In this document: piece by piece, positions 1 to 64,000 of the stretch
How positions within the stretch are numbered: position 1 is the stretch's first letter
Layout: the number at the start of each line of letters is the position of its first letter
Notes under the pieces: model-generated
Database searches by the model: none
What the model saw: the letters and a program-made list of their open reading frames with translations, nothing else
Told to the model about the DNA's origin: nothing
Program-made: the position numbers and the translations under genes
Assembly: GCF_900107375.1 (NCBI RefSeq)
Contig: NZ_FNPT01000003.1
Span: 124,001-188,000 of the forward strand
DNA length: 64,000 nt
Source: Lysobacter sp. yr284
GTDB lineage: Bacteria; Pseudomonadota; Gammaproteobacteria; Xanthomonadales; Xanthomonadaceae
Direction: 5' to 3'

Positions 1-227
1 TCGCGGACCGCCGCCGCATCGCCTGCCTGCAGGAGCTGCGCAAGCGGCGAGCGCGAAAACCAAACAACGCCGCACCCTTCATCGCCGCATTATCGAAAGC
101 ACGGCGGCTGCCCAGCGTTCATTCCCGCGCAAACGCCCGTGCGACATCGCGGCGTCCATTGCGTCGCGACGCAAGCAAACCGCACGAACCGCGAATGCAG
201 ACAGCGACGCCGCATCCGCACGCAACA

Positions 228-250
228 CCATCTCCATCTCCATCTCCATC
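228..250. repeat. CCATCT hexanucleotide microsatellite
   Basis: Almost four tandem copies of CCATCT lie just before the left-edge open frame closes. Such a tract can change length by replication slippage. No function is apparent. Confidence 0.7.
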
Positions 251-506
251 GCCAACGAGTCTCCGCTTCGTTGCGAATCGCTGAGAACCGTGCCCGCCTT
301 TCGCAACGCCGATTGCGAGCCAGCGAGGCCGCGCGGGCGAACGCACTGGCCGCGTCGATTTCTACGCAGATGACAATTGATCCGCGTCGCAAACAAGCTC
401 CGGACTCATCGCGCGCGACCGTGACGCAGTGCGCGCGCACGCTGTCATCTGTGTAACCACGCGATCGCGCGCAGACACAAAACCTTCGCATCGCTTACGA
501 AAACAC

Positions 507-526
507 GATTTAGATCGCGCTAAATC
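507..526. promoter_or_regulatory. Inverted repeat upstream of the PstS-like gene
   Basis: Perfect 7-bp arms (GATTTAG and CTAAATC) flank a 6-bp spacer in the AT-rich stretch about 190 bp before the start at 714. This looks like a dimeric regulator site, but it matches no operator I can name with confidence. An extended -10-like TGTAATAAAT follows near 550. Confidence 0.3.
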
Positions 527-713
527 CCAGCCGATTAGTAACTTGAAGCATGTAATAAATACTTACCCGCATGGTCGTTGCGCTTGCACACGCCGCGCCC
601 ATTCTGTCGCCGCGCCAACGCAGCCCGTTGAGGCAACGCGTCGGCGCCTTGCAACGAACAGATACGGATTGATCCGCGGGCATTCGGCCCGCACCCTCAA
701 AAGGAGACGTCTC

Positions 714-2057
714 GTGCATCGCAACAAGCTTCATGTCGGCCTGCTGGCCGCTACCGCTGTCCTGGTCTTCGCTGGTTCGGCCAACGCGGCCGATCTGTAC
801 GGCGGCGGCGCCACCTTCCCGGCCCCGGCTTATGTCGGCGACCTGTACAACGGCACCTCGCCGGTCGCCAAGCTGTCGCGCGATTCCGCCATCACCCTGC
901 CGGCCGTGACCTTCAGCGTCGCCGGCCTGGGCAACTCCACCGGCACCAAGGTTCCGGTGTTCAAGGACTTCCACACCCGCTACTCGGCCGATGCCGTCTC
1001 CTACTGCCAGACCGGCAGCGGCACCGGCAAGAAGATCCTCAACAACGACGGCATCTTCGCCAACGGCGCCTGCTCGCCGGCCGGCATCACCGGCTTCAGC
1101 TCGGTCTCGGGCCAGTCGGCTCCGGACTTCATCGGCACCGACGCGCCGATCGCCACCGCCGACTACAACACCTTCATCACCAACATGGCGTCCACCCGCA
1201 CCGCGATCGTGCAGATCCCGGTCCTGGCCGGCGCCATCGCCCTGCCGTTCAAGGACACCACCGGCGGCCTGACCTCGGTCGCGCTGAACACCGAGCAGGT
1301 CTGCCGCATCTTCGCCGGCGACATCAAGAACTGGAACGATTCGCGCCTGACCTCGCCGGTGGCCGGTTCGCACCCGATCACCATCGTCTACCGTTCGGAA
1401 GGCAGCGGCACCTCGTTCGCCTTCACCAGCTACCTGGCCGCGCAGTGCAACGGCAAGTTCGGCCTGGCCGCCGACTTCTTCAAGCCGAACCAGAGCTTCG
1501 CCACCGCCGCCGCTCTGGCGCTGCCGAACTACTCGGCCTCCTCGGCCCAGGCCGGCAACAACGGCGTGGTCTCCAAGGTCAAGTCCACCACCGACGCGTT
1601 CGGCTACGCCGACATCGCCGAAGTGCTGAGCCAGGGCGTGATGTACGCCTCGGTCAACGGCAACGACCCGGCCCTGTTCGGTTCGACCGGTGCGGTCAGC
1701 CTGGCTCCGGCCGCGCTGCTGTCGGGCAAGGTGCTCGACGGCGCCACCGTCGCCGACGTGCCGGCCAGCGTCGCCGCCCCGGCGCGCAACTGCACCCGCC
1801 TGGTCAACCCGACCGCCGTGATCTCGGGCGCTTACCCGATCGCCGCGGTGACCTACCTGGCCGCTTACAACGCCGGCAACGGCACCAAGGCCACCGCGCT
1901 CAAGAACCTGTTCAAGCAGTTCTACGCCCCGCTGCCCGTCGGCGGCGTCACCCCGCCGGATACGCGCGTCTCGCTGCCGACCGGCTATGCCTACATCGAC
2001 GGCAACGCGCTGTTCCGCAGCTCGGCGGTCGGTTCGATCAACAGCTGCATCAACTGA
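714..2057 (+). CDS. PstS-like periplasmic phosphate-binding protein
   Basis: This is a solute-binding protein of the PstS family, 447 aa, exported by a Sec signal peptide that ends in ANA at about residue 25. The mature protein opens with the family-typical DLYGGGATFPAPAY. Around residues 225-235 it has RSEGSGTSF, matching the phosphate-contacting RADGSGTSF loop of E. coli PstS, with Glu for the Asp. I chose GTG at 714 because AAGGAG sits 7 nt upstream (701-706) and the signal peptide begins at once; the open frame runs to 429 but upstream sequence does not look coded. It is longer than E. coli PstS (346 aa) and has no pstCAB beside it, so it is an orphan that may scavenge or sense phosphate rather than feed an adjacent transporter. 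The ligand itself is inferred. Confidence 0.85.
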   Translation: MHRNKLHVGLLAATAVLVFAGSANAADLYGGGATFPAPAYVGDLYNGTSPVAKLSRDSAITLPAVTFSVAGLGNSTGTKVPVFKDFHTRYSADAVSYCQTGSGTGKKILNNDGIFANGACSPAGITGFSSVSGQSAPDFIGTDAPIATADYNTFITNMASTRTAIVQIPVLAGAIALPFKDTTGGLTSVALNTEQVCRIFAGDIKNWNDSRLTSPVAGSHPITIVYRSEGSGTSFAFTSYLAAQCNGKFGLAADFFKPNQSFATAAALALPNYSASSAQAGNNGVVSKVKSTTDAFGYADIAEVLSQGVMYASVNGNDPALFGSTGAVSLAPAALLSGKVLDGATVADVPASVAAPARNCTRLVNPTAVISGAYPIAAVTYLAAYNAGNGTKATALKNLFKQFYAPLPVGGVTPPDTRVSLPTGYAYIDGNALFRSSAVGSINSCIN

Positions 2058-2176
2058 TCGCGGGCGTGGCGGCGGCATGGATTGCCGCCGCCGCGCATGG
2101 CGGCAGGTTCGAAAGAACGTTCTGAACAAACGCATCGATAAAGAAACGCTGCAAAAGCAACGCCGCAAAAAAGAAA

Positions 2177-2207
2177 AGCTCCCCGGTCGCATCGGGGAGC
2201 TTTTTTC
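2177..2207. terminator. Bidirectional rho-independent terminator
   Basis: A 9-bp stem, AGCTCCCCG pairing with CGGGGAGCT around a 7-nt loop, is followed by six T on the plus strand and preceded by an A-rich run that gives U's on the minus strand. It lies between the convergent genes ending at 2057 (+) and 2307 (-) and can stop transcription from both. Confidence 0.9.
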
Positions 2208-2306
2208 TTGCCCGTTCGCCTGGCGGCGCCTTGGGTCAGGCGTGAATCGGTCGTGCGTGGATCAATCCAGCGTGAATCGGGCGAGCGTGAATCGAGCGGA
2301 CTTGGA

Positions 2307-2792
2307 TCAGGTACCGCAGAAGCAGGTGGCGTTGGCGCCGACGCGCGCGCCGGCCGGGCTTTCGGCGTAGACCGAGCAGGCCGAGGCGTCGGCGGTGCCC
2401 TTGTTGGCCGGCGCCTGGGCCTTGGCGTTGCAGGTGCTGACGGTGACGCGCTTGCCGTTGCCGACCACGGTGGCGATGCAGTTCGACGAAACCTGCTCGC
2501 CGCTGCTGAGGTTGGCGGTGTTGTCGACGGCGACGACCGCGTCGCGGGTGGTGGCCAGCGCGGTGCCGAACACTTCGACCTTGGTCGAACCGGTCGGGCA
2601 GGCGAAGTCGGCGGTGCAGAACGCGCTGTCGCCGGCGGCGGCGCCGTCGACCGTGGCGTAGACCTGCACCACGCCCGGCAGCAGCTTGAGCGTCTTGCAC
2701 TGGCTGGCGGCGTCGGCGTGCGGGGCGGCGAGCAGGCCGAGGCCGAGCGCGGCGACGGCCGCGAACAGCTTGGCGCGGATTGCGTAGTCCAT
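2307..2792 (-). CDS. Small secreted cysteine-rich protein, unknown function
   Basis: 161 aa. A Sec signal peptide (MDYAIRAKLF..., cleavage near ADA/A) precedes a mature region of about 135 aa with eight cysteines. This even number suggests four disulfides in an extracellular or periplasmic fold. I recognise no domain. The ATG at 2792 has AAGGAG about 8 nt upstream, almost the same leader as the convergent PstS-like gene, and the longer open frame to 3071 is unsupported. The last residues, CFCGT, place two cysteines at the extreme C-terminus. It shares a terminator with the binding protein but no direct functional link is visible. Confidence 0.75.
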   Translation of the reverse strand: MDYAIRAKLFAAVAALGLGLLAAPHADAASQCKTLKLLPGVVQVYATVDGAAAGDSAFCTADFACPTGSTKVEVFGTALATTRDAVVAVDNTANLSSGEQVSSNCIATVVGNGKRVTVSTCNAKAQAPANKGTADASACSVYAESPAGARVGANATCFCGT

Positions 2793-3093
2793 GAGTTGTC
2801 TCCTTGAAGGTTGGATGGAACCGGCGCGGATGCGCGGCATCCGGGGACGCGGACGAGCACGCCGAGGCAGGGCGTACAGCAACGGCCGCATCGCGCGGCC
2901 GCGAGGAGAGTGCAGGTGAAAGACCAATGGCCGGATCGCGCCGGTGGGCGTCGGCCGGTAGTGCGCAGCGTCGTGGGCGTGCTTGTCCCCGCGCGCTAGG
3001 AGAACAAAACCACGTGTCGGCGCGGTTGCACGGGTGTGAACGCGCGCATGAATGCGCGTGTCGCCGCGCACGTGGCGCGGCGGCTGGCGAGTC

Positions 3094-3909
3094 TCAACTC
3101 TCGCTGCGCGCGAGCTTGCGTTCGCGCCGGTGCATCAGCACGCCGGCGACGCTGACGCCGATCGCCACCAGCACCACGATGATCGTGGTCAGCGCGTTGA
3201 TCTCGGGGGTGACGCCAAGCTTGACCTTGGAATAGACCAGCATCGGCAGCGTGGTCGAGCCGGGGCCGGAGGTGAAGCTGGCGATGACCAGGTCGTCCAG
3301 CGACAGGGTGAAGGCCAGCAGCCAGCCGGCCAGCAGCGCCGGCGCGATCAACGGCAGGGTGATGACGAAGAACACCCGCCACGGCTTCGCGCCCAGGTCC
3401 ATCGCCGCCTCTTCCAGGCTGGCGTCCATCGAGGTCATGCGCGAGCGCACCACCACGGTGACGTAGCACGCGGTCAGGGTGATGTGGGCCAGGGTGATCG
3501 TGGTCATGCCGCGCTCGGGCCAGCCGAACAACTGCTGCAGGCCGACGAACAGCAGCAGCGAGGACAGGCCGAGCATCACGTCGGGCATCACCATCGGCGC
3601 CGAGTTCATCAGGCTCAGGATGCCGCGCCCGGGGAACTTGCCGAAGCGCGACAGCGCCAGGCCGCTGGCGGTGCCCAGCGCGACCGCGGCGGTGGCCGAG
3701 ATCGCGGCGATGATCAGGCTGCGCTGCGCCGCTTCCAGGATCTGCTCGTTCTGCGCCAGCGCGGCGTACCACTTCAGCGAAAACCCGCCCCAGGTGGTGG
3801 CGCGGTCGGAGCCGCTGAAGGAATAGACGATCACCGAGACGATGGGCAGGTACAGGAAGGCGTAGCCCAGCGCCATCATCGTGTACAGCGCGAACGGCCG
3901 CCGCTTCAC
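3094..3909 (-). CDS. potI: Polyamine ABC transporter permease PotI
   Basis: 271 aa inner-membrane permease, the second channel subunit of a putrescine/spermidine importer. It has the permease EAA loop (EEAAMDLGAKPWRVF, about residues 175-190) that docks on the ATPase, and DDLVIASF after it, as in PotI/PotC. Length fits the family. Start is GTG at 3909, overlapping the stop of potH by four bases (GTGA), so translation is probably coupled. It is the last gene of potFGHI. Confidence 0.92.
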   Translation of the reverse strand: MKRRPFALYTMMALGYAFLYLPIVSVIVYSFSGSDRATTWGGFSLKWYAALAQNEQILEAAQRSLIIAAISATAAVALGTASGLALSRFGKFPGRGILSLMNSAPMVMPDVMLGLSSLLLFVGLQQLFGWPERGMTTITLAHITLTACYVTVVVRSRMTSMDASLEEAAMDLGAKPWRVFFVITLPLIAPALLAGWLLAFTLSLDDLVIASFTSGPGSTTLPMLVYSKVKLGVTPEINALTTIIVVLVAIGVSVAGVLMHRRERKLARSES

Positions 3910-4904
3910 GACTGCGCCTCGCGCGCGACGCGGCGGTTCTCGATGTATTCGAACAGCAGGGTCGGCAGCACGATCAGCAGCAGCATCGCCACCGCGATCG
4001 CCGCCGACAGCGGCCAGTCGCGGTTGGTGAAGAACTCGGTCCACAGCACCCGGCCGATGGTCAGCGCATCCGGGCCGCCGAGCACGTCGGGAATCACGAA
4101 CTCGCCGACCGCCGGAATGAACACCAGCAGGCTGCCGGCGAGGATGCCGGGGAACGACAGCGGCAGGGTCACCCGCCGGAACGCCTGCCACGGCTTCGCG
4201 CCGAGGTCGGCGGCGGCTTCGAGCAGGGTGAAGTCCAGGCGGATCAGGGTCGCCGCTAGCGGCAGGATCATGAAGGGCAGGTAGTTGTAGGTGATGCCGA
4301 TGTACACGGCGAGGTTGCTGTGCAGCACCGCCTGGCCGGGTTCGAGCAGGCCCAGGCCGACCAAGGTCTGGCTGAGCCAGCCGTTGGCGCGCAGCAGGCC
4401 GATCAGCGCGTAGGTGCGCAGCAGCGAGCTGGTCCAGAACGGCAGGATCACCAGCACCAGCAGCAACAACCGCCACAGCCGCGGCGCGCGCGCGATGCCG
4501 TAGGCGATCGGGTAGCCCAGCAGCAGGCAGCACAAGGTGGAGACGCCGGCGAACAGCAGCGACTTCAGGTACGCCGCCACGTACAGCGGGTCGGCCAGCA
4601 GCGCGGCGTAGTTGGCCGCGTGCAGGCGCAGGGTGGTGCCGCCGTTCTCGGCGGTCTCCAGCAGCGGCGTGTACGGCGGCACCTGGCCGAACACCGACTG
4701 GGCGAAGCTGATCTTCAGCACGATCAGGAACGGTACGCAGAAGAACAGCGCCAGCCACAGCATCGGGACCGCGGTGACGAGCAAGCGTCCGCGGCGGGTG
4801 CGGAATTCGTCGCCTACCGAGCGGAACCAACCGAAAAGGTTATAAACGACATCCGCCCAGAACCCCCAAATTCCCGAGCCTTGCCTGCGCTCCTGCACGC
4901 TCAC
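3906..4904 (-). CDS. potH: Polyamine ABC transporter permease PotH
   Basis: 332 aa inner-membrane permease, partner of PotI. A cytoplasmic N-terminal segment (about 40 aa) precedes the first membrane helix (LLVTAVPMLWLALFF). The EAA loop reads LEAAADLGAKPWQAF, matching the one in PotI as expected for a heterodimeric channel. Its start lies 52 bp after the ATPase gene and its stop overlaps the potI start. Substrate is inferred from the four-gene set. Confidence 0.92.
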   Translation of the reverse strand: MSVQERRQGSGIWGFWADVVYNLFGWFRSVGDEFRTRRGRLLVTAVPMLWLALFFCVPFLIVLKISFAQSVFGQVPPYTPLLETAENGGTTLRLHAANYAALLADPLYVAAYLKSLLFAGVSTLCCLLLGYPIAYGIARAPRLWRLLLLVLVILPFWTSSLLRTYALIGLLRANGWLSQTLVGLGLLEPGQAVLHSNLAVYIGITYNYLPFMILPLAATLIRLDFTLLEAAADLGAKPWQAFRRVTLPLSFPGILAGSLLVFIPAVGEFVIPDVLGGPDALTIGRVLWTEFFTNRDWPLSAAIAVAMLLLIVLPTLLFEYIENRRVAREAQS

Positions 4905-4956
4905 GACCGACCTCCCGCGACGACGGCCGCAAAACCCGAATGCGAAGATCCGCCGC

Positions 4957-6111
4957 TCACGACGTCAACACCACCGCGCTGGTCGCATCCCACGACAGCC
5001 ACAAGGTGTCGTCCCAGTCGTAATGCGGCTGCGAGCTGCGCGCCACGTGCGTCTCCTGCACCCGCAGCACCGCGCCGGCCTCGGTCTGCACGTGGTAGAT
5101 CGACACGTCGCCCAGATACGCGATGTCGCGGACCTTGCCCATCACCGCGTTGTCGAAGCCCTCGGGCCGGGTCTCGTGCACGTCGATCTTCTCCGGCCGC
5201 ACCGCGATGCCGACCGCGGTGCCTTCCGGCAGCGGATCGGGATGGCGCGCGAGCAGTTCGCCGCCGACCCCGTCGCACTGGATGCGCAGGTCGCCGTCGC
5301 CGTCCTGGCCGAGCACGCGGCCTTCGAGCAGGTTGATGCCGCCGATGAACTCGGCGACGAAGCGCGTGGACGGGTATTCGTACAGCACCGCCGGGGTGGA
5401 GACCTGGACGATGCGGCCGGCGTCCATGACCGCGATGCGCGAGGACATGGTCATCGCCTCTTCCTGGTCGTGGGTGACCATGATGAAGGTGGTGCCGACG
5501 CGTTCCTGGATGCTCACCAGTTCGAACTGGGTGTGCTCGCGCAGCTTCTTGTCCAGCGCGCCCAGCGGCTCGTCCAGCAGCAACAGCTTGGGCTGCTTGG
5601 CCAGCGCGCGCGCCAGCGCCACGCGCTGGCGCTGGCCGCCGGAGAGCTGGTCGGGCTTGCGGTTGCCGAGCTGCGGCATGCGCACCAGTTCCAGCATCTG
5701 CTGCACGCGGTCGCGGATCTCGCCGGCGCCGGGCTTGGCGCCGCCGCTGGAATGCTTGAGGCCGAAGGCGATGTTCTGCGCCACGCTCATGTGCGGGAAC
5801 AGCGCATAGCTTTGGAACATCATGTTGACCGGCCGCTGGTACGGCGGCAGGTCGGTGACGTCGATGCCGTCGATCAGCACCCGGCCGCGGTCGGGCGATT
5901 CGAACCCGGCCAGCACCCGCAGCAGGGTGCTCTTGCCCGAGCCCGAGCCGCCGAGCAGGGCGAAGAACTCGCCGCGGTAGACGTCCAGCGAGATGTCGTC
6001 GCAGGCGTAGACCTTGCCGAAGGTCTTGGTGACCCCTTCGATGCGCACGAACGGCTGCGCGGCGGGGTCGCGCCAGGGCTCCAGCGCGGGGCTGCGGACG
6101 GGGACGCTCAC
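4957..6111 (-). CDS. potG: Polyamine ABC transporter ATPase PotG
   Basis: 384 aa cytoplasmic ATPase that powers the importer. It shows Walker [10 protein letters not shown] near residue 55, the signature [15 protein letters not shown], Walker [13 protein letters not shown] and the H-loop [11 protein letters not shown]-terminal TOBE-type regulatory domain follows from about residue 280. The ending NIALRPEKI-like segment ([10 protein letters not shown]) is typical of PotA/PotG. Its start is 4 bp after the potF stop, so the two genes are one transcript. Confidence 0.95.
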
Positions 6112-6115
6112 GCGC

Positions 6116-7267
6116 TCAGTGCCCGCTCTTGATGCTGGTCCACGCGCGCACGCGCTGGCGCTGCACGTCCTCGGGCAGCGAGCGCGGATCGACCAGCTTG
6201 GCGCGCACGGCTTCGGGCGGGTACACGCCCGGGTCCTGGGCGATGGCCGGATCGACCAGCGGCGCGGCGCCCTTGTTGGCGCTGGCGTAGGCGACGTGGT
6301 TGCTGATCGCCGCGGCCACCTTGGGATCGAGCAGGTAATCGATGAAGGCGTGGGCGTTGCCGATGTGCTTGCTGTCCTTGGGGATCGCGATCACGTCGAC
6401 CCAGCGGATCGCGCCTTCCTTCGGGATCGCGAAGCGCAGGTTCGGCGCCGGCTTGCCGGCCTTCTTGGCCGCGTCGAACGCGGCGGTGCTGGCCTGGGCG
6501 ATGTCGCCGGAATAGCCCATCACGATGCAGGCGTCGCCGTTGGCGAAGGCGTCCTTGTACTCGGCGTTGTTGAAGGTGCGCACATACGGGCGGATCGCCG
6601 CGTAGACCTTCTTGACCGCGTCGATCTCGTCGGCGGCGCCGGCGTTGGGATCGCGGCCGAGCCACAGCAGCGCCGCGCCGAAGGCTTCCTGGTCGTCGTC
6701 GAGCACGGTGATGCCGCACTTGCCGAGCTTGGCCGCGTTGGCCGGATCGAACAGCAGCGACCACGAATCCAGCGGCGCGTCCTCGCCCAGCGCCTGCTTG
6801 ATCTTGTCGACGTTGAGGCCCAGGCCGGTGGTGCCCCACATGTACGGCACCAGGTGCTCGTTGCCCGGATCGATCGAGGCCAGGTTCTGCAGCAGTTGCG
6901 GGTCCAGATGAGTCCAGTTCGGCAGCTTGCTCTTGTCGAGCTTGGCGTACATGCCGGCCTTGACCTGGCGCTGGGCGAACGGGCGCGCCGACGGGAACAC
7001 CGCGTCGTAGCCGGAGGCGCCGGCGCTGAGCTTGCTTTCCAGGGTTTCGTTGGCGTCGTAGACGTCGTAGTTGACCTTGACGCCGCTGGCCGCCTCGAAG
7101 TTCTTGACCGTGTCGTCGGCGACGTAGTCCGACCAGTTGTAGACGTTGAGCACCTTCTCCTCGGCGCCGGGCTTGGCGGCGGGGCCGTTGGCGTCGGCGG
7201 CGGGCTTGCCGCCGCAGGCGGCGAGCATGAGGACGGCGCAGGCGAGCGGGGCGAGGCGCAGGGTCAC
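6116..7267 (-). CDS. potF: Putrescine/spermidine-binding lipoprotein PotF
   Basis: 383 aa extracytoplasmic polyamine-binding protein. The signal peptide ends in a lipobox (LAAC), so it is predicted to be lipid-anchored, whereas E. coli PotF is soluble. Family hallmarks include VLNVYNWSDYV at the mature N-terminus, DVIAIPKDSKHIGNAHAFIDYLLDP and YASANKGA. It is first in potFGHI and so probably the most highly expressed. Putrescine versus spermidine preference cannot be read from the sequence. Confidence 0.93.
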   Translation of the reverse strand: MTLRLAPLACAVLMLAACGGKPAADANGPAAKPGAEEKVLNVYNWSDYVADDTVKNFEAASGVKVNYDVYDANETLESKLSAGASGYDAVFPSARPFAQRQVKAGMYAKLDKSKLPNWTHLDPQLLQNLASIDPGNEHLVPYMWGTTGLGLNVDKIKQALGEDAPLDSWSLLFDPANAAKLGKCGITVLDDDQEAFGAALLWLGRDPNAGAADEIDAVKKVYAAIRPYVRTFNNAEYKDAFANGDACIVMGYSGDIAQASTAAFDAAKKAGKPAPNLRFAIPKEGAIRWVDVIAIPKDSKHIGNAHAFIDYLLDPKVAAAISNHVAYASANKGAAPLVDPAIAQDPGVYPPEAVRAKLVDPRSLPEDVQRQRVRAWTSIKSGH

Positions 7268-7330
7268 GGGAATCTCCTGGGAAGACGGGCGGCCCGGCGC
7301 GGACGCAACGGCGGCGGGGCGTTGGCGGGG

Positions 7331-7359
7331 ATGTTCGGAAACGGGCCGCGCGGTGTCAA
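7331..7359 (-). promoter_or_regulatory. Candidate sigma-70 promoter of potFGHI
   Basis: On the minus strand a perfect TTGACA (complement of 7354-7359) is followed after exactly 17 bp by GAACAT (7331-7336), a weak -10. Transcription would begin near 7324, giving a leader of about 55 nt before potF. The perfect -35 with optimal spacing in GC-rich DNA is the main support. Confidence 0.45.
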
Positions 7360-7719
7360 CGGATTATGCGATTGCCCAGGTCTACGCCGCGTTCGCGCGG
7401 ACCTCGCCGGGTTGCGGCGAGGCGACGGCGGCGCGCAGGCGGACGGGAGACGGCGAACCCGGCGGCTCGGGGCCGGCCCGGTCGGGGCGGGTCTTGGGGC
7501 GGCGTCGGCCCGCACCGGCGCGGGGCGGTCGTCGCGGACGCGGCCACGGCCGACGCGCGCGCCGGCGCGACGTGCGGTATCGTCGCGCTCCGGTCCGCCG
7601 GCCCAGGCCGCCGCGGCCACCGGCCGGCCCCGCGCCGTCCGATCGTTTCGCCGCCGCTTCGAGCGCGGCGCCGCGTCCCGCCGGGACGTCGCGCCGCACG
7701 TTTTCCAGGGAGATTGCAG

Positions 7720-8490
7720 ATGTCCGACCGTCGCCAGCCAGCGCGCCTGCGCGCCCCGCAACTGTTGTTGGCCGCCGCCCTGGCCACGGCCGCGCCTTCG
7801 GCCTGGGCCGAGGAGAGCGGCGACAGCGAGCGCGACTGGAACGTCCGCGGCGGCGTCACCGCGATGAGCGATTACGTCTGGCGCGGCGTTTCCCAGACCC
7901 AGGAAGACCCGGCGCTGCAGGCCGAGATCAACCTGGAACACCGCAGCGGCTTCTACGCCGGCGCCTGGGTCTCGAGCATCGACTTCACCGCACCGGGCGA
8001 GGACAGCGACGGCGTCCACTACGAACTCGACGGCTACCTGGGCTGGTCGGGAGAACTGCGCCCGGGCCTGGAACTGGACGTGGTCCTGACCCGTGCCGCG
8101 TACCCGGGCGCCAAGCGCGGCTACGACTACGACTACACCGAGCTGGAAGGCACCCTGAGTTTCGCCGAGCACTACCACGTCGGCCTGGCCTATTCGCCGG
8201 ACATCTTCGGCCTCGGCGGCAAGGGTTATTACTGGAACGCGGGCGGCGAATGGCCGCTCGGCGAGAGCGGCTTCGGGCTCAAGGCGCAGGTCGGCTACTA
8301 CGACCTGCAGGACCCGTTGGGCGACAGCTACAACGATTATCTGCTGGCGCTGACGCGAGAGTTCGGGCCGCTGCATGCGGAGCTGCAGTACACCACCACC
8401 TCGAGCTACGGGCCGAAGATTTCGGAGGGGTTGGACGACAAGAAGCTGGCGGATGGCAAGGTGGCGGTGTTGGTGGGGTGGACGTTCTGA
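7720..8490 (+). CDS. TorF-family putative porin
   Basis: 256 aa outer-membrane protein. A signal peptide ends at AWA (about residue 30), and the mature N-terminus contains NVRGGVTAMSDYVWRGVSQ, the hallmark of the TorF/Gcw_chp putative porin family. The rest alternates in beta-strand fashion and ends in aromatic WTF, as outer-membrane barrels do. I chose ATG 7720 because the signal peptide starts there and AGGGAG lies just upstream; the frame is open much further up but reads as GC noise. Transported solute is unknown. It diverges from potF. Confidence 0.85.
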   Translation: MSDRRQPARLRAPQLLLAAALATAAPSAWAEESGDSERDWNVRGGVTAMSDYVWRGVSQTQEDPALQAEINLEHRSGFYAGAWVSSIDFTAPGEDSDGVHYELDGYLGWSGELRPGLELDVVLTRAAYPGAKRGYDYDYTELEGTLSFAEHYHVGLAYSPDIFGLGGKGYYWNAGGEWPLGESGFGLKAQVGYYDLQDPLGDSYNDYLLALTREFGPLHAELQYTTTSSYGPKISEGLDDKKLADGKVAVLVGWTF

Positions 8491-8597
8491 TTTCGTGTGG
8501 GGGTGTGCGGGCGGCGGGGCAGCCGCGACGACGCGGCTACGTTGCCACGCTCCTGAAACCGCGAATCCGTCCTCCTGAAACTGCGAATCCCGCTTGC

Positions 8598-8964
8598 CGT
8601 CATTCCGGCGAAAGCCGGAATCCATTTTGACTTTGCTGTTGCTCCTGCCTTTAGCGCAGCAACGAGTGACGACAAGCCACCATCCAAAGCTTCCGTCCGC
8701 AAGCGGCCGGGTCACTTTCTTTGTCCAAAGCCACAAAGAAAGTAACCAAAGAAAAGGCATTGCTGTTTCGAATCAAGAGCCACTAGGTCCAGCACCGGAC
8801 GCGGGGCCGCGCCATAAGGGGCATCCTGCCCCATGGCGCGCGTGCGCATCCATGCGCACGCCCTTCGGGGCTGCGAGACGTGTGCTTCGCGTGGGGTTGC
8901 GTCCGGGCGAACGGCAATGGCAACGGCAACGGCAAAATGGATTCCGGCTTTCGCCGGAATGACG
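8598..8964 (+). repeat. Structured intergenic element, copy A
   Basis: A 367-bp noncoding element bounded by inverted copies of a hairpin (ATTCCGGC-GAAA-GCCGGAAT at the left, its reverse at the right, each joined to CCATTTT/AAAATGG). The core at 8691-8917 recurs inverted at about 15184-15408 (roughly 95% alike by eye) and, more diverged, at 15670-15900. Four internal hairpins are visible: 8714-8743, 8808-8840, 8841-8860 and 8860-8871, the last with a UUCG loop. Compensatory differences between copies (see findings) indicate that structure is conserved. A GGCAAC-type tandem tract precedes the right end. Confidence 0.8.
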
Positions 8965-8986
8965 GCGGTGGCGTTGCGTTTCCGAC

Positions 8987-9214
8987 TGTAGGAGCGGCGC
9001 GAGCCGCGACCACGCCGACGCAACTACGACGAAACCCTCGCAATCGCCGCGATGGCGCGGTCGCGGCTCGCGCCGCTCCTACCGGGGCGTGCCGCGGCAG
9101 ACGCTGCTCTCGCGTGCGGTCGATCGAGGTCGATTCCGGCTTCGCCGCAGCGACGAAGGGTGAGGCGCGGTTGCACGGTCCGAAGCCCCTGTAGGAGCGG
9201 CGCAAGCCGCGACC
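8987..9214. repeat. 97-bp composite palindrome plus a third unit
   Basis: A 25-nt unit beginning TGTAGGAGCGGCGC at 8987 (+) is followed by its inverse at 9059 (-), exactly 72 nt downstream start to start. A further direct unit lies at 9190-9214. Each unit folds as a small hairpin, GCGGC/GCCGC with a GNRA-type loop. This is the common Xanthomonadaceae REP-like family. Confidence 0.85.
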
Positions 9215-9324
9215 AACCGCAGCGACGCAGCCCCGCCGTCGCCTCCCGAAGCCACTACGCGCCACGTTGCTCTGCCAACTGCAGGCCCGTCCCGCACATC
9301 CGTGAGCACCTCGCGCCCGCTGCC

Positions 9325-10251
9325 TCACCCGACCGCATCCTGCCCGCACACCCGCTCGACCACGCCGCGCAACCAGGCGTTGGCGGGGTCGGATTCGCTG
9401 TCGGCATGCCAGTACAGGTGCAGCTGCGCTGCGGGCAGCGCGAACGGCGGTTTCATCCGCACCAGGTCCGCGTAGGCGGCGGTGCGCGTCGCCAGTCCCG
9501 CCGGCATGGTCAACAGCAGGTCCGATTGCGCGACCACCGCGCAGGCGGCGTGGTAGCCCTGGCAGCGCAACGCGACCTGCCGCTGCACGCCGAGGTTGAG
9601 CAAGGCGAGGTCTTCGATCACCTGGCCGCTCGCGCGCGTGGACACCGCCACGTGCTGCGCCTGCAGGTAGTGCTTCAGGCTCAGCCGCCGCGCCAGCGGG
9701 TGGCCGGCGCGCAGCAGTACGCAGAAGCCGTCCTGGAACAGCGGCCGGTGCCGCACCGGTTCGCGGATCGGCAGGGCCACGTCCACGGCCAGGTCGACCT
9801 GGCCGGCGGCGAGTTCGCGGCCCAGGTCGCGCCGCGGCAAGGCCACGCTGGCCAGGGTCGCCGCCGGCGCCAGCGTGCGCAGCGCCTGCACCAGGGCCGG
9901 CAGTAGCACGGTCTCGGTGGCTTCGGGCAGGCCGATGCGGAACGCCTGGCGGCTGGCGGCCGGCTCGAAGCGGTCGCGCTGGCGCAGCAGTTCGCGCAGC
10001 CGCGCCAGCGTCTCCAGCAGCGGCGGGGCGAGGCGCTGGCAGGCGGCGGTCGGGCGCATGCGGCGACCGTTGCGCACGAACAGCGGGTCGTCGAGCTGGC
10101 TGCGCAGCCGCGCCAGCGCATGGCTGACCGCCGAGGGCGTGAGGTGCAGGGCGCGCGCGGCGAGGCTGAGGTTGCGCTCGCGGTGGATCGCCTCGAACAC
10201 CTTGAGCAGGTTGAGATCGAGCGGGTCGCTGCGGCTATGAATCTGGTTCAT
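9325..10251 (-). CDS. LysR-family transcriptional regulator
   Basis: 308 aa. An N-terminal winged helix-turn-helix (about residues 12-70, with AARALHLTPSAVSHALARLR) is followed by a LysR substrate-binding domain. DPLDLNLLKVFEAI and DDPLFVRNGRRM are classical NodD/LeuO-type LysR features. It diverges from the acyl-CoA dehydrogenase operon across 93 bp, the usual arrangement for a LysR regulator acting on its neighbour in response to a pathway metabolite. The inducer is unknown. Confidence 0.9.
   Translation of the reverse strand: MNQIHSRSDPLDLNLLKVFEAIHRERNLSLAARALHLTPSAVSHALARLRSQLDDPLFVRNGRRMRPTAACQRLAPPLLETLARLRELLRQRDRFEPAASRQAFRIGLPEATETVLLPALVQALRTLAPAATLASVALPRRDLGRELAAGQVDLAVDVALPIREPVRHRPLFQDGFCVLLRAGHPLARRLSLKHYLQAQHVAVSTRASGQVIEDLALLNLGVQRQVALRCQGYHAACAVVAQSDLLLTMPAGLATRTAAYADLVRMKPPFALPAAQLHLYWHADSESDPANAWLRGVVERVCGQDAVG
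10237..10251. promoter_or_regulatory. LysR-box-like dyad at the divergent promoter
   Basis: ATGAA and TTCAT flank a 5-bp spacer over the start codon of the LysR gene, fitting a T-N11-A pattern. Related half sites (TTCATTCATTCC) lie at about 10275-10288 in the 93-bp shared promoter region. This is a plausible autoregulatory or activation site, not proven. Confidence 0.3.
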
Positions 10252-10344
10252 GCCATGACGTTAGCAAATATCACTTCATTCATTCCGGGCGCGCGCCTAG
10301 GATGCAGGCAGGCCGGAGCGTTCCGGCGCCGGGAACCTTCCGCC

Positions 10345-11592
10345 ATGGACTTCGCCCCCAGCGCGCGCAGCCAGGACTGTCTGCAGCGCCTGCAAGCCTT
10401 CCTCGACGAATACGTCGCCCCGTTCGACGAGCGCTACCGGCGCGAGAACGCCGAACTCAACGCCGGCGCCGACTGGCGCCGCTGGCGCGTGCATCCGCGC
10501 ATCGGCGAACTCAAGGCGATGGCGCGCGAGGCCGGCCTGTGGAACCTGTTCCTGCCCGATCCCGAACTCGGCGCCGGGCTGTCGGTGCTCGACTACGCGC
10601 CGCTGGCCGAAGCGATGGGGCGCTACGAGTTCTGCGCCGAGATCTTCAACTGCAACGCGCCCGACACCGGCAACATGGAAGTGCTATACCACTACGGCAG
10701 CGACGCGCAGAAGCGCCGTTGGCTGCGGCCGCTGCTGGACGGCGAGATCCGCTCGGTGTTCTGCATGACCGAGCCGGACGTGGCGTCCTCCGACGCCACC
10801 AACATGCGCGCGCAGATCCGCATCGAGGGCGACGAGATCGTCGTGCGCGGGCGCAAATGGTGGTCCACCGGGATCGGCCATCCCGATGCGCGGGTCGCGA
10901 TCTTCATGGGCCTGTCCGATCCCGACGCCGCGCCGCACGCGCGCCACAGCATGGCGCTGGTGCCGCTGGACGCGCCGGGCGTGCGGATCGAACGCATGCT
11001 GCCGACCTTCGGCGAATACGACCCGCCCTACGGCCACGGCGAGGTGAGTTTCGAGCAGGTGCGGCTGCCGCGCGATCATCTGATCCAGGGCCCGGGGCAG
11101 GGCTTCGCCATCGCCCAGGGCCGGCTCGGGCCGGGCCGCATCCACCACTGCATGCGCGCGATCGGCGCGGCCGAGCGCGCGCTGGAGCTGACCATCCGCC
11201 GCGGCGCCGGGCGCGAGGCCTTCGGCCAGCCGATCCTGCGCCTGGGCGGCAATCTGGAACGGGTGGCGCAGGCGCGCATGGCCATCGACCAGGCCCGCCT
11301 GCTGACCTTGTACGCTGCCTGGAAGATCGAACGCTTCGGGGTGAAACAGGCGATGAGCGAAATCTCCGCGATCAAGGTGGTCGCGCCGAACATGCTGCAG
11401 GAGATCGTCGACCAGGCGATCCAGGTCCACGGCGGCGCCGGCGTCAGCCACGACACGCCGCTGACCGGCCTGTTCGCGCTGGCGCGCGCGCTGCGCATCG
11501 CCGACGGCCCCGACGAGGTGCACCGGGCGATGGTGGCGCGGGTGGAACTGGCCAAGTACGGCATCGGCCGCAAGCGCGAGGCCGCCGCATGA
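10345..11592 (+). CDS. Acyl-CoA dehydrogenase, ACAD10/11-like
   Basis: 415 aa flavoprotein. It shows the acyl-CoA dehydrogenase signatures CMTEPDVASSDATN (about residues 140-155) and the C-terminal IQVHGGAGVSHDTPL, which resembles the GGAGVSxDxPL segment of ACAD10/11 and bacterial LvaC. ATG 10345 gives a normal-length protein. It is the first gene of a five-gene operon and overlaps the next start by ATGA. With the downstream APH-like kinase it makes a two-gene equivalent of animal ACAD11, in which kinase and dehydrogenase domains are fused, so the substrate is plausibly a phosphorylated 4-hydroxyacyl-CoA. That substrate is inference. Confidence 0.88.
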   Translation: MDFAPSARSQDCLQRLQAFLDEYVAPFDERYRRENAELNAGADWRRWRVHPRIGELKAMAREAGLWNLFLPDPELGAGLSVLDYAPLAEAMGRYEFCAEIFNCNAPDTGNMEVLYHYGSDAQKRRWLRPLLDGEIRSVFCMTEPDVASSDATNMRAQIRIEGDEIVVRGRKWWSTGIGHPDARVAIFMGLSDPDAAPHARHSMALVPLDAPGVRIERMLPTFGEYDPPYGHGEVSFEQVRLPRDHLIQGPGQGFAIAQGRLGPGRIHHCMRAIGAAERALELTIRRGAGREAFGQPILRLGGNLERVAQARMAIDQARLLTLYAAWKIERFGVKQAMSEISAIKVVAPNMLQEIVDQAIQVHGGAGVSHDTPLTGLFALARALRIADGPDEVHRAMVARVELAKYGIGRKREAAA

Positions 11593-12428
11593 GCGCCGGG
11601 CTACGCGTGTTCGTCACCGGCGGCGCCTCCGGGCTCGGCCGCGCGCTGGCCGAAGGCTATGCGCGCGAAGGCGCGCGGGTGCTGGTCGGCGACGTCAACG
11701 CCGCGCGCGGCGAAGAGGCGCTGGCGGCCTTGCGCGCGCTGCAGCCCGAAGCGCATTACCTGCACTGCGACGTGACCCGCGAAGACGATCTGCAGGCCGC
11801 GGCCGAGTGGATGCAGGCGAACTGGGGCGGCGCCGACCTGGTGATCAACAACGCCGGCGTCGCCGACATGGGCCCGGTCGAGGCGATGCCGCTGGCGGAC
11901 TGGGAGTGGATGGTGCAGATCAACCTGCTCGGCGTGGTCCGCGGCTGCAAGGCCTTCATCCCGATGCTCAAGCGCCAACGCGGCGGCGGCCTGCTCAACA
12001 TCGCCTCGATGGCCGGGCTGGTGCATCCGCCGTTCGCCGGCGCCTACAACGCGACCAAGGCCGCGGTGGTGGCGCTGTCGGAAACGCTCAAGGCCGAACT
12101 GGAGCCCGACGGCGTGCGGGTCAGCGTGGCGTGTCCGGCGTTCTTCCGCACCAACCTCGGCGAAAGCCTGCGCACCCGCGATCCGCGCTATGCGCGCTGG
12201 ATGAAGAAGCTGGTCGAGGAGTCCAAGGTCGACGCGGACCAGGTCGCGCGGCGCATCCGCGAAGGCGTGGCGCGCGGCGAGTTCCGCATCCTCACCCATC
12301 CCGCGGCCAAGCGCTTCTGGCTGCTCAAGCGGTTGCTGCCGTACCGCCTGTACGAGGCGGCGATGCGCCGCGCCGGCCAGCGCGGGCGCTCGCGTTCGCA
12401 GCCGGCCAACGGGCCGCGTTCGGCATGA
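11589..12428 (+). CDS. SDR family oxidoreductase
   Basis: 279 aa short-chain dehydrogenase/reductase. The cofactor motif TGGASGLG is near residue 10, NNAG is at about residue 90, and the catalytic Ser with YNATK (Tyr-x-x-x-Lys) follows at about residues 140-160. An Arg/Ser-rich basic tail of about 40 aa is unusual. Start and stop both overlap neighbours by four bases (ATGA), indicating one translationally coupled operon. Substrate is unknown; oxidation of a hydroxyacyl-CoA would fit the context. Confidence 0.88.
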   Translation: MSAGLRVFVTGGASGLGRALAEGYAREGARVLVGDVNAARGEEALAALRALQPEAHYLHCDVTREDDLQAAAEWMQANWGGADLVINNAGVADMGPVEAMPLADWEWMVQINLLGVVRGCKAFIPMLKRQRGGGLLNIASMAGLVHPPFAGAYNATKAAVVALSETLKAELEPDGVRVSVACPAFFRTNLGESLRTRDPRYARWMKKLVEESKVDADQVARRIREGVARGEFRILTHPAAKRFWLLKRLLPYRLYEAAMRRAGQRGRSRSQPANGPRSA

Positions 12429-13501
12429 CCGCGGCCGCGCGCGACGATGCGCGGCCGGTGCGCGCGGGCGAGGAACTCGACGCGGCCGCGGTCGACGCCT
12501 GGCTCAAGCCGCGCCTGCCGCATCTGCAGGGCGCGCCCGAAATCGCCCAGTACGCCGGCGGCGCGTCCAACTGGACCTATCGCCTGCGCTACGCCAACGA
12601 CGACCTGATCCTGCGCCGTCCGCCGGCCGGCAAGAAGGCCCGCTCGGCGCACGACATGGGCCGCGAATACCGCATCCAGCAGGCGTTGGAACCGGTGTTC
12701 GCGTTCGTGCCGAAGATGTATGCGCACTGCGCCGACGAGTCGGTGATCGGCGCGGAGTTCTACGTGATGCAGCGCCTGGACGGGCTGATCCTGCGCAAGA
12801 ACCCGCCGCCCGGTTTCGAACTGCCGCGCGAGCGGGTCGCCGCGCTCGCGCACAACGTGCTCGATACGCTGGTCGCGCTGCACCAGGTCGACTACCGCGC
12901 CGCCGGCCTGGACGGGCTGGCGCCGGGCGCGGGCTACGCGCAGCGGCAGATCGAGGGCTGGAGCAAGCGCTACGCCGACGCGCGCACCTGGAACGTCCCG
13001 CGCGGCGGCAAGATCATGGCCTGGCTGCGCGAGCGCCTGCCGCAGGAGGAAATCATCCGCCTGACCCACAACGACTTCCGTTTCGACAACGTCGTGCTCG
13101 ACCGCGACGACCCGACCCGCATCGTCGGCGTGCTCGACTGGGAACTGGCCACGCTCGGCGATCCGTTGATGGACGTGGGCAACCTGCTGGCCTACTGGGT
13201 GCAGGCCGACGACGACTTCATCGCCCGCGACACCCGTCGCCAGCCGACCCACCTGGCCGGCATGCCGAGCCGGCGCGAGGTCATGGACTACTACAGCCAG
13301 CGCACCGGCTGGCGTCCGCGCAGCTGGGCGTTCTACGAGGTCTACGGCCTGTTCCGGCTCTCGGCCATCGCCCAGCAGATCTATTACCGCTACCACCACG
13401 GCCAAACCCGCAACCCGGCGTTCAAACGCTTCTGGCTGTCGGTGAACTACCTGCACTGGCGCTGCCGCCGGGCGATCGCGCAAGCAGGGCGCAGCGCATG
13501 A
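12425..13501 (+). CDS. APH-like phosphotransferase (LvaA/ACAD11 kinase type)
   Basis: 358 aa kinase-fold protein of the aminoglycoside-phosphotransferase superfamily. The catalytic loop reads LTHNDFRFDNVVLD (about residues 215-228), and the metal-binding segment is GVLDWELATLGDPLMD about 15 residues later. YAGGASNWTYRL near residue 45 is the nucleotide-binding loop. The family includes LvaA and the kinase domain of ACAD10/11, which phosphorylate 4-hydroxyacyl-CoA before dehydrogenase-assisted elimination. Its position two genes after an ACAD11-like dehydrogenase supports that role over antibiotic resistance. Confidence 0.88.
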   Translation: MTAAARDDARPVRAGEELDAAAVDAWLKPRLPHLQGAPEIAQYAGGASNWTYRLRYANDDLILRRPPAGKKARSAHDMGREYRIQQALEPVFAFVPKMYAHCADESVIGAEFYVMQRLDGLILRKNPPPGFELPRERVAALAHNVLDTLVALHQVDYRAAGLDGLAPGAGYAQRQIEGWSKRYADARTWNVPRGGKIMAWLRERLPQEEIIRLTHNDFRFDNVVLDRDDPTRIVGVLDWELATLGDPLMDVGNLLAYWVQADDDFIARDTRRQPTHLAGMPSRREVMDYYSQRTGWRPRSWAFYEVYGLFRLSAIAQQIYYRYHHGQTRNPAFKRFWLSVNYLHWRCRRAIAQAGRSA

Positions 13502-14220
13502 GTACGACCATCCACCTGATCCGCCACGGCCAGGCCGCGTTCGGCGCCGCCGACTACGACCAGCTCAGCGACCTGGGCCGCGAGCAGTCGCGTCTGCTCG
13601 GCGCCGCGCTGGCGCCGCTGGCGGGCGAGGGCGATCTGGCGATCTGCGGCGGCATGCGCCGACACCGCGAGACCGCCGAGGAATGCCTCGCCGCGATGCT
13701 GAGTGCGTCTCCCACGGGCGCGAGCGGGGTTGGGGCGAGGGCCCCCGCCTGCGACCAACGCTGGAACGAATTCGACCACGTCCAGATCCTCGCCCGGCAC
13801 CGCCCCGAGTACGCCGACCACGCCCGCCTGAGCGCGGACCTGCGCGCCCAGCCCGACCCGCACCGCGCGTTCCAGACCCTGTTCGCCGCGGCGATGCAGC
13901 GCTGGGCCGGCGGCGAATTCGACGCCGACTACGACGAGCCGTGGCCGGCGTTCCGCGCGCGCTGCAGCGCCGCGCTGCAGGCCGTCGCGGCGCAGGCCGG
14001 CGACGCGCGCAACGTCTGGGTGTTCACCTCCGGCGGCCCGATCGCGGCGATCGCCCAGTCGTTGCTCGACGCGCCCGACGCGCAGGCGTTGCGGTTGAGC
14101 TGGACCCTGGTCAACGCCAGCCACACCCAGGTGCACGCCGCCCGCGGCGGCCTGCGCCTGTCCACCTTCAACGGCCACGCGCACCTGTACCCGCGCGCGG
14201 GCCTGATCACTTACCGCTGA
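13498..14220 (+). CDS. Histidine phosphatase family protein
   Basis: 240 aa. The catalytic RHG motif is at residues 9-11 (IHLIRHGQAAFG), with a second conserved basic residue in MRRHRETAEE and a late acid/His region (VFTSGGPIAAIA). The late His common in the family is not clear: the loop reads TSGGP where many members have SHGG. A short insert at about residues 60-80 (SASPTGASGVGARAPA) is low complexity. It overlaps the kinase gene by ATGA. In this operon it could remove phosphate from a pathway intermediate, but that is inference. Confidence 0.82.
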   Translation: MSTTIHLIRHGQAAFGAADYDQLSDLGREQSRLLGAALAPLAGEGDLAICGGMRRHRETAEECLAAMLSASPTGASGVGARAPACDQRWNEFDHVQILARHRPEYADHARLSADLRAQPDPHRAFQTLFAAAMQRWAGGEFDADYDEPWPAFRARCSAALQAVAAQAGDARNVWVFTSGGPIAAIAQSLLDAPDAQALRLSWTLVNASHTQVHAARGGLRLSTFNGHAHLYPRAGLITYR

Positions 14221-14231
14221 GGCCGACCGTC

Positions 14232-14987
14232 ATGCGCAAGCGCATTCTCATCACCGGCGCCAGCTCCGGCCTGGGCCGCGGCATGGCCCGCGAATTCGCC
14301 CGCATGGGCCGCGACCTTGCGCTGTGCGCGCGCCGGCTGGACCGGCTGGACGCGCTCAAGGCCGAGCTCGAAGCCGAGCATCCGGGCATCCGCGTGGCCG
14401 TGCGCAGCCTGGATGTGACCGACCACGACGCGGTGTTCCGCGTGTTCGCGGAACTGCGCGACGAACTCGGCGGCCTCGACCGGGTGGTGGTCAACGCCGG
14501 CATCGGCCAAGGCGCGCCGGTCGGCAAGGGCCAGTTCGCGCTGAACCGCGCCATCGTCGAGACCAACTTCCTTGCCGCGCTGGCCCAATGCGAAGCGGCG
14601 ATGGAGACCTTCCGCGCGGCCGGGCAGGGCCACCTGGTGCTGATTTCCTCGATGAGCGCGATGCGCGGCCTGCGCGGCGGCCTGACCGCTTACGCCGCGA
14701 GCAAGGCCGGCGTGGCCGCATTGGCCGAAGGCATCCGCACCGACATGCTGCGCAAGCCCGCGATCCGGGTCAGCACGGTGTTTCCCGGCTACATCCGCAC
14801 CGAGATGAACGACGGCGCGCCAGCGGCGCACACGCCCTTCATCATCGACGAGGCCACCGGTTGCCGCTTGCTGGCGCAAGCGATCGAGAAGGAAAAGAAC
14901 AAGGCCTATGTGCCGTGGTGGCCGTGGGCGCCGCTGGGGTGGTGGATGAAGCGCGCGCCGTTGTCGTGGGTGGCGCGGCTCAACTGA
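14232..14987 (+). CDS. SDR family oxidoreductase
   Basis: 251 aa. It carries TGASSGLG at about residues 8-15, VNAGIG near 92, the catalytic Ser in LISSMSAMRG and YAASK as the Tyr/Lys pair. The C-terminus is hydrophobic and Trp-rich (YVPWWPWAPLGWWM), suggesting membrane or lipid contact as in dehydrogenases acting on long acyl chains. It starts 11 bp after the phosphatase and closes the operon. Confidence 0.87.
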   Translation: MRKRILITGASSGLGRGMAREFARMGRDLALCARRLDRLDALKAELEAEHPGIRVAVRSLDVTDHDAVFRVFAELRDELGGLDRVVVNAGIGQGAPVGKGQFALNRAIVETNFLAALAQCEAAMETFRAAGQGHLVLISSMSAMRGLRGGLTAYAASKAGVAALAEGIRTDMLRKPAIRVSTVFPGYIRTEMNDGAPAAHTPFIIDEATGCRLLAQAIEKEKNKAYVPWWPWAPLGWWMKRAPLSWVARLN

Positions 14988-15011
14988 ACGGGTGTCGGTT
15001 CGCTTGCTTTT

Positions 15012-15107
15012 TGTAGGTGCGGTTCGAGTCGCGACTGCGACAATCCATTGCGGCGCAAGGTGCGTCGTAGCCGTTGATTCGCGGTCGCGGCTTGCGCCGC
15101 TCCTACA
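15012..15107. repeat. 97-bp composite palindrome, diverged copy
   Basis: A degenerate direct unit (TGTAGGTGCGGTTCGAGTCG, 15012) pairs with a well-preserved inverted unit at 15083-15107, spacing 71 nt instead of 72. It follows directly on the five-gene operon. Confidence 0.7.
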
Positions 15108-15133
15108 GGGGCTAGGGCCGCCCACTTATCGTT

Positions 15134-15436
15134 GTTCCGGCGAACGCCGGAATCCATTTTGCCGTTGTAGTTGCTCTGGCCGTTGCTGTTCGCCCGGACG
15201 CAACCCCACGCGAAGCACATGTTCCGCAGCCCCGCAGGGCGTGCGCATGGATGCGCACGCGCGCCATGGGGCAGGATGCCCCTTATGGCGCGGCCCCGCG
15301 CCGCTGTGAGCCATAGTGGCTCTTGATTCGAAACAGCAATGCCTTTTCTTTGGTTACTTTCTTTGTGGCTTTGGACAAAGAAAGTGACCCGGCCGCTTGC
15401 GGACGGAAGCTTTGGATGGCGGCTTGTCTTCACTCG
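15134..15436 (-). repeat. Structured intergenic element, copy B
   Basis: An inverted copy of the element at 8598-8964. Homology runs from the GTTCCGGCGAACGCCGGAAT hairpin (15134) through the core to about 15436, where the second terminal hairpin is missing. The hairpin at 15356-15385 is identical in stem to copy A. The tetraloop of the fourth hairpin is changed from TTCG to TGCG. Reading frames inside the element are noncoding by my judgement. Confidence 0.8.
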
Positions 15437-15475
15437 CCACCACGACAAAGGTTGACCCTTCCGCGGCACGCCCCC

Positions 15476-15572
15476 TGTAGGAGCGGCGCAAGCCGCGACC
15501 GCGCCACCACAGCGGTTGCGAAGGTTTCGTCGTAGTTGCGTTGTCGCGGTCGCGGCTCGCGCCGCTCCTACA
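15476..15572. repeat. 97-bp composite palindrome
   Basis: A direct unit at 15476-15500 and an inverted unit at 15548-15572 lie exactly 72 nt apart. The 47-nt centre contains TTTCGTCGTAGTTGCG, which also appears reverse-complemented in the copy at 8987, so the centre belongs to the element and can sit in either orientation. Confidence 0.85.
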
Positions 15573-15594
15573 GTTGGATACGCGACTCCATTGC

Positions 15595-15975
<381 letters not shown>

Positions 15976-16021
15976 GGGCGGGAGGTCCCCTGAGAAGACA
16001 GAGTGTTCCGCGCCGCTCCGA

Positions 16022-16495
16022 TTAGACGTGCCCGGCCCGGTCGCCGTCGCAACACTCCGCCGCCAGGTCCTGCAGGATCGGGCAGTCCGGGCGGTCGTCG
16101 CCGTGGCAGCGTTGCGCCAGGTCTTCCAGCGTGCGCTGCATCGTCTGCATCTCGCGGATCTTCTCCGCCAGTTCGTGGGCGTGGTCCAGGGCCAGGCGCT
16201 TGACCTCGGCGCTCTCGCGCGAGCGGTTGTCCCACAGCCCAAGCAAGGTCTCGATCTGCTTGATCGAAAACCCCAGCGAGCGCGAGCGCTTGATGAAGCG
16301 CAGCCGGTGCAGGTCGGCGTCGCTGTAGAGGCGGTAGCCGGCGATGCTGCGCCCGGCCTCGGGGATCAGGCGGATGCTCTCGTAGTGGCGGATCATCTTC
16401 GCGCTGACCCCGCTGAGCTGGGCGGCCTCGCCGATGTTGTGCAGGCCCTCGGCCTTGGCCTGGGCCAGTTCGGGCGCGGATGCGTGGCGGTTCAT
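16022..16495 (-). CDS. cueR: CueR, copper-responsive MerR-family regulator
   Basis: 157 aa. An N-terminal MerR helix-turn-helix (IGEAAQLSGVSAKMIRHYE, about residues 21-39) is followed by a long dimer helix and a C-terminal metal loop CHGDDRPDC (Cys130 and Cys138), matching the Cys-x7-Cys Cu(I) site of CueR. A further CC pair lies at 148-149. About 18 extra N-terminal residues precede the HTH, so the true start could be later. It sits 35 bp after copA on the same strand and probably is co-transcribed with it, the reverse of the divergent order in some genera. Confidence 0.92.
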   Translation of the reverse strand: MNRHASAPELAQAKAEGLHNIGEAAQLSGVSAKMIRHYESIRLIPEAGRSIAGYRLYSDADLHRLRFIKRSRSLGFSIKQIETLLGLWDNRSRESAEVKRLALDHAHELAEKIREMQTMQRTLEDLAQRCHGDDRPDCPILQDLAAECCDGDRAGHV

Positions 16496-16530
16496 CGGCA
16501 GGTGGCTCCTCAACGAACGGGCGCTGGCGT

Positions 16531-19005
16531 TCATGCCGGCTTCCAGCGGCGCAGCAGCAGAGTATTGCCCAATACGCTGACGCTGGAGAACGCCATCGCC
16601 GCGGCGGCGAACACCGGGTCGAGCAGGCCGAACGCGGCCAGCGGGATGCCCACGACGTTGTAGCCGAAGGCCCAGAACAGGTTCTGGCGGATCTTGCGGG
16701 TGGTGCGGCGGGAAATGGCGATGGCGTCGGCGACCAGGGTCGGCTCGGTGCGCATCAGGGTGATGCCGGCGGCCTGCATCGCCACGTCGGTGCCGCTGCC
16801 CATGGCGATGCCGACGTCGGCCGCGGCCAGCGCGGGCGCGTCGTTGACGCCGTCGCCGACCATCGCCACGGCGCCGCCGCGGGCCAGGTCGGTCACCGCC
16901 GCGGCCTTCTGCTCGGGCAGCACGTCGGCGCGCACGTCGTCGATGCCGAGCTGCTGCGCGATCGCGTTGGCGGCGCCGGCGTGGTCGCCGGAGATCATCG
17001 CCGTGCGCAGGCCCAGCGCGTGCAGGCGCGCGATCGCCGCGCGCGCGCCGGGGCGCGGCGCGTCGCGGAAGGCGAGCAGGCCCAGCAGCTGCGGCGCGGC
17101 GCCCAGGCGCTCGCGCGCCAGCCACGACACGCTGTGGCCGCTGTCGCCCAGCGCCTGCGCCTGTTCGCGCAGCGCGCCCAGGTCGGCGCCGGCTTCGTCG
17201 AGCATGCGCGTGCTGCCCAGCGCCAGCGCTTCGCCGGCGACGTTGCCGCGCACGCCGCGGCCCGGCACGGCGCGCAACTGGGCGGCGCCGAGCGGCGCGG
17301 CGCGTTCGGCCGCGGCGGCGACCAGCACCGCCTTGGCCAGCGGATGCTCGCTGCCCGATTGCAGCGCGGCGGCGCGCGCCAGCAGGCCGGCGCGGTCGCC
17401 GTCGGCGGCGATCCATTGCGCCAGCACCGGCTTGCCCTCGGTCAGGGTGCCGGTCTTGTCGAAGGCGACGATGCCGATGCGGTGCGCGTTCTCCAGCGCT
17501 TCGGCGTCCTTGATCAGGATGCCGTAGCGCGCGGCCACGCCGGTGCCGGCCATGATCGCGGTCGGCGTGGCCAGGCCCAGCGCGCACGGGCAGGCGATCA
17601 CCAGCACCGCCACCGCGTGCAGCAACGCCTGGCTCCAGTCGCCGCTGTACAGGCCCCAGCCGATCAGGGTCAGCAGCGCCAGGCCGATCACCACCGGCAC
17701 GAACACCGCGCTGACCTGGTCGACCAGGCGCTGGATCGGCGCCTTCTTGGCCTGCGCGTCCTCGACCAGGCGGATGATCCGCGCCAGCGCGCTCTCCGCG
17801 CCGACCGCCAGGGTCTCGACCACGATCCGGCCTTCGCCGTTGACCGCGCCGCCGGTGACGGTGTCGCCTTCGCCGCGCGCCACCGGCAGCGATTCGCCGG
17901 TGATCAGCGATTCGTCGGCGTGGGTGCGGCCCTCGCGGATGCGGCCGTCGGCGGGGATGCGTTCGCCGGGCAGGACCACGACCCGGTCGCCGACCTGCAG
18001 CTGGGCGATGGCGATCTCGCGCTCGACCCCGTCCTTGAGCACCCGCGCCCGCGCCGGCCGCAGCGCCTGCAGCGCGCGGATCGCCGCGGTGGTCTGGCGC
18101 TTGGCCCGCGCTTCCAGCCACTTGCCGAGCAGGATCAGGGTGACGATCGCGGCCGAAGTCTCGAAGTACAGCGCCATCGTCTCGCCGCGCAGCAGGTGGT
18201 ACAGGCTCAACCCGTAGCCGGCGCTGGTGCCCAGCGCGACCAGCAGGTCCATGTTGCCGCTGCCGGCGCGCAGCGCCGCCCAGCCGGCGCGGTAGAAGCG
18301 CGCGCCGAGCCAGAACTGCACCGGCGTGGCCAGGGCGAACTGGACCCAGCCGGGCAGCATCCAGTGCTTGCCGAACAGCAGGCCGATCATCGGCGCGACC
18401 AGCGGCAGGGTCAGCGCCGCGGCGATCAGCAGGTGCCGGGTCTGGCGCGCCAGCGCGGCCTGGGCCTGGGCTTCGCGCGCGTCGATGTGGCCGGCGTGGG
18501 CGGGGTCGGCGGCGGCGTCCTGCTGCGCGGCCGAGCCGCCGCCGCCGTCGCCCGGGCCGTCGCCGCCCGGCAACTGCGCCTGGTAGCCGGCGCGGGCGAC
18601 CGCCTCGATCAGCGCCGCCGGCTCGACCGAGCCGAGCGCTTCGATCCGGGCGCGTTCGGTCGCCAGGTTGACCGTGGCCGCGATCACCCCGGGCACCGCG
18701 CGCAGCGCCTTCTCGATCCGGCCCACGCAGGAGCCGCAGGTCATGCCGCTCACTTCCAGGGTGGTCTCGCGGGTCGGCACGGTGTAGCCGGCCGCGGCGA
18801 CCGCGGCGACGATCGCGGCCGGCGCGAGCGGCGCCTCGTAGGCGACCTCGGCGCTTTCGGTGGCGAGGTTGACGGTGGCCTCGGCGACCCCGGGCAGGGC
18901 GCGCAAGGCCTTCTCGATCCGGCCCACGCAGGAGCCGCAGGTCATGCCTTCGACGTCGAGGCGCAGGCGTTGCAGGGCGGGGGAGGGAACAGCGGTCGCG
19001 TTCAT
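16531..19005 (-). CDS. copA: Cu(I)-exporting P1B-type ATPase CopA
   Basis: 824 aa inner-membrane copper pump. Two N-terminal heavy-metal domains carry GMTCGSC (about residues 20 and 88). The CPC permeation motif (ACPCALG) is near 472, the phosphorylation site DKTGT near 516 and the hinge GDGVNDAP near 718. It uses ATP to move Cu(I) out of the cytoplasm. I chose ATG 19005 over GTG 19035: the CueR-type promoter puts transcription start at about 19029, which would exclude the upstream GTG, and AGGA lies suitably before 19005. Confidence 0.95.
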
Positions 19006-19035
19006 GGACAAGTCCTGGTTGGCTAGACGCCGCAC

Positions 19036-19066
19036 AGGCTGGGGCTTGCCATGATGGTAAGGTCAA
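19036..19066 (-). promoter_or_regulatory. CueR-type copA promoter
   Basis: On the minus strand TTGACC (complement of 19061-19066) is followed by a near-perfect dyad CTTACCAT-C-ATGGCAAG (19045-19061, one mismatch). A 19-bp spacer then leads to a poor -10 (CAGCCT). The overlong spacer with a centred dyad is the MerR-family layout in which the regulator untwists the promoter on metal binding. The dyad sequence is close to known CueR boxes. Confidence 0.75.
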
Positions 19067-19268
19067 GGTTGATCGTGCGGCGTGAGCCGGGCGGCTGTCG
19101 CGGGGCCGGTCTGCAGGCGCGCGCCGCTCCGGGACGGCCGATCCGGGCGAAGCCGCGCTGAAGGGTTCAGTCGCACCGGCTGAGACCGCCCGGCCCCAGG
19201 CTGGCCGGTGCCACAATCGCCCCCATATCCACACGATCCCCGCATCGCCTTCCGGCAGGCCGCTCGCC

Positions 19269-22200
19269 ATGGCCCCAGACGCACTCGACGCCTTCCATCC
19301 CGCCATCGCCGCGTGGTTCCGCGCCGCCTTCGCGGCGCCGACCCGGGCGCAGGAGCTGGCCTGGCCGAACATCCGCGCCGGCCGCAACACCCTGGTCGCC
19401 GCGCCGACCGGCTCGGGCAAGACCCTGACCGCGTTCCTGGCCGCGATCGACGCGCTGGTGCGCGAAGGCCTGGAACGGGGCCTGGGCGACGAGACCCAGG
19501 TGGTCTACGTCTCGGCGCTGAAGGCGCTGTCCAACGACATCCACCTCAACCTGGAAGCGCCGCTGGCGGGCATCGCCGAACAGCTGCGGCGCATGGGCCT
19601 GCCCGACCCGGGCATCCGCGCCGCGGTGCGCACCGGCGACACCCCGGCCGGCGAGCGCACCGCGATGCGCAAGCGCCCGCCGCACATCCTGGTGACCACG
19701 CCCGAATCGCTGTACGTGCTGCTCGGCTCCGAATCGGGGCGGGCGATGCTGGCGAACGTGCGCTCGGTGATCGTCGACGAAATCCACGCGGTCGCCGACG
19801 ACAAGCGCGGCAGCCACCTGAGCCTGAGCCTGGAGCGCCTGCGCGAACTGTGCCCGGCGCCGCCGGTGCGGATCGGCCTGTCGGCGACGCAGAAGCCGAT
19901 CGACGAGGTCGCGCGCTTCCTGGTCGGCAGCGAGGCGGTCGCCGCCGACGGCACGCCCGATTGCGCCATCGTCGACATCGGCTACGACAAGCGCCGCGAC
20001 CTCGCCCTGGAGCTGCCCGGCTCGACCCTGACCGCGGTGATGTCGCACGACCAATGGGACGAGGTCTATGAGCGCCTGGCGGCGCTGGTCGGCGAACACC
20101 GCACCACGCTGGTGTTCGTCAACACCCGGCGGATGGCCGAGCGCGCGGCCAAGCACCTGGCCGACCGGCTCGGCAAGGACGTCGTGGCCGCGCACCACGG
20201 CAGCCTGTCGCGCGAACTGCGCCTGGACGCTGAGCAACGGCTCAAGCGCGGCCAGTTGCGGGTGCTGGTGGCGACCGCGTCGCTGGAACTGGGCATCGAC
20301 ATCGGCGATGTCGACCTGGTCTGCCAGCTCGGTTCGCCGCGCGCGATCGCCGCGTTCCTGCAGCGCGTGGGCCGCGCCGGCCATCATGTCGGCGGCGTGC
20401 CCAAGGGCCGCCTGTTCCCGTCCTCGCGCGACGACCTGGTCGAATGCGCGGCGCTGCTCGACAGCGTGCGCCGCGGCGAACTCGACGCGCTGCGCATCCC
20501 GCCGGCGCCGCTGGACGTGCTGGCCCAGCAGATCGTCGCCGAGGCGGCGATGCGCGACTGCGGCGAGGACGAACTGTTCGCCTGCATGCGCCGCGCCTGG
20601 CCGTACGCGCAGTTGCAGCGCGCGCAGTTCGACGCGCTGGTGCGCATGCTCGCCGACGGCTTCGCCACCCGGCGCGGGCCGCGCGCGGCCTACCTGCACC
20701 GCGACGCCGTGCACCGGCGCCTGCGCGCACGGCGCGGCGCGCGCATGACCGCGGTGATGTCCGGCGGCACCATCCCCGACACCGGCGACTACGCGGTGGT
20801 GCTGGAGCCGGAGGCGACGGTCATCGGCAGCGTCAACGAGGATTTCGCGGTCGAGAGCCTGGGCGGCGACGTGTTCCAGCTCGGCAACGCCAGCTACCGC
20901 ATCCTGCGGGTCGAGCCGGGCCGGGTGCGGGTGGAGGACGCGCAGGGCCAGCCGCCGAACATCCCGTTCTGGCTCGGCGAGGCGCCGGGCCGCAGCGACG
21001 AACTCTCGCTCAGCGTGTCGCGCCTGCGCGCGGCCACGGGCGCGGCGTTCGAGCGCGCCGGCGACAGCGCCGGCGCGGCGCGGCTGCTCGCCGACGAGTT
21101 CGCGCTCGATCCGGCCAGCGCCTTGCAGTTGGCCGACTACCTCGGCCGCACCCGCCAGGCGCTGGGCCTGGTGCCGACCCAGGACGTGCTGGTGTTCGAG
21201 CGCTTCTTCGACGAATCCGGCGGCACCCAACTGGTCATCCATTCGCCCTACGGCAGCCGCATCAACAAGGCCTGGGGCCTGGCCCTGCGCAAGCGTTTCT
21301 GCCGCAAGTTCAACTTCGAACTGCAGGCCGCGGCGACCGAGGACGCGATCGTGCTGTCGCTGTCCACCAGCCACAGCTTCCCGCTCGAGGACGTGGCGCG
21401 CTACCTGCACTCGGCCTCGGCGCTGGACGTGCTGGTCCAGGCCCTGCTCGACGCGCCGCTGTTCGGCGCGCGCTGGCGCTGGGTCGCGACCACCGCGCTG
21501 GCGCTGCCGCGCTTCGCCGGCGGCAAGAAGGTCGCGCCGCAACTGCAGCGGATGAAGAGCGAGGACCTGCTGGCGACCGTGTTCCCCGACCAGGTCGCCT
21601 GCGCCGAGAACCTGGCCGGCGAGCGCGAAGTGCCGGAGCATCCGCTGGTCGAGCAGACCCTGCACGATTGCCTGTACGAGGCGATGGACAGCGAAGGCTG
21701 GCTGCGCATGCTGCGGCGGCTGGAGGCCGGCGAGATCCGCGTGGTCGGCCGCGACGTCACCGGCCCGTCGCCGATCGCCGCCGAAGCGCTCAACGCCAAG
21801 CCGTACGCCTTCCTCGACGACGCGCCGATCGAAGAGCGCCGCACCCAGGCGGTGATGGCGCGCCGCTACGGCGACGCCGACAGCGCCGACGATCTCGGCC
21901 GGCTCGATCCGCAGGCGATCCAGGCGGTGCGCGAGGAAGCCTGGCCGGATGTGCGCGATGCCGACGAGATGCACGAGGCGCTGATGGGCCTGGGCTTCGC
22001 CACCGCCGAGGAAGCCGACGCGTACGGCTGGAACGGCTGGCTGGGCGAACTCGCGGCGAACGGCCGCGCGACCGCGCTGCGCCTGCGCGCCGACGACGCC
22101 GCGCCGGCCTGGTGGATCGCCACCGAGAACCTGCCGCAGGCCATGGCGCTGTTCGCGCACGCCGCGGCGGCGCCGGCGGTGCGCGTGCCGCAGGAATACG

Positions 22201-23705
22201 CGCGGGTCGAATGGAACCCCGAAACCGCGCTGGTGGAACTGCTGCGCGCGCGCCTGACCGGGCTGGGCCCGACCACGGCCGCGCGCCTGGCGGGCGATGC
22301 GCGGCGCGAGCCGTTCGAGGCCGAGCTGGCGCTGCTGCGGCTGGAGTCGGAGGGCTACGTCATGCGCGGCCGCTTCGAGCCCGAGAGCCTGCTCGGCGGC
22401 GACGAGCAATGGTGCGAGCGGCATCTGCTCGCGCGCATCCATCGCTACACGGTCGGCCGCCTGCGCCGCGAGATCGAGCCGGTGGCGCCGCGCGACTACG
22501 CGCGCTTCCTGTTCGACTGGCAGAAGCTGTCGCCACGCGCGCGCATGAGCGGGCCGCAGGCGCTGCAGGCGGTGCTGGGGCAGTTGGAAGGCTTCGAGGC
22601 GCCGGCCTCGGTGTGGGAGAGCGAACTGCTGCCGGCGCGCATCGGCGACTACGAATCGGGCTGGCTCGACGAACTGTGCGGCGCCGGCCGGGTCACCTGG
22701 GCGCGGCTGCGCCCCAGCAACGCCAGCGTCGAGGCCGGCGCCGAGCCCGCGCCGCCGCATGGCGTGCCGAGCGTGCGCCAGACCCCGATCGTGCTGCTGC
22801 CGCGGCGCGCGCTGGCGGATTGGCAATGGGCCGCCGGCCGCAACGCCGACCCGGCGCCGGTGTCCTCGCGCGCGCAGCGCGTGCTCGACGCGCTGGCCGC
22901 GCGCGGCGCGTCGTTCTTCGACGAACTCGAACGCTCCGCGCACCTGCTGCGCACCGAGCTGGAAGAAGCGCTGGGCGAGCTGGTGGTGCGCGGGCGCATC
23001 ACCTGCGACAGCTACGCCGGCCTGCGCGCGCTGCTGGTGCCGCCGTCCAAGCGCGCCAGCAGCCACGGCCAGCGCCGCCGCCGCGCGTTGCTGACCGAAC
23101 TGCAGGACGCCGGGCGCTGGTCGCTGACGCGGCCGGACGAGGCGCCGCCGGCCGACCCCGCGCAGGCCGCCGCCGCGGCCGCCGAATCGGTCGAGCACAT
23201 CGCCTGGCGCCTGCTCGAACGCTACGGCGTGGTGTTCTGGCGGTTGATCCAGCGCGAGGCGGCGTGGCTGCCGCCGTGGCGCGACCTGCTGCGGGTGTAC
23301 CGGCGGCTGGAGGCGCGCGGCGAGATCCGCGGTGGCCGTTTCGTCAGCGGCATGACCGGCGAACAGTACGCGCTGCCCGATGCGGTGGCCGCGCTGCGCC
23401 TGGTGCGCCAACGCGAGCGCGACGGCGACATCGTCTGCGTGTCGGCGGCCGATCCGCTCAACCTCACCGGCGGCGTGCTCGCCGGGACCAAGGTGCCGCG
23501 CATCCCCGGCGCGCGCATCGCCTTCCGCGACGGCGTCGCGGTGGCGAGCCTGCTGGCCGGGCAGGTGGAATGGATCGAGGAACTGCCGGCGGACGCGCAG
23601 CGCGAGGTGCAGCGGCTGCTGCAGCGCCGTCCCGGCGGCGCTGCGGCGGCGGCCGACACGCGCATCGACGAGGTCATGCGCACTCTGGGCTTGGGCGCGC
23701 GCTGA
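19269..23705 (+). CDS. lhr: Lhr-family superfamily 2 helicase
   Basis: 1478 aa ATP-dependent 3'-5' nucleic-acid translocase. Motif I is APTGSGKT (about residues 44-51), motif II VDEIHAV (about 169), motif III SATQ, and motif [10 protein letters not shown] (about 365). The Lhr-specific extension after the two RecA domains and a long C-terminal region match full-length Lhr (about 1500 aa), so this is the long form rather than the core-only form. It acts in the cytoplasm in DNA or RNA repair. It is monocistronic, and its start is 260 bp from the divergent copA. Confidence 0.93.
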
Positions 23706-24087
23706 AACGACCGGCGGCGCAGCCTGAGCGATTCAGCGCGGAACCGCGACGCAGTTCCGCCGCCGCGACAAAACCTGCAAAGCGACGCCGGCGATGCGCG
23801 CGCCGATGAGCGCAATCTCCATGCATCGCGGCGATTCGGCGCAGTCGCATTGTCGGCTGCGCCATATCCGTTGGCGCGAATCTGAACGTGGAAAAAATGC
23901 GCACCCAGTCCATCTACGTCGCCTTCGCGCGGCGTAGTGGCATGGTGGCTGCAGGGGGCCGTGATCGAAGCGAAAGCGCGAATGCGCACGCGAGACCGAC
24001 GACGCGTCCGCTCCAACGTTCGCAGCATTCGCCTCCTGCATCGGCGCGACGGTCCGGTACGCGCGCCGCATTCTTCGAGGACCCGCA
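23706..24087. other. Noncoding spacer after lhr
   Basis: No gene is supported. It contains an inverted repeat with 7-bp arms (GCGGAAC 23738-23744, GTTCCGC 23754-23760) that may be a weak lhr terminator, although no T tract follows. Confidence 0.5.
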
Positions 24088-24456
24088 ATGCGTCTTGAAT
24101 CCTTGCAAATCGCCAGCCACCGCCGTTCCGCCATCGCCGCCCAGGCGATCGAATCCGCGCCTTCGCCGATGTCGCCCGATGCGGTCGACCTGGACTCGGA
24201 ACTGAGCTACTGGCGCGCCAACTACCGCGTACTGTTCGGCCGCCCGGGGCTGCGCTTCAGCGACTACGAGCCGGCGGTGAAGCTCGGCCTGGACGCGTAC
24301 GTGCGCGGCCAGGTCGAGGGCGGGCCCGAACTCGAAGAACAACTGCGCGACCGCTATCGCCGCGTGCACGGCGCCTCGCGCCTGGACTGGAACGATGCGC
24401 GCGCGGTGGCCGTGGCCGCCTGCGAACGCATCCAGCGCGAACGCGCCGGGCGATGA
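24088..24456 (+). CDS. Conserved hypothetical protein
   Basis: 122 aa, soluble, acidic, no signal peptide. The central part (LDSELSYWRANYRVLFGRPGLRF split by SDYEPAVKLGLDAY) resembles a small uncharacterised family seen in beta- and gammaproteobacteria, but I cannot name a function. ATG 24088 has GAGG 7 nt upstream; a later ATG at 24169 would remove a variable N-terminus. It overlaps the next gene by ATGA, so both are expressed together. Confidence 0.65.
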   Translation: MRLESLQIASHRRSAIAAQAIESAPSPMSPDAVDLDSELSYWRANYRVLFGRPGLRFSDYEPAVKLGLDAYVRGQVEGGPELEEQLRDRYRRVHGASRLDWNDARAVAVAACERIQRERAGR

Positions 24457-24950
24457 GCGCGCTGCACCGCGGCTTCGAGCGCGGCGCCAAGGCGGCGTCG
24501 CGCTTCGCCGGCCATCCGCTGTGCTTCGGCCTGGCGGTGGCGGTGGTGGTGGCCTGGGTGGTGTCCGGGCCGTTGTTCGGTTTTTCCGATACCTGGCAGC
24601 TGGTGATCAACACCGGCACGACCATCGTCACCTTCCTGATGGTGTTCCTGATCCAGAACTCGCAGAACCGCGACGCGGCGGCGGTGCAGATCAAGCTCGA
24701 CGAACTCATCCGCGCCACCCGCGAGGCCGAGAACGCGCTGCTGGACCTGGAGGAACTCGACGAGGACGCGCTGGAGCGCTTCCGCAAGCGCTACGAAGAC
24801 CTCGCCTGCAAGGCGCGCGAGGAGGCCGGCCGGCGCGGGGCGGACGGCGACGCCGGTCCGCGGCGCGACGCGCGCGAGCGGCCCCGTGCGCAGGAAAAGC
24901 GCGCGTTGCGCGAGCTGCGCGTAGAACGCGAAGACGAACGCGGCGGCTGA
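24453..24950 (+). CDS. Low-affinity iron permease family protein
   Basis: 165 aa membrane protein of the bacterial Fet4-like (low-affinity iron permease) family. Two hydrophobic segments (about residues 22-45 and 50-70) surround FGFSDTWQLVINTGTTIVTF, typical of the family, then FLIQNSQNRD and a charged helical tail with IKLDELIRATREAEN. The last 35 residues are Arg/Glu-rich and low complexity. Iron transport by the bacterial members is not well established. Translationally coupled to the preceding hypothetical gene. Confidence 0.82.
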   Translation: MSALHRGFERGAKAASRFAGHPLCFGLAVAVVVAWVVSGPLFGFSDTWQLVINTGTTIVTFLMVFLIQNSQNRDAAAVQIKLDELIRATREAENALLDLEELDEDALERFRKRYEDLACKAREEAGRRGADGDAGPRRDARERPRAQEKRALRELRVEREDERGG

Positions 24951-24988
24951 GACAACCAACCACCCGCGCGCGCTGCCTGCGCGTTCCC

Positions 24989-25074
24989 CGTGGGAGGGCT
25001 TTCTGGCCCGACGCTGTTGTGCGGCGATCGCGACGATCGGGCGCAACGCAGCCGGACCCGAGGGACCTCCCACA
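24989..25074. repeat. GTGGGAGGGC...CCTCCCAC inverted element
   Basis: Outer arms GTGGGAGG and CCTCCCAC enclose an internal GCCCGACGC-type segment. It is a diverged member of the family best preserved at 55296-55384. It lies in the 364-bp gap between 24950 and 25315, where I see no gene. Confidence 0.65.
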
Positions 25075-25314
25075 TTGTTTCCTCATCGCGCGTTCATGCG
25101 CTCGCGCCCGATCCGGCCGCCATGACGCCGCGCGCATGAACCCGCCACCTCGCCTTAACGTTGCGCAGGTCCGCGCTTAACTCCCTCGCCGCTAGCGTGG
25201 AGTCCGACAACACACGGCGCAGTTCTTTTCGGCGGGCGCTGCTCGCCGGCCGAGCGAACGCGAACCGCGCCTTCCGCCGAGCCGGGCGAACCGGCCCCTG
25301 ATCGGAGACCGAAC

Positions 25315-25497
25315 ATGCCCCGCGGCGACAAGTCGTCCTACACCGACAAGCAAAAACGCCAGGCCGAACACATCGAGGAGGGCTATCGCAAGGAAGGCGT
25401 GTCGAAGAAGGAAGCCGAGGAGCGCGCCTGGCGCACCGTCAACAAGCAGGACCACGGCGGCAAGAAGTCCGGCGCCGGTCGCAAGGATTCGCATTGA
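25315..25497 (+). CDS. Small hydrophilic stress-type protein
   Basis: 60 aa, highly charged, no hydrophobic core (MPRGDKSSYTDKQKRQAEHI...). It matches a small family often named 'plasmid stabilization protein' in proteobacterial annotations, with the conserved ending KKSGAGRKDSH, akin to KGG-type stress peptides. The name does not describe a demonstrated role. It sits 62 bp before a BON-domain gene, a common neighbour of envelope or osmotic-stress genes. Confidence 0.7.
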   Translation: MPRGDKSSYTDKQKRQAEHIEEGYRKEGVSKKEAEERAWRTVNKQDHGGKKSGAGRKDSH

Positions 25498-25558
25498 GGC
25501 CGTCGCCGCATCGCCGCTTACCCGCAGCGCCCGCGCTGCTTTTTCGGAGGAACCGCAT

Positions 25559-25912
25559 ATGAAGACCGTCCTTATCGCCGCCGCCGCGCTCGGCCTGGCG
25601 CTTTCCGCCGCCGCCGGCGCGCAGACCGCCGGCACCCGCGCCGATACCATGCAGGACCCGGCCGCGACCGCCAGCGGCGACTCGCAGCAGCCGGTCAGCG
25701 ATACCTGGATCACCACCAAGGTCAAGACCGAACTGATGGCCACCGGCGGCGTGCCGGGCACCGACATCAAGGTCGAGACCGTCAACGGCGTGGTCAAGCT
25801 GTCGGGCAGCGTGAACAAGACCCAGGCCGACAAGGCCGCGTCCATCGCGCGCAACATCGACGGGGTCAAGAAGGTCGATACCAGCGGCCTGATGGCGTCG
25901 AAGGCCCGCTGA
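25559..25912 (+). CDS. Periplasmic BON-domain protein
   Basis: 117 aa. A signal peptide (cleavage near AGA/QT, about residue 21) precedes a Thr/Ala-rich linker and one BON domain from about residue 50 (SDTWITTKVKTELMATGGV, then VVKLSGSV). It resembles half of OsmY, with a single BON domain. BON domains bind phospholipids, so a periplasmic envelope-stress role is likely. A strong GGAGG lies 8 nt before ATG 25559. Confidence 0.85.
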   Translation: MKTVLIAAAALGLALSAAAGAQTAGTRADTMQDPAATASGDSQQPVSDTWITTKVKTELMATGGVPGTDIKVETVNGVVKLSGSVNKTQADKAASIARNIDGVKKVDTSGLMASKAR

Positions 25913-26013
25913 TCCCTCGCGGCCGCCGGGGCGGTGCGGGGTGCGGCGCGTAAAACGCGCCTCGCGCCCCGCGCCGCGGACGCGCCGGCCGGCCGCGCGG
26001 CGGAGCGAAGCTC

Positions 26014-26316
26014 ATGACCAGACTCGCCGACCGCGTCTACCGCGATCCTGCCGACCTGCGCCGCCTCACCGCGTTGGTCGAGCAACTGCCCGACGAAGGA
26101 TTGGTGGACCTGCAATTGATCGACGGCAGTTGGCGCGCGGCGGTCGTGACCACGCGCCCGAGCCTGCAGACCTTTCTCGACCGCGACGGCCGCGAGGGCA
26201 TCAATGCGGTGCTGCGCATCGACGACCCGCGCACCGGCCGCAGCGACTACCTGTGGGTCGACGAACTCGCCCAGGTGCGTCCGCTCCATTCGTCGCATCG
26301 CCGCTTCACCGATTGA
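26014..26316 (+). CDS. DUF3247 family protein
   Basis: 100 aa cytoplasmic protein. The pattern VYRDPADLRRLTALVEQLPDE, split before GLVDLQLIDGSW, followed by RDGREGINAVLRIDD and YLWVDEL, matches DUF3247, a family largely restricted to Xanthomonadaceae. The fold is predicted to be a small beta-barrel. No function is known. It lies alone between the BON gene and the GIY-YIG gene. Confidence 0.78.
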   Translation: MTRLADRVYRDPADLRRLTALVEQLPDEGLVDLQLIDGSWRAAVVTTRPSLQTFLDRDGREGINAVLRIDDPRTGRSDYLWVDELAQVRPLHSSHRRFTD

Positions 26317-26433
26317 CGGCCGGGGGCGGCGGTGCGACGGGCGGCCGTGAGCGAACGTGAACCAGGCCTCATCGCGGCCGATGTGAACGCGCTCTGCACA
26401 CCGCGCTCGCAAGCGCTGAGGGATGATCGGGCC

Positions 26434-27063
26434 ATGTCCTTCCTGCGCAGCCGCGAACCCGAACGCCCTGCCGGCGCCAGCGAGGGCCGCTGCTTCCTCT
26501 ACGTGCTGCCGTGCGCCTACGAGGACCTGCTCAAGATCGGCCACTCGCGCAATCCGCTGCAACGCGCACAGGCGCTGCAGCCGCGCTATTTCGAATTCTT
26601 CGATCTCGACCGCGCCTTCGCCCTGGAAGTGGACAAGGTGCGCGAGGCGCGCGCGCTCGAACACGCCTTGCACGCGCGCTTGCGCGCGCACAACGCGCCC
26701 GCGCCGCTGACCGTGCGCGCGCAGGCCGCCGGCCTGGGCGAGTGGTATCGCGGCGCCTATGCGCAACTGCAGGACGAATCCGAGCGATGGCAGGCGCAGG
26801 GCCATCGCCTGCACCGGCCGCTGGCGGCCTGGTTCGCGCGCGAACTGGCCGGGCAGGGCGATGCGCTATACGCCCGCGCCGAAGAACTGCTGTCGCAACT
26901 GCAGGGCGACACCGCGCTGCTCGACGACACCGCGCTGGCGCCGTTGCGGCGCAACCTGCTCGACACCCTCGACGCGCATCGCGCGCTCGCCGGCGATCTC
27001 GACCGGCGCCTTCCGACCGCGCTGCTGGACTGGTACCGGCGCGCCGGCCGCCCCGTTCCCTAG
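26434..27063 (+). CDS. GIY-YIG nuclease-like protein (T5orf172/MUG113 type)
   Basis: 209 aa. Residues 20-95 resemble the T5orf172/MUG113 branch of GIY-YIG: CFLYVLPCAYEDLLKIGHS, then ARALEHALHARL providing the late Glu. The canonical GIY and YIG tripeptides are altered to FLY-x and KIG. The C-terminal half is helical and unrecognised. I chose ATG 26434 (GAGGGA upstream) because the 34 residues before it look noncoding. Nuclease activity is inferred. Confidence 0.65.
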   Translation: MSFLRSREPERPAGASEGRCFLYVLPCAYEDLLKIGHSRNPLQRAQALQPRYFEFFDLDRAFALEVDKVREARALEHALHARLRAHNAPAPLTVRAQAAGLGEWYRGAYAQLQDESERWQAQGHRLHRPLAAWFARELAGQGDALYARAEELLSQLQGDTALLDDTALAPLRRNLLDTLDAHRALAGDLDRRLPTALLDWYRRAGRPVP

Positions 27064-27085
27064 GCCCAACGCTCAGGAGTGCACC

Positions 27086-27268
27086 ATGACCAAACTCGAC
27101 AAACCGCTGCGGCGCGAACTGGACATCGACGGCAAGGCCTACACCCTGACCGTCGATCCCGACGGACTGAAACTGACCGAAAAAGGCCGGCGCAACGGCG
27201 TCGAACTGCGTTGGTCGGCGCTGGCCTCCGGCGACGACGCCGCGGCGCAGGCGCCGCCGCCGCAGTAA
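27086..27268 (+). CDS. Small hypothetical protein
   Basis: 60 aa, basic, soluble (MTKLDKPLRRELDIDGKAY..., ending AAAQAPPPQ). AGGAG lies 7 nt before ATG 27086, and it starts 22 bp after the GIY-YIG gene, so they are likely one transcript. The middle (YTLTVDPDGLKLTEKGRR) looks like a short beta-rich domain. I do not recognise a family. Confidence 0.6.
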   Translation: MTKLDKPLRRELDIDGKAYTLTVDPDGLKLTEKGRRNGVELRWSALASGDDAAAQAPPPQ

Positions 27269-27290
27269 CCGGCGGAATCGGCAACCCGAC

Positions 27291-27439
27291 TGTAGGAGCG
27301 GCGCAAGCCGCGACCACGTAAGCGCAGCTGCGCCGCAGCTTTCGGCGTAGCCGCTGGGTCGCAGTCGCGGCTCGCGCCGCTCCTACAGTCGCTGCGCCCG
27401 GCCACGCTTCCCCTTGTAGGAGCGGCGCAAGCCGCGACC
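27291..27439. repeat. Composite palindrome with extra unit (+ - +)
   Basis: Units lie at 27291 (+), 27363 (-) and 27415 (+). The first two keep the 72-nt register. The third follows the second after 27 nt, the same gap as in the cluster at 30375. It starts 22 bp after the stop of the small gene ending at 27268. Confidence 0.85.
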
Positions 27440-27496
27440 GCGAATCGGCGGCTGCATCGAAACTGCGCCGCAGCCATCGCGGCCGGCAGCCGATCT

Positions 27497-28075
27497 TCAG
27501 TCGCCACGCACCCGGAACGCCGCGCTGATGCGCGCATCGACCACGCCCGGATCCTTGGGGATGCCGTGGTCGTAGTGATGCTGCGAAGCGTGGCTCATCA
27601 CCAGCAGGCTGCCGGGTTCGAGTTCGATATGCCAGGTGGCGTGCGGCCGGCGCTTGGCCCGGATGGTCATGCGCCGGGTCGCGCCGAGCGACAGCACCGC
27701 GATGGGCTGGCCGCGGACGAGGTCGTGCAGCTTGTCGTTGTGCGGGGCGACGCTGTCGCGGCCGTCGCGGTAGAGATTCAGGCCGATGCTGTCGAACGGC
27801 GCGTCGAGCACGTCGCGCACCCGCGCCGCGGCGGCGTCCAGCAACGGCGGCAGCGGATCGCGGCCGATGCGGTAGCGCGCGACCCGGCGCGGCACTTCGA
27901 CCAAGCGCTCGTACATCAGCCGTTGTTCGCCGTTCCAGTCGGCGCCGTCCCACAGCTGCGCGAACAAGCGCTCGCACCAGTCCGGCGCGAACACGCCGGG
28001 CAGGTAGCGCACGCCGCCTTCGGCGTCGCGGATGGGGTGCTGCGGTTGCGCGGCGAACAGCGAGGCCTGGTGCAT
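27497..28075 (-). CDS. AlkB-like 2-oxoglutarate/Fe(II) dioxygenase
   Basis: 192 aa. It has the iron ligands His-x-Asp in APHNDKLHD (about residues 110-118) and the distal His in HHYDHGIPK (about 170), plus Arg residues in RISAAFRVR for 2-oxoglutarate. This fits short ALKBH2/3-type AlkB homologues that oxidatively remove alkyl groups from DNA or RNA bases. The start at 28075 is the first ATG; the frame is open upstream through the MFS gene. Expressed on its own or by readthrough from the MFS gene. Confidence 0.87.
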   Translation of the reverse strand: MHQASLFAAQPQHPIRDAEGGVRYLPGVFAPDWCERLFAQLWDGADWNGEQRLMYERLVEVPRRVARYRIGRDPLPPLLDAAAARVRDVLDAPFDSIGLNLYRDGRDSVAPHNDKLHDLVRGQPIAVLSLGATRRMTIRAKRRPHATWHIELEPGSLLVMSHASQHHYDHGIPKDPGVVDARISAAFRVRGD

Positions 28076-28091
28076 CGGCGCAGTCTGCGCC

Positions 28092-28120
28092 GGCGCGGTC
28101 TCAGTCTGCGAGACCGCGCC
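28092..28120 (-). other. Intercistronic hairpin between MFS and AlkB genes
   Basis: A perfect 11-bp stem (GGCGCGGTCTC with GAGACCGCGCC) encloses a 7-nt loop in the 80-bp gap. No U tract follows on the minus strand, so it is more likely an mRNA stabiliser or weak attenuator than a terminator. Confidence 0.55.
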
Positions 28121-28155
28121 GCGAGCACACCCCGGCGCGGCCGGCGCGCGCCGGG

Positions 28156-29433
28156 TCAAGCGGTCTTGGGCCGCTTTTCCAGCTTCGGCAGGAACCAGGC
28201 CAGCAAGCCGATCGCCGGCAGGTAGGCGCACAGCCGGTAGACCGCCTCGATGCCGATATGGTCGGCCAACTGCCCCAGCGCCGCCGCGCCCAACCCGCCC
28301 ATGCCGAAGGCGAAGCCGAAGAACAGGCCGGCGATCACGCCGGTGCGGCCCGGCACCAACTCCTGCGCGTAGACCAGGATCGCCGAGAACGCCGAGGACA
28401 GGATCAGGCCGATGATCACCGTCAGCACCGTGGTCCAGGCCAGGTCGGCGTGCGGCAGCAGCAGGGTGAACGGCAGCACGCCCAGGATCGAGAACCAGAT
28501 GACGTAGCGGCGGCCGATGCGGTCGCCGATCGGGCCGCCGGCCAGCGTGCCCAGCGCGACCGCGCCGAGGAACACGAACAGGTGCACCTGCGCGCTCTGC
28601 GCGCTCACGCCGAACTTGTGCATCAGGTAGAAGGTGTAATAGCTCGACAGGCTGGCCATGTAGAAGTACTTGCTGAAGATCAGCAGGCCCAGCACCGTCA
28701 TGGTCGCGACGATGGTGCGGCGCGGTAGTGGCGGCGCGCCGGCGGCCTTGGCGCCGGCCTTGCGCTGGGCCGGGATCTGGTCGCGATACCACAGGCCGAT
28801 GCGGCTGAGGATCAGCATCGCCGCCAGCGCCGCGAACGCGAACCAGGCCACGCTGCCCTGGCCGCGCGGCATGACGATGTAGGCCGCCAACAGCGGCCCC
28901 AGCGCCGAGCCGAGGTTGCCGCCGACCTGGAACAGCGATTGCGCCAGGCCGTGGCGGCCGCCGGAGGCCATGCGCGCCACCCGCGAGGACTCGGGATGGA
29001 ACACCGAGGAACCCGAACCGACCAGCGCCGCGGCCAGCAGCAGCACAGGGAAGGTGGTCGCGCGCGAGAGCAACAACAGCCCGCTCAAGGTGAAGCCCAT
29101 GCCGATCGCCAGCGACCATGGCATCGGCCGCTTGTCGGTGTAGATGCCCACCAGCGGCTGCAGCAGCGAGGCGGTGACCTGGAAGGTCAGGGTGATCAGG
29201 CCGATCTGGCCGAAATCCAGGCGGAAGGACTCCTTGAGCAGCGGATAGATCGCCGGCAGCAACGACTGGATCATGTCGTTGAGCAGGTGGCAGACGCTGA
29301 GCATGGCCAGGATCGGCAGGGCGATCTTGTTGGCGGTCTCGCCGGCGGGTGCGGGCGCGGCCTGGAAGTCGGGAACGGCGGGAGCGACCGCGCTGTCGGC
29401 GGGTGCGGAAGAGGAGTTGTCCAGGGAGGTCAT
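28156..29433 (-). CDS. MFS transporter, fosmidomycin-resistance (Fsr) type
   Basis: 425 aa with about 12 membrane helices after a Pro/Ala-rich cytoplasmic N-terminus of about 35 aa. LSVCHLLNDMIQSLLPAIYP and SVFHPESSRVARMASGG are hallmarks of the Fsr branch of the major facilitator family. These are proton-driven drug or metabolite exporters. It diverges from an AraC regulator over a 121-bp shared promoter with a dyad at 29503, which suggests inducer-controlled expression. The exported compound is unknown. Confidence 0.88.
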   Translation of the reverse strand: MTSLDNSSSAPADSAVAPAVPDFQAAPAPAGETANKIALPILAMLSVCHLLNDMIQSLLPAIYPLLKESFRLDFGQIGLITLTFQVTASLLQPLVGIYTDKRPMPWSLAIGMGFTLSGLLLLSRATTFPVLLLAAALVGSGSSVFHPESSRVARMASGGRHGLAQSLFQVGGNLGSALGPLLAAYIVMPRGQGSVAWFAFAALAAMLILSRIGLWYRDQIPAQRKAGAKAAGAPPLPRRTIVATMTVLGLLIFSKYFYMASLSSYYTFYLMHKFGVSAQSAQVHLFVFLGAVALGTLAGGPIGDRIGRRYVIWFSILGVLPFTLLLPHADLAWTTVLTVIIGLILSSAFSAILVYAQELVPGRTGVIAGLFFGFAFGMGGLGAAALGQLADHIGIEAVYRLCAYLPAIGLLAWFLPKLEKRPKTA

Positions 29434-29502
29434 GGCGGAAGGCGGGCGGGGAGGGGGCGTGCCCGGCGTGGCGGGCGCGATGGCGCATTCAGTAAACGCC
29501 TG

Positions 29503-29525
29503 CGCGGGCTTGCCCGCGTTATAGT
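29503..29525. promoter_or_regulatory. Dyad in the MFS/AraC divergent promoter
   Basis: CGCGGGC-TT-GCCCGCG (29503-29518) fills the spacer just before TATAGT (29520-29525), a good -10 for the AraC gene. On the other strand the same bases give TATAAC, a -10 for the MFS gene. A regulator bound to the dyad could control both directions. Confidence 0.4.
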
Positions 29526-29554
29526 TCGGGTCAACATTCTTCGAGATCGGGCCA

Positions 29555-30379
29555 ATGCGCAATGTCCTGGCCGGCCAGGCCGACCAGTTGCCCGGGCGGA
29601 TCGTGGCGACCTCGAACGAGTACCCGAGCGGCCACCGCATCGCCCGCCACAGCCACCGCCGCTCGCAGCTGTTGTACGGCGCGCACGGGATCATGGTGGT
29701 CGGCACCCAGGCCGGGCGCTGGATGGTGCCGCCCGAGCGCGCCGCCTGGATTCCGGCCGGCATGGCCCACGACGTGCACGTGCTGGCGCAGATCAGCACG
29801 CGCAGCGTCTATGTCGAACCCGAGGTCAGCGCGGCCTTGCCGGGCGATTGCCGGGTGATCGGGGTGTCGGCGCTGATGCGCGAGTTGCTGCTGGAGACGC
29901 TGGACCTGCCGCTGCAGGCGCAGACCGCCGGCGGTTCGCGCCCGGATTTGATCTATTCGCTGATCGTGCGCGAGATCGAGCGTGCGCCGGTGCTGCCGCT
30001 GGACATTCCGTTCCCGGCCGAGCCGCGCCTGGCCGCGCGCTGCCGCGCCTATCTCGCGCAGCCGTCGCCGCACGACGGCATCGACGAATGGTGCCGCGAC
30101 CTGGCGATGAGCCGGCGCACCTTCACCCGCCGCTTCCGCGCCCAGACCGGCAGCAGTTTCGCCCAGTGGTGCCGGCAGGCGGCGATCTTCGCCGCGTTGC
30201 CGCGGCTGGCCGCCGGCGAGCCGATCACCAGCCTGGCGCTGGACCTGGGCTACGAAAGCGCGTCGGCGTTCACGACCATGTTCAAGCGGCTGATCGGAAT
30301 GCCGCCGAGCCGTTACCTGGCGACGGCGCGGGCGTATGCGCCGCCGGCCGAGCGCGCCGCCGCAACGCAGCGACTGTAG
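29555..30379 (+). CDS. AraC-family regulator with cupin sensor domain
   Basis: 274 aa. An N-terminal cupin (HSHRRSQLLYGAHGIMVVGT, followed by PPERAAWIPAGMAHDV, as in NimR-type regulators) is followed by two helix-turn-helix motifs (EWCRDLAMSRRTFTRRFRAQ and ALDLGYESASAFTTMFKR, about residues 180-260). It diverges from the MFS exporter and is the likely regulator of it. The stop codon TAG lies within the first bases of a repeat unit (30375), so the C-terminal residues may have been reset by repeat insertion. Confidence 0.9.
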   Translation: MRNVLAGQADQLPGRIVATSNEYPSGHRIARHSHRRSQLLYGAHGIMVVGTQAGRWMVPPERAAWIPAGMAHDVHVLAQISTRSVYVEPEVSAALPGDCRVIGVSALMRELLLETLDLPLQAQTAGGSRPDLIYSLIVREIERAPVLPLDIPFPAEPRLAARCRAYLAQPSPHDGIDEWCRDLAMSRRTFTRRFRAQTGSSFAQWCRQAAIFAALPRLAAGEPITSLALDLGYESASAFTTMFKRLIGMPPSRYLATARAYAPPAERAAATQRL

Positions 30380-30523
30380 GAGCGGCGCGAGCCGCGACCG
30401 CGATACGTCGCTTGCGAGGCAGGCTTCGTCGTGGTTGCGTTGCCGTGGTCCCGACTCGCGTCGCTCCTACAGGTAGCGCATCGCCGCAACGCAGCGACTG
30501 TAGGAGCGACGCGAGTCGCGACC
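30375..30523. repeat. Composite palindrome with extra unit (+ - +)
   Basis: Units lie at 30375 (+), 30447 (-) and 30499 (+), with the 72-nt register between the first two and 27 nt between the second and third, as in the cluster at 27291. In the second and third units the hairpin stem is GCGAC/GTCGC instead of GCGGC/GCCGC, so pairing is preserved by paired changes. Confidence 0.85.
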
Positions 30524-30608
30524 GCGATGGTTCGTTTACGGCGGATGCGTCAACGCAACTGCGTCGCCGCAGCGAGCGCCCCTCCCGTCGAGCCGACCTG
30601 CGAACACG

Positions 30609-31301
30609 TCAGCCCAGCGCCTTGGCCGCTTCGTCGATCAACGCCGCCACTTCGGCCGGCCTCGAAGCCAGCGAGGCATGGCTGGCCTCGAGCGTGATCG
30701 TCTTGTTCGGATTCATCCGCGCCGACATGCGCTGCTGGTTCTGCGGCGCGATCATGCGGTCGTGGGCGGAGATCTGGTACCAACTCGGCTTGGACTTCCA
30801 GGCCGGCGTCGAGATGGCGTCGCCGAAGGTGCTCGCCAGCGGCGCTTTCTGGGTCACCGCCATCACCAGGCCTTCCTCGGCGCTGAGGTCCTGGCAGAAG
30901 CTCTCGTGGAACTTGTCGGCCTTCAGCCACAGATAGCCGTCGCTGTCGGGGGCGAGGTTGGGCGCCGCCTCGGGCAGGTGTTCCTGGGTGATGCCGCCGG
31001 GGCTCTCGCCGCCGTCGGGCGCGAACGCGGCGATGTAGACCAGTCCGGCGACCTTGTCGTGGTTGCCGGCTTCGGTGATCACCGCGCCGCCGTAGGAGTG
31101 GCCGACCAGCAGCACCGGGCCCGGCGCCTGGTCGATCATCTTGCGGGTGCGCGCGGCGTCGTCGGCCAGCGAGGTGAGCGGGATTTCCACCGCCCGCAGG
31201 TCGGTGTAGCCCTTGCGCGAGAGTTCGACGATGGTCTTGGCCCAGTGCGCCGCGCCGCCCCAGAAGCCGTGTACGAGAACGATGGTGGGTTTGCCGCTCA
31301 T
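30609..31301 (-). CDS. Alpha/beta hydrolase
   Basis: 230 aa. It has the oxyanion segment VLVHGFWGGAAHW, the nucleophile elbow GHSYGG (Ser near residue 80), and a late His in EASHASLASRPAEVA. The fold is the short esterase-like type common in 'alpha/beta fold hydrolase' annotations, often acting on small esters. No signal peptide. I chose ATG 31301 since upstream residues in the longer frame look random. It diverges from an AraC-family gene that may control it. Confidence 0.87.
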   Translation of the reverse strand: MSGKPTIVLVHGFWGGAAHWAKTIVELSRKGYTDLRAVEIPLTSLADDAARTRKMIDQAPGPVLLVGHSYGGAVITEAGNHDKVAGLVYIAAFAPDGGESPGGITQEHLPEAAPNLAPDSDGYLWLKADKFHESFCQDLSAEEGLVMAVTQKAPLASTFGDAISTPAWKSKPSWYQISAHDRMIAPQNQQRMSARMNPNKTITLEASHASLASRPAEVAALIDEAAKALG

Positions 31302-31602
31302 GAGGATGGTTTCCAGATGGGTGAGTGCGCCAACGCCTTGCGCGCGGCCGCCGGTTGGCGTCGGCGGGCCGTGCCGGGCCGCAGTCGGGAAAGAGCCCGA
31401 GACCGCGGGAAGCCGAGATTTCCACAGCCGCAAACTAAGCCACGTGAATTGGCGGCGAGCGCTCTTTAATGTGTCTGAAGCGCGCCGGCTTCGGCGTTTC
31501 GCCGGTGCAAACGCGAACGCCGCGAGCGCTCGCGCAGTCGTCGCCAGGCGCCCAGACTAGGCGGCCGCCGCGTCCTCCACCGTTCCCGGACACCGTCATC
31601 CC
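31302..31602. promoter_or_regulatory. Divergent intergenic region, hydrolase/AraC
   Basis: A 301-bp noncoding spacer. The part around 31430-31480 is less GC-rich and probably holds the promoters. I could not single out a convincing operator. Confidence 0.35.
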
Positions 31603-32553
31603 ATGCCCAAACGCCAGACCGCCGCTGCCGCACCCGATCCGCTCGCGAGCGCCCAGGACGAGGTCTTCTTCCAGGTCTTCCGGCTCGCGCGCCTGCACGG
31701 CGAACTGCTGGGCGACGGGCCGCTGCGCGCCGGCGCGGGGCGACGCTACGGTGGCGGCCGGGCGATGTTCCATTTCGTCCGCGAGGCCGCCTGCGAGGCG
31801 ACGATCGAGCCGCTGCCCGGCGCGCGCGGGCGAAGCGTGCGGTTGCGGTTGCAGCCGGACGAACTGCTGATCCTGCCGCATGGCCATCCGCACCGGATCG
31901 CGCTGCCGGCGCGCGGCGCCGCCGCCGAACTCACCAGCGGCGTATTCGCGATCGAGGGCGTCGGCGGCGAAGCGCTGATGCGGGCGTTGCCGCCGACCCT
32001 GCACGCGCGCAGCGCCGCGTGCGAGCGCGCCGGCGCGGACGGCGCGGCGCAATGGCTGGCGCTGACTTTCGCCGCGATGCGCAAGGAGACCCGCGAGCCG
32101 AGCATCGGCAGCCGGATCATGTTGGCGCGGTTGATCGACATGGTGTTCATCTGGTCGGTGCGGCATTGGCTGGCGTCGGCGCCGCCGGGGCCGCCGGGTT
32201 GGCTCGGCGCGCTGCGCGATCCGTTGGTCGGCCGCGCGCTGGCCTTGCTGCACGCCGAGCCTGCGCACGGCTGGAGCGTGGAAGCACTGGCCGCGCGGCT
32301 GCATCAGTCGCGTTCGGGCCTGGCCCAGCGCTTCGCCCGCGAGGTCGGCGAGCCGCCGATGCGCTACCTGGGGCGCTGGCGCATGCAGTTGGCTGCGGAC
32401 GCATTGGCGCGCAGCCACCTGCTGGTCGCGCAGGTCGCCGAGCGCGTGGGCTATGCCTCCGAAGCCGCGCTGGCGCGCAGCTTCCGGCGCGAATTCGGGA
32501 TGTCGCCGAGCCAGTACCGCGCATCGGCGCGCGAACGCGGCGGCGCGGTTTAG
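31603..32553 (+). CDS. AraC-family regulator (cupin_6 type)
   Basis: 316 aa. The N-terminal sensor (residues 20-190) shows FQVFRLARLHGELL, LLILPHGHPHRI and GGEALMRALPP, typical of the AraC 'cupin_6' group. The C-terminal DNA-binding region has HQSRSGLAQRFAREVGEPPMRYL and AERVGYASEAALARSFRREFG. The family commonly controls a neighbouring dehydrogenase or hydrolase gene, matching the divergent hydrolase at 31301. Confidence 0.9.
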   Translation: MPKRQTAAAAPDPLASAQDEVFFQVFRLARLHGELLGDGPLRAGAGRRYGGGRAMFHFVREAACEATIEPLPGARGRSVRLRLQPDELLILPHGHPHRIALPARGAAAELTSGVFAIEGVGGEALMRALPPTLHARSAACERAGADGAAQWLALTFAAMRKETREPSIGSRIMLARLIDMVFIWSVRHWLASAPPGPPGWLGALRDPLVGRALALLHAEPAHGWSVEALAARLHQSRSGLAQRFAREVGEPPMRYLGRWRMQLAADALARSHLLVAQVAERVGYASEAALARSFRREFGMSPSQYRASARERGGAV

Positions 32554-32556
32554 CGC

Positions 32557-32637
32557 TGCGGGAGCGGCTTCAGTTTCGGCGCTGTTGGGTCGCCGCGGTC
32601 TGAAACAAGAGCGTCGGGCCTGGAGGCCATCCCACAA
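32557..32637. repeat. GCGGGAGCGGCTTCAG...CATCCCACAA inverted element
   Basis: A diverged member of the family at 55296-55384, with matching TTCAG and GAGCGTCGGG boxes. It lies between the convergent AraC gene and the isoamylase gene. Confidence 0.6.
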
Positions 32638-32661
32638 GACGGCGCTGTGCGGGACGCCGCG

Positions 32662-34998
32662 TCACTTGGCGATCAGCAGCAGCAAAGAACGGGCCTGCAT
32701 GCCGTAGCTGGCGTTCTCGCCGCCGATCAGCGTCTCGCTGCCCGGCAACGCCACCGCATTGGGCCCTTCGTTCCAGGTCGCGGTGTCGGCGACGCGGTAC
32801 CACTGTTTGCCGTTGCCCGGCCACGGCAGCTTGAAGTCCACCGCGCCGGACCAGCCGTTGTAGGCGACGTAGATCGCGCTGGCGCTGTCGCCGAATTCGC
32901 TGCCGTCGATGCGCCAGGCCAGGGCGTGGTTGTCGGCGCCGTTGAAGTAGGCGCTGTCGGCGGGCGCGCCGTCGGGCTTGAACCAACGCAGTTGCTCCAT
33001 GACGTTGCCGTTGTTGTCGACGGCCGAATAGAACCCGGCCGGGCGCAGCGCCGGATGCGCCTTGCGGAACGCGATCAGGCGCTTGGTGTAGGTCTCGTGG
33101 TCGGCCTCGACCGCGCTGCGGGTCCAGTACAGCCAGTTGGCCGCCGAATCGAGGTTGTAGGTGTTGTTGTTGCCGAACTGGGTGCGCAGCGCCTCGTCGC
33201 CGCCGGTGATCATCGGCACGCCGGCGCTGAGCATCAGCAGGCCCAGCCCGGTGCGCGCGGCCTTGCGCTGGTCGGCGACGATGCCGCCCTGGTTCCAGCT
33301 CAAGTTATGGTCCTCGCCGCCGTCGGACGGGCCGTACGGCCAGGCCTGGTTGTTCTGCTTGTCGTTGTAGGCGTACAGGTCGTTGAGGGTGAAGCCGTCG
33401 TGGGCGACCACGAAGTTGATCGAATGCCAGGGCTTGCGGCCGTCGTCGCCGTACAGGTCGTTGGAGCCGGCCAGGCGCGTGGCCAGGGTGCCGGGCGTGA
33501 CCGTCTCCACGCCGAGCTTGTTCTGCTTCTTGCGCAGCGCGTCGCGGTAGAGGCCGTTCCATTCGGCCCAGCCGGCGGGGAAGTTGCCGACCTGATACGA
33601 ATTGCCGCCGATCGCCCAGGGCTCGGCGATCAGGTCCAGGCCGGCGCCGCCGGCGGCCGGACGCGGCGGCAGTTCGGCGACGATGCGGTTGAGCGCGTTG
33701 CCGCTGTCGTTCCTGTCGAAGTTGAAGCAGCCGTGCTGGCAGCTGTTGCCGAGCACCGAGGCCAGGTCGAAGCGGAAGCCGTCGACGCCGAGCGCGTCGC
33801 GCCAGTAGGCCAGCGAATCGACGATCAGGTTCTGGGCGACGGGATGGCGGGTGTTGTAGTTGCCGCCGACGCCGGTGTTGTCCCAGGGATATTTGTAGTC
33901 GCTGCTGAGCGAGTAATAGGCCGGGTTGTCGAGGCCGCGGAACGAGAGCAGGTTGTAGACCGTGAGTCCGTCGCTGCCGCCCCACGGGCCGCCTTCGCCG
34001 GTGTGGTTGTAGACCACGTCGATGTAGACCTTGATGCCGGCGTCGTGGAAGGCCTTGACCATCGCCTTCCATTCGCGGGTCGGCCCGCCGGCGGTCTTGT
34101 CGTAGGCGTAGCGGCGGTCCGGGGCGAAGTAGTTGAGGGTCATGTAGCCCCAGTAGTTGTCGCCCGCGGTCGAATTCGGATCGACGTCGTTCTGGTCGTT
34201 CTGCGCTTCCTGCACCGGCAGGAACTCGACCGCGGTGACGCCCAGCGCGGCCAGCGCCGCGGCCTTGCGCGCGGCGCCCTTGTAGGTGCCGCGCTCGGCC
34301 GCGGGCACGGCGTCGTCGTTGCGGGTCAGGCCGCGCACGTGCACCTCATAGATCACCTCGTCCTTGAGCGCGCGGGTCGGCTTGCTGCCGATGGCGGTGG
34401 CGTCCGCGGCCAGCGCGATGCCCTTGCTCGCGCACAGGCCGCTGTCCTTGGCGCGATGCGCGGCGCCGCTGGCGTAGATCGTGCCGTCGGCGCAGGCGGC
34501 GGTGTTGGGGTCCTGGCTGATTTCGCGCGCGTACGGGTCGATCAGCAGCTTGTTGGGATTGAAACGGTTGCCGGCGTTGTCGACGTCGCTGACGAAGCCG
34601 GTGGCGCTGCCTTTGGTCCAGCTCGCGTCGTAAGGCCAGTTCGGGCCCCAGGCGCGGTAGCCGTAGTAGACGGCGCCGGCGATGCCGTAGGTGTTCTTGA
34701 TCGTCGCGGTCGGCAGCGACAGCGACCACACCTGGGTGGTCGGGTCCTTGCTCAGCGCCAGGCGCGCGACTTCCTGCGAACCGGTCGGGTTCTTGTACAG
34801 GAACACTTCGATGCGGGTAGCGCGCGAGGAATAGACGCGGAAGGCGAGATTGGCCTGGGTGGCGTCGTAGCGCGCGCCGAGCTGCTGCGCGTCGATGGCG
34901 GCGTGGGCGGGGCTCAGCGCGCAGGCCAGTGCGGCCAGGGCGAGGTCGCGCAATGCGGCGCCGGCGGGTCGCCGCTTGCTCGGTCGGTGCAGGTCCAT
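32662..34998 (-). CDS. Secreted isoamylase (glycoside hydrolase family 13)
   Basis: 778 aa starch/glycogen debranching enzyme (alpha-1,6 hydrolysis), close in length to Pseudomonas isoamylase. The signal peptide ends in AHA near residue 33. A CBM48-like N-terminal domain is followed by the catalytic barrel. Catalytic residues are recognisable: the Asp nucleophile in DGFRFDLASVLGN (about 405), the Glu acid in LIAEPW (about 459) and the second Asp in VAHDGFTLND (about 533). Cysteine pairs (for example GNSCQHGCFNFD) fit an extracellular enzyme. It is monocistronic. Confidence 0.94.
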   Translation of the reverse strand: MDLHRPSKRRPAGAALRDLALAALACALSPAHAAIDAQQLGARYDATQANLAFRVYSSRATRIEVFLYKNPTGSQEVARLALSKDPTTQVWSLSLPTATIKNTYGIAGAVYYGYRAWGPNWPYDASWTKGSATGFVSDVDNAGNRFNPNKLLIDPYAREISQDPNTAACADGTIYASGAAHRAKDSGLCASKGIALAADATAIGSKPTRALKDEVIYEVHVRGLTRNDDAVPAAERGTYKGAARKAAALAALGVTAVEFLPVQEAQNDQNDVDPNSTAGDNYWGYMTLNYFAPDRRYAYDKTAGGPTREWKAMVKAFHDAGIKVYIDVVYNHTGEGGPWGGSDGLTVYNLLSFRGLDNPAYYSLSSDYKYPWDNTGVGGNYNTRHPVAQNLIVDSLAYWRDALGVDGFRFDLASVLGNSCQHGCFNFDRNDSGNALNRIVAELPPRPAAGGAGLDLIAEPWAIGGNSYQVGNFPAGWAEWNGLYRDALRKKQNKLGVETVTPGTLATRLAGSNDLYGDDGRKPWHSINFVVAHDGFTLNDLYAYNDKQNNQAWPYGPSDGGEDHNLSWNQGGIVADQRKAARTGLGLLMLSAGVPMITGGDEALRTQFGNNNTYNLDSAANWLYWTRSAVEADHETYTKRLIAFRKAHPALRPAGFYSAVDNNGNVMEQLRWFKPDGAPADSAYFNGADNHALAWRIDGSEFGDSASAIYVAYNGWSGAVDFKLPWPGNGKQWYRVADTATWNEGPNAVALPGSETLIGGENASYGMQARSLLLLIAK

Positions 34999-35183
34999 CG
35001 TCGCCGTTCTCCGTGATCGCGCGCGCCGCGAGGGTCGCGGGCATCTGCGACGACTTTAGGAGCAAGCCGCAGCGCAGCATGGCGGGCTGCAATCGTATTC
35101 ACGCGAGGCGGGCGGATGCGGGTCACAGCGCGAAGATCGGACGCCGTGCGGGAAGGGCGCGGATCGCTGCGATTCCTCCATCC

Positions 35184-35269
35184 CGTCATTTCGGCGAAGG
35201 CGGGAATCCAGAGACTTCGAAGTGTTGTCGCGATAAATCCCTGGATCCCCGCTTTCGCGGGGATGACGG
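35184..35269. repeat. Pair of inverted CGTCATT-type palindromes
   Basis: Two facing hairpin units (35184-35210 and 35241-35269; the second is ATCCCCGC-TTTC-GCGGGGAT) form an inverted pair between the isoamylase and regA. They are related to the terminal hairpins of the structured element at 8598. Confidence 0.75.
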
Positions 35270-35283
35270 CAGAAACGGCAGCC

Positions 35284-35865
35284 TCACTTGATCCGATGCT
35301 TGCCCAACTTGCGCGCCAGCGTGCGCCGGTGCATGCCCAGCCGCCGCGCGGTTTCGGAGATGTTGAAGTCGGTGGCGGCGAGCATCTCGTGGATGCGTTC
35401 CCATTCCAGCGTCTTGATCGAGGTCTGGCGTTCGGTCAGCTCGACGGTGACGTCGCCCTGCGCGCGGCCGAAGGCGGCTTCGATGTCGTCGGTGTTGGAC
35501 GGCTTGGCCAGGTAGTGCAGGGCGCCGAGCTTGATCGCCTCGACCGCGGTGGCGATGCTGGCGTAGCCGGTCAGCACCACGATCAGCATGTCCTCGTCGT
35601 GGGCGTGCAGCGCCTGCACGCAGGCCAGGCCCGAGTCGCCGCCGGCGAGCTTGAGGTCGACCACCGCGTAGCCCGGCGTGTATTCGCCGAGCAGCGCCTG
35701 CACCTCGGCGAGGTTGCTGGCGTTGTGCACCAGGTAGCCGCGGCGCTCGAACGAGCGCGTCAGCGTGCGCGCGAACGCGGCGTCGTCCTCGACGATCAGC
35801 AGCCGGCGCGGTTCGTCGTCGTCGTCGTCGAAGCCGGGCGGCAGCGGCGGCAGGTCTTCACTCAT
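35284..35865 (-). CDS. regA: RegA/ActR-type response regulator
   Basis: 193 aa. An N-terminal receiver domain carries the acidic pocket (EDD at 26-28), the phospho-acceptor Asp near 70 (VVDLKL) and LTGYAS plus LAKP. After a short linker, a Fis-type helix-turn-helix ends the protein (ISETARRLGMHRRTLARKL, about 168-187). This is the RegA/ActR/PrrA layout. An unusual run of five Asp (DDDDD, residues 13-17) precedes the receiver. The gene overlaps regB by 8 bp, so kinase and regulator are coupled. Confidence 0.9.
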   Translation of the reverse strand: MSEDLPPLPPGFDDDDDEPRRLLIVEDDAAFARTLTRSFERRGYLVHNASNLAEVQALLGEYTPGYAVVDLKLAGGDSGLACVQALHAHDEDMLIVVLTGYASIATAVEAIKLGALHYLAKPSNTDDIEAAFGRAQGDVTVELTERQTSIKTLEWERIHEMLAATDFNISETARRLGMHRRTLARKLGKHRIK

Positions 35866-37216
35866 CGGCGGACTCCGGCGGCGTCAGCGCGGCCAGCGGC
35901 AGGCTCATGGTCACCACCGCGCCGCTGGGTTCGCGGTTGCGCGCGACCATGCCGCCGCCGAACTGGCGGGCGACGTTGAGGGCGAGGAACAGGCCCAGGC
36001 CGCCGCCGGGACGGCCCTTGCTGGACTGATACGGCTTGCCGAAATGCGACAGCATCGCCGGGGCGAACCCCGGGCCGGCGTCGCTGACCCGCAGCACCAG
36101 CCGCTCCTCGTCGCGCCAGGATTCCAGCCCGACCCAGCCGGGCGAGGCCTCCAGCGCGTTGTCGAGGACGTTGCAGATCATCTGCTTGAGGCCCGAGTCG
36201 GAAATGATCGCCACATCCTCGCCGAAGCCGTTCTCGTAGTCGAATCCGCGCACCGGGCGGGTGCTGCGCCATTCGCCGACCAGATCGTCGAGGAACTCGG
36301 CCACGGTGGTGATCGCCGGCGCCTCGCCGCGCGCTTCGCCGGCCGACAGCAGGATGCCGGTGACGATGCTCTTGCAGCGGGTCAGCTGGGTCTGCATTTC
36401 GTCGAGTTCCTGCAGCAGTTCGGGCTGCTGGGTGAACGGCGGCATCCGCCGCCAGTCGCCGAGGATCACCGACAGCGTCGCCAGCGGCGTGCCCAACTCG
36501 TGCGCGGCGCCGGAGGCGAGCAGGCCCATGCGCACGATGTGCTCTTCCTCGGCCGCGCGCTGGCGCAGGTCGGCCAGGCGTTGGTCGCGCGCGCGCAGGT
36601 TGCGGCCGATGCGGGTGATGAACACCACCAGCAAGGTCGCGTTGAGGGCGAAGCACAGCAGCAGGCCCTGCACGTAGGGATCGCGCAGGCCGCGGGTCGG
36701 GTCGGCCGGGATCACCACCGGGCCCGCGAACGCGGTCAGGGCGATGAAGCAGGCGGTGGTCACCACCACCACCGCGCAGCTGGCCCAGGTGCGCAGCAGC
36801 ACGCAGGCCAGCGCGACCTGCAGCAGGTACAGGAACACGAACGGATTGGCCGCGCCGCCGCTGAGGTAGAGCTGCGCGGTCAGGGTCAGGATGTCGACCA
36901 GCAGGGCCAGGAACAGCGCGCCGTTGGTCACTTCCTCGCGCTTGCGCCAGCGCAGCGAGCTGACCAGGTTGAACGCGGCCAGGCAGGCCAGCACGATCGC
37001 CATCGGCATCAACGGCAGCTTGATGCCGAAGCCGTAGTGGACGAAGACGATGGTGGCGACCTGGCCGATCACCGCGATCCAGCGCAGCTGGATCAGCTGG
37101 TGCATGTTCTTGACCCCGGTACCGTCGCGCGAGGCCGGGAGGGGCGGGGCGAACTGCATGCGTCGGGGCAGGGAAGCCAGGAAAGAGTGGAGGGGGACGG
37201 GGATCGAGTAGGACAC
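35858..37216 (-). CDS. regB: RegB/PrrB-type redox sensor histidine kinase
   Basis: 452 aa from GTG 37216; later starts (ATG 37159 or 37105) are possible because no clear ribosome site marks any of them. Six membrane helices include GGAANPF (about 120), the RegB quinone-sensing loop. The H-box is ASGAAHELGTPLATLSVI (about 238), and a Cys in LTRCKS (about 280) sits where RegB has its redox-active cysteine. N, G1 and G2 ATP motifs follow (NVLDNALEAS, DAGPGF, GGGLGLFLA). Its place after cyo-SURF1 suggests control of terminal oxidases by quinone redox state. Confidence 0.92.
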   Translation of the reverse strand: MSYSIPVPLHSFLASLPRRMQFAPPLPASRDGTGVKNMHQLIQLRWIAVIGQVATIVFVHYGFGIKLPLMPMAIVLACLAAFNLVSSLRWRKREEVTNGALFLALLVDILTLTAQLYLSGGAANPFVFLYLLQVALACVLLRTWASCAVVVVTTACFIALTAFAGPVVIPADPTRGLRDPYVQGLLLCFALNATLLVVFITRIGRNLRARDQRLADLRQRAAEEEHIVRMGLLASGAAHELGTPLATLSVILGDWRRMPPFTQQPELLQELDEMQTQLTRCKSIVTGILLSAGEARGEAPAITTVAEFLDDLVGEWRSTRPVRGFDYENGFGEDVAIISDSGLKQMICNVLDNALEASPGWVGLESWRDEERLVLRVSDAGPGFAPAMLSHFGKPYQSSKGRPGGGLGLFLALNVARQFGGGMVARNREPSGAVVTMSLPLAALTPPESADE

Positions 37217-37276
37217 GGCGCGGCGGCGGGGAAGCGGGCGGGGCGGGATCGGACGCAGGCTCGGGTCGCGGCCCGG

Positions 37277-38041
37277 CTATCCGGCCGCGGCGCGCCGCCG
37301 GGCTTCTTCCCGCCATACCCGCCAGCCCGCCCACAGCACCATCAGCGCCAGGGCGAACCAGGTCAGGGCGTATTGCAAGTGGTTGTCGGGGAACTTTATC
37401 ACCGTGAGTCCGCCGACCGGCCATTGCGGCGCGGTGCGCAGGTCGCCGGGCAGCGGCGCGCCGCGCTCGGCGTCGACGAAGTACGGCGCGACCGCGCCGT
37501 CGAGCCCGCGTGCAGCGGCGATCGCGGCCACGTCGCGCGAGAACCAGCGGTCCTGCGCCGGCTGGTTCTGGCGCAGGAAGCCGCCGCCGGGCTCGCTGAG
37601 CCGCAGCAGGCCGGCGACCTCGATGTCGCCCGTGGGCGCGACGGCCGCGGCGGCGGTGCGCGCGTCGGGCACGTAGCCGCGGTTGACCAGCACGGTGTAG
37701 CCGGCGTCGGTGCGCAGCGGGCTCAACAGCCAGAAGCCCGGGCCCAGGTCGGTCACCGCCTGCACGCGGGTGTCGGCGCCGGGCAGCCAGCGGCCGCGCA
37801 GCCGCACGTGGCGGTATTCGTCGCGCGCCGCGCTCACCGCCGGCCACTCGGCCGGGCCCGGCGCGGCGGCGGGCGGCGCGTGCACGCGCGAGTCGACCCG
37901 CTGGATCAGGTCGTGCTTCCAGCCGCGACGCTGCAGCTGCCACGCGCCCAGCGCGATCAAGCCGGCGAACAGCGCCAGGAACACGGCGCCGATGAGCCCG
38001 AGGACGAAGGAACTGCGCGGCGGTTTGACGCTGGTCGCCAT
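37277..38041 (-). CDS. SURF1-family cytochrome oxidase assembly protein
   Basis: 254 aa inner-membrane protein with one helix at each end (about residues 12-32 and 220-240) and a periplasmic middle. Family marks are GAWQLQRRGWK near the N-terminus, LVNRGYVP in the middle and HLQYALTWFALA before the last helix. SURF1 helps insert haem a/o into the catalytic subunit. It sits between cyoD and regB on the same strand. Only SURF1 is present; no haem O synthase (cyoE) follows cyoD here. Confidence 0.9.
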   Translation of the reverse strand: MATSVKPPRSSFVLGLIGAVFLALFAGLIALGAWQLQRRGWKHDLIQRVDSRVHAPPAAAPGPAEWPAVSAARDEYRHVRLRGRWLPGADTRVQAVTDLGPGFWLLSPLRTDAGYTVLVNRGYVPDARTAAAAVAPTGDIEVAGLLRLSEPGGGFLRQNQPAQDRWFSRDVAAIAAARGLDGAVAPYFVDAERGAPLPGDLRTAPQWPVGGLTVIKFPDNHLQYALTWFALALMVLWAGWRVWREEARRRAAAG

Positions 38042-38172
38042 GACGTGGCCTCGTGCGTGAAGACGAGAGGGGCGAGCCGGTTGCGTGGGGATGATAGCCC
38101 TGCGTGGACCGGGGCGGGGTGGAGGTCGCGCGGTCTGCGCGCGGGACGCCGGGACAGGGCCGGCTGAAGTCT

Positions 38173-38200
38173 CTGGATCCCCGCGTTCGCGGGGACGACG
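38173..38200. repeat. Single CTGGATCCCCGC palindrome
   Basis: One hairpin unit (ATCCCCGC-GTTC-GCGGGGAC) in the 240-bp gap between cyoD and the SURF1 gene, of the same type as at 35241. In a transcript it could affect mRNA stability downstream of cyoD. Confidence 0.65.
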
Positions 38201-38281
38201 CGGTGGCGGAACGCGGCGAGTGCGAAACCGCACTCGCCGCCAACATCGGGAAACCGCGAAGAGAAGCGCTGTCTCCTGGTT

Positions 38282-38698
38282 TTACGGCATGTTCCGCATC
38301 TCGTGCGGCATCGGCATCATGTTCACGTTCAAGTGGTGCATGACCCACAACGAACCGGCCAGGGTGATCACCACGATCACGATGGTGAAGATCAGCGCCA
38401 GCATGTTCCAGCCGCCTTCCGACTTCGTGTTCATGTGCAGGAAATAGACCATGTGCACGACGATCTGGACCACGGCGAAGGCGAGGATCACCGCCGCGGT
38501 GACGCCCGAGGACGGCAGCACCTTGGCCATGACCAGCCAGAACGGAATCGCGGTCAGCACCAGCGACAGCAGGAAGCCGACGGTGTAGCCGCCTACGGTG
38601 CCGTGGTAGTCGTCGTGCTCTTCGTGGCCGTGGTCGTCGTGATCGTGATCGTGATCGTGGCCGTGAGCGTTGTCGTGGTGTTGCGCGGACTGGGTCAC
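38282..38698 (-). CDS. cyoD: Cytochrome o ubiquinol oxidase subunit IV, His-rich
   Basis: 138 aa. Three membrane helices match CyoD ([51 protein letters not shown]). The start is GTG 38698, overlapping cyoC by GTGA. The first 25 or so residues are an unusual His/Asp run with 11 histidines, absent in E. coli CyoD. This extension faces the cytoplasm if topology is conserved and may bind metal. Confidence 0.92.
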
Positions 38699-39342
38699 GG
38701 CAGCACTCCCATCAGGTAGACGAAGGTGAAGACGCCGATCCAGACGACGTCGAGGAAGTGCCAGAACATCGACAGGCACAGCAGGCGGCGGCGGTTCGGC
38801 GCGGTCAGGCCGTGCTTGCCCAGCTGCACCATCAGCACCACCAGCCAGACGATGCCGAAGGTCACGTGCAGGCCGTGGGTGGCGACCAGGGCGAAGAACG
38901 AGGACAGGAACGCGCTGCGCTGCGGGCCGGCGCCCTCGTGGATCAGGTGGGCGAACTCGTACAGCTCCAGGCCGATGAAGGCCAGGCCGAACAGGCCGGT
39001 GATCGCCAGCCAGCCCTGCACCGCGGCCAGCTTGCGCTTGGTCATCGCGATCATGGCGAAGCCGTAGGTGATCGACGACAGCAGCAGCATCGAGGTGTTG
39101 ATCGCCACCAGCTGCAGGTCAAACAGGTCCGCGCCCGACGGGCCGGCCGCGTAGCTGCGGCCGAGCACGCCGTAGGTGGCGAACAGCACCGCGAACACCA
39201 GGCAGTCGCTCATCAGGTAGAGCCAGAACCCCAGCAGGGTGCCGTTCTGCGGATGGTGCTTGCCCTTGAGGTCCAGGAAGCGCGCGGCCGAGGAGGCCGG
39301 CTGCGCCTGGGCGTGGGTCAGGATGGCGGTGGCGTCAGACAT
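38695..39342 (-). CDS. cyoC: Cytochrome o ubiquinol oxidase subunit III
   Basis: 215 aa with five predicted helices, as in CyoC. Typical segments are [20 protein letters not shown] near residue 40 and [14 protein letters not shown] near 150. It is part of the four-subunit proton-pumping bo3 quinol oxidase. It overlaps cyoB by 8 bp and cyoD by 4 bp. Confidence 0.95.
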
Positions 39343-41341
39343 GGGCGGCGGCCAGTTGTTGCGTGCGCTGGTTCTCCGTGGCGGTGACTTCGTCCGCCGG
39401 GATGTAGTAGTCGCGCTTGTAGTTGAAGGTGTGGACGATCGCGGCGACCAGCATCGCGACGAAGAACACGCCGGCGACCAGCCACATCTGCCAGATCATG
39501 GCGAACGCGCAGACGGTGCTGAGCAGGGCGATGACCAGGCCGGCGGCGGTGTTCTTGGGCATGTGGATCGACAGGAAGCCCGAGGTCGGACGCTGGAAGC
39601 CGTTGTGCTTCATGTCGTGCCAGGCGTCGTTGTCGTGCACCACCGGGGTGAAGGCGAAGTTGTAGGCCGGCGGCGGCGAGGAGGTCGACCACTCCAGGGT
39701 GCGGCCCTGCCACGGGTCGCCGGTCGGGTCGCGCAGCTTCTCGCGGTTGCGGATGCTGACGAAGATCTGGATCAGCATGCAGGCGATGCCGATCGCGATC
39801 AGCGCCGCGCCGAAGGCGGCGATGACGAACCAGATCTGCAGCGAGGGGTCGTCGAAGTGGCTCATGCGCCGGGTCACGCCCATCAGGCCGAGCACGTACA
39901 GCGGCATGAAGGCGAAGAAGAAGCCGATCTGCCAGAACCAGAACGAGCACTTGCCCCAGAACGGATCGAGCTTGAAGCCGAAGGCCTTGGGCCACCAGAA
40001 GTTGATGCCGGCGAACAGGCCGAACAGCACGCCGCCGATGATCACGTTGTGGAAGTGGGCGATCAGGAACAGGCTGTTGTGCAGGACGAAGTCGGCCGGC
40101 GGCACCGCCAGCAGCACGCCGGTCATGCCGCCGATGGTGAAGGTGACCATGAAGCCCACCGTCCACAGCATCGGCACCTCGAAGCGGATGCGGCCGCGGT
40201 ACATGGTGAATAGCCAGTTGAAGATCTTCGCGCCGGTCGGGATCGAGATGATCATCGTGGTGATGCCGAAGAACGAGTTGACGCTCGCGCCCGAACCCAT
40301 GGTGAAGAAGTGGTGCAGCCACACCAGGTAGGACAGGATCGTGATCACCACGGTCGCGTACACCATCGAGGCGTAGCCGAACAGGCGTTTGCCGCTGTAG
40401 GTGGCGACGATCTCGGAGAAGATGCCGAAGCACGGCAGGATCAGGATGTAGACCTCCGGATGGCCCCAGATCCAGATCAGGTTCACGTACATCATGGGGT
40501 TGCCGCCCAGGTCGTTCGTGAAGAAGTTGGTGCCGGCGTAGCGGTCGAGCGAGAGCAGCACCAGCACCGCGGTCAGCACCGGGAACGCGGCCACGATCAG
40601 CACGTTGGTGCACAGCGAGGTCCAGGTGAACACCGGCATCTTCATCATGCTCATGCCCGGCGCGCGCATCTTGACGATGGTCGCGATCAGGTTGACGCCC
40701 GATAGCAATGTGCCGACGCCGGCTATCTGCAGCGCCCATATGTAGTAGTCGACGCCGACGCTGGGACTGTAGGCGATGCCCGACAGCGGCGGGTAGGCCA
40801 GCCAGCCGGCGGTGGAGAACTCGCCGATGAACAGCGAGGCCATCACCAGGCCGGCGCCGCAGGCGGTCATCCAGAAGCTGAAGTTGTTGAGGAACGGGAA
40901 CGCCACGTCGCGCGCGCCGATCTGCAGCGGCACCACGTAGTTCATGAAGCCCGTCACCAGCGGCATCGCCACGAAGAAGATCATGATCACGCCGTGGGCG
41001 GTGAAGATCTGGTCGTAGTGGTGCGGCGGCAGGTAGCCGGCGTTGTCGCCGAAGGCCATCGCCTGCTGCATGCGCATCATGATCGCGTCGGCGAAGCCGC
41101 GCATGAGCATGACCAGCCCCAGCACGATGTACATGATGCCGATCTTCTTGTGGTCGATGCTGGTGAACCACTCGCTCCAGAGATAGCCCCAGAGCTTGTA
41201 GCGGGTCAGCAGCGCGACCGTGGCGATGCCGCCGATCGCGACCATGGCGAAGGTGGCGAGCAGGATCGGTTCGTGCAGCGGGATCGAGTCCCACGTGAGC
41301 CGGCCGAAGATCAGCTTGGCGAGGTTGGATTGGTCAGACAT
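39335..41341 (-). CDS. cyoB: Cytochrome o ubiquinol oxidase subunit I
   Basis: 668 aa catalytic subunit with about 15 helices. [20 protein letters not shown] carries a haem b ligand, and [15 protein letters not shown] carries the CuB His and the cross-linked His-Tyr. [20 protein letters not shown] gives the haem ligands near residue 420. It reduces O2 with electrons from ubiquinol and pumps protons. Start ATG 41341 gives the family length (E. coli 663 aa). Confidence 0.97.
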
Positions 41342-41409
41342 CTTCGCTCCGGAGTCCGCGTACGGACCTGCGCGCGCGAGGCGCGCGGTTGAATGCTTGC
41401 GCTGGGCGC

Positions 41410-42459
41410 TCAGGGCGCCAGGTTGGCGACGCCCCAGTTCGGGGAGGCGGACGGTTCGGTGACGCACATCGCCGAGAGCACCACCGGGCCGCCGCGCAGG
41501 TCGCCGCGCCGGCGCGGGGCCAGCGCGTTGGCGCTGTTGCCCAGGCCGCCGTTGGCGTCGATCATCATCATCTCGTCCATGCACATCTTCGAGGCGTCGA
41601 CGCAGCGGTTGAGGATGGCGTGGTACAGGCCCGGGGCGACCGCGGAATAGCGCCGCACCGGCTCCTTCTCGCTGGGCTTTTCCAGCTCCAGGTAGCCGGC
41701 GCGTTCCAGGGTCTGGCCGGCGGCGCGGTTGCTTTCGACCCACCGGTCGAAGCCGGCCTGGTCCATGCCGTGGAACTTGAAGCGCATGTGCGAGAAGCCG
41801 TGGCCGCTGTAGTTGGCCGAGAAACCCTCGTACTCGCCCGGGTGGTTCATCACCGCGTGCAGCTGGGTTTCCATGCCCGGCATGGCGTAGATCTGGCCGG
41901 CCAGGGCGGGGATGTAGAACGAGTTCATGACCGACGAGGCGGTGATCTTGAACTTGATCGGGCGGTCGACCGGCGCGGCGATCTCGTTGACCGTGGCGAT
42001 GTTCTGCTCGGGGTAGAGGAACAGCCACTTCCAGTCCAGCGCCACCACCTCGATCTCCAGCGGCTTGACGTCGGCCGCGACCGGTTGGCCGGCCTTGATC
42101 CGGTCGAGCGGGCGGTACGGGTCCAGGGTGTGGGTGCTGACCCAGGTGATCGCGCCGAGCACGATGATGATCAGCAGCGGCGCGGCCCAGATCAGCAGCT
42201 CGAGCTGGGTCGAGTGGTCCCAATCGGGCTTGTAGGTCGCCTGGGTGTTGGAGGCGCGGTAGCGCCAGGCGAAGAACAGAGTCAGCGCGATCACCGGCAC
42301 GATGATCAGCAGCATCAGCACGGTGGAGACGATGATCAGGTCGCCCTGCTGACGGGCCACGTCGCCGGGCGCGTTGAGCAGGAGCGTATTGCAGCCCGCC
42401 AGCGGCAGCAGCGCGCCGGCCAGGAGCAGGGGACGGAGTAGGGACTTGATTGCGTTCAT
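41410..42459 (-). CDS. cyoA: Cytochrome o ubiquinol oxidase subunit II
   Basis: 349 aa lipoprotein subunit. The signal ends in a LAGC lipobox, then two helices and a cupredoxin domain ([22 protein letters not shown], split at [21 protein letters not shown]). CuA ligands are absent, as expected for a quinol rather than cytochrome c oxidase. The C-terminal extension with [16 protein letters not shown] and [11 protein letters not shown] has three Cys. It is the first gene of the operon, with 68 bp before cyoB. Confidence 0.95.
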
Positions 42460-42657
42460 CAACCTGACGCTTAAACACGACAAGGCCGCGAGGCTCGCGG
42501 CGACCGCGCAATTGTGCGCCGCAGCGAGAGCCGGGACGATTGGACGTTTTGTCCTATGGCAGTGCAGCAATCCGGATGGGAAGCTTACGCCGTCCCGATC
42601 TTCGGGGCGCAGGCCCGTGCGCGGTTTCCGCCGCCTCCGGCCGCCGCGGCAGCGGCG

Positions 42658-42685
42658 CGAAAACCGGGGAAACCCCGTGTTTTCG
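42658..42685. promoter_or_regulatory. Long inverted repeat in the cyoA/MFS divergent region
   Basis: CGAAAAC-CGGGG-AAA-CCCCG-T-GTTTTCG forms a 12-bp stem with one bulged T and a 3-nt loop, in the 414-bp gap between cyoA and the MFS gene. It lacks a terminal U run in either direction. It could be an operator or a leader structure of cyoA. Confidence 0.4.
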
Positions 42686-42873
42686 GGCCTTGCGGCCCGT
42701 TCGTCGGGAGCATGGCGCCCGTTCGCGAACGGCGCGGCGGCGCGGCCAGGAGTAAGGTGTCGGCGTGGCCGGATGAACCGATCCGCCCAAGTCGGCACGT
42801 TCGGCACGGCCCGCAGCGCCCCGCGGCATTGCGCACTTTCTTTCCCGCACCACGCACCGAGCTGCAGCAGACG

Positions 42874-44196
42874 ATGCAAACGCCAAATCACGCAAACCCC
42901 GATTCCATGACCGTCTCGGTGCACGGCACCGACTCGCACGCCGAAGTCGCGCCGGGCGACATCGCGGTCGGCGTGGTCATCGGCCGCGCTTCGGAATATT
43001 TCGACTTCTTCGTCTACGGCATCGCCTCGGCGCTGGTGTTCCCATCGGTGTTCTTCCCGCACCTGGGCAAGCTCGAAGGCACGCTGTGGTCGTTCGCGAT
43101 CTTCGCCCTGGCGTTCGTCTCGCGCCCGTTCGGCACCGTGTTGTTCATGTGGATCCAGCGCCGCTGGGACCGCAGCACCAAGCTCACCATCGCCTTGTTC
43201 CTGCTCGGCACCTGCACCGCCGGCATCGCCTTCCTGCCGGGCTTCGCCAAGATCGGCGCGCTGTCGCTGGTGTTGCTGTCGGTGTTCCGCCTCGGCCAGG
43301 GCGTGGCCCTGGGCGGCAGCTGGGACGGCCTGCCGTCGCTGCTGGCGCTCAACGCGCCGAAGGAACGCCGCGGCTGGTACGCCATGCTCGGCCAGCTCGG
43401 CGCGCCGGTCGGCTTCATGATCGCCGCGGCGCTGTTCGCCTACCTCAGCACCGCGCTGTCGCGTCAGGACTTCCTCGACTGGGGCTGGCGCTATCCGTTC
43501 TTCGCCGCGTTCGCGCTCAACGTGGTCGCGCTGTTCGCGCGCCTGCGCCTGGTGGTGACCCACGAGTACGAGCGCGAGCTCGGCGAGCAGCAGCTCGAAC
43601 CCACGCCGGTGATGGAGCTGTTCCGGGCCAAGGGCCGCCACGTCGTCATCGGCGCGTTCGCCGCGTTGGCCAGCTACGCGCTGTTCCACATCGTCACGAT
43701 CTTCCCGTTGTCGTGGATCGTGCTGTATTCCGACCAGTCGGTGCCGCAGTTCCTGGTGGTGCAGATCATCGGCGCCGGCCTCGCCGCCGTCGCGGTGGTG
43801 GCTTCGGGCTGGGTCGCCGACAAGTTCGGCCGTCCGCGTACCCTGGCCGCGCTGGCGGCGGCGATCGCGATGTTCAGCGGCTTCGCCCCGACCCTGCTGG
43901 GTTCGGGCCGGATCGGCCAGGACGTCTTCATCCTGGTCGGCTTCATCCTGCTGGGCCTGTCCTACGGCCAGGCCGCCGGTTCGGTCACCGCCAACTTCGG
44001 CGCCAAGTACCGCTACACCGGCGCGGCGCTGACCTCCGACCTGGCCTGGCTGATCGGCGCCGCGTTCGCGCCGCTGGTGGCGCTGGGCCTGTGCGCGCAC
44101 TTCGGCCTGGGCTTCGTCGGCGTGTACCTGCTGTCGGGCGCGGTCTGCACGATGGCGGCGCTGGGCGTGAACCGGATGCTCAAGCTACGCAGCTGA
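42874..44196 (+). CDS. MFS transporter, metabolite:H+ symporter type
   Basis: 440 aa with 12 predicted helices. GRASEYFDFFVYGIASALVF near the N-terminus and the RPFGTVLF motif after helix 2 are typical of the metabolite:H+ symporter branch (ShiA/ProP-like), as is ADKFGRPRTLA in the second half. Start is uncertain between ATG 42874 and 42907; neither has a clear ribosome site. It diverges from cyoA and ends at a strong terminator. Substrate unknown. Confidence 0.85.
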   Translation: MQTPNHANPDSMTVSVHGTDSHAEVAPGDIAVGVVIGRASEYFDFFVYGIASALVFPSVFFPHLGKLEGTLWSFAIFALAFVSRPFGTVLFMWIQRRWDRSTKLTIALFLLGTCTAGIAFLPGFAKIGALSLVLLSVFRLGQGVALGGSWDGLPSLLALNAPKERRGWYAMLGQLGAPVGFMIAAALFAYLSTALSRQDFLDWGWRYPFFAAFALNVVALFARLRLVVTHEYERELGEQQLEPTPVMELFRAKGRHVVIGAFAALASYALFHIVTIFPLSWIVLYSDQSVPQFLVVQIIGAGLAAVAVVASGWVADKFGRPRTLAALAAAIAMFSGFAPTLLGSGRIGQDVFILVGFILLGLSYGQAAGSVTANFGAKYRYTGAALTSDLAWLIGAAFAPLVALGLCAHFGLGFVGVYLLSGAVCTMAALGVNRMLKLRS

Positions 44197-44221
44197 CGAA
44201 CGCGGCGGCCGGCGCACACGA

Positions 44222-44257
44222 GCGAGGAGCGGCCGCAAGCCGCTCCTCGCTTTTTTT
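44222..44257 (+). terminator. Rho-independent terminator
   Basis: A perfect 12-bp stem (GCGAGGAGCGGC with GCCGCTCCTCGC) has a CGCAA loop and seven T. It begins 25 bp after the MFS stop. Its GGAGCGGC...GCCGCTCC core is nearly that of the dispersed TGTAGGAGCGGC palindrome, suggesting derivation from it. Confidence 0.93.
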
Positions 44258-44303
44258 GCGGCGCGGATGCGGGCCGGCAGCGGCCCGCTCCGGCTGCCGT
44301 GGG

Positions 44304-45533
44304 TTATTTCCTGACCGCGAACACGCAGCGCCCCAGGTCTTCCAGGTACGCCTCCACGCCCTGGTCGTGCACCGGCGTCACCGTCATGTGCAGCGCGGCC
44401 GGATTCGACAGCCGGCTGATGTGCCAGCCGCGCTGCTGCATCGCGTCGCCGACGGCGTGGATGTCGAACTCGTCGGAGCCGAACGCGATCACGCTCAGGT
44501 CCGGCTTGCCCAGCACGTGCAGGCCGCCGATGCGCTCGATCCCTTCGATGTAGCGGTCGCGCAGGTGCATCACCCGCTGCGCCAGCGCGCGGTAGCCGGT
44601 TTCGCCCAGGTAGTGCATGACCGCCCAGGCCGCGGCGACCGCGCCGCCGGCGAGGGTGCCCGACAGGGTCTGGCTGCGCCAGGTGCCCTTGGGCCATTGG
44701 TTGTATTCGAAGGTCTGGTGGGCGTGGTCGTCGGGATCGGCATGCAGCAGCACCGACACGCCGTTGGCGGCGTAGCCGAAGGTGTGCAGGTCGGCCGAGA
44801 GCGAACGCACCCCGGGCAGGGCCAGGTCGAAGCGCGGTACGCCGGCGACGAAGCGCGCCACGTGCGGGGCGAGGAAGCCGCCGATGCAGGCGTCCACGTG
44901 CAGCCACACGTCGCGTTCGCGGGCGATCCGGCCGATCGCCTCGACCGGGTCGATCGCGCCGAACGGCTGCGACGGCGCCGAGGCGACGATCATCATCGTC
45001 TCCGGCTCGATGCACTGGCCCAAGGTTTCGACGCTGGCGCGGTAGTCGCCGCCGATGGCGACCCGGATCAGGTCCAGGCCCATGATCTCGGCGGCCTGCT
45101 CATACACCGGATGGGCGCTGGCCGGCAGCAGCAGGTGCGGCCGGCGCACGTGCGGGCGGCGCGCGCGGAACGCGCGGTAGGCGCTGCACACCGCCAGCAT
45201 CGCGCTCTCGGCGCTGCCGCAGGTGACCGTGCCGGCGGCCTCGCGCCCGCCGCCGAGCAGCGACAGCGAGATCTGCACCAGGTCCTCCTGCATGCGCTGC
45301 AGGCTCGGGAACAGGTGCGGCGCGCGCGCGTTCTCGCTGATGAACATCGCATAGGCGCGGCGGGCGACGTCGAGCACGTCCTCGCCGGCGTAGTAGACGT
45401 CGAGCGAGGCGCGGCCCTGGCGCCAGTCGGTGTCGGCGCTGCGCAAGGCCGACAGGGCTTGCTGCAGTTCGCTCCAGGGTTGGCCGCGGGCGGGCAGGGT
45501 CTTGCGTCCTTGGACGGTGAAGGAAGGCATCAT
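44304..45533 (-). CDS. Sphingosine-phosphate-lyase-like PLP-fold protein, lysine missing
   Basis: 409 aa with the fold of group II PLP decarboxylases, closest to sphingosine-1-phosphate lyase. VTCGSAESAML (phosphate site, about residue 105) and WLHVDACIGGF (the Asp that contacts the pyridine N, about 215) are intact. The cofactor-lysine segment, which in the lyase reads SADTHKYGxAPKG, reads SADLHTFGYAANG here, so both conserved lysines (HK and KG) are Thr and Asn. The reading at 44775-44795 is unambiguous in the given sequence. It is either a pseudoenzyme or PLP-independent. Membrane helix typical of eukaryotic lyase is absent. No operon partner. Confidence 0.8.
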   Translation of the reverse strand: MMPSFTVQGRKTLPARGQPWSELQQALSALRSADTDWRQGRASLDVYYAGEDVLDVARRAYAMFISENARAPHLFPSLQRMQEDLVQISLSLLGGGREAAGTVTCGSAESAMLAVCSAYRAFRARRPHVRRPHLLLPASAHPVYEQAAEIMGLDLIRVAIGGDYRASVETLGQCIEPETMMIVASAPSQPFGAIDPVEAIGRIARERDVWLHVDACIGGFLAPHVARFVAGVPRFDLALPGVRSLSADLHTFGYAANGVSVLLHADPDDHAHQTFEYNQWPKGTWRSQTLSGTLAGGAVAAAWAVMHYLGETGYRALAQRVMHLRDRYIEGIERIGGLHVLGKPDLSVIAFGSDEFDIHAVGDAMQQRGWHISRLSNPAALHMTVTPVHDQGVEAYLEDLGRCVFAVRK

Positions 45534-46465
45534 CGGCGCGGTTCTCAGGTCGGTGGGGGGTGGGAACGGCGGTGGGGGACAACGGGGGAGAGCGGCAAAG
45601 CGCGGGCGCCGCGCCGGCGGTGCCGGCGCGGGTGTGCGCGGTATCGAGGCGCGGATGGGATCGGCTTCGCGTTATCGCGGCGCGCGCGCCGCTGCGGCCA
45701 GAGCGCGCGGCGCGGCGTGACCGGTTGCGCTTAGCGAATGCCTCGGGGTTCGCACCCGGCGGGCGACGCGGTGCCGTATCGGTGCGCGGCGCGTTGCGGC
45801 GGCCGCGGCGATCGCCGTGCAGGCAAGGGCGAGGGACGCGCCGGTCGGCGCGAGGCGGTCGGATTCTTCAAAAGACTGGCTCCGTGTCGCGAAGAAATAA
45901 TTCGTGTGGCGGGCGGTGTCGTGCCGGACGTGTCGCGCAGCTGCGTGCCGCGTGCGGGCGTGCCCTGCGCGATCCGGCGGCCGGCGCCGGACGAGGTCGT
46001 TGTTGTTCTGGTCCGGGCGCGGCGCCGGTGCGACGCAATACGGGAATCGAAACTGCCAAGACAGTGTTACGTCGCAGTGTCGGCGCGGTCAACGCCGGCG
46101 CCCGCCGCGCTGCCCAAGTAGCGATGGTTATCGCATTGCGCGGCGCGGACGATCACACAATTGCGTGGGCGCCGCGATGCGTGCAGCGTTCATGATCGCG
46201 ACCGCGTCGCGCGAGGTCGCGCAAAACCCCGCGAAAATAGCGGTATACGAAACATCCTGGAGCGAGGGGAAAACGCGCGTCGCGCTGGCGCGGCGCCGGG
46301 TTGGGCAGCGCGCGTTGCAGCGTCGAATGGACCGATCGCGCAAACCCGGCGCGCCGGCGGCATGCGACGACGCGCACGCGACGCCGCCGCGAACGACGTA
46401 CGCGAGCGCACGTCGCCCGCGCGATCGCTGCGGCGACGCCGGCGGTCCGGGCGGCCGCACCCGGC
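45534..46465. other. Large noncoding interval
   Basis: About 930 bp without a supported gene. Frames here are Arg/Ala/Cys-rich and lack ribosome sites. Two slightly AT-richer patches (about 45885-45905 and 46115-46265) could hold promoters or a small RNA, but I see no distinct hairpin-plus-T signal. Confidence 0.45.
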
Positions 46466-48064
46466 TCAAGCGGCGGCGAGGGTCTTGGCGAACACGCTGT
46501 GGCCGTCGATGTCGCGCAGGTCCACGCGCAACGCGCGGCTGTCCGGATCGATGTTGACCTCGCCGAAGAACTGGAAGCCGGCCAGCGGCGAAGCGTTCGG
46601 CGCCGGCGGCGCCTTCTGGAACACCACCTGCGGGCCGAAGCTGGCGTCGAGCGCGTTGGGCCCGAACGCGCCGGCGTTGAGCGGGCCGGCGACGAATTCC
46701 CAGAACGGCGAGAAGTCCTGGAACGCGGCGCGGCCCGGGTCGTAGTAATGCGCGGCGCAGTAGTGCACGTCGGCGGTGAGCCAGACCACGTTGTCGACGG
46801 CGCGGATCGCGTGCAGCAGTTCGGCGAACTCCAGCTCGCGCCCGCGCGGCAGGCCCGGATCGCCGTTGGCCACCGCCTCCCAGCGCGGCCGGCCCTGCGC
46901 GTCGTTGCCGTCGGGCACCTGCAGGCCCAGCGGCATGTCGGCGGCGACGATCTTCCACAGCGCGCGCGAACCGCGCAGGTTCGCCGCCAGTTCGCGCAGC
47001 TGGCGGCGGCCGAGGAAGGCGCTGTCCGCGTCCGCCGTCGACTGCAGGTTGGCGCCGTTGCCGCCGCGGTAGCTGCGCATGTCGAGCACGAACACGTCCA
47101 GCAACGGGCCGTAACGCACGACCCGGTCGATGCGCGTGCGCCGGCCGTCGCCGTCGCGGCCGCGCGCGCGGCGTTGCGGCGAGTACTCCAGGAAGGCCTG
47201 GCGCGCGCGCCGCACCAGCACGTCGATGTCCTTGACCGTATAGCGCGGGTCGGCCGACAGGTCCTTGCTGGGCGACCAGTTGTTGACCACTTCGTGGTCG
47301 TCCCATTGCCAGATTTGCGGCACCTGCGCGGCGAAGCGGCGCAGGTTGTCGTCGAGCAGGTTGTAGCGGTAGCGGCCGCGGTACTCGTCCAGGGTCTCGG
47401 CGACCTTGTGCACGCCCTCGGCGACCAGGTTGCGCCAGGCCCGGCCGTCCTCGGCGGTGGCGTGTTCGGCGATCGGGCCGTCGGCGTAGATGGCATCGCC
47501 CGAATGCAGGAAGAAGTCCGGATCGCGTCGGCGCATCGCTTCGAAGATGCGCATGCCGCCGATGTCGGGATTGATGCCCCAGCCCTGGCCGGCGACGTCG
47601 CCGCCCCAGACCAAGCGGACCGGGCGGGTGCGCGCGAGCGCGCCCGACGGCGCCGGGCGCAGGCGGCCTTCGCTCCAGGCGCTGCGCACGCCGCTGTGGG
47701 CGTCTTCGAAAGCCACGCGCACGCGCCGCGCGGCGCTGCCGGACAGCGGCACGTCCAGGCGCGCGGTGAAGTCGCTGGCGGCGGTGACCAGCGGGCCGCG
47801 CAGGCGCAGGGCGCGGCGGAAGCCGTCTTCGTCGCCGATCTCGACCCACAGCCGCGCGGCGCGGTCGGCGCGCGCCCACACCGTGGCGCCGCCGTCGCCG
47901 ACGTCGCCGAACTGCAGGCCGCTGGGCAGCGTCGGCCGCGCCGATTCGGCCGGGACCAGCGCCGGCGCGGCGAGCGCGGGCAGGGCGCCGCCGAGTGCGC
48001 CCAGGCCCAGGGCGCTGCCCGATTGCAGCAGGAAGCGGCGGCGGGAGGCGTCGTAATCGTGCAT
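46466..48064 (-). CDS. phoD: PhoD-family alkaline phosphatase/phosphodiesterase
   Basis: 532 aa. The N-terminus DASRRRFLLQSGSALGLGAL is a twin-arginine signal, so it is exported folded. Metal-site motifs are HSGDAIYAD (about residue 165), WQWDDHEVVNNW (about 255) and TADVHYCAAHYY (about 430), as in Bacillus PhoD, a Ca/Fe enzyme. An N-terminal PhoD_N-type beta domain precedes them. It hydrolyses phosphate mono- or diesters in the periplasm. Start ATG 48064 precedes the Tat motif directly. Confidence 0.92.
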   Translation of the reverse strand: MHDYDASRRRFLLQSGSALGLGALGGALPALAAPALVPAESARPTLPSGLQFGDVGDGGATVWARADRAARLWVEIGDEDGFRRALRLRGPLVTAASDFTARLDVPLSGSAARRVRVAFEDAHSGVRSAWSEGRLRPAPSGALARTRPVRLVWGGDVAGQGWGINPDIGGMRIFEAMRRRDPDFFLHSGDAIYADGPIAEHATAEDGRAWRNLVAEGVHKVAETLDEYRGRYRYNLLDDNLRRFAAQVPQIWQWDDHEVVNNWSPSKDLSADPRYTVKDIDVLVRRARQAFLEYSPQRRARGRDGDGRRTRIDRVVRYGPLLDVFVLDMRSYRGGNGANLQSTADADSAFLGRRQLRELAANLRGSRALWKIVAADMPLGLQVPDGNDAQGRPRWEAVANGDPGLPRGRELEFAELLHAIRAVDNVVWLTADVHYCAAHYYDPGRAAFQDFSPFWEFVAGPLNAGAFGPNALDASFGPQVVFQKAPPAPNASPLAGFQFFGEVNIDPDSRALRVDLRDIDGHSVFAKTLAAA

Positions 48065-48137
48065 GGCGGCGGCGCTGCAGCGGGGATGCCCGAGGGTAAC
48101 CGGCGCGGATGGCAGCCGTGTGGCTGCCGCCGCGTTC

Positions 48138-48220
48138 GTAGGAGAGACTTCAGTCTCGACGCTGTTGTCCCGGATCGCCGCGAACTTGAACAAGAGCGTC
48201 GGGACTGACGTCCCTCCCGC
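48138..48220. repeat. GTAGGAGAGACTTCAG...CTCCCGC inverted element
   Basis: A diverged member of the family at 55296-55384, with TTCAGTCTCGACGC and GCGTCGGGACTGA forming the inner stem (imperfect). It lies between phoD and the hypothetical gene upstream of it. Confidence 0.65.
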
Positions 48221-48230
48221 AAAGTCGGCC

Positions 48231-48677
48231 TCAGCGTCCGCGCAGGGGCGCGACCTCTATCGCATCGCGCGCATCGATGGGAATCGACCATCGCTCGTGC
48301 AGGTTGTTGCTCGCCACGATCCGGCCGGGCGCGAATTCGACGGTCTCGAAAGGATTGCTGAAATCCAGGAACAGCAGCCACTTGAGCGCGCGGCTGCGCA
48401 AGTCGCACAGCGCGACGAAGCCGTCCGCGCCCATCGCGCCTTCGCCGGCGATGGCGATCAGCCCGGCATCGGCATCGACCGCGGTGGCGACGGCGGTGGT
48501 CGCGGTCCACGGGGTGGCCTCGTCCAGCCATGTCGCGGCGTCGTGGCGGATCGGCAACGACTGCGGCAAGGCGCGGATCGCGACCGCGTCCACCGCGAAG
48601 ACGGTGCCGTCGGCGAACAGGAAGCCGTTGGCGACCGGAACCTCGTCGTCGTCGCGGTAGTGCGCAAGCTGCTTCAT
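48231..48677 (-). CDS. Hypothetical cytoplasmic protein
   Basis: 148 aa, acidic, beta-rich by pattern, no signal or membrane segment. I recognise no domain; repeated blocks such as FADGTVFAVDAV, AGLIAIAGEGAMG and PGRIVASNNL suggest blades of a small beta structure. GGAG lies 8 nt before ATG 48677. A long hairpin (48691-48724) sits immediately upstream of the ribosome site. Confidence 0.65.
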   Translation of the reverse strand: MKQLAHYRDDDEVPVANGFLFADGTVFAVDAVAIRALPQSLPIRHDAATWLDEATPWTATTAVATAVDADAGLIAIAGEGAMGADGFVALCDLRSRALKWLLFLDFSNPFETVEFAPGRIVASNNLHERWSIPIDARDAIEVAPLRGR

Positions 48678-48690
48678 GCCTCGCTCCGTG

Positions 48691-48724
48691 GCGGCAGGCC
48701 CGCATTTATGCGGGCGCCTGCCGC
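48691..48724 (-). promoter_or_regulatory. Leader hairpin before the hypothetical gene
   Basis: GCGGCAGGC and GCCTGCCGC form a 9-bp outer stem. After a 2-nt bulge, CCGCAT and ATGCGG form a 6-bp inner stem with a 2-nt turn. It lies between the TonB receptor stop and the start at 48677, with no U tract. It may limit readthrough or tune translation. Confidence 0.5.
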
Positions 48725-48787
48725 GGATGATAAGCGCGCGGCGAGCCGATGGCGCGGGCGTGCGCAGCGCCCCGGCCCGCCGCCGCT

Positions 48788-50971
48788 TCAGAACCCCAGT
48801 TGCCACTCCAGCCGGACGCCCAGTGTGCTCTTGCGCCAGCGCTGTTGCCGCAGCCGTTGCCCGTCGTCGAGATATTCGAAGGTATCGCCGCCGTCCTGGC
48901 GCAGCAGGTTGGTCAGGGTCAGGCGCAGCTGCGCATCGTCGCTGCGTTTCCACAGCGCGTAGGCGTCGAGTTCGCGCTTGGGCGTCTGCGTTTCGATCTC
49001 GCGCGCCGCGGTGCGCACCGGGCCGCCGCTGCGGTGGGTGTAGGAGGCGCCGAGGGTCCAGTGCGGCGCGGGGCGGTAGTCCAGGCTGAGGCCGCCGGTG
49101 TAGCGCGGCTGGCGGTCGATGCGGTTGTCGGGGCCGGGGATGGCGTCCACGCGCGACCAGTGGCGGTTGAACTGCAGGCCGATGTCCAGGTCGGGCGCGT
49201 GCGCGCGCAGCTTGGCCAGCGACAGCTTGCCGTCGAGCTCCAGGCCGTGCGACGAGGCGTCGCCGGTATTGAACGGCGACGCCACCCAGCGTCCGTCGGT
49301 CAGCCGGGTGCTCTCGCCGATGAAATCCTCGATCCGGCGCACATAGCCGCCGACGCTGAGCGTGGCCGCTTCGCCCCAGTCGCGTTCGTAGGCCAGGTCC
49401 AGTCCGGTCGCCAGTTCCGGTCGCAGCGCGGGGTTGCCCTGCCGGTCGGGATCGAGCGCGCGGTTGTTGGTCGAGGTGTATGGCCGCGGCGTCAGCTCGC
49501 GCAGTTCCGGCGCGCGGTAGCTGCGGCTCAGGCCCAGGCGCAGGCGCCGGTCCGCGGCCAGTTTCCACAGCGATTGCAGCACCGGGGTCAACAGTTGCGC
49601 GTCGTTGCGCAGCGCGGCGAAATCGCTGCCGGCGCTGCGGATGGCGATGCGCTCCCAGCGCGCGCCCAGGTACAGCGACCAGCGCGGCGTCGGCGACCAC
49701 TCGTCCTGCAGATAGGCCGCGCTGCGGCGGATGCGCGCGTCGAAGGACTGGTCGGTCAGCGCGCCGGGGAAGCCGGGGAAGTCGGCGAAGCGCTGCACCC
49801 GGTGCTCGCTGCGGCGGTCCTGGCCCAGGTCCCAGCCGGCTTGCAGCGTATGCGCGCCGCGCACGGCGAAGGAGTACTTGCCGCTGAGCGCGTAGTTGCG
49901 CACGTCCAGGCGGCTGTCGGTGGCTTCCTCCAGGTTGCGCACGCCGTCTGCGCCGTCGGCGTCCTCGCGATAGCGGGTGCGTTCGCGGTTGCCGTCGAGG
50001 TTGAGCTTGGTTTCCAGGCGCGCGCCGCTGGCGAAGCCGTGGGTCCAGGCCAGTTCGTTGCGCAGTTGCAGCAGGCGCAGGTCGGTGCGCTGGCGGTAGT
50101 CGGTGTGATCCAGCTCGGGTCCCAGCGAGGTCGCCCAATGGATGTCGCCGCGCTTGCGCTGGCGGCGGGCCTCCACGCCGCTGCGCCAGGCGATGCGGTC
50201 GCCGTTGGCGAGGGTGCGTTCGGCCGCCGGGGCCAGCGATAGTTGCTCGCGCACGCTGCGCGCGCGCAGGCCGGTGCGGCGCGCCAATGTTTGCGCGCCG
50301 GCGTCGTCGAAGGCCTGCTCGATGCCGCGTTCGTCGACCTGGTGATCGTTGCGCAGCACGCTGGCGTCGAGGCTGCTGCTGGAGCGGTCGCCGCGGCGGG
50401 TGCGGCTCCAGGCCGCGCTGGGCTTGAAGCCGTTGCCGCTGTGCTTGAGCGCGAAGCTGAGCCGGTCGCGGTCGCGGCGCGCCTGCTTGGCCAGGACGAT
50501 GTTGATCGTGCCGGCGATGGCTTCGCCGCGCAGGTCGGCGGTGGTGGTGCGCAGCAGTTCGATGCGCTCGACCTGATCCGGCCGCAGCGTGGCCGGGTCG
50601 AAGCCCGGCGGCGCGGCGCGGCCGTCGATCAATACCTGGGTGTAGCCCTTGCCGAGCCCGCGCAGGGCGATCGCGCCGCCGCCGGCGCCGTCGGACAGCG
50701 ACACGCCGGGCAGGCGCTTGAGCGCGTCGGCCAGGGTGTCGTCGCCGAAGCGGGTCAACTCGTCGCTGGAGACGACGATGCGCGAGGCGGTGTCGTCGCG
50801 GCGCGGGTCGTAGTCGCGCGCCTGTACGGTGACGGTGTCCAGCCGGGTGGGCGCGTCGGCGGCGGCGTCCTGGGACGGCGGTTGCGCGGCCGCGGCGGCG
50901 GCCGAGGCGAGGGCGAGCGCGCTGCACAGGGCGGTGCGGCGCAGGGCGGCGGTGGGGCGGGGTACGGGCAT
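48788..50971 (-). CDS. TonB-dependent outer-membrane receptor
   Basis: 727 aa. A signal peptide (cleavage near AAA/QPP, about residue 29) is followed by a TonB-box-like LDTVTVQARD. The plug domain contains SSDELTRFGDDTLADALKRLPGVSL and VERIELLRTTTADLRGEAIAGTINIV. The 22-strand barrel ends in aromatic WQLGF. No distinctive siderophore motif is visible. It follows the M56-M23 gene by 103 bp on the same strand and may be co-regulated by BlaI, which is unusual for a receptor. Confidence 0.9.
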   Translation of the reverse strand: MPVPRPTAALRRTALCSALALASAAAAAAQPPSQDAAADAPTRLDTVTVQARDYDPRRDDTASRIVVSSDELTRFGDDTLADALKRLPGVSLSDGAGGGAIALRGLGKGYTQVLIDGRAAPPGFDPATLRPDQVERIELLRTTTADLRGEAIAGTINIVLAKQARRDRDRLSFALKHSGNGFKPSAAWSRTRRGDRSSSSLDASVLRNDHQVDERGIEQAFDDAGAQTLARRTGLRARSVREQLSLAPAAERTLANGDRIAWRSGVEARRQRKRGDIHWATSLGPELDHTDYRQRTDLRLLQLRNELAWTHGFASGARLETKLNLDGNRERTRYREDADGADGVRNLEEATDSRLDVRNYALSGKYSFAVRGAHTLQAGWDLGQDRRSEHRVQRFADFPGFPGALTDQSFDARIRRSAAYLQDEWSPTPRWSLYLGARWERIAIRSAGSDFAALRNDAQLLTPVLQSLWKLAADRRLRLGLSRSYRAPELRELTPRPYTSTNNRALDPDRQGNPALRPELATGLDLAYERDWGEAATLSVGGYVRRIEDFIGESTRLTDGRWVASPFNTGDASSHGLELDGKLSLAKLRAHAPDLDIGLQFNRHWSRVDAIPGPDNRIDRQPRYTGGLSLDYRPAPHWTLGASYTHRSGGPVRTAAREIETQTPKRELDAYALWKRSDDAQLRLTLTNLLRQDGGDTFEYLDDGQRLRQQRWRKSTLGVRLEWQLGF

Positions 50972-51074
50972 CGGTGGGCGATCCGGTGGGCTGCGCGGGG
51001 CCGGCGGCGGGCAAGCCGCCGCCCTCCCGCGACGGCGGGCGAACGAAAGACGGATTGAGGTAGGAGCGGTGCGC

Positions 51075-52619
51075 TCAGCGCAGCAGCGGTTCGGGATCCA
51101 CGCGCTGGCCGTCGTGCAGGACTTCCATGTGCAGGTGCGGCCCGGTGGCCTGGCCGCTGGCGCCGGAGCTACCGATCGGCGCGCCGGCGGCGATGCGCTG
51201 GCCTTCGTGCACGTCGAAGTCCTGCAGATGCGCGTACAGCGTCTGCCAACCGTCGCCGTGGTCGAGCACCACCACCTTGCCGTAGCGCTCGCCTTCGGGA
51301 TAACGGTCGGTGGCGGCGACCACGAGCGCGGCGGCCGGCGCGTACACGCGGGTGCCGCGGCGCGCGGCGAAGTCGATGCCACGGTGCGGGCGGATGCGGA
51401 TGCCGCCGCTGACGCCGTAGCGGCTGGTGATGCGGGTATCGGCGAGTGGGACGGCGAGGGCGATGGGCGCGGGTGCCGCGTTCGCCGCGGCCTGCGGCGA
51501 CGCAAGGCGGCGCACGTCGGCGGCGGGCTTGGTCGAAGCCGTGCCGGTGTCCTCGTGGTTCGTGGGAGCGGCGACGGGCGCGGCGATCCGCGCCGGATCG
51601 CCGCCGCCGGCGGCCTGCGCCGCGGCCAACGCGGCGCTGCCGCCCAGCGCCAACGCCAGCAGCGCCAGGCGCGCGCCGCGGCGCAGGCGCGGCCGGTCGT
51701 CGCCGTGCAGCATGTGCTGCATGCGCAATTGGTGCTGGCCCGGGTCGCGGCGACGGGCGAACGCGCTGGCGCCGGCCGGCGCGGCGCGGCCGGCGGCCAG
51801 GCGCAGGGTGGCGAGATAGGCCTGCGCGCAGGGCCTGCGGCGGCCGGGATCGGCGCCGATCGCCGCGGCATCGCAGCGCAGTTCCGCGGCCAGTTGCACG
51901 CGTGCGGCCAGCATGCGCAGGAACGGGTTGAACCACAGCGCCGCCTGCGCGAGCCGCATCAGCGCGTCGCGTTCCGGGTCCAGGCGGCGCAGGTGCGCGG
52001 CTTCGTGGCGCAGCACCAGCGCGAGCTGCGCGTCGTCCAGGTGCGCGGCCAGCGCCTCGGGCACGACCACGCGGCGGCGCGGCCAGCCCACGGCGAAGGC
52101 GGTGGCGGCCTCGCGGCTCAACACCACCTGCACGCCGCGCGCGCGCAGCGCCTGCAGTTCGCGCCGGCTGTGCGCGCCGGGCAGGCGCTCGCCGGCGTCG
52201 CGCGCGGCGCGCAACAGCCCGCGCAGCGCGACGCCGCCGCGCAGCCAGCGCGCCAGGCTGCAGGCGACGCCGGCGAGGTAGAGCGCGAGCAAAGCGCCAG
52301 CCAGGTCCACGACCGGTTGCGTCGCGACGGCCTCGGCCGCGTGCGCCGGCGCGGCGTCGGCGGCGAACGCGTCCAGCCGCGGCAACGGCAGGCCGGACGG
52401 CAACGGCCACGCCGGTGCGGCGGCGCCGCTGGCGTGCCAGACCGATGCGGCGACGCTCGGCGCGAGCGCCAGCAGCCACAGCGCCAGCCAGTAGCCGAAC
52501 GCGGCGTGGGAAATGCGCAGGCGCCGGTGCGCGGCGCCGCCCACGAACCACGCCAGCGCGCCGGCGAGCACCTGCGCGCCGGCCTGCGCCAGCCAGAACG
52601 CGACGTCCGCCGCGCTCAT
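51075..52619 (-). CDS. M23/M56 fusion metallopeptidase (BlaR1-like)
   Basis: 514 aa. The N-terminal half is a membrane-embedded M56 (BlaR1-type) peptidase with several helices and a zinc site HEAAH near residue 206. After another helix (LALLALALGGSAALAAAQ, about 315-335) and a linker, the C-terminus is a periplasmic M23 endopeptidase domain with HRGIDF (about 411) and PHLHME (about 493). In BlaR1 this place holds a penicillin-binding sensor; here it is a wall hydrolase. It overlaps blaI by ATGA. Confidence 0.9.
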   Translation of the reverse strand: MSAADVAFWLAQAGAQVLAGALAWFVGGAAHRRLRISHAAFGYWLALWLLALAPSVAASVWHASGAAAPAWPLPSGLPLPRLDAFAADAAPAHAAEAVATQPVVDLAGALLALYLAGVACSLARWLRGGVALRGLLRAARDAGERLPGAHSRRELQALRARGVQVVLSREAATAFAVGWPRRRVVVPEALAAHLDDAQLALVLRHEAAHLRRLDPERDALMRLAQAALWFNPFLRMLAARVQLAAELRCDAAAIGADPGRRRPCAQAYLATLRLAAGRAAPAGASAFARRRDPGQHQLRMQHMLHGDDRPRLRRGARLALLALALGGSAALAAAQAAGGGDPARIAAPVAAPTNHEDTGTASTKPAADVRRLASPQAAANAAPAPIALAVPLADTRITSRYGVSGGIRIRPHRGIDFAARRGTRVYAPAAALVVAATDRYPEGERYGKVVVLDHGDGWQTLYAHLQDFDVHEGQRIAAGAPIGSSGASGQATGPHLHMEVLHDGQRVDPEPLLR

Positions 52620-52996
52620 CGCGGCCGCTCCGGGTCGGCGTCGCGCAGCATCGCTTCGAGTTGTTCGAGTTCGCCCTGGTCGAGCAGGCGGCTGTCGGCG
52701 AAGGCCTGCACCGGCAGCGGCCCGTCGATCTCCAGCACCCGCCGGGCGAAGTCGGCGCTGAGCGCGGCCAGGGTCGGCAGCTTGGCGACCGCGGCGCGGA
52801 ACACCATCAGGCCGTGGTGGTCGGCGCTGGCGACCAGGCCCTTCTCGAGCATGCGTTCGAGCGTCTTGCGGGTCGAGGAGTACGACCACTGCAGTTGCTC
52901 GCCGACCGCGTTGTGCAGTTCGCGCGCGCTCAGCGGCTGTTGCCGCCACAGGCATTTGAGCAGTTCCAGTTCGGCGTTGGACGGACGTGGCGGCAT
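52616..52996 (-). CDS. blaI: BlaI/MecI-family repressor
   Basis: 126 aa winged-helix repressor: SNAELELLKCLWRQQPLSAREL and SYSSTRKTLERMLEKGLVA (about residues 5-60) match BlaI/MecI/CopY DNA-binding domains, followed by a helical dimerisation domain. ATG 52996 gives the usual length; the frame continues upstream without support. In the known systems the M56 protease partner cleaves the repressor to relieve repression. Here that partner is the adjacent fusion gene. Confidence 0.92.
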   Translation of the reverse strand: MPPRPSNAELELLKCLWRQQPLSARELHNAVGEQLQWSYSSTRKTLERMLEKGLVASADHHGLMVFRAAVAKLPTLAALSADFARRVLEIDGPLPVQAFADSRLLDQGELEQLEAMLRDADPERPR

Positions 52997-53020
52997 GGCG
53001 GCAGATGGGTGTGGAGGTTG

Positions 53021-53045
53021 TGTCGCCAACATACGACACTTGTCG
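53021..53045. promoter_or_regulatory. BlaI-type operator upstream of blaI
   Basis: Three alternating boxes TGTCG (53021), CGACA (53034) and TGTCG (53041) lie 25-50 bp before the blaI start. The last two form a tight inverted repeat with a 2-bp centre. BlaI operators are built from TACA/TGTA-like arms, with CGACA variants, so this is a good autoregulatory site. Confidence 0.6.
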
Positions 53046-53257
53046 CATGCACTCAAGCGGCGCGGCGATGCCGCCAACGGCGGCATGCGGCCGGGACCTG
53101 CGGTGCGTTCGGTTCTCGATCCCGGCGCGGTGGCGCAAGACGCGGCGGTCCGTGCGGCGTGCGGGAGGTCAGCTCGTTCGGCACGACGGCGCCCAAGCGC
53201 GGCTGGTGCCTGCGTCGCAGGCCGGCGCGGCCGGCGAAGGGGCGCGGCAGCTCGGGG

Positions 53258-53608
53258 CTACTCGACCGCTTGCTCGGCCTGCACCGAAAACAAACGCCAA
53301 CGGCCTTCGCGCTGCTGGTACGACAAGCCGATGTTGCGCTGCTCGCAGCCGCGGCCGGGGCCGTCGCTCGCGGGCAGGCAGAAATAGACTTCGAAGTCGG
53401 CGCCGTCGCTCCAGCCGTCGGTGAACTCGATGCGCTGCAGCCGGGCCTTGCCCGGAACCGTGCCGGTTGCCTGCAAGGTGGCGAAGTCTTCGCGCACCTG
53501 GCGCTCGGACACGCTGGGCTTGCACGCGGCGAGCGCGGCGATGCAGGCCAGCGCGGCGGCGAGCGGGCGGGCGAGGCCGGGTGGGACGCGGAGGTGGCGA
53601 CGGTCCAT
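53258..53608 (-). CDS. Small lipoprotein, unknown function
   Basis: 116 aa. The signal ends in a LAAC lipobox (Cys near residue 29), so it is lipid-anchored. The mature part, about 88 aa, has two Cys (VYFCLP and GRGCEQR) likely in a disulfide, then QQREGRWRLFSVQAEQ. The pattern looks like a small NTF2-like or cystatin-like fold, but I cannot assign it. It stands alone 260 bp before blaI's start on the same strand. Confidence 0.68.
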   Translation of the reverse strand: MDRRHLRVPPGLARPLAAALACIAALAACKPSVSERQVREDFATLQATGTVPGKARLQRIEFTDGWSDGADFEVYFCLPASDGPGRGCEQRNIGLSYQQREGRWRLFSVQAEQAVE

Positions 53609-54052
53609 GTCGGGCGCACAGCGGAAGCGGCCTCCCTGGCCGCGGGAAGGCGATCATTCGCGATGCGCGCGGGGAACGCAAGCGCGCCGCAGGGCCGGAT
53701 CGCACGACGGCGTTCGCGCTTTCGCCGGCGTTGCGGCGAAGCGCCGCGAGGGCGGCCGCGGGTGGCCGGAGTCGCGGCCGGATTCCGTCGCGGCGGCGCC
53801 GATCGCTGGGCAACGAACGCTGCGCGCGCGGCGCTTCGGGCCGAGGCCGGGCGGTGCGCCCGGCGACGTTGTCGGGTTGCGCAGCGGCGGGCGCCGAGCG
53901 CTGCGCAACGAGCGTTGCGCGCGGCGTCCGGACCGCCCGCGCGCAGCGCGAATGCGGACCGCCGCGCGCGCGGATGACAATCGGCAGGGGACGCCGACGG
54001 CCGCGCTGGCGGAAGCTGCCTCGCCGATCCGCGCCCGGCCTGGACCCTACGC
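53609..54052. other. Noncoding spacer with palindrome upstream of M23 gene
   Basis: A 444-bp gap without a supported gene. A perfect palindrome, GCGCAACG-AG-CGTTGCGC at 53903-53920, follows a related imperfect sequence about 104 bp earlier (from about 53808). Both are followed by GCGCGGCG. These might be paired operator sites for the gene starting at 54053. Confidence 0.4.
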
Positions 54053-55234
54053 ATGTTGCCTCGCCCGTTCGCTTCCGCCCTGATCTGGGCCGCGTTGGTC
54101 CTCGCCGCCGCGCCCGCGCGCGCCGCACCGGTGGACACGCTCGACCTGGCGGTACCGCAGGTCCCGGCCGCGGTCGTGGTGGAAGGGCGCCAGCGCCTGC
54201 TGTACGAACTGCACCTGACCAATTTCGGCGCCGCGCCGCTGCGGCTGCAGGCGGTGAGCGTGCTCGACGCGGGCAGCGGCGCGGTGCTGGCGGGCTGGCG
54301 CGGCGAGGCGCTGGCCGCGCGCGGCCGCATCGTCGGCGCGCGCGACGCGGCGCTGGGCGATGCGCTGCAGCCCGGCCAGCGCGCCGTCGTGTTCCTGGAA
54401 CTGGACCTGCCGGCGCCGATGCCGAAGGCGCTGCGCCATCGGGTCGAGTTTTCCAGCGCCGCCGCCGCGCCAGGCCCGGCCGATACCGGCCGTGCAGAAG
54501 GCGCGCAGGTGGAAGGCGGCCAAGTGGAAGGCGGGCAGGTGGCGCCGCGGCCGGCGGCCGCGCTGCCGTTGGCGGCGCCGCTGCGCGGCGGGCCGTGGGC
54601 GGCGGTGTACGCGCCGCACTGGCCGCGCGGGCACCGGCGGGTGTTCTACGCCCTCGACGGCCGCGCGCGCCTGCCCGGCCGCTACGCCATCGACTTCGTC
54701 CGCGTCGACGCGCAAGGCCGCACCGCGCGCGGCGACGCCGACCTCGCCGCCAACGCGCTGGGCTACGGCGAGCCGGTGCTGGCGGTGGCCGATGCGGTGG
54801 TCGCCGCGGCGCGCGACGGCATCGGCGAGAGCGCGCGCGTGTCCGCGCATCCGCGCCACGATTTCGACCGGGCGCCCGGCAACTACGTGGCGCTGGCGCT
54901 CGCCGACGGCCGCTATGCGGTGTACGAACACCTGCGGCCCGGCAGCCTGAGCGTGCGTGCCGGCGAACGCGTGCGCCGCGGCCAGGTCATCGGCGAACTC
55001 GGCTTCACCGGCGACTCGACCGGGCCGCACCTGCATTTCCACGTCGCCGACGCGCCCGCGCCATTGGCCGGCGAAGGCGTGGGCTATGCCTTCGAGGCGT
55101 TCGGCCTGCTCGGGCATTACCCCGGCGCGGCGGGGCTCGGCGAGCGTCCGTGGCAGGCGCGCGCCGACGACGTCGCGGCGCAGCGCCGCAACGAGTTGCC
55201 CGAGTCCAACGCGGTGATCGAGTTCGCGCGCTGA
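54053..55234 (+). CDS. M23-family peptidase with altered first zinc ligand
   Basis: 393 aa. A signal peptide ends in ARA (about residue 24). After a beta-rich N-terminal domain, a Gly/Gln linker has a tandem (QVEGGQVEGGQV, about 153-164). The C-terminal M23 domain has GPHLHFHV for the HxH motif. The usual HxxxD appears as RYAID, so the first zinc ligand seems replaced by Arg. I recall related proteins with RFAIDW here, so this may be a family trait rather than damage. It faces the YcaO gene convergently. Confidence 0.82.
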   Translation: MLPRPFASALIWAALVLAAAPARAAPVDTLDLAVPQVPAAVVVEGRQRLLYELHLTNFGAAPLRLQAVSVLDAGSGAVLAGWRGEALAARGRIVGARDAALGDALQPGQRAVVFLELDLPAPMPKALRHRVEFSSAAAAPGPADTGRAEGAQVEGGQVEGGQVAPRPAAALPLAAPLRGGPWAAVYAPHWPRGHRRVFYALDGRARLPGRYAIDFVRVDAQGRTARGDADLAANALGYGEPVLAVADAVVAAARDGIGESARVSAHPRHDFDRAPGNYVALALADGRYAVYEHLRPGSLSVRAGERVRRGQVIGELGFTGDSTGPHLHFHVADAPAPLAGEGVGYAFEAFGLLGHYPGAAGLGERPWQARADDVAAQRRNELPESNAVIEFAR

Positions 55235-55295
55235 GCGCAGTTGGCGATGTCGTGGTTGCGGGCGGGCCGCGACGGATGCGCAGCGCGGCTAGGCC

Positions 55296-55384
55296 GTTGT
55301 GGGAGGGGCTTCAGCCCCGACGCTTTTCGATCCGGTCGCCGAGCGCGGACACAAAAGCGTCGGGGCTGACGCCCCTCCCACAAC
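55296..55384. repeat. Near-perfect 89-bp inverted element
   Basis: The arms GTTGTGGGAGGGGC and GCCCCTCCCACAAC are joined to TCAGCCCCGACGCTTTT and its exact reverse complement, a stem of about 31 bp with one mismatch and a 25-nt loop. It lies between the convergent M23 and YcaO genes. It is the best-kept member of a family also seen at 24989, 32557, 48138 and 58761. Confidence 0.85.
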
Positions 55385-55414
55385 AGCCCCGCAGGCGGGC
55401 TTGTCGTGCCGGCT

Positions 55415-56695
55415 TCACGCCAGCGCCAACGACGCCTCGCAGTCCGGCGCCGCGGCGCTGCCCGGCACCGGCAGGCGCCCGGCCAGCAACTCGCGCCCGC
55501 GCTGGCCCGGCGCCATGACGATGCCGGAGCAGACCAGGAAGAACCGCTCCAGCGCCAGCGACACCACGTTGACCACGCAGAAACGTCCGGGTTCGTCGTG
55601 GTTGATCGCGTAGTGCAGGTCGATGCCGCGCGCGCGCAGGCGCGCGGTCAGCCGTTCCAGCAACGCGGCCGGCGGCAGCGGCGGCGGCGTCTGGAAGTCC
55701 CAGCGGCGGCGGCGCAGGCGCGCGCGGTCGAGCGCGAACACCGCGCAGTCGCGCAGCTTCGGATAATCCGACAAGGCGCCCAGCACCGCCTGCGAATAGC
55801 CGGCGAGCCGCGGCTGCAGGCGCGGCAGTTCCAGCGCCTGCACCAGTTCGGTGATCGCGCGCATGGCCGCGTGTTCGGGGTACAGCGAGGCGCCGTAGCC
55901 GCAGGGATGGATCGACTCGCCGTCGGGCAGGTCGGTCGCGGTGGCGATGAAGCAGGGCACGCCGAGGTCGCTGGTGGCGTCGATCAGGGCGATCCGGCGC
56001 TGCAGCTGCGCCTCGGCCTCGCCCAGGCGCCGGGCCAGCGGCGCCGGCAGTTCGTCCGGCGCCAGCAGGTAGCCGTGGGCGGCCGGATCGCCGAGGAAAT
56101 GCGCGGTCAGGAACAGCGACCAGGCGTCGCGCTCGATCAGTTCGCCGATCGCGTGCACCGCGGCCTCGGCCAGGCTGCTGCCGATCGCGGTGCCGTTGTT
56201 GGAGCCGAAGCGCAGGGCGCTGGCATAGTCGAAATCGTCCTGCGGCGGACGCCAGTCGAGATAGGTGGGGTAGGACAGGAACAGCGGCAAGGTCGCATCC
56301 GGTTCGCCCGCGGCGAAGGCGCGGTAGCGGCGGCAGGCGAGCCGGCGCTCGGGCTGCTGGGCGAAGGCGGCGCGGAACGGCAGCGCCGCCAGCAGCGGAT
56401 CGGCCAGGCAGTCGGCGCCGCTGCGCAGGCTCAGCACCGCGTGCGCGGGCGCCTTGCCGGTGAACAGGTGTTCGACCGCTTCGAACAGCGCGCCGACCCG
56501 CGCCGGGTCCGCCTCGCCCTTGCCGAAGCCGTTGCCGAGCAGGCGCCCGTCGGCCTGGTCGTAGAGCGAGCAGATCGTCGCCGCGAACGGCGCGCCGACG
56601 CGCTGCACGTCCGCGCGCCAGCCTTGCGCGTCGAGGAAGTCGCGCAGCGCGCGCTCGGCCTCATCGAGGCTGCGTTCTCGTTCCAGGGGAATCAT
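55415..56695 (-). CDS. YcaO-family cyclodehydratase-like enzyme
   Basis: 426 aa. YcaO enzymes use ATP to activate peptide-backbone amides, giving azolines, thioamides or amidines. The motifs are present in order: GKGEADPARVGALFEAVEHL (58-77), SNNGTAIGSSLAEAAVHAIG followed by ELIERD (165-190) and ITELVQ (about 281-286), supplying the Glu/Gln residues for Mg-ATP. There is no PxPxP tail as in azoline-forming enzymes and no TfuA, dehydrogenase or E1-like partner nearby. A 46-aa peptide gene lies 122 bp upstream. No signal peptide. Start ATG 56695; earlier frame residues are unsupported. Confidence 0.88.
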   Translation of the reverse strand: MIPLERERSLDEAERALRDFLDAQGWRADVQRVGAPFAATICSLYDQADGRLLGNGFGKGEADPARVGALFEAVEHLFTGKAPAHAVLSLRSGADCLADPLLAALPFRAAFAQQPERRLACRRYRAFAAGEPDATLPLFLSYPTYLDWRPPQDDFDYASALRFGSNNGTAIGSSLAEAAVHAIGELIERDAWSLFLTAHFLGDPAAHGYLLAPDELPAPLARRLGEAEAQLQRRIALIDATSDLGVPCFIATATDLPDGESIHPCGYGASLYPEHAAMRAITELVQALELPRLQPRLAGYSQAVLGALSDYPKLRDCAVFALDRARLRRRRWDFQTPPPLPPAALLERLTARLRARGIDLHYAINHDEPGRFCVVNVVSLALERFFLVCSGIVMAPGQRGRELLAGRLPVPGSAAAPDCEASLALA

Positions 56696-56751
56696 CGGTT
56701 GCGCTCTCCCTCGCGCTGGATTCGCCGCGCGCCCGGCCCGCGGCGGCGGTG

Positions 56752-56785
56752 CGACGGCACGCAGGCGCGCCTGCATGCCGTCGCC
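56752..56785 (-). other. Intercistronic hairpin between peptide and YcaO genes
   Basis: GCGACGGCA pairs with TGCCGTCGC (9 bp), then one mismatch, then GCAGGCG with CGCCTGC (7 bp) at the tip. The 122-bp gap has no U tract after it. Such hairpins often keep a precursor-peptide mRNA abundant relative to its enzyme gene. Confidence 0.65.
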
Positions 56786-56817
56786 GCGCCGGCCTGCGCC
56801 GGTCGCGCTGTTGCGGC

Positions 56818-56958
56818 TTACTTGGCGTGCGCTTCCAGGAAATCCAGTTCGTCGGCGGTGATTTCCGGCTGGACGTCGTGGGCTTCCAGGGTCGAGGTCG
56901 GCTCGATCAGACGCACGCCGCTCTTCACGATCAGCGGCATATCGATGGTCTTCTTCAT
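56818..56958 (-). CDS. 46-aa peptide, candidate YcaO substrate
   Basis: The peptide begins MKKTIDMPLIVKSG and ends EITADELDFLEAHAK. A strong ribosome site (GGAGGGAG) lies about 7 nt before ATG 56958, and it is read on the same strand, 122 bp before the YcaO gene. The N-terminal half is basic and hydrophobic, the C-terminal half acidic and helical. It has no Cys and few Ser/Thr (Thr4, Ser13, Thr21, Ser22, Thr23, Thr34), so heterocycles would have to form at TST or the chemistry would be thioamide or amidine. It could instead be a leader-like or scaffold peptide. No family recognised. Confidence 0.6.
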   Translation of the reverse strand: MKKTIDMPLIVKSGVRLIEPTSTLEAHDVQPEITADELDFLEAHAK

Positions 56959-57157
56959 GGTGTGCTCCCTCCAATGGTCGATGGGTTGTTCCTTCGTGCC
57001 TCAGCGCAGCGGACCGTTGCGGGCCTGCGCCCTCCCGGCGGCTGCCGCTCCTCTATACCAAAGCCGCCCGCGGCCTGCGGGGCGGACCGCGGGATTTGTG
57101 ATGCAAGGGCGCAGTGCGTGATCGGCGCGCGCATTCAGCTGCGCGCGGGATGTGATG

Positions 57158-58174
57158 TCAGTCGCGGCGGCGGCCGAACGCGGCGTAGGCCAGGACCGCG
57201 GTCAGCACGCACAGCCCGATCACCACGCTGAGGAAGCCGTGCGGGTTGTCGGCCAGCGGGATGCCGCCGACGTTCATGCCGAACAGGCCGGCGACCAGGT
57301 TGATCGGCAGGGCCACTACGGTGACCACGGTCAGCACGAACAGGGTGCGCCCGGTCTGCTCGTTGACCAGCGCCGCCAGTTCTTCCTGGATCAGCTTGAC
57401 CCGCTCGACCAGCGCGGCGGAGTCGCCGATCGCGGTGGAGAACTCTTCGGCGGCCTGTTGCAGGTCGCCGATGTCGTCGCGGCCGATCCAGTCCGGCGGG
57501 CGGTTGAGCAGCCGGAACAGCGCGGTCGGCTCCGGCGCCAGCAGCCGCTGCAGGCGCACCAGGCTGCGGCGCAGCGCGCCGAGCTGCTTGCGGTCGGTGG
57601 CGATGCGGTTGTCGAGCAGGCGGTCCTCGATCCGGTCGACCTGCACGGTGCACTTGCGCAGGATCTCGCCGAGCACGCTGGCCTGGTCGCGCAGCAGGTG
57701 GGCCAGCAGCTCCACCGGCGAGCGGAACACCTGGCCCGAGCGCACCGCCGCGCGCAGCTGGTCGACCGAGCGCAACGGGCGCAGCCGCGCGCTGACCAGC
57801 AGGCGCGGGCCGATGCACAGGCTGGTGGTGCCGACCTCGGAGGCGTCGAAGCTGGAATCGAACAGCACGTCGTGGACCACCGCGATCAGCGCGTTGTCGT
57901 CCAGCTCCAGCCGGGTCGAGCCGACCTCGCTGCGCAGGCTGTCGTAGAACGCGTCGGGCATCCGCAGCGCGCGGCGCAGGTAGCGTTCGCTGCCGGTGTT
58001 GGACAGGGAGAAGTGCAGCCACAGGAAGCCGCGGCCGTCGCCGTCGGCGGGCGCGGCGAGGAAGGCGGCGACCGCGTCGGTGCTGATCGGCTGCGCCGGC
58101 TGGCCCGGGACGAAGCGATAGCCCCAGATCAGGCCGTCTTCGTTGGAACCGTAGCTGGCGTCGGCGATGCGCAT
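57158..58174 (-). CDS. CorA-family divalent cation transporter (ZntB-like)
   Basis: 338 aa. A large cytoplasmic domain precedes two C-terminal helices, with the pore signature GMN in LFGMNVGGIPL near residue 308. The N-terminus (WGYRFVPGQPAQPI..., LWLHF) resembles ZntB, which moves zinc, more than Mg-specific CorA. It is on the same strand as the peptide/YcaO pair but about 200 bp away, and co-transcription is not evident. Confidence 0.9.
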   Translation of the reverse strand: MRIADASYGSNEDGLIWGYRFVPGQPAQPISTDAVAAFLAAPADGDGRGFLWLHFSLSNTGSERYLRRALRMPDAFYDSLRSEVGSTRLELDDNALIAVVHDVLFDSSFDASEVGTTSLCIGPRLLVSARLRPLRSVDQLRAAVRSGQVFRSPVELLAHLLRDQASVLGEILRKCTVQVDRIEDRLLDNRIATDRKQLGALRRSLVRLQRLLAPEPTALFRLLNRPPDWIGRDDIGDLQQAAEEFSTAIGDSAALVERVKLIQEELAALVNEQTGRTLFVLTVVTVVALPINLVAGLFGMNVGGIPLADNPHGFLSVVIGLCVLTAVLAYAAFGRRRD

Positions 58175-58328
58175 CGAAGCGGCGATCCGGGGGCGGAAGG
58201 AACAGGCCGCCTACGCTAGCCCAAAGCGGCGGCGGCGTCATGGCGGGCGTGCCGCGTCCTGCGCGCGTGCGGCGGCGCGGGCGCGGCCGACCCACAGCGC
58301 GGGCCGGCGGCGGCGCGGCGCGGGCGGC

Positions 58329-58637
58329 TCAGCAGCGGCCGTCGCCGGTGTAGCTGCTGCCTTGCTTGCGCACGCGCAGGCCGTCGACGCAGCGGAACTC
58401 GACCGGTTCGGGCACCGGTGCCGGCAGCGCCGCGGCGCTGCCGGCCGGCGCGCCGGCGCGGCCGGGCACGGTATGCGCGGGCGCGGCGCCGCGCGCGGCC
58501 GGTGCGCGCGCCTGGAACAGATAGGCCAGGGCCAGGACCGCGGCGGTCAGCGCCAGCGCCAGGCTCACGATCACGCTGGGGCTGAGCAGGGCGCGCAGGC
58601 GGGCCGGGTCCGGCAGCGGTTCGCGGCGGGCATCCAT
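58329..58637 (-). CDS. Small single-pass membrane protein, unknown
   Basis: 102 aa. One membrane helix (VIVSLALALTAAVLALAYLF, about residues 22-41), a flexible Ala/Pro/Gly linker, and a C-terminal part with two Cys (FRCVDGLRVRKQGSSY, then TGDGRC at the end). The Cys pair outside the membrane suggests a disulfide in the periplasm. No family recognised. It is flanked by noncoding sequence. Confidence 0.6.
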   Translation of the reverse strand: MDARREPLPDPARLRALLSPSVIVSLALALTAAVLALAYLFQARAPAARGAAPAHTVPGRAGAPAGSAAALPAPVPEPVEFRCVDGLRVRKQGSSYTGDGRC

Positions 58638-58760
58638 GCGGCGGGTTTCCGTGGTGGGGTGGGGCCGAGCATACCCGCCGGACGGGCGCGCCAGCGCAAG
58701 GGGGCGGGCCCGATGTTTGCCGCTGCGCGGCGATGCGGCTTGGCGGCGAGCGGACCCGAC

Positions 58761-58840
58761 AGCGTCGGGACTGAAGCCCCCGCCACAAACGCCACGACAA
58801 CCTGTGGGACGTCCTCCAGGCCCTACGCTTTCCGATCCGG
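58761..58840. repeat. Two rearranged half units of the GGGAGG/GACGC family
   Basis: A unit CGACAGCGTCGGGACTGAAGC (58759-58779, extended by CCCCCGCCACAA) is followed by TGTGGGACGTCCTCCAGGCC (58803-58822). They are in the order of outward-facing arms, so the element is broken or inverted compared with 55296. Confidence 0.5.
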
Positions 58841-58883
58841 TCCGATGGCGTTTCGACGCGGCCGCAGCCTCGCCACAACCGCC

Positions 58884-60077
58884 TCAGCGCACCGCGTCCG
58901 CCGCCGCCCGCGGCTTGCGCAGCCGCAGCACCAGCGTGGCGACCACCCCGGCGACCATGCCCCAGAACACCGAGCCGATCTGCAACGCGGTGAAGCCCGA
59001 GGCGGTGACCAGGAAGGTGATCAGCGCCGGATCGCGTTCCTGCGGGTCGGCCAGCGCCGCGGCCAGGGCGTTGCCGATGGTGGCGAGCAGGGCGATGCCG
59101 GCGATGGCCAGCACCAGCGCCTGCGGGAACGCCGCGAACGCGGCCGCCACGGTCGCGCCGAACACGCCGGTGAGCAGGTAGAACCCGCCGGCCGCGACCG
59201 AGGCGAAGTAGCGCTTGCGCGGATCTTCGTGCGCGTCCTCGCCCATGCAGATCGCGGCGGTGATCGCCGCCAGGCACAGCGCGAACGCGCCGAACGGGGC
59301 GAGCAGCAGGTTGGCCAGGCCGGTCCAGCCGATCAGCGGCGAGGCCGGCGTGTCGCGGTAGCCGTGCGCGCGCAGGATCGCGATCCCGGGCACGTTCTGC
59401 GAGGCCATGGTCACCACGAACAACGGAATGGCGACGCCGACGGTGGCGGCGAGCGAGAACCGAGGCGTGGTCCACACCGGCAACGCCACCGCCAGTTGCA
59501 GCTTGTCCAGGTGCAGCCCGCCCTGCAGCGCCGCCACCGCGATGCCGACCGCGAGCGCGACCAGCACCGCATAGCGCGGCAGCCAGCGCCGCGCCAGCAG
59601 GAAGCCCAGCAGCATCGCCAACACCAGGGCGAAGCTGTGCTGCATCGAAGTGAACACGTTGAGCCCGAAACGCAGCAGCACCCCGGCCAGCATGCCCGCG
59701 GCCAGGCTCGCCGGCAGCCGCGCCAGCGCCCGTTCGAGCCAGCCGCTGAAGCCCAGCGCGACGGTCAGCGCGGCGCTGATCACGAACGCGCCGATCGCCT
59801 CGGCCAGCGGCAGCCCGGCCGCGCCGGTGATCAGCATCGCCGCGCCGGGCGTGGACCAGGCGGTGACCACCGGGACCTTGTAGCGCAGCGACAGGCCGAT
59901 GCAGGTGGCGGCCATGCCGAGCCCGAGCGCCCACATCCACGAAGCGATCTCGGCCTCGTCGGCGCCGCTGGCCTGGGCGGCGGAGAACACGATCGCGGCC
60001 GAACTGGTGAAACCGACCAGCACCGCGACGAATCCGGCGACGACGGCGGACAAGGACAGATCGCGCAGATGCGGCAT
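58884..60077 (-). CDS. benE: BenE-family benzoate/H+ symporter
   Basis: 397 aa with about 12 helices. SAVVAGFVAVLVGFTSSAAIVF at the N-terminus, SLRYKVPVVTAWSTPGAAML and FVVTMASQNVPGIAILRAHG are BenE/YdcO marks. Start ATG 60077 gives the family length; an alternative ATG is at 60110. No benzoate-catabolic genes are nearby, so the substrate is uncertain, as for E. coli YdcO. Confidence 0.9.
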   Translation of the reverse strand: MPHLRDLSLSAVVAGFVAVLVGFTSSAAIVFSAAQASGADEAEIASWMWALGLGMAATCIGLSLRYKVPVVTAWSTPGAAMLITGAAGLPLAEAIGAFVISAALTVALGFSGWLERALARLPASLAAGMLAGVLLRFGLNVFTSMQHSFALVLAMLLGFLLARRWLPRYAVLVALAVGIAVAALQGGLHLDKLQLAVALPVWTTPRFSLAATVGVAIPLFVVTMASQNVPGIAILRAHGYRDTPASPLIGWTGLANLLLAPFGAFALCLAAITAAICMGEDAHEDPRKRYFASVAAGGFYLLTGVFGATVAAAFAAFPQALVLAIAGIALLATIGNALAAALADPQERDPALITFLVTASGFTALQIGSVFWGMVAGVVATLVLRLRKPRAAADAVR

Positions 60078-60261
60078 GCGGGCGCCGGGACAGGGGAGAG
60101 GCGACATCATGCGGCATCGGCCGCGCCGGCGGCTGTGCGCTGGCGGCGATTTCGACCGCGTGCGCGGGCGGCCAGCCGGTGCCGCGCATCGCTAAAGATT
60201 CCGACAGCGCGGCCGCCGCCGCGCCGCTGTACTGGCGCCTCCTTCGCCAGGCGCCGCCCGC

Positions 60262-61488
60262 ATGTCCGCCCGCACTGCCGTTTCGTACCGTCCGCCGCGC
60301 CGGCTGGCGTTGGCGCTGCCCCTGATGCTGGCCGCCTTGCCGGCGCCGGCGCGCGCGTCCGACCACCTGGATTCGCCCACCGTCATCGCCGACCCGCGCG
60401 CCGACATCGGCGATCTCTACGCCTGGATGCAGCCCGACGGGCGCCGCCTGAACCTGGCGATGACCGTGGTCGGCCACGGCTTCTCCGACCGCTTGCGCTA
60501 CGTGTTCCGGATCGACAGCGCGCGCCGCTTCGGCGGCGCCGACGCCAGCGTCGAGATCGTCTGCCGCGTCCCCGCCGCCGAGCGCGTCGAATGCAGCGCC
60601 GACGGGATCGACGCGGCGCGCGGCGACGCCCGCGGCGAGGCCGGGCTGTGGGGCGAGCGCCATCGCCTGCGGGTGTTCGCCGGCCTGCGCGACGACCCGT
60701 TCTACAACAACGTGCGCGGCACCCGCGCCGCCTACCAGGTCGCCGCCGCGGCGCTGGCTGCCGGCGCGCCGCTCGACGCCGCGCGCTGCGCCCGCTTCGA
60801 ACCGGCCACCGTGCGGGCCATCGCCGAACAATGGCGCCACACCGACGGCGACCCGGCGCGCAACTTCCTCGCCGGCTGGACGCCGGCCGCGCTGGTGGTG
60901 CAGATCGAGCGCAAGGCGGTCGACCGCGGCGGCCCGCTGTTGGCGGTGTGGGCGGCGGTGGAATCTTCCGAGCGCCGCATCGACCGCGCCGGGCGCGTGC
61001 TGACCGGCAACGCGCTGCTCGGCACGCTCGACGGCGAAGAGGCCAGCGACCGGCTCAAGGAGCGCTACAACGCCGGCGCGCCGGCCGACGGCGCCGAGTT
61101 CGCGCCGCAGATCGAGCGCGGGCTGGCGCTATACGACGCCTTCGATGGCCGCTGCGGCAACGCCTTGCTGGCCGCGTCCGAACCGGCCCGGCGCTATCGC
61201 GCGCTGGCGCGGTTGCTCGCCGACGACCGCCTGTGGGTCGACAGCCGCCGGCGCCGTTGCCAGCGCCCGTTCGCGGTGGAGCTGGCCCAGGCCGCGGGCC
61301 GCCGCGCGGATCGCGGCGATTGCGGCGGGCGCACGCCGTTGCAGGCGGCGATCAACGTCTACCGCTCGCTGCTGGTGGACGCCAGCGTCGACGGCGTCAG
61401 CGACGGTTTGCAGCGCGACGAGAAAACGCCGTCGGTCGATCGCTTCCCGTTCCTGGCCCCGGCGGACGCGGCGGGGTATTCGCCGTGA
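60262..61488 (+). CDS. DUF4331-family exported protein
   Basis: 408 aa. A signal peptide ends in ARA (about residue 31). The mature N-terminus ASDHLDSPTVIADP followed by ADIGDLYAW is the DUF4331 hallmark, and LAMTVVGHGFSD, NNVRGT and NFLAGW continue it. The family is periplasmic and of unknown function. The C-terminal region has several Cys (RRRCQRPF, DCGGRTP). It heads a short plus-strand group with a DUF4198-type gene. Confidence 0.85.
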   Translation: MSARTAVSYRPPRRLALALPLMLAALPAPARASDHLDSPTVIADPRADIGDLYAWMQPDGRRLNLAMTVVGHGFSDRLRYVFRIDSARRFGGADASVEIVCRVPAAERVECSADGIDAARGDARGEAGLWGERHRLRVFAGLRDDPFYNNVRGTRAAYQVAAAALAAGAPLDAARCARFEPATVRAIAEQWRHTDGDPARNFLAGWTPAALVVQIERKAVDRGGPLLAVWAAVESSERRIDRAGRVLTGNALLGTLDGEEASDRLKERYNAGAPADGAEFAPQIERGLALYDAFDGRCGNALLAASEPARRYRALARLLADDRLWVDSRRRRCQRPFAVELAQAAGRRADRGDCGGRTPLQAAINVYRSLLVDASVDGVSDGLQRDEKTPSVDRFPFLAPADAAGYSP

Positions 61489-61534
61489 GCCGCGGCGGGC
61501 CTGCCGCACTGCGGGCGCCAGCGCCGCAGCGGCG

Positions 61535-61741
61535 GTGTGCTTGCCTGCGGCGGCGTCGACCGCGGCCGCGCCGGCGTGGTCGCCGCTGCTGCTCGCGCTG
61601 GCCGCGCCCGCGCATTGGCTGGTCGCGCGCGGCGCGGCCGTCGCGATCAAGGTCGCGGCCAGCTGGCTGCTGGCCGTGGCGCTGCTGGCGCTGTCGGCGG
61701 CGCCGGCATTGGCCGGCGATGTTCCCGATCACCTGCAATAG
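61535..61741 (+). CDS. Small membrane protein or remnant between DUF4331 and DUF4198
   Basis: 68 aa from GTG 61535. It has one or two hydrophobic segments (SPLLLALAAPAHWLVA and SWLLAVALLALSAAPALA) and ends GDVPDHLQ, nine bases before the next gene. No ribosome site is evident. It might be the C-terminal remnant of a HupE/UreJ-like protein, which often accompanies such genes, but the identity is too short to prove. Confidence 0.35.
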   Translation: MCLPAAASTAAAPAWSPLLLALAAPAHWLVARGAAVAIKVAASWLLAVALLALSAAPALAGDVPDHLQ

Positions 61742-61750
61742 GAGCCTGCG

Positions 61751-62587
61751 ATGACGTACAGGAGCATTCTCGCGTGGACGCTGCTGGCGGCGTCGTCGGC
61801 GCCGGCCGCCGCGCACGATTTCTGGATCCAGCCCGACCGTTACCGCCCGGCCGGGCACGACGGCATCGCGCTGACGCTGCAGGTCGGCCACGGCCGCGAC
61901 CGCCAGCGTTCGGCGATCGCCCTGCGTCGCATCCAGCGTTTGCAGGCGTTCGCCGCCGACGGCCGCCGCCTGGACCTGCGCGCGCAACTGCGGCCGGACC
62001 CGCAGGCCGCGGCCGACGCCCGCTTCGCGCTGCCCGCGGGCGCCTGGCTGCTGGCGCTGGACACCGACGCCGGCGCGCAGAGCCGCTTGCCGGCGCCGCG
62101 TTTCAACGACTACCTGCGCGCCGAGGGCCTGACCCCGGCGCTGCAGGCGCGCAGCGCGCAGGGGCGAAGCGATGCCGACGGCTCGGAGCGCTACAGCCGC
62201 CACAGCAAGGCGCTGGTGCGCGCGGGCGCGTCCGCGGCCGCGGCCGGCGTCGCCGCGCTGCTGGCGCAGCCGCTGGGGCTGCCGCTGGAGATCGTGCTCG
62301 ACGCCGACCCGCAGGCGCGCGCACCGCGGCTGCCGCTGCGGGTGCTGTGGCAGGGACGGCCGCTGGCCGGCGCGCTGGTCAAGCTGACCCGGCTGGAAGA
62401 CGACGCCCGGCCGCTGGAGCAGCGTCGTACCGATGCCCAGGGCCGCGCCGAGTTCGCCGTGCCGGGCGCCGGCACCTGGCTGTTGAACGCGATCTGGACC
62501 CAGCCGCTGCCGGCCGGCGCCGAGGTCGACTTCGAAACGGCGTTCACCAGCCTGAGCTTCGACATCGTCGACGCCGCGCCGCCGTGA
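61751..62587 (+). CDS. DUF4198-type periplasmic protein
   Basis: 278 aa. A signal peptide ends in AAA/HDF. AHDFWIQPDRYRP is typical for the mature N-terminus of DUF4198 proteins (often called nickel-transport-associated), and the C-terminal part (GRAEFAVPGAGTWLLNAIW) has the family's beta pattern. The N-terminal His of the mature protein (HDFWI) is a candidate metal ligand. It starts 9 bp after the small membrane ORF. Confidence 0.82.
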   Translation: MTYRSILAWTLLAASSAPAAAHDFWIQPDRYRPAGHDGIALTLQVGHGRDRQRSAIALRRIQRLQAFAADGRRLDLRAQLRPDPQAAADARFALPAGAWLLALDTDAGAQSRLPAPRFNDYLRAEGLTPALQARSAQGRSDADGSERYSRHSKALVRAGASAAAAGVAALLAQPLGLPLEIVLDADPQARAPRLPLRVLWQGRPLAGALVKLTRLEDDARPLEQRRTDAQGRAEFAVPGAGTWLLNAIWTQPLPAGAEVDFETAFTSLSFDIVDAAPP

Positions 62588-62792
62588 GGGCGGCGCTACG
62601 TCGCCGCGCCGCGTGCCCTGCGCCGGGGGGCGCGCCGCTGCTGCTGCTGCTGCCGGGCGCGGTGCGCAGGCGGCGGGCCGGATCGGCGTCTTCTCGCCCT
62701 GGCCGTGCGCAAGCGCGCTTCGAACTCACATTTGTCACGTCCATCGGCGCCGCGCTTGCCGCACTATCGGCCTTCCTCCCGGAGAGATGCGC

Positions 62793-63269
62793 ATGGCCAC
62801 CGCCAGCCGATCCAAGACCGTCGCCGCGAAGACCGCGGCGAAGAAACCTGCGACGAAGCAAACTGCGGCGAAGAAGCCGGCTGCGGCCAAGACCGTAGCG
62901 AAGAAGGCCTCGGCCGGCGCCGCGTCCGCGGCCGGCAAGACCGCGCCGGCCAAGCCGGCCGTCGCCAAGGCCGCTGTCGCCAAGACCGCCAAGGCCAAGC
63001 CCGCGGCCGCGAAGCCCGCTGCGGCCGCCAAGCCGGCTCGCGCGAAGGCGCCGGCCGCCGCCGACAAGGTCAAGGGCCCGGCCTCTTATTTCCCCTCGAT
63101 CGAGAAGACCTACGGCAAGCCGGTCGCGCACTGGTTCGCGCTGATCGACGGCCTCGGCGCGCGCAAGCACATGGATCTGGTGGCCGAACTCAAGCGCGCG
63201 CACGGCCTCGGCCACGGCCATGCTAACGCGCTGGTGGCCTATCGCCTGGCCCAGGCCGGCAAGGCCTGA
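62793..63269 (+). CDS. Histone-H1-like tail fused to DUF4287
   Basis: 158 aa. Residues 1-90 are Ala/Lys/Pro repeats (AAKKPA-type) like histone H1 or AlgR3-style tails. Residues 95-158 are DUF4287 (SYFPSIEKTYGKPVAHWFAL, GLGHGHANALVAYRLAQ). ATG 62793 follows GGAG at 62781 by 8 nt. It is likely a DNA-associated protein. The repeat region is prone to length change. Confidence 0.82.
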   Translation: MATASRSKTVAAKTAAKKPATKQTAAKKPAAAKTVAKKASAGAASAAGKTAPAKPAVAKAAVAKTAKAKPAAAKPAAAAKPARAKAPAAADKVKGPASYFPSIEKTYGKPVAHWFALIDGLGARKHMDLVAELKRAHGLGHGHANALVAYRLAQAGKA

Positions 63270-63461
63270 CCGCCGCCGGCAGCGGCGGCGCGCGGCCGCA
63301 TCCGCCCGAGCCTGCGCGCAGGTCACGGACGCCCGATGGCTCAGGACGTTAATGCGTCCTGGACGGGCCCCTCGGCGCCGGCCGGTCGCGCAGCATCGCT
63401 GCGCGCCGCGCGGGCGGCGCACGAGGGGCCGCAATGGGCGCGCGCGGCGCCCGGCCTGGGT

Positions 63462-64000
63462 TCAGGGCAGGACCAGGATGTCGGTCCAATCCGAGGCGCT
63501 CTGCGCGCGCAGCGCCGCGCCCAGGCTCGGGAACGGATCGACGAACGCGCGGCGCTTGAGCTCGTTGAGCGAGATCAGCGAGCAGGTCGGGGCGGTGCTG
63601 TTGACGCACCAGTAGGCGCCGGCGACGCCGGCCGAGGGCACGTACACCGCCTTCCAGGTCTGGGTCGGCACCACCACCGCGCCGCTGGCGATGGTGGTGT
63701 CCATGTTGTCGAAGTCCGGGCCGGTGACGATGTAGGCCGCGTCCCACTCCTTGGCCACGGTGCGCACGATGTTCTCGATCTTGGCCCAGCTGCCGCGGTT
63801 GAGCTTGCCGGTCTGCGGGACGATGTTGGCGACCGAGAAGGTCTCCTTCTGCGCCGGCGTGGTCGAGGCGTCGCCGGCCGGCATCATGTGGCCGCGGTCG
63901 TAGCCGCTGTTGGTGTAGCTGGCGTGCTTGGTCGGAAAGCCCGGCTCGCTGAAGAAGCTGGAGTCGATGCGGCTGATCGACTCGGCGCCGATCACCTTGG
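63462..64000 (-). CDS. DNA/RNA non-specific endonuclease, partial
   Basis: At least 179 codons; the N-terminus lies beyond the right edge. The catalytic DRGH motif is in GYDRGHMMPAGD, with the Asn/Glu pair in NRGSWAKIENIV about 45 residues on. These are the beta-beta-alpha metal nuclease marks of the NUC1/Serratia family. Two Cys (YWCVN, TCSLI) near the end fit secretion. Likely exported, but the signal peptide is not in view. Confidence 0.9.
   Translation of the reverse strand, partial: KVIGAESISRIDSSFFSEPGFPTKHASYTNSGYDRGHMMPAGDASTTPAQKETFSVANIVPQTGKLNRGSWAKIENIVRTVAKEWDAAYIVTGPDFDNMDTTIASGAVVVPTQTWKAVYVPSAGVAGAYWCVNSTAPTCSLISLNELKRRAFVDPFPSLGAALRAQSASDWTDILVLP

Follow-up and report, generated by a model that had tools for sequence, protein, structure and literature searches.

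A small gene encoding a 46-aa peptide and the ycaO gene that follows it form a real two-gene family that is concentrated in one lineage, the genus Lysobacter, and we put the probability that the two genes constitute a minimal locus for a RiPP (modified ribosomal peptide) at roughly 70%. In such a locus, the small gene would encode the substrate of the YcaO enzyme, the C-terminal helix of the peptide would be recognized, and its variable part would be modified. The pair lies in a 64,000-nucleotide stretch of the Lysobacter sp. yr284 genome, the whole of which is called the window here.

Organization of the locus

Both genes are on the minus strand. The peptide gene, which encodes a putative RiPP precursor of type I, occupies positions 56818..56958, begins with ATG, and is supported by its open reading frame and its conservation; its ribosome site, GGAGGGAG, is found at 56965..56972 (minus). 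The gene ends in the codons for the conserved C-terminal residues T34..E37...L41...A45-K46 and the stop (56818..56859, minus), as defined by alignment and by an AlphaFold helix at residues 35-44. A gap of 122 bp, which holds a 15-bp hairpin seen in folding analysis (56751..56784, minus) and a ribosome-site-like AGGGAGAG (56704..56711, minus), separates the peptide gene from the intact ycaO frame (55415..56695, minus), whose 426-aa product has a PF02624 match and a modeled single-domain fold. The original prediction of a short frame with a ribosome site 122 bp ahead of a YcaO gene was therefore borne out, since the frame is a real gene and ycaO is intact. Purine-rich, ribosome-site-like stretches also precede other peptides of the family when these are inspected by eye. 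Farther 5' of the peptide gene is a tentative -10-like TATAGAG (57051..57057, minus), likewise noted by eye and kept in the four type I loci; a consensus scan gave no sigma-70 site.

A CorA-like transporter gene lies upstream of the pair on the same strand. An M23 peptidase gene (54053-55234, plus) is convergent with ycaO, with 181 bp between its end and the YcaO stop, which contradicts the earlier statement that no protease gene is nearby. Elsewhere in the window, an M56 peptidase domain (BlaR1-type) and an M23 peptidase domain are joined in one frame (51075-53138, minus), and this frame overlaps another, at 52616-53086, whose product has a BlaI-type penicillinase-repressor domain.

Conservation and distribution of the pair

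The window peptide is encoded in 4 of the 60 genomes searched, its own included, and all four belong to the genus of the window; identity to the window peptide is 100, 87, and 89% in the remaining three. To follow the pair beyond these close copies, we used the enzyme. A YcaO search of 20 genus genomes, among them Lysobacter enzymogenes ATCC 29487, L. antibioticus 13-6, and Lysobacter sp. Root690 (G002, G017, and G003), gave 25 matches in 13 genomes. Those in two genomes, G010 and G012, were set aside as weak matches to other YcaOs, which leaves one family of 23 genes in 11 of the 20 genomes, that of the window included, with the other members 48-91% identical to the window YcaO. A peptide of 45-59 aa with the common C terminus T..E...L...AK-stop is encoded 70-161 bp upstream of every one of the 23 genes. 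Upstream short frames were listed both unfiltered and with a filter for an Ala-Lys end, the latter being circular as regards the Ala-Lys ending itself.

The same result was obtained starting from the peptide. Searching the 20 genus genomes with a profile made from 21 distinct peptide sequences gave 24 strong matches (E value of 1.4e-11 or better), all of them confined to the 11 genomes with the YcaO family. Of these, 23 stand ahead of the YcaO genes of the family, one at each, and the remaining match is a tandem extra copy at one of them, in L. antibioticus 13-6, where two different family peptides stand before a single YcaO (L033:8284-8421 and 8639-8776). Three weak matches (E values of 0.012-0.0125) fall inside 865-aa frames in G007, G009, and G019. 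The Pfam YcaO model, run across the genus, returned 27 genes, of which 23 are the family members; the other four belong to G010 and G012, two genomes that have no pair. Each YcaO found in the 11 genomes is therefore paired, and no strong peptide lies away from a YcaO. Retention of the short frame in relatives that keep the YcaO, on which the original prediction had staked itself, was thus seen in 23 of 23 cases.

Genomes carry one to three divergent pairs, and that of the window has a second one at L049. Constraint on the peptide frame was estimated from 26 within-group pairs of peptides; in all 25 of these with synonymous changes, pN/pS was below 1 (range, 0.00-0.77, from small numbers of changes per pair), with the lowest values in the 58-59-aa types (0.08-0.30), a pattern of amino-acid constraint along the frame. 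Peptide type also tracks the enzyme, as types I (the window), IIa, IIb, and III each fall on one YcaO clade in a quick tree, in which the branch joining IIa and III is weak (SH-aLRT of 79) and long branches lead to the distant sequences from Pantoea, Streptomyces, and Nonomuraea. The earlier claim that this lineage has a minimal RiPP system is partly supported by these results: as a conserved gene pair (23/23) the system is well supported, while modification of the peptide is something that we infer.

Outside the genus, the family thins out quickly. At an E value of 1e-30, at least 12 of 395 family genomes have a YcaO match, 11 of them in the genus and 1 among the 375 others. No YcaO match was obtained in 368 other genomes of the class at 1e-45 or in 397 other genomes of the phylum at 1e-25, although the family, class, and phylum searches scored at most four first-look candidates per genome and may have missed relatives. 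A scan of contigs with narrow patterns found six loci, all from Lysobacter. One sister genus has four YcaO matches at 1e-25, in 3 of its 91 genomes, and a 30-aa frame is present upstream of three of them; for the fourth, a distant and partial match (L106), the listed upstream frames include nothing similar. The three 30-aa peptides match the Lysobacter profile weakly (1.1-1.6 bits), and 3, 1, and 4 of 200 shuffles score as high as they do, compared with 1 for the Nonomuraea small frame, 7 for that of Pantoea, and 175 for that of Streptomyces. The likeness that is seen by eye in small frames before distant YcaOs is accordingly unsupported for Streptomyces and weak for the others.

Two of these distant loci are on plasmids. 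In Streptomyces (L059:5608-8797), a 53-aa frame, a YcaO gene, and a SagB-type dehydrogenase gene stand in a row, and the peptide has no match to the Lysobacter profile. In Pantoea (L060:5808-8024), a 43-aa frame is followed by a distant YcaO gene and a methyltransferase gene. A match on an Acinetobacter plasmid has the same query range and identity as the Pantoea plasmid.

Features of the peptide

Conservation within the peptide is concentrated at its end. Among 22 distinct peptides, T, E, L, A, and K are invariant at 5 of the last 13 positions, and the only invariant position outside these 13 residues is Met1. AlphaFold models residues 35-44 of the window peptide as a helix, with a pLDDT of 83 and 81 for the block, and leaves the remainder unstructured at 60-68. 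The middle of the peptide is strongly variable across the family. We consider it likely that the C-terminal helix is the part recognized by the enzyme and that the variable remainder is the part that is modified.

Cys is absent from all 24 peptides, each of which has 1-7 Ser and 1-6 Thr. The window peptide has 2 Ser and 4 Thr, and so agrees with its first description as lacking Cys and having few Ser/Thr. The invariant Thr comes immediately before the helix and, judged by eye, is replaced by Asn in the 30-aa counterparts from the sister genus; because of both, it fits a helix cap and not a modification site. Pfam and NCBIfam returned nothing convincing for the peptides, and PADLOC had no match for either window gene at an E value of 0.01.

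The YcaO enzyme

YcaO proteins are enzymes that alter the backbones of peptides. The window enzyme belongs to the YcaO superfamily by its PF02624 match (E value of 3.8e-37), its fold, and its conserved glutamates and ExxQ. A structure model made from 26 sequences (pLDDT of 86, pTM of 0.88) gave no sign of an added domain in its secondary structure and matched the methanogen MJ1094 fold in Foldseek (E value of 8.5e-16; TM of 0.61-0.67). Over most of its length, the model matches methanogen YcaOs, LynD, MusD, TruD, the 4q85 YcaO, and McbD, with TM scores of about 0.5-0.67 and rmsd values of 5-10; the chains of 4q85, which we take to be the E. coli YcaO, rank 24th in the list (E value of 2.6e-12). 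The best solved relatives align by sequence around profile positions 163-293 only.

Across 29 proteins, the Nonomuraea, Streptomyces, and Pantoea relatives among them, residues E72, E75, E177, E185, E188, E283, and Q286 do not vary, and E177, E185, E188, E283, and Q286 are identical in the aligned stretch of MJ1094, TruD, and LynD. These glutamates and the ExxQ presumably bind ATP and magnesium. None of the 23 family YcaOs has a C-terminal PxPxP, although four have the motif internally at 335-337. Their pI ranges from 5.1 to 5.9, versus 4.4 for the E. coli YcaO.

The intercistronic hairpin

A G+C-rich hairpin 3' of the peptide stop is found in all 23 spacers. The best 40-nt energies in the 70 bases past the stop average -30.3, compared with -16.4 (standard deviation, 4.4) in control windows elsewhere in the loci, and of the 60 controls at each locus at most one is as low as the spacer hairpin. 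Unbroken stems of at least 9 pairs, with G-U pairs allowed, occur in 19 of the 23 spacers and in 7.5% of controls; the other four spacers have unbroken stems of 6-7 pairs, a length common in controls, but their 40-nt energies are still low. When whole spacers were compared with dinucleotide shuffles, only 9 of the 23 folding energies fell to a z score of -2 or below, so base composition accounts for part of the hairpin signal.

Across the four type I loci, the stem is preserved, with two double changes and, in one locus, two broken pairs. Double changes in the type IIIb stem were left out because its arms were lined up from the loop and the count depends on the register. In four type IIa loci, five or six consecutive T come after the hairpin, as in a terminator. 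Because coding DNA made up most of the controls and terminator hairpins commonly follow genes, these data establish an element resembling a transcript end, whatever its role.

Neighborhoods, partners, and regulation

Neighborhoods of about 18-19 kb around each of the 23 loci were clustered with a crude gene caller. The only cluster common to all of them is YcaO, and every other cluster has at most six members. Among these crude gene calls, the neighborhoods have no protease, exporter, or immunity gene in common next to the pair; an M23 peptidase cluster appears in 3 of 23 of them, that of the window included.

A TfuA gene was considered in the original prediction as a possible supplier of thioamide chemistry from elsewhere, but none was found in the genome of the window or in the 10 other genomes that carry the pair. 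Within the genus, TfuA occurs only in G010 and G012, at most 1 kb from another YcaO. Each of these genomes has two further YcaO genes about 8 kb apart (L016 and L017), with one TfuA beside the first, and these YcaO-TfuA loci are likely to be ordinary thioamide RiPP clusters. SagB-type dehydrogenases are present in all 20 genus genomes, which makes a dehydrogenase acting in trans uninformative.

At the type IIIb loci (L045, L049, L050, and L051), a palindrome TGTGA-N6-TCACT is located 146-147 bases before the peptide start. We take it to be a site of the CRP/Clp type. Its pattern, TGTGAN6TCAC[AT], occurs four times in the 434,022 bases of the 23 loci, each time at type IIIb, and none was found within 250 bases of other peptides with one mismatch or fewer. 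Type IIIb may thus be under Clp-type control, to judge by this motif.

Proposed mechanism and chemistry

A precursor and its modifying enzyme are the simplest account of the gene pair, its conservation, the constraint on the peptide, the hairpins, and the absence of TfuA, and from these observations we infer peptide modification, the location of the core, a chemistry, and a biological role. The small gene would yield a precursor peptide that is the substrate of YcaO, which would recognize the capped C-terminal helix T-x-x-E-x-x-x-L-x-x-x-A-K-stop. The modified residues would lie in the variable N-terminal and middle part, and with recognition at the C-terminal helix the polarity would be core first and follower last. 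The enzyme would act alone, with ATP, on a backbone amide, while the hairpin past the peptide stop probably lets the peptide exceed the enzyme. An invariant Lys at the C terminus of a follower that is removed argues against this account, which by itself does not explain the invariance. Also against it are the lack of a common protease, exporter, or immunity gene in the crude gene calls around the pairs and the weak profile matches of peptides ahead of more distant YcaO genes.

The peptides narrow the chemistry. With no Cys in any of the 24, Cys-based azoles are excluded, and no conserved Ser/Thr azole site was seen in the peptide alignment. The azoline suggested earlier at Thr-Ser-Thr is not supported, because this motif reads Leu-Ser-Thr in one of the four window-type peptides and is missing from the other types. 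Classical azole formation and TfuA-dependent thioamidation are disfavored, and amidines, thioamides with another source of sulfur, or something else would be left. Since there is no Cys and the only conserved residue among Ser and Thr is the helix-cap Thr, the nucleophile is likely to be an amine of the peptide itself (giving an amidine) or to come from outside the peptide, for instance as sulfide, and not to be a side chain of Cys, Ser, or Thr. A bolder version of the proposal, which we hold only tentatively and think somewhat doubtful, is that the pairs represent a distinct two-gene RiPP class, in which a partner-free YcaO directly recognizes a C-terminal helix follower and changes the backbone at residues other than Cys, Ser, and Thr, with up to three divergent pairs per genome. 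Such changes could include a macroamidine closed through Lys or the amine at the N terminus, or a thioamide whose sulfur comes from sulfide in the cell.

Alternative explanations

The best rival to the precursor reading is a cis-acting leader peptide, or attenuator, owing to C-terminal conservation that runs up to the stop codon and is followed by a hairpin, an arrangement that also fits an attenuating leader. Ribosome stalling at the conserved C terminus would govern whether the hairpin is read through into ycaO, with some other substrate for the enzyme. The clustering of the invariant residues in the last 13 positions, the hairpin past the stop at all 23 loci, and the run of five or six T in four of them would be expected of such a device, but pN/pS is below 1 across the whole peptide frame, and at the tandem locus the first peptide is 438 bp from ycaO, where stalling could not act as it does elsewhere. 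Peptides of 45-59 aa are long compared with known attenuators. In the small frames of Nonomuraea, Streptomyces, and Pantoea, moreover, a similar-looking motif (seen by eye, with weak or unsupportive profile scores) is not C-terminal. We regard an attenuator as unlikely.

A helper subunit and a scaffold are both less likely than an attenuator. As a small regulatory or structural subunit, the peptide would assist a YcaO that modifies another protein, much as the E. coli YcaO acts on uL16. That a pseudomonadotan YcaO acts on a ribosomal protein, as described in passages of PMC13063428, and that the C-terminal helix is conserved while the remainder varies are both consistent with this. The same passages report that no short peptide gene lies near the E. 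coli YcaO, however, and a family that numbers one to three divergent copies in each genome, includes a tandem peptide, and is confined to 11 of the 20 genomes is unlike a housekeeping modification. The strongly variable middle is also what is seen in RiPP cores, and we consider a subunit improbable.

The conserved C-terminal end could instead serve as the growth point of a scaffold, on which a small molecule would be assembled before its release. No other gene is common to the neighborhoods, and the first reported direct action of a YcaO on a C-terminal residue needed prior decarboxylation by other enzymes, according to the parts of PMC12338566 consulted, so a scaffold seems very improbable. 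Many other open frames surround the 46-aa frame in the window, but the possibility that it arose merely by chance in G+C-rich DNA is ruled out by conservation at 23 of 23 loci, pN/pS below 1, and the co-occurrence of peptide and YcaO in the same 11 genomes.

Significance

If the precursor reading is true, the pair would be among the smallest YcaO systems, with a defined substrate, a single enzyme, and 23 natural pairs, which would open the substrate code and chemistry of a partner-free YcaO to simple two-gene coexpression. It proposes a substrate for each YcaO found in the 11 genomes, which belong to a genus noted for its antimicrobials, and points to an uncharacterized and very compact route to a modified peptide. 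The small gene is easily missed, which suggests that more such peptides may sit unannotated.

Comparison with known YcaO systems

No description of the Lysobacter pair appeared among the matches listed from titles and abstract starts of open-license PubMed Central articles. In passages of PMC10745450, a YcaO-like gene of L. gummosus 10.1.1 is upregulated 2.5-fold on RM versus 5/5 medium and has three orthologues in L. capsici; these passages mention no peptide alongside it, and the gene may belong to the present family.

LAP/TOMM systems combine a core rich in Cys, Ser, and Thr with a C-terminal PxPxP in the YcaO, and the Lysobacter pair has neither. YcaO-TfuA thioamitide loci resemble it in coupling a YcaO to a precursor peptide but differ in the TfuA partner, which is found in 0 of 11 genomes here.

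Bottromycin precursors have the core first and the follower last, the polarity that we propose. The bottromycin cluster has two YcaOs and turns Cys into thiazoline, whereas there is one YcaO per locus and no Cys here. Its macroamidine and thiazoline YcaOs act without a partner protein, as would the Lysobacter enzyme (passages of PMC8442711).

The nearest solved relative of the Lysobacter YcaO, by both sequence and fold, is the methanogen MJ1094, and both are single-domain proteins. We know of no paired peptide gene for the methanogen YcaO. MJ1094 and its relatives act on a glycine of a protein (McrA thioamidation), as stated in part of PMC5589413, unlike the peptide pair described here. The E. 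coli YcaO, which thioamidates uL16, is like the present enzyme in coming from the Pseudomonadota and working without TfuA, but differs in that no short peptide gene is reported nearby in the passages of PMC13063428.

Streptamidine-type loci, as presented in sections of PMC8442711, are alike in that a standalone YcaO is near a short peptide without a region rich in Ser, Thr, or Cys, peptide type tracks YcaO clade, and most of the peptides are unannotated. They differ in their hosts, which are Actinobacteria and six Firmicutes, and may differ in their partners. According to the same sections, streptamidine production requires genes for AmiB (RRE/E1-like), a hydrolase, a dehydrogenase, and an iron transporter; beside the Lysobacter pair, no non-YcaO cluster exceeds six members over the 23 loci (crude calls), the streptamidine companions being amiB, amiC, amiE, amiF, and amiT. 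The peptides differ as well. AmiD has a Pro-rich C terminus unlike that of the Lysobacter peptides, and ALV, common to both streptamidine peptide motifs, is found in 0 of 24 Lysobacter peptides; in the sections consulted, 22 of 237 streptamidine-type peptides lack both motifs (PMC8442711). Precedents for the proposed chemistry are provided by streptamidine for amidine formation (PMC8442711, in part) and by the E. coli YcaO for thioamidation without TfuA (PMC13063428, in part). Set against these systems, the Lysobacter pair most probably adds a new, minimal variant to the YcaO RiPP loci, with a putative function and chemistry.
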